Shown here: in pieces, positions 1 to 29,528 of the stretch
Position numbering within the stretch: position 1 is the stretch's first letter
How the letters are laid out: each line of letters begins with the position of its first letter
Virus record (IMG/VR): IMGVR_UViG_3300009702_001182
Span: 1-29,528 of that record
Reading direction: 5' to 3' (one strand)
DNA length: 29,528 bases
From: a virus
The notes under the pieces: generated by a model
Told to the model about the DNA's origin: nothing
What the model saw: the letters and a program-made list of their open reading frames with translations, nothing else
Database searches by the model: none
Program-made: the position numbers and the translations under genes

Positions 1-1234
1 CTGTTATATAAACTGCACCCATAATATCTGTGACAAGTGAATTACCAAAATCATCATCATTACCACCAATAAAAGTAGAATAAACTAATTCACTACCTGA
101 AGAGTTAAGTTTCGTAACAAATATATCATTTTTACCAGCATTGTTAGTTTGATATGCACCACTTGTGGTAGGAAAATTCTGTGAAATCGTACTCCCTGTT
201 ATATAAACATTATTATTGGCATCTAATGCTATTGCGTTGATATTCACTGCTTCTCCAATAAAGGTAGAATAAAGTGCAGTATTGCCTATTGCGTTTACTT
301 TCGTAACGAATACTTCTATGTCATTTGAAAATTCTTTTTGATAAGATCCTGGTGTTGTGGGGAAATTTTGCGATACAGTATAACCAGTTATATAAGTATT
401 TCCATTATTATCAATTGCAATGGCTGCTCCTACATCATCATAACTTCCACCTATAAAAGTTGAATATACTAATGGATCAATAATTAATTCAAGATTGGCT
501 AAATAATTTACCGCCTCAAGTCCTACTATTCCACCACGTTTTTGTATAAATTTACACTCAACTTCTTTGCGGTAACCATCTATATTTTGGTAGGCATATA
601 TTTTGCCATTATATATTTTCCCAATACTTGTTTTTAATACCATCTCTCCATTAGCTTTTATTTTTATCCCTTTTTGCCCTTCAAACTTAAATTTAATTTT
701 AGATAAAGTTACTTCAGGTTTAACTATATAATCATATCTTAGCTGTCCATTATCAAAATAATATCTTAGATCAATATTTTTATAAATGCCTTTTATTTCT
801 ATTTTATTATAAATAGGGACTTTACTTACCCAATTCTTTTTATTATTACCAATAAAATAGTTATAGTAACCCTCCAACTGGTCATTACCTAAAATTGAAC
901 AATTCTTTTCAGAATTTATCAGTTGCATTCTAATGATATCACCTTTTATTTCTGAGTTAGTATTCTCAAAATTAATTATTTCTTGCTTGTCCATCTTTGA
1001 AGTGTTAACTTCATCATAGTTCTCCTTTATTAGATAATAATCATATACAATCCCAGTATTGGTAATCCAAGCATTCATACCTTTAATTCTAGCAAGGTAT
1101 TTTACTTCAGAGCTCCACTGTCCCATATTCTTAATAAAACAATTACTTTGTGGTAGATCAGTATAATTTTTTTGTGCAATTAAATTGGAATGTAATAGAA
1201 AGAGTATTAGGAAAACAATTATATGATTTTTCAT
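1..1234 (-). CDS. Secreted SBBP-repeat (beta-propeller) protein, partial
   Basis: The ORF starts at ATG 1234, with GGAGAGG a few bases upstream, and runs off the left edge after about 411 codons. The N-terminus (MKNHIIVFLILFLLHSNLIAQ) is a clear Sec signal peptide. Residues of roughly 25-270 look like the domain that usually precedes SBBP repeats (GQW near the start, then a run of short beta strands). From about residue 275 there are repeated units of the form LVYSTFIGG...DNNGNTYITGYT...FPTTPGSYQ, the SBBP beta-propeller repeat. At least three units are visible before the edge. Proteins of this class are exported or surface-associated in Bacteroidota and Ignavibacteriota and often end in a sorting domain, which would lie outside the window. 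I read it as a host flank rather than part of the element. Its exact function is unknown. Confidence 0.88.
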   Translation of the reverse strand, partial: MKNHIIVFLILFLLHSNLIAQKNYTDLPQSNCFIKNMGQWSSEVKYLARIKGMNAWITNTGIVYDYYLIKENYDEVNTSKMDKQEIINFENTNSEIKGDIIRMQLINSEKNCSILGNDQLEGYYNYFIGNNKKNWVSKVPIYNKIEIKGIYKNIDLRYYFDNGQLRYDYIVKPEVTLSKIKFKFEGQKGIKIKANGEMVLKTSIGKIYNGKIYAYQNIDGYRKEVECKFIQKRGGIVGLEAVNYLANLELIIDPLVYSTFIGGSYDDVGAAIAIDNNGNTYITGYTVSQNFPTTPGSYQKEFSNDIEVFVTKVNAIGNTALYSTFIGEAVNINAIALDANNNVYITGSTISQNFPTTSGAYQTNNAGKNDIFVTKLNSSGSELVYSTFIGGNDDDFGNSLVTDIMGAVYIT

Positions 1235-1539
1235 TAGCCTCTCCTTTTAATACTAAATAAAATTAACTAAATATTTAAAAATCTTCTTAAAATTATTATT
1301 CTGTACTGTATTCTACTAGTGTAGAAAGAGTGCTAAGTAGGATCCCCCAACTATTATAAAAATAACTTATAAAGTTTTACTTAAATAATCAATAATATTT
1401 TTATTAAATTTTCCCTTGGACACTTGGACACCTGGACACATCCATCCCCATTTTTCAACCACAATTAAATTTCCCAACATTTTCCGTCCAACCGTCCAAT
1501 TACTCTATTTCACCAAATGACTACTAATGACTTTTTTTT
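1235..1539. other. Intergenic spacer between host gene and element replicase
   Basis: About 300 bases lie between two minus-strand genes. The part next to the SBBP gene is plain AT-rich sequence that must hold its promoter, but I could not pick one. The part next to the primase holds the TTGGAC-type repeat block described separately. I found no ORF and no convincing intrinsic terminator for the primase gene. If the element has a left attachment site it should be here, but I saw no repeat of the right-hand tRNA. Confidence 0.5.
1416..1499. repeat. Iteron-like repeat block, candidate replication origin
   Basis: Three tandem 8-mers occur at 1416-1439 (TTGGACAC, TTGGACAC, CTGGACAC). After an AT-rich stretch of about 44 bases, two tandem 8-mers in the opposite orientation occur at 1484-1499 (CCGTCCAA twice). 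The shared core is TTGGAC/GTCCAA. The block lies directly beyond the 3' end of the replicase gene. Iteron arrays flanking an AT-rich segment beside a rep/primase gene are known from replication origins of SaPI-type satellites and plasmids. The assignment as an origin is inference. It could instead be an integrase arm-site array. Confidence 0.5.
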
Positions 1540-3834
1540 TTACGCAGCCTTACTCTTCTCCTTAAAACTAATCGTCCTAACCGCACCCGATTTCGCTTCC
1601 TCAACTGTATTACCCTCAATTCTAGCCCAAGTTTTCAGCCAACGTGTAAACTTACCTTGAGTAAGCTTATCATAATCCTCATACTCTTCCTTGAACTTTT
1701 TATAGAGTTCTTTCTTATCATAATTTGTATCAAGAGTTAGATCATCAGAAAATTCGGCAAATTCAGCACACGTTTCATCTATAAGCTTTTTAGCCTCTAT
1801 GTTCACAAAATCATATTCAACCAAACCATTCCTCAAATAGAACTGTAAACATTCCAGCATAAAATTGTCAAAATAATTCCACTCATCAACATCCCAACCC
1901 TGAAAAAACAACTTACCAAAATCATCAATTGGTCTATGATTCTTATTATAATAATCAGAAAACTCAATTATAAATTGTCTATCCAAAGTCGAATCATCAA
2001 CACCTTTGACAGAAAAATTTGTAGAGATAGCAAGCTTAGGGGATTCGTTAAAAGGAATAAAAATCTCATCCTTATTCTTCCGTTCAATCACAATTCCATC
2101 GGTAATTATTGCAAACAATCTTTCAAAAGGAAATTTTTCCCTAATATCTTCTAATGCTAAAATATCAGTATCAACTTTCACTCTTTGGAATGCAAAGTTC
2201 TTTGAAGGATTAAAATTTCTTCCATCCTCAATTACAATATTCCGTATATGTCCTATTGCTTTAATTACCAGACCTTTACCACTTCTTCCAAATGCACCTT
2301 CACTTAATTTCTCATCAATAAATACAATTGCTTTTGCTACAGTTGGATTTTTATACTGATGTAATAAATAACCAATACTACTCTTTAAAGCTTCGTACCG
2401 TTTAATATCCTTACTGCAAATGTTAAAAAGAAAATCTTCAAAATCGGTTCTGTTTTCACTAGTTTCAAATTTCCTATCTAATATTTGTTGCTTCCAAATT
2501 GCATTCTCAAGCTGCGTATAATCCATTCTAGCTGTTTTGCTTTTAGTTATTTGTACAAATCCATTTTTATAATATAAGTAAGCGGTTTCAGCGGTATCCT
2601 TATTAAAATTAATAGCACGAGTAATTAAAAATTCAAAGAATTGTTGAGTAAATAATTGTGCATTAGATTTTATCAAAGCGTCAATAATTTCATTTCTGCT
2701 TACATCTCCAAATTCTTCAACGTTAGTCTTATATAAGTAATTCATTACATATTCTTTAACATGCACAGAATCAATTTCCTCAACAATGTTATTTTCAATC
2801 CTTACAAAAACATAATTATTCTCAAGCTTGTATTTACAAAAACCTTCACCTTCTAGGAATTTCTTAAATCTTGGTCTTGAAATACTAATCCTACCGCTAT
2901 TTTCTCTAAACCAAAATCTAATTATTGGCTTCTTCCAGCCATATAATTCAGCAATATGATAAATTGAACCAATGGTAACACTGCCGTCATAATCAGCGGT
3001 TAGCGATTCAAACTTTTTCTTAATATTATCTTCAGTGTCTTTGTAATTAGGGTTTTTCAGACTAAAATCAACAAACAACTTTTCACCTTTTTCACCGAGT
3101 GGAACAAGAGCAAAACCAATTCTATACCATTCCTCATAACTTCCTTCCGGTAAATTTTCACTCAAATAATCAAGAGCAGCTTCCAATCTCTCCTTATCAT
3201 AATATATTTTATCTCCAGTATTGTTGTTTATGCTGTGCGTAGTCGAAGCATCAATCACACAAAACTTTTTCAGCACCTCTAACAATTTTCCAATCCAAAC
3301 ATTATTCGGTTCATCTTCCGGCAACCCACATTCATTTAAGTTGACAAACTGATATTCATTTCCACTCGGATGAAGGGAAGGGGGGAGTACAGTTTGACAA
3401 TTCTTCCATCTTAACTCAATATGGTCGCATAGATTATTCTCTGTAAGATTAAATTTATAGTATGATTTTTCTCCACCAATTCCATCTAAATAATTATCCT
3501 CATCACTGCAATAAAACCAAATATGATAACCTTTACCGCTTCCGCTTTTTACAATCCATATATAATCTTTCCCGTACCCCAATGCTTCAGCAAATCTGTA
3601 AACAATACTTACATCTTCAACAACATCAAAATCCAAACACCTTAAATCGTTTATTCCTGATATAGCGCCGATACCATTTGTTTTATGATTCCAATTCAAG
3701 CTATCAATATTTTCATTTGTCATTTCATCAATCTGATATTTCTTCCATTCAAATTTTGGAGCTTTATCTTCAAGAGGAATAACATTAAATCCAAATACAT
3801 TATTATAATCTTTAGCAGCATTTCTTAAATTCAT
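1540..3834 (-). CDS. Prim-Pol primase / SF3-type helicase replicase
   Basis: This is a 764-aa fused replication protein. Residues 1-165 form a bifunctional primase-polymerase (Prim-Pol, AEP) domain with the metal-binding LDFD (D68, D70), KGYHIW (H104) and PPSLHPSG (151-158). Residues of roughly 205-300 resemble a PriCT-2 linker (EEWYRIGFAL...GSIYHIAELYGW). The C-terminal half is a phage/plasmid SF3-like helicase, with Walker A GAFGRSGKG at about residue 515, Walker B ILALEDI and the sensor-like PKLAISTNF. This primase-helicase architecture initiates and drives replication of phages, plasmids and satellites. It starts two bases after the integrase stop (TAAAAATG), so the two genes are probably co-transcribed and translationally coupled. 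The candidate origin lies just past its 3' end. The domain calls are solid; the link to that origin is inferred. Confidence 0.9.
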   Translation of the reverse strand: MNLRNAAKDYNNVFGFNVIPLEDKAPKFEWKKYQIDEMTNENIDSLNWNHKTNGIGAISGINDLRCLDFDVVEDVSIVYRFAEALGYGKDYIWIVKSGSGKGYHIWFYCSDEDNYLDGIGGEKSYYKFNLTENNLCDHIELRWKNCQTVLPPSLHPSGNEYQFVNLNECGLPEDEPNNVWIGKLLEVLKKFCVIDASTTHSINNNTGDKIYYDKERLEAALDYLSENLPEGSYEEWYRIGFALVPLGEKGEKLFVDFSLKNPNYKDTEDNIKKKFESLTADYDGSVTIGSIYHIAELYGWKKPIIRFWFRENSGRISISRPRFKKFLEGEGFCKYKLENNYVFVRIENNIVEEIDSVHVKEYVMNYLYKTNVEEFGDVSRNEIIDALIKSNAQLFTQQFFEFLITRAINFNKDTAETAYLYYKNGFVQITKSKTARMDYTQLENAIWKQQILDRKFETSENRTDFEDFLFNICSKDIKRYEALKSSIGYLLHQYKNPTVAKAIVFIDEKLSEGAFGRSGKGLVIKAIGHIRNIVIEDGRNFNPSKNFAFQRVKVDTDILALEDIREKFPFERLFAIITDGIVIERKNKDEIFIPFNESPKLAISTNFSVKGVDDSTLDRQFIIEFSDYYNKNHRPIDDFGKLFFQGWDVDEWNYFDNFMLECLQFYLRNGLVEYDFVNIEAKKLIDETCAEFAEFSDDLTLDTNYDKKELYKKFKEEYEDYDKLTQGKFTRWLKTWARIEGNTVEEAKSGAVRTISFKEKSKAA

Positions 3835-3836
3835 TT

Positions 3837-4892
3837 TTAACCTTTGTATTTTAACAATTTCAAATTACTTTTTTCTGTTTCTTTTCTCATATCTCTTATC
3901 TCACTTCTTGTATCTAACTTTTTAACTGCTTCCCTCAAAGCACCCACATCCAAATGTGCATAAATCTCAGTCGTCGAAATCGAGGAATGTCCGAGCAATT
4001 CCTTAATCACATACAGAGAAACCCCTTGCTGCGCAAGGTTAGAAGCGAATGAATGCCTAAGTGTATGGAAGTGTATTGCTTCATCAAGACCAGCATCTCT
4101 ACAAGCTCTCTTAAACTTTTTCGAGAAATAATCTCCTGTATAAGCCATTCCATTATCCTTAGCAAACACAAACGAATTCTTCTCCCCATTTTTAAGGGGG
4201 AGAATCAAAGAGGGGGTTGTTTTTCCATTCTTAATTCTTTGCAGTATTCTCTCCACTTCCTCACCAAATGGCACATACCTCTGATTCTTTCCCTTAGTTA
4301 CAAAATCCTCATCACCCACAATTATAACCTTCTTTTCAAAATCAATATTCTTCCATTTCAAATTGACAATCTCATTCAATCTCATACCTGTATTAAATGC
4401 AAACACAACAACATCTTTCACAACATCCGAATCTATCTGTTTAACTATCTTTTTGACTTCAATTTCATTTAGGAAAAGGGGATTAAGCTTATTTTTCTTC
4501 GGTAGTTTAACTTTTACAAAGTGATTAACAGAAATGTAATTCCAATCAACCGCTTTATTAAAAGCAGCTTTCAAAGTTCTGTAATAAACCCTAAAACCCT
4601 TTGGAATCTTCTTCTGTAGGTCTGTCATAAACATTTCCACATCTTTGTAGCTAATGGAACGGATTGGCTTTTGAAGTCCGGAATAATCAGTCAAATGATT
4701 CAAGGCGATTACAACAGAACTATAATAATTTTTACTTCTGTTACTCTTAATCAAATCCTTATACTCATCACAGAACACTCTAAGAGTCACAACCTCTTTA
4801 GCAGTTGTATCAGTGCCAATTGAAAATAACATCCGTAACTTTTCAATATCCTGTACCGATAGCTTGTTTAATATTTCGCTTAATCCTTCCAA
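3837..4892 (-). CDS. Tyrosine recombinase / integrase
   Basis: A 351-aa tyrosine recombinase that would integrate and excise the element. A SAM-like N-terminal core-binding domain spans roughly residues 35-130. The catalytic domain has R171 (NTGMRLNEI), K200, H276 and R279 (HTLRH), H302 (GHSS) and the nucleophile Y311 (EIYAHL), so the full catalytic set is present. The listed start is a TTG at 4892, because a stop codon lies 12 bases upstream in frame and no ATG occurs between them. M21 (ATG at 4832) is an alternative that would still keep the domain. Two oddities stand out. Residues 224-237 (TTPSLILPLKNG) are encoded by a palindromic repeat absent from the usual fold. The tail after residue 327 (DTRSEIRDMRKE) is encoded by purine-rich quasi-repeat DNA like that seen between genes. 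Confidence 0.93.
   Translation of the reverse strand: MEGLSEILNKLSVQDIEKLRMLFSIGTDTTAKEVVTLRVFCDEYKDLIKSNRSKNYYSSVVIALNHLTDYSGLQKPIRSISYKDVEMFMTDLQKKIPKGFRVYYRTLKAAFNKAVDWNYISVNHFVKVKLPKKNKLNPLFLNEIEVKKIVKQIDSDVVKDVVVFAFNTGMRLNEIVNLKWKNIDFEKKVIIVGDEDFVTKGKNQRYVPFGEEVERILQRIKNGKTTPSLILPLKNGEKNSFVFAKDNGMAYTGDYFSKKFKRACRDAGLDEAIHFHTLRHSFASNLAQQGVSLYVIKELLGHSSISTTEIYAHLDVGALREAVKKLDTRSEIRDMRKETEKSNLKLLKYKG
4182..4221 (-). repeat. Palindromic repeat inserted in frame in the integrase gene
   Basis: CTCCCC (4182-4187) and GGGGAG (4197-4202) pair around an 8-9 base loop, followed by a further AGGGGG tract. The same sequence pattern occurs inside the terminase gene at 23582-23622 in the same orientation relative to the coding strand. 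The two copies share most bases over about 38 positions with one indel. Here it adds about 14 residues between two beta strands of the catalytic domain, without a stop codon. Confidence 0.75.
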
Positions 4893-4925
4893 GTTATTTG
4901 CTCATAATTTTTTAACTTTTTTGTC

Positions 4926-4946
4926 ATTCCAAACTTGCTTTGGAAT
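4926..4946. repeat. Perfect 8-bp hairpin upstream of the integrase start
   Basis: ATTCCAAA (4926-4933) and TTTGGAAT (4939-4946) are perfect complements around the loop CTTGC. The hairpin sits 34 bases upstream of the TTG start of the integrase, in its 5' leader if transcription comes from the upstream minus-strand genes. There is no T-run on either side that would make it a normal intrinsic terminator. It may be an attenuator, an mRNA end left by processing, or a dispersed repeat. Confidence 0.55.
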
Positions 4947-4975
4947 CTATTCTTTTCGCTGTTGCTTTTTTCATT

Positions 4976-5069
4976 TCAATCATCCAATCTTTCAATCATC
5001 CAATCTTTCAATTTTATAATCTTTTAATCTTTTGTCTCTTAATTCTTAATTCTAAATTCTTAATTCTGC
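4976..5069. repeat. Low-complexity tandem quasi-repeats in the integrase leader
   Basis: TCAATCATCCAATCTT is repeated exactly in tandem (4976-4991 and 4992-5007, with a third partial copy). A second, 14-base repeat, ATTCTTAATTCT plus two bases, is repeated at 5042-5055 and 5056-5069. Read on the minus strand these are purine-rich leaders made of GATTGAAA- and AATTAAGA-like units. Similar text occurs upstream of other genes in the window and inside two coding sequences. Confidence 0.7.
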
Positions 5070-5098
5070 ATTCCTTTCTTTCCAATCCTTCCATTTTA

Positions 5099-5326
5099 CT
5101 ATCTATCCTTACGTTTTAAAAGATTTTCAATCTCATCATCACATTTACAATCCTCCAACTCATCCAAAAAATATTCTAGTTTAAGTATGATCTCCACAAT
5201 ATCTTGTAACCTTTTAATCAAAACTCTTTTGATTTTTATCTTAACTTCAGAATCTTATGGCAGATTGAATGTGTGTTCAAGAGTTTTATCAATTATTTTC
5301 AAGGAATTATCTAATAGTATTTTCAT
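5099..5326 (-). pseudogene. Small coiled-coil protein gene with one in-frame stop
   Basis: Starting at ATG 5326, which lies one base after the stop of the HTH gene (TAAAATG), the frame reads 23 codons (MKILLDNSLKIIDKTLEHTF...) to a TAA at 5255-5257. The same frame then continues open for about 50 codons (DSEVKIKIKRVLIKRLQDIVEIILKLEYF..., ending LLKRKDR) to TAG at 5099-5101. The downstream part has strong amphipathic helix/coiled-coil character. One base change at the TAA would restore a 75-residue protein. I read it as a recently broken small gene of the integration operon. Sequencing error or stop readthrough cannot be excluded. No family recognised. Confidence 0.45.
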
Positions 5327-5327
5327 T

Positions 5328-5594
5328 TTAGTTATCTCCGTTCGTTTTAGTCTTACTTGAGATAATTTGTTTTGAGTAAACCCAATCATCAAGTTCACTT
5401 TTCATAAAAAAAATCATCTTGCCTGTTGGTTTGTAGTGGGGTATCTGATGTTTTGAAGTCAACAGATAAAGATAGCTTTTGGATAAGCGTAAGTACTTTG
5501 CAGCTTCAGCTAGAGTTAATGGTCTGTTTAACTGAGTTACTAAGTTTTGGAACTCGTCTAATTTTGTTGTGAACTTTTTAATTTTCATGTTCAT
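5328..5594 (-). CDS. AlpA/excisionase-type helix-turn-helix protein
   Basis: An 88-aa protein. Residues 24-72 form an HTH_17/excisionase-like winged helix (LTLAEAAKYLRLSKSYLYLL, then a wing IPHYKPTGKMIFFMKSELDDWV). Proteins of this size and fold beside a tyrosine integrase act as recombination directionality factors (Xis) or as AlpA-like regulators that switch on excision of prophages, ICEs and satellites. It lies upstream of the integrase in the same orientation. Its upstream region carries an 8-bp inverted repeat that could be its own operator. The family call is firm. Whether it is Xis, a regulator or both is inferred. Confidence 0.85.
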   Translation of the reverse strand: MNMKIKKFTTKLDEFQNLVTQLNRPLTLAEAAKYLRLSKSYLYLLTSKHQIPHYKPTGKMIFFMKSELDDWVYSKQIISSKTKTNGDN

Positions 5595-5636
5595 ACCAAG
5601 TATTTGTTAATAAAAATTACTTAGTACAAAAATGTT

Positions 5637-5669
5637 AAATAACCCCAAATAAAAGAATATAGGTTATTT
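5637..5669. promoter_or_regulatory. Inverted repeat upstream of the HTH gene (possible operator)
   Basis: AAATAACC (5637-5644) and GGTTATTT (5662-5669) are perfect 8-bp complements spaced by 17 bases, in the 122-base gap between the 266-aa gene and the HTH gene. The spacing would place two half-sites on one DNA face for a dimeric regulator. On the minus strand the right arm is followed by AACATTTTTGT, so a weak terminator for the 266-aa gene is the alternative reading. Confidence 0.4.
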
Positions 5670-5716
5670 TAGCTTATTATATATAGTATGTGATAAAATA
5701 TGGTAGGATATTGAAT

Positions 5717-6517
5717 TTATAAATTAATACTGTCTAATATTTCTCTAACAAGATTGCCAGTATTTGTTGTGTTCTCAGTATATCTTCTTTTTTGCGCTAA
5801 TCCCTTAAATGATTCACCTTTCTTGTTTACAAAGTGGTCGCTCATAATTTTATCCTTTCTCGCATTATCAATAGCTCCTCTCTTTGCTAATTCATCAACA
5901 AAAACAGAAAAGGAATTATCACTGTCTTGCCAACAAAAAGCTTCAAATGGTTTCTCTATAAAAGTTAGTTTATTTCGGCGTTCATCTAAGTAATGAATTA
6001 GTATTTCATCTTCAGTATATGCGGGTAAAATTTCATTTTCAGTTAACACTTTATATAGGTTTAATAATTTTTCCTTTCCAACTTTCCAAACTATCTTATT
6101 GTTAGTATTTCTTTTCGAAATTATATTTTTTTCACTTTGTCCATTTGCATATTTTACTTTTAATTTTAGGTCTAATGAATCACTAAAGAATTTTTTCAAT
6201 TCTTCTGCTCTTGCAGTATAATCGTAGTATGGTTCGGTTAATTTATTTAGTGCTAAGGTAAGTATATCATTCTCTAATTCTTGTCTAAAACTTCTGCTAT
6301 TATCTAAAGCGGTTTTTATCTCCTTATTAATATTTGAATTATTTGTAGTAATTATAACTGGTTCTAAACTTAGTTTTCTAAATTCTTTTTCAATATCGTA
6401 GGCGGTATTTCTGCATCTAAGTATTTCCTGAGAAATATAGTTTATTTTGTCCTCATCATTCGGATAATTGTTTACTGCTTTCTCAAGATCATTATAGTCA
6501 AATTCTTCGTAAGCCAT
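5717..6517 (-). CDS. Hypothetical mobile-element protein (266 aa)
   Basis: I do not recognise a named family. The protein is charged and mostly helical. Residues of about 25-110 look like long helices (ISQEILRCRNTAYDIEKEFRKLSLE...). A C-terminal segment (FEAFCWQDSDNSFSVFVDELAKRGAIDNARKDKIMSDHF, about 195-233) is compact. Its CWQ and FVDELAKRG features are reminiscent of C-terminal modules in accessory proteins of Bacteroidota mobile elements, but this is only an impression. It starts at ATG 6517, three bases after the TAA of the 48-aa ORF (TAATAATGG), so the two are translationally coupled. No signal peptide or membrane segment is visible. Its position in the int/xis cluster suggests a regulatory or replication-accessory role. 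Confidence 0.65.
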   Translation of the reverse strand: MAYEEFDYNDLEKAVNNYPNDEDKINYISQEILRCRNTAYDIEKEFRKLSLEPVIITTNNSNINKEIKTALDNSRSFRQELENDILTLALNKLTEPYYDYTARAEELKKFFSDSLDLKLKVKYANGQSEKNIISKRNTNNKIVWKVGKEKLLNLYKVLTENEILPAYTEDEILIHYLDERRNKLTFIEKPFEAFCWQDSDNSFSVFVDELAKRGAIDNARKDKIMSDHFVNKKGESFKGLAQKRRYTENTTNTGNLVREILDSINL

Positions 6518-6519
6518 TA

Positions 6520-6666
6520 TTATATTTTGTCCCCCGCATTATTTAACAATAGTACTTCATTTTTTTTAATCTGTATAGAAGCACAAAACTTTTTTTGTAT
6601 AAGCGTTTTTAACAAAAAGGTAGGTCTTTTTGATTGTTGACCGGAAAAGCTTAGTTCATATGCCAT
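6520..6666 (-). CDS. Small hypothetical protein (48 aa)
   Basis: ATG 6666 opens a 48-codon frame (MAYELSFSGQQSKRPTFLL... to NNAGDKI) ending in TAA immediately before the start of the 266-aa gene. A good Shine-Dalgarno (AGAGGA) lies about ten bases upstream of the ATG. The stop/start junction TAATAATGG is typical of coupled genes. The protein is basic, with a short hydrophobic beta-like stretch (ASIQIKKNEVLLL). No family recognised. It may be a real leader-type gene or a coupling peptide. Confidence 0.5.
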   Translation of the reverse strand: MAYELSFSGQQSKRPTFLLKTLIQKKFCASIQIKKNEVLLLNNAGDKI

Positions 6667-6759
6667 TATGTTTGTTCCTCTAATATCTTGATTTTAAGAC
6701 CAAAGGAACTTATATTTACAATTGTATTATAAATATGTCCAATGGACTATTTTTCTCCT

Positions 6760-6790
6760 GATATAAATGTTTACGCATTTATATCTTTTT
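6760..6790 (+). terminator. Strong hairpin with T-tract just past the tRNA 3' end
   Basis: GATATAAATG (6760-6769) and CATTTATATC (6776-6785) form a perfect 10-bp stem with a TTTACG loop, followed by TTTTTGTTTTT. By sequence this is an intrinsic terminator for plus-strand transcription. It lies only nine bases from the tRNA 3' end. No plus-strand gene reads into it, so it may insulate the tRNA locus from antisense transcription or serve as a stable 3' structure on the minus-strand transcript. Confidence 0.6.
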
Positions 6791-6798
6791 GTTTTTGA

Positions 6799-6871
6799 GC
6801 CAGTGACGAGATTTAAACTCGCAATTAATGCCTGGGAAGGACAATCGTCTTATCAATTAGACTACACTGGC
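6799..6871 (-). tRNA. tRNA-Gly (anticodon most likely UCC), divergent
   Basis: A full cloverleaf can be drawn in 73 nt. The acceptor stem GCCAGTG/CACTGGC is perfect (7 bp). The D-stem GTCT/AGAC has D-loop AATTGATA. The anticodon arm TTGTC-CTTCCCA-GGCAT has four pairs. The T-arm is GCGAG-TTTAAAT-CTCGT. The loop position gives anticodon TCC, with an unusual C at position 37. A shifted reading would give CCC, but its stem pairs badly. Position 19 is A instead of G and position 56 is T instead of C, so the conserved G19-C56 tertiary pair is replaced by A19-U56. No CCA is encoded. It sits inside the element's minus-strand early region, so it is cargo of the element, either functional or a tolerated variant. 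Confidence 0.75.
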
Positions 6872-6878
6872 TAATTTT

Positions 6879-6907
6879 AGGGGTTGTTTCAGCAACCCCT
6901 TTTTTTA
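6879..6907 (+). terminator. Hairpin with T-tract between the tRNA and the coiled-coil gene
   Basis: AGGGGTTG (6879-6886) and CAACCCCT (6893-6900) form an 8-bp GC-rich stem with a TTTCAG loop, followed by a T-run. The T-run is on the plus strand and overlaps the stop codon of the minus-strand 168-aa gene. Together with the hairpin at 6760-6790 it brackets the tRNA. On the minus strand it would be a stem without a U-tract directly before the tRNA 5' end. Confidence 0.6.
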
Positions 6908-7411
6908 TTTTACTCCATATTTTTCAAATATTTTATTTTTATACTCTTCCTTAAGTTCATCAGCAACAAACCATTCTTTAAGGCAATAAAAAGCAGTATA
7001 CTCAACTGGTGCATTTTTAATTTCATATTTTTTTATTTTACTTTTAGGTCTTCTATACTGTGGTGAAAACGATCCTGAAAAACTGGTAAACTTATTGTAA
7101 GCTATCTCAGGATAATTTTCATTAAATTTTTCCATTAGCATACGTGATGTAAGTGGTGTATTTTCATCTTTAAGAATTTTTTCTAACTTTTGTCGGACAG
7201 AAGTTCTTTTCATTCCTTTATTTACCACTTGCAATTTACTACCCATGCTAAAAGTTTTACTATCAAGTGATAATTGTTCATCCTCACTCACTAATGTATC
7301 AATAACCTCTAATGCATTCTTTAGCTTACTTATTTCCTCTTTGAATCTCTTTTCAGTCTCTGCAATCTTATTTTGTATCTGTGCTTTTATTTGATTTTTA
7401 GACAAACTCAT
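6905..7411 (-). CDS. Coiled-coil / winged-helix hypothetical protein (168 aa)
   Basis: Residues 1-45 are a highly charged helix with heptad character (MSLSKNQIKAQIQNKIAETE...), likely a coiled coil. Residues of about 68-130 (KRTSVRQKLEKILKDENTPLTSRMLMEKF...) have the pattern of a small winged-helix domain. The rest is compact and aromatic-rich (YTAFYCLKEWFV). A DNA-binding regulator of the element's early genes is a fair guess from fold and position, but no named family is recognised. It is the first gene of the minus-strand block and is divergent from the defence operon across a 700-base gap. Confidence 0.65.
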   Translation of the reverse strand: MSLSKNQIKAQIQNKIAETEKRFKEEISKLKNALEVIDTLVSEDEQLSLDSKTFSMGSKLQVVNKGMKRTSVRQKLEKILKDENTPLTSRMLMEKFNENYPEIAYNKFTSFSGSFSPQYRRPKSKIKKYEIKNAPVEYTAFYCLKEWFVADELKEEYKNKIFEKYGVK

Positions 7412-8113
7412 TGTTATACCTCTTTTTTATTATTTTTGTCAGACGAATATATTAAATAAATTTTAACTTTCCAAATAAATATCAGAGACTAAACTTAAAA
7501 TAATTAGATGTGTATGATAGTAAACAAAAAAGCACTTATATCACAAGTACAAATGCTCTAGTATTTATTATCGTTAAAGGTTTTAGTTAAAAAATATTAT
7601 TATATAACGTGATGTATCTGGAGTAATATAATTTTTATAAACTTTTTAAGTTATTCTATATATTCCTAATAAAAATTCAAACTAGGCATAAATCGATGGG
7701 TCATTTTCTAATTTATCAAATTGGTTTCTTACATTTTGCAATGTTTGTTTTGCAATCTGAGAGACATCACTTTGGTTGTTAGTAAAGTTATCCAATTCCT
7801 CTACTAACTTTATCCATTTTGTTGTTTTCGGTAAATAATTGTACCGTTTATGCCCAATAGCTTCAGTAATTCTAATAGTAATAATTTAACCTATAAATAA
7901 TTTGCTTAAGTATCAAATAAATTCGATACAATAGTATGATTTTATTTTTATATTACTAAGTATAAAAAATAGCTCAAATCTATTTTATTAAAGGTTTTTA
8001 ATTCAAAACTTTTAGGTCAAGACATTTAGTTTCATTTACTTATTGGTTATTTTAAAAAGAAATTTTGCTATTTTTATTTATCGTAAATCTTATTCTCTTA
8101 TTGGATTAAAACC
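7412..8113. other. Large intergenic gap before the defence cargo
   Basis: This 702-base gap separates the minus-strand replication/integration block from the plus-strand cargo. It must hold the promoters of both divergent units, but I could not identify either with confidence. The only coding trace is the truncated minus-strand frame at 7682-7885. The rest is AT-rich sequence with no clear repeat. Confidence 0.5.
7682..7885 (-). pseudogene. Truncated ORF remnant
   Basis: On the minus strand an open frame of 67 codons runs from just after a stop (TAA at 7888-7886) to TAG 7682. It reads ITIRITEAIGHKRYNYLPKT, then TKWIKLVEELDNFTNNQ, then a helical stretch ending DPSIYA. It has no start codon of its own, yet its composition is protein-like (charged, helical C-terminus). 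This looks like the 3' end of a gene whose front was lost, perhaps when the cargo was inserted. No family recognised. Confidence 0.35.
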
Positions 8114-11100
8114 ATGATAAACAATACCTCGTCACTCCTAAAAGACAATCACGATAGAGGCTCAGTCGGAGATTTTCTAAACACCAACATTTCGTCTAAC
8201 TCAGAACTCTCAATTGTTTCGGCTTACTTTACAATTTATGCTTTTAATAAATTGAAAAATAAACTCAATGATATTGAATCCTTAAATTTTTTATTTGGTG
8301 AACCCACTTTTATTAAATCAGTTAATCCTGATAGCGGTAAAAAAAAGGATTTTAAAATAGAAGATGATAAACTTGTCATCCCACTTGAGAGCAGACTTTC
8401 ACAAAAGGCTGTTGCAAAAGAATGTGCGGATTGGATAAGAGACAAGGTAAATATTAAATCAATGGTAAAACCCAATTTCCTACACGGAAAAATGTATCAC
8501 ATTAGAAAAAGTAATGGTGTTGAAAAAGCTATTCTCGGAAGTTCTAATTTTACAGTAAATGGTTTAGGTTTAGGTGGAAGCCCTAATATTGAATTAAACA
8601 TCGAAGTTGATAGCGACCGTGATAGAAATGATTTATTGAATTGGTTTAATGAATTATGGAATGACAGTAGTGGTCTTGTTGAAGATGTTAAAGAAGAAGT
8701 TCTAAAATATATCGAACAATTATACTCCGAAAACGACCCTGAGTTCATTTATTTCAAAACTCTTTACCATACTTTTGAAAAATTTCTTAAAGGTCAAACA
8801 AAAGGCGGTTTGCTTGAAGAAAATATCGGTTTCTTTGAATCCCAAGTTTGGAATATGTTATATGAATTTCAAAAGGATGGTGTAAAAGGCGCTATAAACA
8901 AAATTCTAAATCATAATGGCTGTATTATTGCCGATAGCGTTGGTCTTGGTAAAACCTTTGAAGCCCTTGCTGTAATTAAGTATTTCGAATTACTAAATAA
9001 AAATGTCCTCGTTCTTGTACCTAAAAAACTTAGAGAGAATTGGACTATTTATAGATTGAATTCGGAATTAAATCCTTTTGTTAAAGATAGATTCAGATAT
9101 GATGTACTTAATCACACAGATTTAAGTCGTGAATCCGGTAAATCCGGCGATATAGACCTTGCGGCAATAAATTGGGGTAATTATGATCTTGTTGTAATTG
9201 ATGAATCCCATAACTTTAGAAATAATGCTAAAGGTAAAAGGGATGAAGACGGAAATATAATTAGGAAAAGTAGATATGAAAGATTGCTCGATGAGATAAT
9301 TAAATCCGGTGTAAAGACAAAAGTACTATTGCTCTCCGCAACGCCCGTTAACAATAATCTTAGAGACCTGCGTAATCAAATTCATATTATTACCGGCGGT
9401 AATGATGCCGCTCTTTTAGACAAGACCGGCATTAAAAATATTGCCCAAACTCTTAAAAATGCGCAGAATAACTTTAGTCGCTGGGCAGATCCCAAAAAAA
9501 ACGCACAACGATCCGTCAAAGATCTTTTGGAAAGATTGGATTCCTCTTTCTTCAAATTGCTTGATGAACTTACAATTGCTCGTTCACGTAAACATATTAT
9601 CAATTATTATGATACAAAAAATATTGGCAAGTTCCCTGAAAGACTTTCTGTTATTTCGAAAGCTCCTAATATCGACATAGAAAATAAATTCCCATCTTAT
9701 GATAAATTAAACGAAGAGATTATTAAATATCGGCTTTCTCTTTTTAATCCGTCTGCTTATGTTAAAGATGAATTCAAGGATTATTACGAAGAAAAATCTA
9801 AATCCGAAGGAACTGTCTTTACTCAAACAACACGTGAGTATTTTCTTATTGGAATGATGAAAGTCAATTTCTTAAAAAGAATAGAAAGTTCTATCAAATC
9901 TTTTGAGATTTCTATGGATAGAACAATCAATAAGATTGATTCTTTAATTCAAAGGATAACAGATTATAAGGAAAATCATTTAGGCGAATTAACTCTTGAA
10001 CCGGATTTGTTTACTATTGAAGAGGAGGAAGACGAGGAATTAGCTGCCGCTAACGACAATTGGCAAGTTGGTAAAAAACTAAAATTTGAACTTGCACATC
10101 TTGATATTGCAAAATGGATTCATGACCTTAATGAAGATAAAGACCAATTAACAATGTTATATAACACTGCAGCTAGTGTTACAGTTGAGCGTGATGAAAA
10201 ATTAAAAGTTCTTAAAGATACAATTATTAACAAAATAAATAATCCTCTTAACAACAATAATAAAAAAGTAATCGTATTTACTGCATTTGCTGATACTGCA
10301 TATTATTTATACGATTCAATCAAAGATTGGTGTGTTAACGAATTAAATCTTAATATTGCCGTTGTTGCCGGCGGTAACAAAGAAAACCAAACTACTTTCA
10401 AACCAAAAGGTTTCAAACATAATTCAAATTTCAATAATATTCTTACTAACTTTTCACCAATTTCAAAGAATAGATCCAAAATAAAGTCTATGCCTCAAGA
10501 ATGTGAGATTGATATTCTTATCGCTACAGATTGTATTTCCGAAGGTCAAAATCTTCAAGATTGTGACTTCCTAATTAATTACGATATTCACTGGAATCCC
10601 GTTCGCATAATACAACGGTTTGGTCGTATTGACCGATTGGGAAGCATAAATGATAAAGTTCAACTCGTTAATTTTTGGCCTACAGACGACCTAAATAATT
10701 ATATCAATCTCAAAGAACGTGTTGAAGCAAGAATGGCTTTGGTTGATATTACTGCTACCGGCGAAGAAAACATTCTTGACCCCGAGCAGTTAAAAGATCT
10801 TATCGAAGATGATATGAAATATAGAAACAAGCAGCTTAAACGCTTAAAAAAAGAAGTGCTTGATCTCGAGGAACTTGACGATAACATTTCTCTTAGTGAA
10901 TTTACTCTTGATGATTTCCGAGTTGAACTTTTAAATTATATCGAAGAAAACAAAAAGAAACTTGAAGATGCACCCTTGGGTTTATATGCCGTAGTTCCGG
11001 CTCCTAATAGTGAAAAGGAAGAACTACTCACTTTAATTGATAGTCCGGCAAATCAAATTATTAGACCCGGTGTTATCTATTGCTTACGTCAAAAAGGTAA

Positions 11101-11470
11101 TACCGATGGCAACGAAAAAGTTAATCCTCTGCAGCCATATTTTTTAGTTTATATCCGTGATGACGGAACAGTCCGTTTTAATTACACTCACGTAAAGCAA
11201 ATACTTGATATTTTTAGATTATTAGCACAAGGGAAAAAACAACCTTACGAAGAACTTTGTGATTTGTTTAACAAAGAAACAAATCAAGGGTTCGATATGG
11301 GTAAATATAATTCGCTGCTTCAAAAGGCAATTCAAGAAATAGCTGCCGTTTTCGGCAAAAAAGCTATTAATAAACTTAAGTCCAGTAGAGATGGAATTTT
11401 AATTCCCAAAAATAAACAAGCGGATAAAGCAGATAACTTTGAATTAATAACCTGGCTGATTATTAAATAA
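8114..11470 (+). CDS. PLD-nuclease / SNF2-type helicase defence protein
   Basis: An 1118-aa cytoplasmic fusion. Residues 1-195 form a phospholipase-D-like nuclease domain with H124-x-K126 (FLHGKMY) and GSSN (142-145). A superfamily 2, SNF2-like helicase follows, with Walker A DSVGLGKT (274-281), DESH (363-366), SATPVNNNL at about 407 and, in the second RecA lobe, ATDCISEGQNLQ and QRFGRIDRLG at about 805-845. An acidic insert (EEEEDEEL) lies near residue 640. Fusions of this kind are found in restriction and phage-defence loci, where the helicase translocates on unmethylated DNA and the PLD domain may cut it. It is first in an operon with KilA-N, methyltransferase and ATPase genes, which supports a restriction role. 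The relation to a named system such as DISARM is open. Confidence 0.88.
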   Translation: MINNTSSLLKDNHDRGSVGDFLNTNISSNSELSIVSAYFTIYAFNKLKNKLNDIESLNFLFGEPTFIKSVNPDSGKKKDFKIEDDKLVIPLESRLSQKAVAKECADWIRDKVNIKSMVKPNFLHGKMYHIRKSNGVEKAILGSSNFTVNGLGLGGSPNIELNIEVDSDRDRNDLLNWFNELWNDSSGLVEDVKEEVLKYIEQLYSENDPEFIYFKTLYHTFEKFLKGQTKGGLLEENIGFFESQVWNMLYEFQKDGVKGAINKILNHNGCIIADSVGLGKTFEALAVIKYFELLNKNVLVLVPKKLRENWTIYRLNSELNPFVKDRFRYDVLNHTDLSRESGKSGDIDLAAINWGNYDLVVIDESHNFRNNAKGKRDEDGNIIRKSRYERLLDEIIKSGVKTKVLLLSATPVNNNLRDLRNQIHIITGGNDAALLDKTGIKNIAQTLKNAQNNFSRWADPKKNAQRSVKDLLERLDSSFFKLLDELTIARSRKHIINYYDTKNIGKFPERLSVISKAPNIDIENKFPSYDKLNEEIIKYRLSLFNPSAYVKDEFKDYYEEKSKSEGTVFTQTTREYFLIGMMKVNFLKRIESSIKSFEISMDRTINKIDSLIQRITDYKENHLGELTLEPDLFTIEEEEDEELAAANDNWQVGKKLKFELAHLDIAKWIHDLNEDKDQLTMLYNTAASVTVERDEKLKVLKDTIINKINNPLNNNNKKVIVFTAFADTAYYLYDSIKDWCVNELNLNIAVVAGGNKENQTTFKPKGFKHNSNFNNILTNFSPISKNRSKIKSMPQECEIDILIATDCISEGQNLQDCDFLINYDIHWNPVRIIQRFGRIDRLGSINDKVQLVNFWPTDDLNNYINLKERVEARMALVDITATGEENILDPEQLKDLIEDDMKYRNKQLKRLKKEVLDLEELDDNISLSEFTLDDFRVELLNYIEENKKKLEDAPLGLYAVVPAPNSEKEELLTLIDSPANQIIRPGVIYCLRQKGNTDGNEKVNPLQPYFLVYIRDDGTVRFNYTHVKQILDIFRLLAQGKKQPYEELCDLFNKETNQGFDMGKYNSLLQKAIQEIAAVFGKKAINKLKSSRDGILIPKNKQADKADNFELITWLIIK

Positions 11471-11552
11471 TATAATTACAAAATTAGTGTTAGAGTTTGA
11501 TTATTCTAAATTTATTAAACATTGTTATTAAAATTGAACTTTAGGTTAAGTT

Positions 11553-12386
11553 ATGGGTAAAAAAAACAAGCTAATAGTTGTAAAGGGTACAAATATATCT
11601 ATATCTGTTATTAAAGATACGGATTACATCAGTTTGACTGATATTGCCCGCTACAAAGATTCCAAAAGAACCGATTATGTTATTCAAAACTGGATGAGAA
11701 ATAGAAATACTATAGAATTCCTCGGTATTTGGGAATCCCTCTATAATTCAGATTTTAATCCCATCGAATTCGAGGGGTTTAGAAATAAAGCCGGATTAAA
11801 CAGCTTTGTTCTAACACCTAAACAATGGATTGAAAAAACAAATGCCAAAGGATTAATTTCAAAAGCGGGAAGATATGGGGGAACATACGCTTTTAAAGAT
11901 ATTGCTTTTGAATTCGCTTCATGGGTTTCTGTAGAATTTAAGCTCTATCTAATTAAAGAATTTCAGAGACTTAAAGAAGAAGAAAATGATAGACTTAAAC
12001 TTGAATGGAATCTCCAACGGACTCTTGCTAAAATAAATTATAAAGTCCATACCGACGCTATTAAGGATAAACTCATTCCGCCCAAGCTTACTAAAAAACA
12101 GATTAGCTTTGTTTATGCCGAAGAAGCCGACTTACTTAATATGGCTCTTTTCGGGAAAACTGCTGAACAATGGAGAGTAGAAAATCCTAACTTAAGTGGA
12201 AATATCCGAGATTATGCTTCGCTCGAACAGTTGGTAGTTCTTTCCAATCTCGAAAGTATTAATTCATTACTTATTCGGCAAAATATTACTCAACCTGAAA
12301 GATTACAACAATTAAACCAAATTGCAATAGCTCAAATGAAATCGCTGCTGCAAAATAAAAACTTAAATAAACTTAAAAAATTATGA
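11553..12386 (+). CDS. KilA-N domain protein
   Basis: A 277-aa protein. Residues of about 10-145 are a KilA-N domain (DYISLTDIARYKDSKRTDYVI, later GRYGGTYAFKDIAFEFASWVS and FKLYLIKEFQRLK). The C-terminal half is helical (LTKKQISFVYAEEADLLNMALFGKTAEQWR). KilA-N domains bind DNA and are typical of phage regulators and antirepressors. The gene sits between the helicase and the methyltransferase and overlaps the methyltransferase start by ATGA, so it is expressed with them. A regulatory or DNA-recognition role in the defence operon is inferred. It could also be a passenger common near mobile elements. Confidence 0.85.
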   Translation: MGKKNKLIVVKGTNISISVIKDTDYISLTDIARYKDSKRTDYVIQNWMRNRNTIEFLGIWESLYNSDFNPIEFEGFRNKAGLNSFVLTPKQWIEKTNAKGLISKAGRYGGTYAFKDIAFEFASWVSVEFKLYLIKEFQRLKEEENDRLKLEWNLQRTLAKINYKVHTDAIKDKLIPPKLTKKQISFVYAEEADLLNMALFGKTAEQWRVENPNLSGNIRDYASLEQLVVLSNLESINSLLIRQNITQPERLQQLNQIAIAQMKSLLQNKNLNKLKKL

Positions 12387-15300
12387 ACGATATAAAGTTA
12401 TCTATTAAAAATGCTATTGCCGGTTTCAAGGCCAATGAACTTTTCGAAAATTCAATTTCCCTTTTTAATACTCTTGGCTATAACACCGCTCGTCAAAACA
12501 GATTGGATAATAATAGTTATAGTTATTTTAAAAATGCTTTTATTGACGCTGATGATAACTTCAACGAAGAAAAAGCTCTTACAAATGATTGGATAAAAAT
12601 AGAACTCCTTTTCCAATTAACTAACGAAGAAGTTACCGGCTTAACCAATATGTTCTCATCCGGCAAAGTTGATAACACAATAATTGAATCGTACCTCTTT
12701 TTTGCAGTTGAACTTAAAGGAACAAATTACTCGCGTACTAAACTCTCTGCTATTACCAGAGAAATAAATAAATTATTCTCTATGCCTGTAATGCTTCTCT
12801 TTTTTTATGATGAGAAACTTACTCTTTCCGTTATAAACAGACGTTTGAACAAACGTGATTCATCAAAAGATGTGCTTGAAAAAGTAACGCTTATTAAAGA
12901 TATTCGCATAACAAATCCGCACCGGGCACATATTGAAATTTTATATGATTTATCTTTCCCAATACTTACCGATACGTTCAAAGTAACCAACTTTGTTGAA
13001 CTGCACAGAGCTTGGGAGAAAATTCTTGATACAAAAGAGCTTAACAAAAAATTCTTCGGCGAACTTTCCAACTGGTATTTCTGGGCTATTAACGAAGTGG
13101 AATTTCCCGATGATGCTGAAAACGATAGAAACAAACGAAACCCAATTTCCGTTATCCGCTTAATTACACGTTTAATGTTTGTTTGGTTTATTAAGGAAAA
13201 AAGTTTGGTGCCTGAGCAGATTTTTGATAAAAAATATCTCGATACATTACTTAATTATAACGACGTAACCGGCAGCGCTTATTACAAAGCAATTCTGCAA
13301 AATTTATTTTTTGCTACGCTTAATACCGATATGAACAGAGATAAAACCGGCAGCCGTAAGTTTGTTAACGGACAATATCTTGTTCACAACCGTTATCGTT
13401 ACGGAAATCTTTTTAATGATAAAACCGGAGCGTTAAAACTTTTTGAAAATATTCCTTTCCTTAACGGCGGACTTTTTGAATGCCTTGATAGAAAAGATGA
13501 AAACGATAACGTAATTCGTATTGACTGCTTTTCCGAAAATCCTAAAAACCAAAAAAAACTGAAAGTGCCCGATTACCTTTTCTTTGGCGAAGAACAAATT
13601 ATTGATTTAAGCGATGCTTACGGCAATAAGAAAAAAAGCAAAGAAAAAGTAAGACCGATAATCGATATTCTTAATTCGTATAAATTTACAATTGCCGAAA
13701 ACACTCCGATTGAAGAAGAAGTTGCACTCGATCCCGAACTTCTCGGTAAGGTTTTTGAAAATCTTTTGGCAAGTTACAATCCCGAAACAAAAACTACCGC
13801 ACGCAAACAAACTGGCTCTTTTTATACGCCTCGCGAAATTGTTAATTATATGGTTGATGAATCTCTCATCGCATATTTTATTACCAAGTTATTGCCCGAT
13901 AGTGATAACACAAATGAAAAAGAGAAGGAAAAGATTGAAGCTAAACTAAGGCAGCTTTTTGAATACAACGAACAACCGCATCAGTTTGATAATAGCGCGG
14001 TTGATATTTTAATAAATGCAATTGATGAAATTAAAATTCTCGATCCCGCAGCCGGCTCCGGCGCTTTTCCGATGGGCATTCTGCATCGTTTGGTTTTTTT
14101 GCTGCATAAACTTGACCCGCATAACGAAAAATGGAAACAGAAACAGATTGATAAAATTAGCGAAATTGAAGACCCGACTGTAAGAGAACAACTTTTAACA
14201 GATGTGGAAGAATCTTTTACAAATAACGAACTTGATTACGGACGTAAACTTTACCTGATTGAAAATTGTATTTACGGCATTGATATACAACCCGTTGCAG
14301 TGCAGATTGCAAAACTTCGTTTCTTTATTTCTCTTGTTGCGGACCAAAAAGTAAACCACGAAAAGAAAAACTTCGGTATCCGTCCGCTGCCTAACTTGGA
14401 AACCAAATTTGTTGCCGCTAATACTTTAATTGGTCTTGAAAAAGAAGAGGATAACCTTTTTACAAACCCTAACATTGAGGATATTAAAAAACAATTAAAA
14501 AATGTTAGGCACCGCTATTTTACAGCACGTACACATAAAACAAAGGAGAAATACCGGAAAAAAGATAAAGAGCTAAGACAAAAGTTATCCGAGCTTTTAA
14601 CCAAAGAACATTATTTGCAGCCCGAAGATGCTAAAATGCTTGCAAAGTGGGACCCTTACGATCAAAATGCTTCTTCACCTTTCTTTGACCCTGAATGGAT
14701 GTTTGGGATTACTAATGGTTTTGATGTTGTTATTGGGAATCCGCCTTATGCATCTGCTGTAACTATGGCACGTTCTCAAATAATTAAAACTATTTATAAA
14801 AAATTGTATCCTCTCGCAACAGGTTCTTATGATATATATATCCTGTTTCTTTATAAAACAATAGAATTACTTAATAATAATGGAATTTACTCATGGATTA
14901 TTCCAAATAAGTTTTTAATCGCTGATTACGCTGACAAAACTAAATTATTTTTAATAAAAAATGGTCTTAGCCTTGCTCTTGATGTATCTAGTTTTAATGT
15001 TTTTGAAAATACAAGTGTATACCCTATTGTAATAGTTGGTAATAAATCAAATTTTTCAATTGAATTTAAAGAATATTTATTGGATAATTATACTGACTTA
15101 AAAAAAAGAATATTTAAAGAACCCCTTAAGTTAAGTGAACATAAACAAATTAAGGATTTTAATATAAAAATAGGTTCAGGGACTACTGGGTTTGAAGCAA
15201 AAAAAGTTAAAAATCTATTATCAAATACCTATAAAGCAAATACTATTCCCTTTACAGTAAGCGGAGGTATAAATAGATATTCGATCTCAAATGAAAATAT

Positions 15301-15985
15301 TAGATTCATGGGGTTAAAATTAAATAAAGCTTTCGTAAGAAATTCAAATACTATTGCTAAATCAAAATGGATATTTTGGAATTCCCCTAAAATAATTGTT
15401 GCTGGAATGACTAGAGAAATTGAATCGGTCTATGTTCAAAGTCCATATGGTTTAGGTGTAGGGGTATATGCTATTTATAATTTTGGTGGATTTGATCCTT
15501 TTTTCTTAACTGGTATATTGAATAGTGTTTATCTTACATTTTATATCAAAAACAAATTTAAAGATAAACATTTGGCTGGTGGATATTTGGCAATAAACAA
15601 ATCAACTCTTGAAAAACTCCCACTTGAAAAATCACAAAATGAACAAGCGTATATAATATTATCAAAGATTCTTCACAATATTAGTCTAGAAACAAATATT
15701 ATTGCCAATAATATTAAAAACGTTCTTGATGCAATGGTATTTGAACTCTATTTCCCCGCCCACATGAAAGAACGCAAAATAGACATACTAAAATATGTAG
15801 AAGAAGACATAAACCAAGTAATGCAAGGCAGAGAATTTGAACACTTTACCGACACCGAAAAAGAAGAAGTAATAGAAAAGCTGCACAAAAAATGGACAGC
15901 TCCCGATAGCATAGTCCGCAACCGCATAAAACAAATGCCAATAAAAAGCCCGGATATAATTAAACCTATTTTGGAAAGCAAATGA
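12383..15985 (+). CDS. Eco57I-type adenine-specific DNA methyltransferase
   Basis: A 1200-aa protein. The N-terminal roughly 440 residues are of unknown fold, with an ELKG motif near residue 115 that could be part of a degenerate nuclease-like core. The methyltransferase core starts at GKVFENLL...TGSFYTPREIVNYM (about 450-490), with SAM motif DPAAGSGAF (D554) and catalytic NPPY (786-789), i.e. N6-adenine methylation. The C-terminal roughly 400 residues should contain the target-recognition region. The gene overlaps both neighbours by ATGA (start with KilA-N, stop with the ATPase), so the four genes form one operon. Base composition drops to very AT-rich after about 14750 and rises again near 15730, as expected if the specificity region was exchanged. 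It presumably protects self DNA from the helicase-nuclease. Confidence 0.9.
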   Translation: MNDIKLSIKNAIAGFKANELFENSISLFNTLGYNTARQNRLDNNSYSYFKNAFIDADDNFNEEKALTNDWIKIELLFQLTNEEVTGLTNMFSSGKVDNTIIESYLFFAVELKGTNYSRTKLSAITREINKLFSMPVMLLFFYDEKLTLSVINRRLNKRDSSKDVLEKVTLIKDIRITNPHRAHIEILYDLSFPILTDTFKVTNFVELHRAWEKILDTKELNKKFFGELSNWYFWAINEVEFPDDAENDRNKRNPISVIRLITRLMFVWFIKEKSLVPEQIFDKKYLDTLLNYNDVTGSAYYKAILQNLFFATLNTDMNRDKTGSRKFVNGQYLVHNRYRYGNLFNDKTGALKLFENIPFLNGGLFECLDRKDENDNVIRIDCFSENPKNQKKLKVPDYLFFGEEQIIDLSDAYGNKKKSKEKVRPIIDILNSYKFTIAENTPIEEEVALDPELLGKVFENLLASYNPETKTTARKQTGSFYTPREIVNYMVDESLIAYFITKLLPDSDNTNEKEKEKIEAKLRQLFEYNEQPHQFDNSAVDILINAIDEIKILDPAAGSGAFPMGILHRLVFLLHKLDPHNEKWKQKQIDKISEIEDPTVREQLLTDVEESFTNNELDYGRKLYLIENCIYGIDIQPVAVQIAKLRFFISLVADQKVNHEKKNFGIRPLPNLETKFVAANTLIGLEKEEDNLFTNPNIEDIKKQLKNVRHRYFTARTHKTKEKYRKKDKELRQKLSELLTKEHYLQPEDAKMLAKWDPYDQNASSPFFDPEWMFGITNGFDVVIGNPPYASAVTMARSQIIKTIYKKLYPLATGSYDIYILFLYKTIELLNNNGIYSWIIPNKFLIADYADKTKLFLIKNGLSLALDVSSFNVFENTSVYPIVIVGNKSNFSIEFKEYLLDNYTDLKKRIFKEPLKLSEHKQIKDFNIKIGSGTTGFEAKKVKNLLSNTYKANTIPFTVSGGINRYSISNENIRFMGLKLNKAFVRNSNTIAKSKWIFWNSPKIIVAGMTREIESVYVQSPYGLGVGVYAIYNFGGFDPFFLTGILNSVYLTFYIKNKFKDKHLAGGYLAINKSTLEKLPLEKSQNEQAYIILSKILHNISLETNIIANNIKNVLDAMVFELYFPAHMKERKIDILKYVEEDINQVMQGREFEHFTDTEKEEVIEKLHKKWTAPDSIVRNRIKQMPIKSPDIIKPILESK

Positions 15986-17706
15986 AGCGCATACAAGAAA
16001 TTAAGATAAGTAATTTCAAAGCATTCAGAGATGAGCAAGTTTTTAATATCAGAGGCAAAAATATGCTTGTTTTTGGGAATAACGGTTCCGGCAAATCTTC
16101 TCTATTCTGGGCGCTATATACATTATTGCAAAGCAGTTTAAAAGACAATGCTGAGATTCAAAAATATTTTAAATTATTTGATGAGGGAAATAGCACAACT
16201 CACCAAAGTCTGCTAAATACTTTTGATAATTACAATGCTCCTTCCTACATTCAACTTACTACAATAGACGATAATAAAAAATTAGAAACATTTCGTATTT
16301 CTCACGATAATATTAATACCAATCTCAAATCCAATACTATAATAAGCGAATTAAACGAAGCCAGTGATTTTATAAATTACAAATTGCTCCATAATTTTTA
16401 TAGAGGTTCGCATAAGGTTGAAGTAAATTTATGGCCAGTTTTTGAACGTGATATTTTCCCGTTTTTAACAGATAATTTCGGCAATCCGCTGTTAAGTTCT
16501 ATAATTGAAAAAACAAGTGATGTTAATAGGACTTCTAACGGTAAAATTGTTTCACGTAATCAAAAAGATAACAATATAGCAAATCTTAATTCTCTTAATA
16601 CAGAAATTGAAGTATTATTAAATCAAATAGAAAACAATGCGAATGATTTTATTAAAAAACATTTTTTTAATAATAAAGACGTGATTAAGATAAATCTACA
16701 ATTCAGCAAAAAATTTACATTTGATAAGGTAAAGAAAAAGCTTTGGGACGATGATAATACTGCACTTCGCCAAAGTGAACTACAAATACGTTTAATTGTT
16801 GGTGTTTACGATGAGAAAACCAATTCATGGAAAGTTTTACATCGTGTTCAATCATTTCTAAATGAGGCACAACTTACAAGGATAGCAATTGGTATTAGAA
16901 TAGGTGCATTGAGAACCAGAGTTCAAACCACAGATTTTAAAGTCTTAGTACTTGACGATATGCTTATAAGCCTGGATATGTCAAACAGACTTGAAGTCAT
17001 AAAGATGATTCTTAACCTTGACAACAATCCAGACCTAAAGTTCTTTGATGATTTTCAAAAAATAATTCTCACTCACGATAAAGGTTTCTATGAGTTAGTA
17101 AAAAGGCATACCTCACCTCATCAGTGGGAATATTTCACTTTTCATAGCGATGAATCTAACAACGATCCACCTAAAATTAAAATTGATAGAACAAGGCTCG
17201 AAAAAGCTCAGTCATTTTTAGCTGATGGCGAATATGATGCAGCCGGAAACGAAATAAGAAAAGAGACAGAAGAACTTCTTCACAAATATTTAAAAGGATT
17301 AACAGATGCTGCCAATGATGGTAAGTTTATCCCTCTTAACGACCAATTAAATTCAGCATTAAAAAAAATCACCGCAACGGAACGTAGAGATTTTAATAAA
17401 CTTTTTGCAAATAAAAGTATTTCCAAAAACCTAGTCGAGAAAATAAAAACAGATTATAGTAGCAATTCCAGTTTATCCCCAGCTGAAAAAGGTAAGTTGA
17501 CTAGTTTGAAGAATAGATTATTCGATTATTTAATTAAACAATATGAAATACAAGTTGACAAAGAAAAGATTTTAGACGAAACAAAGGATATTTTACAGAG
17601 AATCATGAACCCAGCTTCTCATGCATCTTTAACGTCTCTATATGGAACAGAATTACAGCAAGCAATAGATTTGGTTAAAGAATTGAAAATAATATTACAA
17701 CGATAG
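15982..17706 (+). CDS. ABC-type (RecF/SMC-like) ATPase
   Basis: A 574-aa ATPase. Walker A is GNNGSGKSS (32-40), the signature-like LNEAQLTRIAIGIRIG is at about 293-308, Walker B VLVLDDMLISLD at about 321-332, and an H-loop (ILTHDKGFYEL) follows. The insert between the two halves is short, so there is no long SMC coiled coil. The C-terminal domain (about 400-574) is helical and ends in RIMNPASHASL, an R-x6-H arrangement typical of HEPN-like tails on such ATPases. GGAAAG precedes the start, which overlaps the methyltransferase stop. ATPases of this kind act as sensors or motors in defence systems. It is the last intact member of the first cargo operon. Confidence 0.87.
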   Translation: MKRIQEIKISNFKAFRDEQVFNIRGKNMLVFGNNGSGKSSLFWALYTLLQSSLKDNAEIQKYFKLFDEGNSTTHQSLLNTFDNYNAPSYIQLTTIDDNKKLETFRISHDNINTNLKSNTIISELNEASDFINYKLLHNFYRGSHKVEVNLWPVFERDIFPFLTDNFGNPLLSSIIEKTSDVNRTSNGKIVSRNQKDNNIANLNSLNTEIEVLLNQIENNANDFIKKHFFNNKDVIKINLQFSKKFTFDKVKKKLWDDDNTALRQSELQIRLIVGVYDEKTNSWKVLHRVQSFLNEAQLTRIAIGIRIGALRTRVQTTDFKVLVLDDMLISLDMSNRLEVIKMILNLDNNPDLKFFDDFQKIILTHDKGFYELVKRHTSPHQWEYFTFHSDESNNDPPKIKIDRTRLEKAQSFLADGEYDAAGNEIRKETEELLHKYLKGLTDAANDGKFIPLNDQLNSALKKITATERRDFNKLFANKSISKNLVEKIKTDYSSNSSLSPAEKGKLTSLKNRLFDYLIKQYEIQVDKEKILDETKDILQRIMNPASHASLTSLYGTELQQAIDLVKELKIILQR

Positions 17707-17713
17707 GGCATAT

Positions 17714-18135
17714 ATGTTTGACGAGCTAAACAAATATAAAAACAACGGCAATTTCACCTTCAAATTAGGAGATAACCTAAGAGAAAAGAGCAAAGACGTT
17801 CCCAACCTACCTGGAGTTTATGTCTCGCCAAAGGGAAACCAGAATTAGTTTACATTGGCAAAGCTGGCTCAATGGAACAAGACGGTACATTCAAAAACCA
17901 AGCCTTGCATGGTAGCTTAAACAACAAACAAGACGGTATGAAACGCCAAGAGTTCTTTACAAAAAAAAGTATTTATGAAAATATAGATGCATTAGACATT
18001 AATTGGTTTGTTACTTGCGATAAAGAAAACCAAGACCTTCCCGGTTACATCGAAGCTTTGCTTCTACAAATATACTTTGAACTAAATGGAAAACTCCCAG
18101 AATGGAATAAATCTTTTTTGATATTAATAATTTAG
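17714..18135 (+). pseudogene. GIY-YIG nuclease-like gene, frameshifted
   Basis: ATG 17714 opens MFDELNKYKNNGNFTFKLG and continues to VPNLPGVYVS, then hits a stop in frame. One base appears to be missing around 17825-17835. The other frame continues the same protein as AKGKPELVYIGKAGSM, then HGSLNNKQDGMKRQEFF, then INWFVTCD and LPGYIEALLLQIYFELNGKLPEWNKSF. GVY and VYIGK form the GIY-YIG pair. The gene starts eight bases after the ATPase stop, so it was the fifth gene of the operon. The break may be real decay or a sequencing error; the frame on either side is well preserved. Confidence 0.7.
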
Positions 18136-18148
18136 TTAAATTAGAACA

Positions 18149-18519
18149 ATGAAAACCTATAATTTATATTGTGATGAAAGCACACACATAGAACACGATA
18201 AACACCCTTATATGCTTTTAAGTTATATTTCATTACCCTACAATCAAATTAAAATTCACAAAGAATTTCTTAAAAATCTTAAAAAAAAACATCACTTCTA
18301 TAGCGAAATTAAATGGACTAAAGTTTCAAACTCTAAGCAAAGTTTTTATATGAACAACTTTTACAAGGTAAAAAATTTCAATACATTGTTACATTAAATG
18401 AAGAGGGTACACTAGATGATGCTTTCGGCGATGCTGATTTAGTAAACCCTAATAAAATAGAAAAAGAAGCAATTATTGTATTAACACCAGAAAAACATTT
18501 ATTCGAAACAGATTTTTAA
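18149..18519 (+). pseudogene. DUF3800 remnant fused to a second C-terminal scrap
   Basis: ATG 18149 reads MKTYNLYCDESTHIEHDKH and later YSEIKWTKVSNSKQSFY, matching the N-terminus of DUF3800 proteins (RNase H-like fold, CDES motif), but only about 70 residues remain. From about 18340 the coding sense jumps to another frame (FLYEQLLQGKKFQYIVTLNE, then DADLVNPNKIEKEAIIVLTP, ending KHLFETDF) that stops at 18517-18519. This tail looks like the C-terminus of a different protein, perhaps an ATPase. An internal deletion joining two genes fits best. The DUF3800 part is fairly clear. The identity of the tail is uncertain. Confidence 0.6.
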
Positions 18520-18522
18520 TAT

Positions 18523-20283
18523 TTGGTAATAATATGCAAACACAATTTACAAAAGTTGATTATACAGTATCCCTTACTCATTGAAAAAATTGAATTAGGC
18601 GAAATTGGTCTTCCTGATATTCAACGTCCATTTGTATGGAATTCATCAAAAGTTCGTGATTTATTTGATTCAATGTATAAAGGTTTTCCGGTTGGTTACT
18701 TATTATTTTGGGCGAGCAATAATGGTGTTCAGACACGCCAAATCGGAACTGATACTAAACAAGTTGCTTCTCGTCTGCTAATTGTTGACGGTCAACAAAG
18801 ATTAACATCTTTATATTCTATTATAAAAGGCAAATCAGTGCTAAATGATGAATATCAAGAGAAAAAAATTAAAATTGGTTTTCGCCCAAAAGATGCTACT
18901 TTTAAAGTTACAGATGCTTCTGTAATTCGCAATCCCGAATTTATTCCAGATATTTCGGTTGTGTGGTCAACATCAACCTCACATATAAGGTTTGTTAATA
19001 GTTTTGTTGCAAAACTTAAAGAAACTTCAGAGTTATCAAAAGAAGAAGAAGATGTTATTAGTCACAATATTGACAAATTATATGATCTCCACTATTATCC
19101 ATTTACTGCTTTAGAGCTCTCATCTGGTATTGACGAAGAACAAGTTGCAAATGTTTTTGTAAGGATTAACAGTCAAGGCATTAAACTTAATCAAGCCGAT
19201 TTTATACTTACTTTAATGTCAGTTTTTTGGGACGAAGGAAGAACACAACTTGAAAAATTCTCTCGTACATGTAAGTTACCATCAACATCAAATGCATCTC
19301 CATTTAATTACTTTATTGAACCTAGTCCTGATCAATTACTTCGAATTGCTATTGGCTTAGGTTTCCGCAGAGCAAGATTAAAATATGCTTATTCCATTCT
19401 GAGAGGGAAAGATCTTCAAACAGAAAAATTTTCAGAAGAAAAAAGAGAGGAGCAATTTGCAATATTAAAAGTAGCTCAAGATTATTCGTTAGATCTTGTA
19501 AACTGGCATGAATTTCTTAATTGCTTAAAAATTGCTGGGTTTAAAAGTTCTTCACAAATAAGCTCTAACGTTGGTTTATTGTATACTTATGTTTTTTATC
19601 TACTTGGTAAGCGTGATTTTCACATTGATCATTATGTTTTAAGAAAAATTATTGCCAAATGGTTTTTTATGCAATCCATCACACGTAGATATAGTGGTTC
19701 ACCTGAAACAGTTATGGAAGGCGATCTTACACGTTTTAGAGAGATAAGCACTTCTCAAGAGTTTATAACTATATTAGATAAACTGGTTGCAGACACTTTA
19801 ACCGATGATTTCTGGAATATAACTTTGGTTAATGATCTTTCCGTGTCGACCGCCACCTCCCCAGCAATTTTTTCCTATTATGCTTCTTTAATATTACTTG
19901 ATTCTAATGTTTTATTCTCACAATTAAAGGTTTCTGAGTTAATTGATCCATCGATAAGAAAAGTTAAATCAATTGAAAGACATCATTTATTCCCAAAAAA
20001 TTATCTTAAGTCATTAGAAATAACAGATATAAAAGAAGTAAACCAAATAGCCAACTTTGCTCTAGTTGAATGGCATGATAATATTGATATTTCCGATAAA
20101 TCTCCAACAGATTATTTACCTGAATATCTTGATAGATTGTCTCCTGAAGAAAAACAAAAAATGTACTATTGGCATGCACTTCCTGAAAAATGGGAAGAAA
20201 TGAAATATAAAGAATTCCTTGAAAACAGAAGAAAACTTATTGCAAATGTTATTCGTGCTGGTTTTAAAAAATTAGATTTATGA
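18523..20283 (+). CDS. DUF262/GmrSD-type nuclease protein, start frameshifted
   Basis: A 586-aa protein. The DUF262 domain shows IGLPDIQRPFVWN (28-40) and DGQQRLTSL (89-97). The C-terminal part contains ERHHLFPKNYL and later NQIANFALVEWHDN, the histidine/asparagine pattern of the DUF1524-type HNH nuclease. Single-chain GmrSD-like enzymes cut modified phage DNA in an NTP-dependent way. The listed start is a TTG, which gives a poor N-terminus. The natural start is more likely ATG 18534 (MQTQFTKVDYTVS), joined to LLIEKIELG by removing one C from the CCC at 18571-18573. So the gene has a one-base insertion at its front, or the base is an error. It is followed 55 bases later by the HEPN-motif gene. 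Confidence 0.85.
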   Translation: MVIICKHNLQKLIIQYPLLIEKIELGEIGLPDIQRPFVWNSSKVRDLFDSMYKGFPVGYLLFWASNNGVQTRQIGTDTKQVASRLLIVDGQQRLTSLYSIIKGKSVLNDEYQEKKIKIGFRPKDATFKVTDASVIRNPEFIPDISVVWSTSTSHIRFVNSFVAKLKETSELSKEEEDVISHNIDKLYDLHYYPFTALELSSGIDEEQVANVFVRINSQGIKLNQADFILTLMSVFWDEGRTQLEKFSRTCKLPSTSNASPFNYFIEPSPDQLLRIAIGLGFRRARLKYAYSILRGKDLQTEKFSEEKREEQFAILKVAQDYSLDLVNWHEFLNCLKIAGFKSSSQISSNVGLLYTYVFYLLGKRDFHIDHYVLRKIIAKWFFMQSITRRYSGSPETVMEGDLTRFREISTSQEFITILDKLVADTLTDDFWNITLVNDLSVSTATSPAIFSYYASLILLDSNVLFSQLKVSELIDPSIRKVKSIERHHLFPKNYLKSLEITDIKEVNQIANFALVEWHDNIDISDKSPTDYLPEYLDRLSPEEKQKMYYWHALPEKWEEMKYKEFLENRRKLIANVIRAGFKKLDL

Positions 20284-20337
20284 ATAACTGAATATTCGTT
20301 TCCCAATGTTATTTCAGATGTAAAAGGATAAATAAGT

Positions 20338-21051
20338 ATGAGCTTACTTTCAACTGAGTATAATTCTTACGGAATGCCTGAAAATATTGAAGATTTCTAT
20401 TATTCATTTAATCGTCTTCAAAGTCATATGTCCATTTCAGAATGGTCATTTGATACAACATTTGCTGTCCTGGATTCCAATCCTGATATGTTAAGTGAGT
20501 TAGGTTACTCTTCAGATGAATCTGGTTGGGATGCTTTCACATTTGATTTACGAGGATCACAAAAAGAAATTCTTTATGAACAAGGTATTATTTCTTTGCT
20601 TGCAATATTTGAAGGATTTATTAATGACACTTTAAAATTTATTTTTTACAAGGATACCAAACTTCAGTCAAAATTAAAGGTTAATATTGAATATGGCGAA
20701 CTTTCTTCAAAATATAACAAATTGCTCGAAATCATTATTGATGATAATTTAAATAAACTCTCAAACTGGCCTCAAAAAATAAAAATCTTCAGCAAAGCAC
20801 CAATTAGTATTAATTTAGAATCAAAAAAGGAAACAAAAATAATAAAAGAAGCTATTGCGTATAGAAATGCCCTTATTCACAATAAAGGGGAAATCGATTC
20901 TAGAGTTGTTACAGCTAACCCAAATTACGCAAACCTAGTTGATACCAGCATTAGGATTCCAATAGATAGAACATTTTATAAAAAAACCAGTAAAGCTGTT
21001 GAAAATTTAGTTCTGTTTATTGATAATAGAATTAAAGAAAAATATACTTAA
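20338..21051 (+). CDS. HEPN-motif protein (237 aa)
   Basis: A mostly helical protein. Near the C-terminus it carries R176-N-A-L-I-H181, the Rx4H motif of HEPN domains, preceded by an acidic/aromatic helix (EQGIISLLAIFEGFINDTL, 81-99) as in MAE_28990/RiboL-PSP-type HEPN proteins. HEPN domains are often RNases in toxin-antitoxin, abortive infection and CRISPR-linked systems. An AAAGGA ribosome site precedes ATG 20338. It follows the DUF262 gene closely and in the same direction, so the two may work as a pair. The HEPN call rests on the motif and helical context only. Whether it is an active RNase is unknown. Confidence 0.7.
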   Translation: MSLLSTEYNSYGMPENIEDFYYSFNRLQSHMSISEWSFDTTFAVLDSNPDMLSELGYSSDESGWDAFTFDLRGSQKEILYEQGIISLLAIFEGFINDTLKFIFYKDTKLQSKLKVNIEYGELSSKYNKLLEIIIDDNLNKLSNWPQKIKIFSKAPISINLESKKETKIIKEAIAYRNALIHNKGEIDSRVVTANPNYANLVDTSIRIPIDRTFYKKTSKAVENLVLFIDNRIKEKYT

Positions 21052-21479
21052 CACTCTTCTATCAAATTTAGTTGTCTAAGCAATACCTTAAAGTAAATTG
21101 CAACCTTTCATTAGTTGAATTCAGCTAAACTTACATTAACAGCCAGATTTACATAACGAACATTATTTAACTAATTTTGGTCAGTCCCAACATTTCAAAA
21201 ACATTTCTATCGTAATCAAATAATGTAGCATTATGTAAACTCGGCACAGCATCAATGAATATACATAATCAATAAACCATCGCTTCATTCCAGCGGGGAT
21301 AAAATCATCTGCCCGCTTCCATTTCGCTTATATGTGTTATGGGCTTCGGGTTTGCCCGCCGTTGTTAATAGTAGTGTAGGCGGGTCAACACTTCATTCCG
21401 CAAAAGTTTCAAAAAACAAAACATTTGCTACATTTGCCTTCCTCGCCCACAAAGAACAAATACTTCTCACTTTTCATTC
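21052..21479. other. Junction region between defence cargo and head module
   Basis: A 428-base gap between two convergent units: the HEPN gene (plus) and the portal gene (minus). The first part is plain AT-rich sequence. The last third (21290-21390) is unusually GC-rich and full of small inverted repeats, described separately. No real gene or clear intrinsic terminator was found. Confidence 0.5.
21292..21384. repeat. Cluster of GC-rich hairpins
   Basis: Three short perfect inverted repeats occur in a row: AGCGGG/CCCGCT (21292-21297 and 21312-21317), GGGC/GCCC (21341-21344 and 21354-21357, loop TTCGGGTTT) and CCCGCC/GGCGGG (21355-21360 and 21379-21384). The last two share bases, so only one can form at a time. 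CTTCATTCC also occurs twice (21283 and 21391). The GC content is far above the surroundings. It may be a recombination scar, an attC-like site or a foreign insertion boundary. Confidence 0.5.
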
Positions 21480-22655
21480 TTACATTTCACTTTTAACTTT
21501 TGCCATTTCACTTAAAACAAAATCCTCATCACCCAAATTATATTTCTTCATAAAATATTCCTTCGTAAACTTAACCCCAATATCTGTTAGGATTTTATCT
21601 CTCTCAGCAGTTTGTTCTGTTATAGCTTCTTTCTTCTTTAGTTTCACGCGTATCTTTTCAGCGTTCTTTCCATAATTCAGCTCGGTATAATAATCAAACA
21701 TCTGATTCAGCCCCGCCTCTACAATCTTCTTATCACTAATTCCTATATATTCCAGCATTTGTCTATGCACATCACTTGCTTTATAACTTCCAGTAGTTCC
21801 AATATCAATAGTCAATGTAACGGATAATACAGCTTTAGAGATTTCCTTATTCTGGAATTCCACCATTTTCTCAAACATTTGACCAACATCATAACTCGTT
21901 TGCTCCTTAATCTCTATCTGCTGTGATTCACCTCGTGTTACAACATTATTATCAATCATATCTAGCAAATCATCAATCACTGCTTCCTTCTCGCTAGCCG
22001 TAGCAGTATCAGCCACAACACCAATCAAGTAAGGCACACCATATTTTTCAATCAACTCATTCCAGCCTTCAATAGTCGTTTGCTTCAACTTCACTGGCCA
22101 ATAACATCTACTCAAAATCTTCTCTCCATAAGGATTATCAAAAGTTGGTTGGTGCCTTGCCAAAATAAATTTATACTTTGGTAAATCAACTAATTTGTTT
22201 GTATGTCTTGTCATTGTGTTTGTCGCAATGCCATCAACAATTTTCAATTTATTTTCATTATCAAAAGCAAACCATTCTTGTGGTTTAGCTTCAATCTCTT
22301 TTGGCATTATCCGGTTACCTTCTTTTTTCCAAATAATTTCACTAACATTAAACCCAAATAAAATCGCATCCAACATCTGACTAATAATCTGCTGCATTGG
22401 AAAACTTCTCATAATCTCAACCCCTTCATTGCGGTATGTCTCACTATCACTCTCAACTTCCCAACCCATTTGAAGTACTTGCATCTTCCTTTGTAATATC
22501 GTTGCCGTCAAGTGTGGATCAATCAATAAATCCCTGTAAATAGACAAATCATATCCGTTCTGCTCAAGTATCTTATCTGGGTCGGGCAGAATATTTCCAA
22601 TCAAACCCATCAAAGTATTCTTCCTCTTCAGATACTCACCAAAAAGCTTACTCAT
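21480..22655 (-). CDS. Phage portal protein, DUF935 / Mu gp29-like
   Basis: A 391-aa protein with the DUF935 pattern: DRDLL-type start IYRDLLIDPHLTATILQRKMQVLQMGWEV (39-67), then MLDAILFGFNVSEIIWKKEG, KYGVPYLIGV and the C-terminal helical YNLGDEDFV region. Portals form the dodecameric ring at one capsid vertex through which DNA is pumped, and they dock the terminase. The gene is last in the minus-strand packaging unit, 108 bases after the terminase. Its stop falls in pyrimidine-rich low-complexity DNA, and its last residues (AKVKSEM) look repeat-derived. No MuF-type minor head gene follows, unlike in Mu. Confidence 0.88.
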   Translation of the reverse strand: MSKLFGEYLKRKNTLMGLIGNILPDPDKILEQNGYDLSIYRDLLIDPHLTATILQRKMQVLQMGWEVESDSETYRNEGVEIMRSFPMQQIISQMLDAILFGFNVSEIIWKKEGNRIMPKEIEAKPQEWFAFDNENKLKIVDGIATNTMTRHTNKLVDLPKYKFILARHQPTFDNPYGEKILSRCYWPVKLKQTTIEGWNELIEKYGVPYLIGVVADTATASEKEAVIDDLLDMIDNNVVTRGESQQIEIKEQTSYDVGQMFEKMVEFQNKEISKAVLSVTLTIDIGTTGSYKASDVHRQMLEYIGISDKKIVEAGLNQMFDYYTELNYGKNAEKIRVKLKKKEAITEQTAERDKILTDIGVKFTKEYFMKKYNLGDEDFVLSEMAKVKSEM

Positions 22656-22763
22656 AATGTTGCTCCATTATTCAAAATTCTTATCATTATTATTTTTGTT
22701 TTTCCGTCTTTACGTTTATCGTTTTCCTTCTTTCGTTTTCGTCTTTTTTCTAGCCTCCAGCAT

Positions 22764-24155
22764 CTAATAAATCTTCCTTCTCCTCTTATACTTCCTACTA
22801 ATCGGCTTCGGGTTTTCTACTTTCGTTTTACTCCTTAAATATTCCAATGCTTGACTCATACTATCAACCATATCATCATTTTCACCATTTGGAAATTCCT
22901 CACATTCATCTAAGAATGTATTTATAATGTTGGCTGCTGAGCTTGTTGAAGCATCCATCATTGTGTAAAGAGTAACATTTCCGGCTTCAATAATTGGTGT
23001 AATAGAATGCACACGACTAATCTTATCTGTGCTTACTTTAATTGCCTTGATCGGCAATCTCGTTTCACTCCTTAATTCTTGAATTAAACTAATTCCACTA
23101 GCTTTATCCTCAATGATTATTTCATTCGGCTGGAACTTCTCATTCAATTCAACAACTTTTCTTTTTAGTTCCGGGAACTCTAATCTCTCTCTAAAAATAT
23201 CAATTAACGTATATTGATTATTCGTAATCTCCCAAGTAGTACAAACAGAAAAATCATTCTCTTGGTTCTTCTTAAAAGCAGTATCCCAACTCTGTACAAC
23301 CTTATGTTTCTTTTCTTTCTTAATTCCTAATTCATCATTCATAATTCTGTAACTTGTTACAGAGAACCATTCACGTTTTATTATTCTATCACTCTCAACA
23401 TCAACAAACAATCCATATATTTCTTGGTCTCTTAAAGCTGGTGATATTTCACTAGCTAACTCATCAATCTCAGCTTCCTCTAACATCGGGTTATCATAAC
23501 TCGAATAATTATATGACTTCCAGTTTAAATTTATTTCAGCAGTTTTAGGGAATAAATCGGTATGTTCAACATCCACAAAAGTCCTCCCCATTTTCAAGGG
23601 GGTGGATTTAGGAGGGGGTGCATTCTTAAACAACTTATAAAACAAATGCTCTTTGCCTTTATGTTTTTTTCCCTTTGGTGTTCCACCAATTATTGCATCT
23701 GCCTTGTAATCCAACATCATTGGTCTTATTGTTTCTAACCATAAGTTTTCATTCTTTAATATTATTCCAGCTTCATTTATAATAATTAAGTTATATCCAA
23801 ATCCCTCAATATTCTCCGGTCTATCAGCAGATCGAAAATCAATTATTGATTCCTTTTCAGTTCTAAGTTTTATCTCGTTTCTTTGCTTATTCCAATCCAT
23901 ACAACTTTTAGGGAGTCCCTTAAGTATTGGCAAAGCATAACGCTCAATGTATCTTTGAATATTTGGATAGGTTGTATCAACCCAAAGAATCTTTTCCCCC
24001 TTGCCATTCAAGGCACGTTCAATAACATAATTTATCATTCCCTTAGTTAATCCAAAACGTCGTCCTTTAGCTATTACTTTAAACCTTACTTCAGAACCAA
24101 AAAATATCTCATCTTGTTTTTGGTGATAACCTATTTCAATATTACGTACATTCAT
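22764..24155 (-). CDS. Phage terminase large subunit (Mu gp28-like)
   Basis: A 463-aa packaging motor. The ATPase has a divergent Walker A KGRRFGLTK (30-38), Walker B LIIINEAG (123-130) and a coupling motif GGTPKGKKH. The RNase H-like nuclease has D291 (QSWDTAFK), E349/D350 (IIEDKASG) and D427/D428/D431 (NDDMVDS). All catalytic positions seem present. Residues of about 179-193 (APPPKSTPLKMGR) are encoded by a palindromic repeat also seen in the integrase, and residues of about 269-284 (RIMNDELGIKKEKKHK) by AATTATGAATGA-like quasi-repeat DNA. Both lie in loops and keep the frame. The gene lies between the small-terminase-like gene and the portal. Confidence 0.9.
   Translation of the reverse strand: MNVRNIEIGYHQKQDEIFFGSEVRFKVIAKGRRFGLTKGMINYVIERALNGKGEKILWVDTTYPNIQRYIERYALPILKGLPKSCMDWNKQRNEIKLRTEKESIIDFRSADRPENIEGFGYNLIIINEAGIILKNENLWLETIRPMMLDYKADAIIGGTPKGKKHKGKEHLFYKLFKNAPPPKSTPLKMGRTFVDVEHTDLFPKTAEINLNWKSYNYSSYDNPMLEEAEIDELASEISPALRDQEIYGLFVDVESDRIIKREWFSVTSYRIMNDELGIKKEKKHKVVQSWDTAFKKNQENDFSVCTTWEITNNQYTLIDIFRERLEFPELKRKVVELNEKFQPNEIIIEDKASGISLIQELRSETRLPIKAIKVSTDKISRVHSITPIIEAGNVTLYTMMDASTSSAANIINTFLDECEEFPNGENDDMVDSMSQALEYLRSKTKVENPKPISRKYKRRRKIY
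23582..23622 (-). repeat. Palindromic repeat inserted in frame in the terminase gene
   Basis: CTCCCC, an AT-rich loop, GGGGG, then GGAGGGGG: the same layout as the copy in the integrase at 4182-4221, with few substitutions over about 38 bases. It encodes APPPKSTPLKMG between the ATPase coupling motif and the linker to the nuclease domain. Both copies lie in the same orientation relative to their coding strand. Confidence 0.75.
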
Positions 24156-24226
24156 TTTTCTATGTTGTTATTCATTGTCTTGTTTTTTGTCTCAAATCTT
24201 GTATCTCATATCTCATTCCCTGTATT

Positions 24227-24568
24227 TTACTTTTTACTTTTGTCTTTCTTCCCCTCATTCAACTCAACAATTTTCCTAATTATAGTTAACTCCGATTTTC
24301 CCTCAGTTTCTATTTTATCCTTTTGCCCCAAAATTATCTTCCCAAGCCAAATTAACATTGTAGGGTTTCCTTTCATTGCAACTTCAAATTGTTTTCGCTT
24401 TAGAGAGGTTTTGGCAGTTTCAAGCCCTCTTTTAATGACTGTGCCATAACTCCTGTGTAAAGTCCTAACACTTACACCAACAATCCGTGAAATTTCCTCA
24501 AATGAGCAGTTTAATCCTGCTAATTCTTCTACAAGTTCAATATCAATCTCTTTTTTAGGTCTAGCCAT
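24227..24568 (-). CDS. Small terminase-like helix-turn-helix protein
   Basis: A 113-aa basic protein. Residues 8-40 are a helix-turn-helix (VEELAGLNCSFEEISRIVGV, then SVRTLHRSYG). Residues 62-85 read VAMKGNPTMLIWLGKIILGQ and KDKIE, a pattern common in small terminase-type and related packaging proteins. The C-terminus is charged. It is the first gene of the minus-strand packaging unit, 71 bases before the large terminase, which supports a role in recognising the element's own pac/cos site. A transcription regulator of the divergent head promoter is a second possibility. Confidence 0.75.
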   Translation of the reverse strand: MARPKKEIDIELVEELAGLNCSFEEISRIVGVSVRTLHRSYGTVIKRGLETAKTSLKRKQFEVAMKGNPTMLIWLGKIILGQKDKIETEGKSELTIIRKIVELNEGKKDKSKK

Positions 24569-24597
24569 ATTAATAAAGCAATTAGTTTATAAAAAGC

Positions 24598-24626
24598 TTG
24601 ACATTATAATACAAAACGTTTATTTT
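24598..24626 (+). promoter_or_regulatory. Promoter of the head operon
   Basis: TTGACA (24598-24603) and TATTTT (24621-24626) are spaced by 17 bases, a good sigma-70-type promoter about 60 bases before the protease start. The -10 overlaps the palindrome CGTTTA-TTT-TAAACG, so a bound regulator would block it. If the host uses the Bacteroidota -33/-7 consensus, the exact boxes may differ. Confidence 0.5.
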
Positions 24627-24631
24627 AAACG
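24617..24631. promoter_or_regulatory. Palindromic operator 1 in the divergent head promoter
   Basis: CGTTTA (24617-24622), three T residues, TAAACG (24626-24631): perfect 6-bp arms. It overlaps the proposed -10 box of the plus-strand head operon. Confidence 0.6.
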
Positions 24632-24637
24632 CAATAG

Positions 24638-24660
24638 TTATTTAGATTAAATCTAAATAA
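24638..24660. promoter_or_regulatory. Palindromic operator 2 in the divergent head promoter
   Basis: TTATTTAGATT (24638-24648), one A, AATCTAAATAA (24650-24660): perfect 11-bp arms around a single base. It lies between the proposed promoter and the protease gene, and about 70 bases upstream of the divergent small-terminase gene. No T-tract follows, so a protein-binding operator is more likely than a terminator. Confidence 0.65.
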
Positions 24661-24686
24661 GGTCATTATCATATTCTGAGGAAATT

Positions 24687-25682
24687 ATGAAACTAGAAAT
24701 TTTCAAAGTTGGGAAACATACTTCGTCTAATGGTATTACTAAAAATTATACGTTAAACGACTTAAATCAAATCATTTCTAATCATTCAGAACCAATACCA
24801 ATTGTTGTAGGTCATCCTAAAGACAATTCACCGGCTTTTGGTTGGATTAAAAATCTATTTGTAAAAGGGGAATCTCTCTTTGCAGAAGCTACAGATATTG
24901 TCCCGGAGTTCCTGGATTTAATAAAGCAAAAGATTTATAAAAATAGATCGGTTTCTCTAAGAACAAACTCCGATGGCGAATTATTTTTGAATCATGTTGC
25001 TTTTCTTGGTGGTGTTTTACCGGCAGTAAAAGGATTAGAAGAATTGAACCTTAGTTCTGATGAATCTGAGTCTTTTGAAATGGATTTTTCAGAAGTTGAA
25101 CTTGAAGCTGCAGAAAATATATCGCACTTACCAGTCAAGAAAAAGAAAAATACTTCAAAAAAAGAAACTACAAACTTTGCTGAAGAAATTGCTAATCTTA
25201 AATCTCTTGTCACAAATCTTTCAACACAATTCAACGAAGCTATTCAAACAATGCAAGGTACTGTTGATTCAACTGATATAAAAAGCAAGATTGATGAATT
25301 AAATCTCAGATTAGATTCTGCAAACTTTCAACGTACTATTTCAGAAAAAATGCAGATGGATAATCTTACTCCCGCAATTAAAAACAAAATCTTAAATCTT
25401 TTGAGTTACTTCGAATCGTTAGACTTTTCAGAAGAACAAAACATAAAAGTAATTTCTGAATTTCAAGAACTTGCTGAGTTAATAGAACCGTTCCAAACCG
25501 AAGAAGTTCTTAAAAAAGTTGAATCCGAAAAGAATACTAAATCTTCAAACGAGTTTTCTGAAATGAATGTTGATAAAGATTCTTTGAAACTTTTCAACGA
25601 AGCTTCAGCATACGCAAAAGAATTTGAAATATCGTTTCAAGAAGCAGTGAATATTTTAATCAATAAAAATGAAGAGGTTTAA
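24687..25682 (+). CDS. Head maturation protease / scaffold (Mu gpI-like)
   Basis: A 331-aa protein. The N-terminal roughly 120 residues match the Mu I-type protease: IPIVVGHPKDNSPAFGWIK (38-56), LFAEATDIVPEF, YKNRSVSLRT and LNHVAFLGGVLPAVKGLEEL. The histidine of GHPK and the serine of RSVSL are the likely catalytic pair. After a lysine-rich linker (VKKKKNTSKK, about 150) the C-terminal half is a helical coiled-coil scaffold (EEIANLKSLVTNLSTQFNEA). Such proteins guide capsid assembly and then cut the scaffold. TGAGGA lies six bases before the ATG. It is first in a tight head operon, with the capsid gene two bases downstream. Confidence 0.88.
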   Translation: MKLEIFKVGKHTSSNGITKNYTLNDLNQIISNHSEPIPIVVGHPKDNSPAFGWIKNLFVKGESLFAEATDIVPEFLDLIKQKIYKNRSVSLRTNSDGELFLNHVAFLGGVLPAVKGLEELNLSSDESESFEMDFSEVELEAAENISHLPVKKKKNTSKKETTNFAEEIANLKSLVTNLSTQFNEAIQTMQGTVDSTDIKSKIDELNLRLDSANFQRTISEKMQMDNLTPAIKNKILNLLSYFESLDFSEEQNIKVISEFQELAELIEPFQTEEVLKKVESEKNTKSSNEFSEMNVDKDSLKLFNEASAYAKEFEISFQEAVNILINKNEEV

Positions 25683-25684
25683 TT

Positions 25685-26605
25685 ATGCCTGGAACTTTAG
25701 AATTACGCAGAGTCGTTGATCCTGTACTAACCAAGTTAGCACGCGGTTATTCAAACGATGGTTTAATTGCGGATAAATTATTTCCGCTTGTTACCGTGAA
25801 TAAAGAGGGTGGAAAAATTCCTCAATTCACTAAAGAAGCATTTAAGATTTATTCTACTGAAAGAGCCATTAGAGCCGATTCAAATAGAATCAATCCTTCA
25901 GTTGATAATCCAATTGAGTTTGTTCTTACTGAACACGATTTAGAATATCCAATGGATTACAGAGAAATTAACGAAGATGCTCTTAATCTTAAAATGCATG
26001 CTACAAATGTAGTTACTGATGCAATCGCATTACGCAAAGAAAAATTGTGTGCGGACTTGGCTCAAAATGCTTCAAACTATGCAGCAACAAATAAAGTCAC
26101 TTTAGCAGCTTCAGATAAATTTAATGTCGCAACTTCTGATCCTATTGCTACAATAGATTCAGCTCGTTCAGCAGTTCGTTCACAAATAGCAAAAAATCCA
26201 AATGTAATTGTTATTTCAAATACAGTTTTTACAGCATTGAAAAATCACGCTTCAATAACTGATAAAGTTAAGTACACTCAACACGCTGTTATCACAGCGC
26301 AATTACTTAAAAACCTTTTACAATTTGATGCTCTCTATGTTGCTTCCGCAGTTTATGAAGATAATAACGGTATATTAAAAGATGTTTGGAATGATAGTGT
26401 TATTCTTGCATACGTACCAGAAGTAAAACAAGTTCGTTCTTTTTACGAACCATCTTACGGTTACACTTTGCAAATGAAAAATTTCCCAATCGTTGATACT
26501 TACGATGAAAATGGAAAAGTAAAAGTTGTGAGAAATACAGATTTATTCGTTCCAAAAATTGTTGGTGCTGATGCGGGATATTTAATTTCTGATTGTTTGA
26601 ATTAA
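25685..26605 (+). CDS. Major capsid protein
   Basis: A 306-aa protein with a typical HK97-fold phage coat sequence. It starts LELRRVVDPVLTKLARGYSN, then IADKLFPLV, then EHDLEYPMDYREINEDALNL, with the central helix ALRKEKLCADLAQ and the C-terminal QVRSFYEPSYGYTLQ region. It follows the protease/scaffold gene by two bases and precedes a small protein and the decoration-like protein, the standard head gene order. The full length and intact frame suggest it is still under selection. No delta domain is present, which fits with a separate scaffold in the upstream gene. Confidence 0.9.
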   Translation: MPGTLELRRVVDPVLTKLARGYSNDGLIADKLFPLVTVNKEGGKIPQFTKEAFKIYSTERAIRADSNRINPSVDNPIEFVLTEHDLEYPMDYREINEDALNLKMHATNVVTDAIALRKEKLCADLAQNASNYAATNKVTLAASDKFNVATSDPIATIDSARSAVRSQIAKNPNVIVISNTVFTALKNHASITDKVKYTQHAVITAQLLKNLLQFDALYVASAVYEDNNGILKDVWNDSVILAYVPEVKQVRSFYEPSYGYTLQMKNFPIVDTYDENGKVKVVRNTDLFVPKIVGADAGYLISDCLN

Positions 26606-26616
26606 AGGAGGCGTAA

Positions 26617-26811
26617 ATGTTTATAGTCAAAGATATGCCAATTCGAAAAAATAATAAAACTTACGGTGTTGGTGAAAAATTTCCCTACTCCGATAAAGAT
26701 AAATCTTTACTCGATAAAAAATACTTAATCGAAATAAAAGATGAACCAATTATTACCAATATGGTAACAGTGAAAAAAGAAATACCAACTAAGAAGAAAA
26801 AGAATAATTAA
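26617..26811 (+). CDS. Small head-operon protein (64 aa)
   Basis: A 64-aa basic protein starting MFIVKDMPIRKNNKTYGVGE and ending in a lysine-rich tail (PTKKKKNN). The first roughly 45 residues look like a small beta-rich fold. It has a perfect AAAGGAGG ribosome site. Small proteins at this position between capsid and decoration genes are common in Mu-like and related head operons, and some bind the capsid or the head completion site. No named family recognised. Confidence 0.7.
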   Translation: MFIVKDMPIRKNNKTYGVGEKFPYSDKDKSLLDKKYLIEIKDEPIITNMVTVKKEIPTKKKKNN

Positions 26812-26825
26812 GGAGAATAATAAAT

Positions 26826-27293
26826 ATGAAAACTGAACAAATTATTTTAATGAGTTCTATCAAGCTTACAACCGATTTAACAAAAAATCTTTTTGTTGGT
26901 TTCGATGGTAACTTATGTTCTGCTGATTCAAAAGCATTTGGTGTCGTAAATGCAGATACAATCGCTGGTGAAATAGCCCCAATTGCTGTTGCTGGTATTG
27001 CTCTAGTTTATTCTGGTGCAGCTATTTCTGTTGGTGCAAATGTTAAATCCAATTCAGATGGTAAAGCAATCGCAGCCACAAACCTTGAAGTTACTTCCGA
27101 TATTTCCGGTGTTACTGGTGCAATTCCAACTGATACAACTGCTGTTCTTTCTGATGCAGCTCAACCAACAATAACACTTACTGGTTCCGTTGTCAATACA
27201 GTTAGCGGTTCTGTAGTACCCGAAGCAATAAACGGATTTGCTCTCGATGAAGCAACTGGAGCTGATGAATTGATTAGAATAAAATTAATATAA
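26826..27293 (+). CDS. Capsid decoration-like protein (DUF2190-like)
   Basis: A 155-aa protein, rich in Ala, Gly, Val and Thr and largely beta. It shows TKNLFVGFDGNLCSADSKAF, then VNADTIAGEIAPIAVAGIALV, SGAAISVGANV and SNSDGKAIAATN. This is the pattern of DUF2190/head decoration or capsid-stabilising proteins, which attach to capsid surface axes. AAGGAGA precedes the start. The length is somewhat above that of minimal DUF2190 proteins. The C-terminal part (TGSVVNTVSGSVVPEA...LDEATGADELIRIKLI) reads as a further beta module. Firm as a structural protein, moderately firm as decoration. Confidence 0.75.
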   Translation: MKTEQIILMSSIKLTTDLTKNLFVGFDGNLCSADSKAFGVVNADTIAGEIAPIAVAGIALVYSGAAISVGANVKSNSDGKAIAATNLEVTSDISGVTGAIPTDTTAVLSDAAQPTITLTGSVVNTVSGSVVPEAINGFALDEATGADELIRIKLI

Positions 27294-27303
27294 GGCGGTT
27301 ACT

Positions 27304-28455
27304 ATGAGAAGAATTTCAAATTTTATAAAACATAAACACCCAAGTGGTCTTGCAAATATTGTTGATGTTAATACTGGTAATCATATAGCTAATAAGTATC
27401 TCACAAAAAATTGGTGGAATGACCAAATTGGTATGCGTGTTTTTTGCGATCCGGTTAATGGTAATGATAATTGCGATGGTTCGTCTTGGAGCAAAGCAAC
27501 AAAAACACTTCAGAAGGCAATAGATATAATTCCGTCTTTTTTAGTCACATACTCTGCTGTTTTAATTCCAGCTGGTACTACAGTTGAAGGTGCTAATATT
27601 AGCAAGGTTACTGTAGCTTCTTCTGACCTTTCCAATTCTTGGATTCCACTTGATATTATTGCTGTTTGTGATGGTGCTACTGATGATTATTTTACAAATA
27701 ATGGCGAACGTAATTCCTTTGATAATACTCCTTTAATTATTGATACATCATTACATATGTTGCATTTTACTGTTGGTTATTCTAATCATGGTATATTTGC
27801 TATTGGTGCTGATAACAAAGATGCTTGGGGAATGGTTAAACTAACAACCCTTACAGATGAAGGAAATTATAACGGCATTTTTGGTACATCTCGTTTTAGT
27901 GGTGCTGTACAATTTAGAGGTTGTATTTTTGATGATGGTGCAAAGAACAGAGGTCATAATTATGCTTCTTGGGGCTACATGGGTATATTCAGTTTCACGG
28001 ATTGTCATTTTACTACTCCATCTTTGAATACTGCTACTGGTAAGTGGGGTGGTGTTTTTAGGTTTGGTGAAGGCTCTCAACAGTTAATTTTTTCAAGTGG
28101 TGGCAATTATGATCCAACATATCCAAAGCCTTTCTCTGAAGCCTTAAAAGTTACTAATTATACTCAATTTTTATCTTTAGGTTATGATAAATATCTCGGT
28201 TTCAATACTGTTTTTGTCGAATCAATAAACATCAATAGTGCCACTGGTAAGCTAGATATTTATATTCAAGAAGATAATAAAGCAGTTGTAACAATTAAAG
28301 ATGATAGTTCTAACTATAATATAACTGGTACCAACAAAGGTGTAGATATAACATTTGATGATGTTAAAATTACGCCACTTCTTCCAACAGCTGATCCAAC
28401 AAAAGCTGGTGTCCTATGGAATGATGCTGGTACTGTAAAAGTTAGTGTTGGTTAA
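27304..28455 (+). CDS. Beta-helix spike / fibre-like structural protein
   Basis: A 383-aa protein. Residues 47-75 (VFCDPVNGNDNCDGSSWSKA, then TKTLQKAIDIIP) are the start of a pectate-lyase-like right-handed beta-helix, as used in phage tailspikes. Many short beta strands follow. The C-terminus (PTADPTKAGVLWNDAGTVKV) is the kind of ending found in many phage fibre and structural proteins. The first 45 residues are basic and polar and may anchor it. It is the last gene of the head operon, where tail genes would normally begin, and no tail gene follows. It could be a capsid-borne fibre or the relic of a tail module. Confidence 0.7.
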   Translation: MRRISNFIKHKHPSGLANIVDVNTGNHIANKYLTKNWWNDQIGMRVFCDPVNGNDNCDGSSWSKATKTLQKAIDIIPSFLVTYSAVLIPAGTTVEGANISKVTVASSDLSNSWIPLDIIAVCDGATDDYFTNNGERNSFDNTPLIIDTSLHMLHFTVGYSNHGIFAIGADNKDAWGMVKLTTLTDEGNYNGIFGTSRFSGAVQFRGCIFDDGAKNRGHNYASWGYMGIFSFTDCHFTTPSLNTATGKWGGVFRFGEGSQQLIFSSGGNYDPTYPKPFSEALKVTNYTQFLSLGYDKYLGFNTVFVESININSATGKLDIYIQEDNKAVVTIKDDSSNYNITGTNKGVDITFDDVKITPLLPTADPTKAGVLWNDAGTVKVSVG

Positions 28456-28484
28456 TTGTTATTCTTAATCTGTTATATAGTATT

Positions 28485-28522
28485 ATGGGTTTCACTCTAT
28501 CATAAATATAGATGGAACTCAT
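28485..28522. repeat. Imperfect inverted repeat after the spike gene
   Basis: ATGGGTTTCACTCTAT and, in reverse complement, ATGAGTTCCATCTAT match at most positions with one gap and G-U-compatible differences, around a short AT loop. It starts 30 bases after the spike stop. There is no T-tract, so it is a weak candidate for the end of the head-operon transcript. Confidence 0.45.
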
Positions 28523-28765
28523 GATGCGATATTACAAAAGCTAAAAAAATTATTGTTCTTTGTTTCGTAATTTTTCAACTTTTAATTGCACTTTCTATTC
28601 TTATACGTGTATAATTTTAATTTGCTCCGTAAACTCCACAAAATAAAAGTTTTCATCTCGTAAACTCGTAAAACCTCAAGTTGCCTTCACTTTAATACTG
28701 TATTTCGGCAAAAAAACGAAACAGTTTCAAATCATAAAAACGAAGAAAAAAATCACTTTCAATGT

Positions 28766-28851
28766 AGCATACAGTTCTCGGTATGCAAGGATATATAAAC
28801 GCACCAAAAACAAAAACTGTGCGTCCTTGCATCCCTGTGCTGCTGTATGCT
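28766..28851. repeat. Nested three-tier inverted repeat
   Basis: The outer arms AGCATACAG (28766-28774) and CTGTATGCT (28843-28851) are perfect over 9 bp. The middle arms ATGCAAGGA (28783-28791) and TCCTTGCAT (28824-28832) are perfect over 9 bp. The inner arms CGCAC (28800-28804) and GTGCG (28819-28823) are perfect over 5 bp, with an A-rich 14-base loop. Two internal loops separate the tiers. A TTTTT run begins at the last base of the outer arm on the plus strand. This could fold as a long structured RNA ending in a terminator, or be a DNA site such as an origin, pac or att site. Confidence 0.65.
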
Positions 28852-28899
28852 TTTTCATAAAGCGTTTTTTTTCTTTTTCGTTTTTCTTTTTTTCTTTTA

Positions 28900-29109
28900 A
28901 TGTTTGGGTTCAAAGCTCATATAAACAAAAAATATATGCAATCTAAAATCTTACTTTCGCAACGTAAAAACGGTTCACTTTTTCGCTTAGTTTTTTATCA
29001 TAACAAGCACTATATAAATATTATTCGTGGTAATGGTCAACTATCATCATTTACATTTTCAAATTATCAAGCTGCGTTTTATGTTTATACTGGTCTCGTT
29101 AAAAAATAA
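28900..29109 (+). CDS. Doubtful small ORF (69 aa)
   Basis: The frame reads MFGFKAHINKKYMQSKILLS to the end TGLVKK, rich in Lys, Tyr, Phe and Asn. An internal ATG at 28936 gives a 57-residue version. Neither start has a ribosome site; a pyrimidine tract precedes the first. The composition is plausible for a small protein, and no other gene overlaps it. I list it only as a possibility. Confidence 0.25.
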   Translation: MFGFKAHINKKYMQSKILLSQRKNGSLFRLVFYHNKHYINIIRGNGQLSSFTFSNYQAAFYVYTGLVKK

Positions 29110-29374
29110 AAAAAGAAATGAAAATATTGGAAGTCCAAAAAAATATTATTTGTAATTTCATTATCTTTATTATTCAATTCAAAAAAGTTCTAAGCCGATG
29201 GAAGCAACAATTAAAAATATGAATTCAAATCAAGGTTTAAATTTAGGAACGGTTTCCTTGAACTTTCCTTGTGGGAAATTCATAAAATTAGGTCTTGTTA
29301 GGACAAACTCCATACATACTCCATACAAAAAACTGCAAAAATCATCGGGATTATTAAAAGCCTTTAAAATGAAA

Positions 29375-29403
29375 AAGTCCGATTTCAAAACGAAATCGAA
29401 CTT
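29375..29403 (-). terminator. Intrinsic terminator of the tRNA gene
   Basis: On the minus strand AAGT, a mismatch, CGATTTC, loop GTTTT, GAAATCG, a mismatch and ACTT form a stem of 7 plus 4 pairs, followed by a T-run. It begins seven bases after the tRNA 3' end, the expected place for a tRNA terminator. Confidence 0.8.
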
Positions 29404-29409
29404 TCTTTG

Positions 29410-29483
29410 TGGGCCCAGATGGACTCGAACCACCGACCCTCTGATTATGAGTCAGATGCTCTAACCAACTGAGCTATGGGCCC
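29410..29483 (-). tRNA. tRNA with CAU anticodon (Met elongator, or Ile2)
   Basis: A perfect cloverleaf: acceptor GGGCCCA/TGGGCCC with discriminator A, D-arm GCTC-AGTTGGTTA-GAGC, anticodon arm TCTGA-CTCATAA-TCAGA, T-arm GGTGG-TTCGAGT-CCATC. No CCA is encoded. The anticodon CAU fits elongator tRNA-Met or, if lysidine-modified, tRNA-Ile2; the sequence alone does not settle which. The 3' flank carries its own terminator, so it looks undisturbed and is probably a host gene. Confidence 0.95.
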
Positions 29484-29528
29484 GTATTTTAGAGACTCAA
29501 AAATAGTATTTTGAACATTCTAAATCAA

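Follow-up and report, generated by a model that had tools for sequence, protein, structure and literature searches.

The locus described here raises the question of why a compact set of short repeats, arranged in two orientations, lies directly behind the gene of a primase-helicase. The analysed stretch of DNA, in the following referred to as the window, is an entire IMG/VR virus record and comprises 29,528 bases. Read on the minus strand toward lower coordinates, one of its modules encodes a 266-residue protein with no assigned function (5717..6517), which had no match in Pfam, an excisionase-like HTH_17 protein (5328..5594; PF12728), a tyrosine integrase (3837..4892; PF00589), and a 764-residue primase-helicase (1540..3834), and ends with the repeat array. 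A host-like surface-protein gene follows beyond the array. The primase-helicase, which is the presumed initiator, comprises a Prim-Pol domain, PriCT-2 (Pfam), a D5-like helicase and, according to a structural model, a C-terminal winged helix. The same contig contains packaging and head genes, namely those for a terminase large subunit, a Mu-like portal and head proteins.

The array starts 40 bp past the stop codon of the primase gene, on its 3' side. Arm 2, which is nearest to this stop codon (1484..1499, minus strand), consists of two tandem iterons; each reads CCGTCCAA on the plus strand (1484-1491 and 1492-1499) and hence TTGGACGG on the minus strand. The distal arm 1 (1416..1439, plus strand) is inverted relative to the primase gene and contains three tandem iterons, TTGGACAC (1416-1423), TTGGACAC (1424-1431) and CTGGACAC (1432-1439). 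The period of all five units is strictly 8 bp and there are no gaps, so that the units, positions and phase given in a preliminary description were all confirmed from the sequence. The arms are separated by a spacer of 44 bp (1440..1483; 31.8% GC), which is the presumed melting site. It had been called AT-rich, which holds for its absolute composition but does not set it apart, because the spacer is as AT-rich (68% AT) as the rest of the contig (31.6% GC). The outer flanks of the array are more AT-rich than the spacer (25% GC), and the spacers of related loci contain 66-77% AT compared to averages of 65-67% for these loci. A transcription terminator was ruled out by inspection, as the loop would comprise about 48 nt and a T run is missing.

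Single TTGGACA words occur in the window at chance level (3 seen, 3.7 expected). What is exceptional is their clustering: five TGGAC/GTCCA words lie inside 90 bp and form three pairs with an 8-bp period. In 300 dinucleotide shuffles of the window, the largest cluster consisted of four words (1/300) and five were never reached; at most one pair with an 8-bp period was obtained (2/300) and never three. The earlier judgement that the array is unlikely by chance is therefore borne out, since none of the 300 shuffles equalled it.

In order to compare the array among relatives, whole genomes of the phylum, class and order were searched for homologues of the primase. A Flavobacteriaceae MAG was used as the centre of this search, and strong matches were found in one order of its phylum. 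Homologues whose 3' flank could be read numbered 36 (41-70% identical); together with the window these are 37 loci with 36 distinct flanks, many of which stem from one order and are not independent. GGAC pairs were scored if they were in tandem, had a period of 8 or 9, and were located between positions -60 and +420 relative to the primase stop. Such pairs were found in the primase 3' flank of 35 of the 37 loci, the window included; the two primase loci lacking the repeats are L335 (64% identity) and L434. Altogether, 68 pairs are located in the 3' flanks versus 3 in the remaining 380 kb of the loci. The pairs are confined to a single arm in 13 loci, and nearly all pair-bearing loci have a GGAC pair at the position that matches arm 2. 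Most relatives show the same order of HTH_17, integrase, primase and array: the integrase gene adjoins that of the primase there too, the HTH_17 gene lies upstream of the integrase gene in most of them, and the 266-residue protein belongs to the module in several. For the host-like gene at the left of the window, no homologue was found among the 19 longer relatives examined. This comparison had been named beforehand as the one that could refute a link between repeats and primase. Because the repeats occur in the flanks of the primase relatives and the host-like gene is not conserved, the link withstood it, the two loci named above being the exceptions. Phage proteins related to the helicase half (35-38%; L004-L083) were of no use for the comparison, as no clear arrays were seen behind their genes.

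The arrangement of the two arms is conserved as well. Read in the primase sense, 22 of the 37 loci (the window and 21 others) contain a GGAC pair with an inverted one after it. The starts of the two pairs are 52-54 bp apart in 17 loci, 60-61 bp in four (the window, L336, L417 and L443), and 89 bp in one. When a maximum-likelihood tree was computed for 27 primases, the loci with 53 bp grouped within one fully supported clade and those with 60 bp within the clade of the window; the arm distance follows the primase tree. The period, be it 8 or 9, is identical on both arms in all 22 loci, and it switches between these two values several times on the tree.

For the 764-residue protein, an AlphaFold2 model was built with phage relatives. 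The model is poor overall (pLDDT 54.5) and confident at the C terminus (pLDDT about 85), where it contains two helices (707-717 and 726-740) and two strands (742-749 and 752-759). These elements are predicted to form a winged helix (codons 700-764; 1543..1737, minus strand), which on the grounds of the model and of the covariation described below is the presumed iteron-binding domain. A Foldseek search identified the ASFV PrimPol and the SaPI5 primase-helicase (7OLA) as the best PDB matches; because the model is weak, these matches support the helicase class and not the details. Sequence searches of the PDB found nothing. The D5-like fold match and the modelled winged helix suggest that the initiator possesses both a helicase domain and a C-terminal DNA-binding domain.

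The turn of the predicted wing varies together with the iteron. This turn has the sequence SG in 34 loci and SD in L336, in its relative L443, and in the separate lineage L425; in the window, the glycine is Gly750 (codon 1585-1587, minus strand). The base preceding GGAC is a C in 9 of the 12 units of SD loci versus 1 of the 122 units of SG loci. Thus, the exchange of Gly for Asp in the wing accompanies the exchange of T for C in front of GGAC. The Fisher p value of this association is about 7e-11, although the units share ancestry and represent only two independent changes. In L443, an SD locus, only two of the four units fit the association.

A more extensive change is seen between pSR14 and pSR31, two plasmids of Salinibacter ruber (S. 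ruber). Both are circular and have the array in the same place, 3' of the gene for Rep, and their origins (L440:4755-5133 and L441:2399-2817) are colinear. The two Reps are 94% identical overall and 96-100% identical over residues 301-750; the identity drops sharply in the last 24 or so residues, which form the wing. At the same time every iteron is switched: the counts in pSR14 and pSR31 are 9:0 for GGTCCA and 0:13 for GTCACA, and the intervening sequence is recognisably the same. A search of viral contigs with the pSR14 Rep found nothing. The Gly/Asp covariation and the switch between the two plasmids, in agreement with the biochemistry of SCCmec Cch2, point to the C-terminal wing as the part that reads the iteron. 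The covariation also suggests that the array of the window is bound by the 764-residue protein. A broader proposal, to which we assign about even odds, is that a short wing at the extreme C terminus determines which origin a primase-helicase of this family recognises. A change in the wing (Gly750 to Asp, or about 20 residues in S. ruber) would then reprogramme all iterons at once and leave the rest of the initiator and the two-armed geometry with its fixed distance unchanged.

By comparison, the repeats belong to the 3' flank of the primase, are arranged in two convergent groups with a clade-fixed spacing, and co-vary with a residue of the wing. An iteron origin that is located beside the primase-helicase and read by it is thus strongly supported by comparison. 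We infer that the array is most probably (with a probability of about 0.87) the iteron replication origin of an integrative element that encodes its own initiator, the primase-helicase, because the array accompanies the primase rather than the host gene and does so in the published arrangement of SaPIs, PICIs and SCCmec. In the proposed mechanism, the C-terminal winged helix of each subunit would bind one GGAC iteron, so that each arm, with its two or three iterons, would seed one helicase ring. The two rings would face each other at a fixed distance across a spacer of 40-48 bp, melt it, load on opposite strands, and start two forks. Both forks would be primed by the N-terminal Prim-Pol domain, after the integrase has excised the element.

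Three other functions of the repeats were considered. They might be arm-type sites close to the end of the element that are bound by the tyrosine integrase or by its excisionase and function in excision, not in replication. The conserved integrase gene beside the primase gene and the location of the array at the presumed end of the module would fit this function, which is nevertheless improbable: arm-type sites are expected at both sides of an element whereas the GGAC pairs are concentrated behind the primase gene, the iteron covaries with the wing of the primase, and repeats of the same layout are located 3' of the related S. ruber Reps, where no integrase is annotated in the stretches read. 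The least probable of the three is transcriptional regulation by the primase or an HTH protein, for which the array would be an operator or copy-control site. Iterons of plasmids often double as elements of copy-number control, which makes such a function conceivable. However, the array does not lie at the beginning of the module but 3' of the primase gene, where SaPIs and PICIs have their origin (PMC6092414).

The arms are inverted repeats, and they could therefore also be the stem of a hairpin or cruciform, the iterons having no further role. The precedent is the pRN1 origin: the initiator ORF904 unites, like the protein of the window, a Prim-Pol domain, an SF3 helicase and a winged helix, and uses a stem-loop 3' of its gene (PMC4234260). 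This stem-loop comprises 100 nt and the origin is described as being without iterons, whereas the window has them. Moreover, in most loci the inter-core bases of one arm do not complement those of the other, which makes a functional hairpin less likely; in many loci the tandem pairs are restricted to a single arm, and core changes also occur in units of the same arm. A pRN1-type origin was rejected for the window because of its iterons and the missing complementarity, and a hairpin is accordingly rated as very unlikely.

The iteron origin proposed for the window resembles several characterised systems. In SaPIs and PICIs, the origin lies immediately 3' of the initiator gene and two sets of iterons flank a spacer; the function of their pri-rep-ori segment was tested on plasmids (PMC6092414). 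The representatives considered were the SaPI5 primase-helicase and the PICIs of E. coli. Common to these elements and the window are an initiator helicase with a primase, an origin 3' of its gene, and two sets of short iterons (PMC6092414), as well as the fold class of the SaPI5 protein. The window differs in its iteron, in its Bacteroidota hosts, in the lack of a recognisable sequence match to 7OLA, and in its defence cargo; the resemblance concerns the replication module rather than PICI regulators or phage dependence. The helicases of SaPIs and SCCmec bind repeats directly 3' of their genes by means of the C-terminal domain, and for SCCmec Cch2 the isolated C-terminal domain is sufficient for binding (PMC7581432). 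Cch2 shares with the window the location of the repeats directly 3' of a D5-type helicase gene (PMC7581432); it cooperates with a polymerase-type primase that is a separate protein, and its three AAGTG repeats form a single block of 23 bp, in contrast to the fused Prim-Pol and the two facing arms of the window. The alpha protein of phage P4 is likewise a fused primase-helicase with a winged-helix origin-binding domain (PMC10516667, PMC4234260), but its primase is of the Toprim type (PMC4234260) and that of the window is a Prim-Pol.

The layout had originally been compared to satellite origins beside a primase-helicase. The origin layout is supported by tandem pairs at the same place in 35 of 37 loci and by the likeness to SaPIs and PICIs; the satellite does not follow from it, as the contig contains terminase, portal and head genes and neither a helper phage nor att sites were found. 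Repeats that pair the left end with the tRNA-Gly, the tRNA-Met or other parts of the contig, which may be incomplete, did not exceed 13 bp. A terminase similar to that of the window is absent from 10 of 12 genomes that contain the primase module. In the other two it is located far from the primase, in G125 at a distance of more than one megabase.

The architecture as such was already known; the clade-specific geometry and the covariation of wing and iteron appear to be new. Self-loading primase-helicases drive many mobile elements and their choice of origin is known for only a few. The family studied here allows iteron, spacing and the likely reading residue to be traced through evolution, and pSR14 and pSR31 provide a naturally occurring pair in which the initiators diverge mainly in the wing and all iterons are switched. 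The specificity code is thus directly testable. For uncharted elements a simple rule for finding the origin results, namely to look for inverted repeats of 7-9 bp right behind the rep gene.

The motif also occurs beyond this family. Among viral contigs with three tandem TTGGACA, both orientations were present in 35 of 78, compared to 6 of 106, 1 of 15 and 1 of 36 for three permuted motifs. The reversed motif ACAGGTT, used as a control, gave 107 loci with three copies versus 78 for TTGGACA; most of these matches have a 9-bp period, which suggests protein-coding repeats, and for this reason the counts of both orientations were used instead. Where examined, TTGGACA arrays were often located directly 3' of primase-helicases of unrelated families (L084, L086, L108, L116, L125, L148, L162, L164, L166, L177, L183 and L196), which comprise DnaG/AAA_25, Toprim/AAA_25, Prim-Pol, NrS-1-like, VapE and DUF927/HTH_56. 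DUF5906 helicases are a further family with such arrays on the 3' side. TTGGACA may be a favoured iteron in general, and its recurrence is perhaps due to convergence. A universal use of TTGGAC as the iteron of such helicases was rejected, as Bacteroidota VapE loci and distant Prim-Pol relatives have other repeats at this place. A literature search for the motif retrieved unrelated papers only.

Defence-like genes are cargo in the window and in several relatives. Positions 8114-17706 of the window contain a candidate defence operon that encodes a PLD/SNF2 helicase (C3a139-like), a PDC-S22-like KilA-N protein, a type IIG-like methylase and an AAA ATPase; helicase and methylase genes resembling it are found near the module in L334 and L336. 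At 18523-21051, a DUF262-type protein matches the candidate system HEC-05, and the protein after it weakly matches an RT-associated HEPN family. A divergent tRNA-Gly (TCC) with an unusual T arm is located at 6797-6871 beside a terminator-like hairpin and looks element-borne rather than like an att site. A second tRNA, with a CAT anticodon, lies near the end of the contig (29409-29483) and is perhaps the integration target in the host; a search of the left end of the contig for a copy of its 3' end found none.

In many relatives (L334-L338, L343, L344 and L346), the array is followed by a small Cys-rich ORF (MHLTPVKAIKKHC.DCSGG...), which is missing in the window. L337, L338, L342 and L343 contain a second tyrosine integrase beyond the array, on the opposite strand and facing the primase, and in L416, L422 and L423 the sequence after the array seems similar to this region. 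Genome G701 has six primase matches in one assembly, which suggests the repeated acquisition of this element family.
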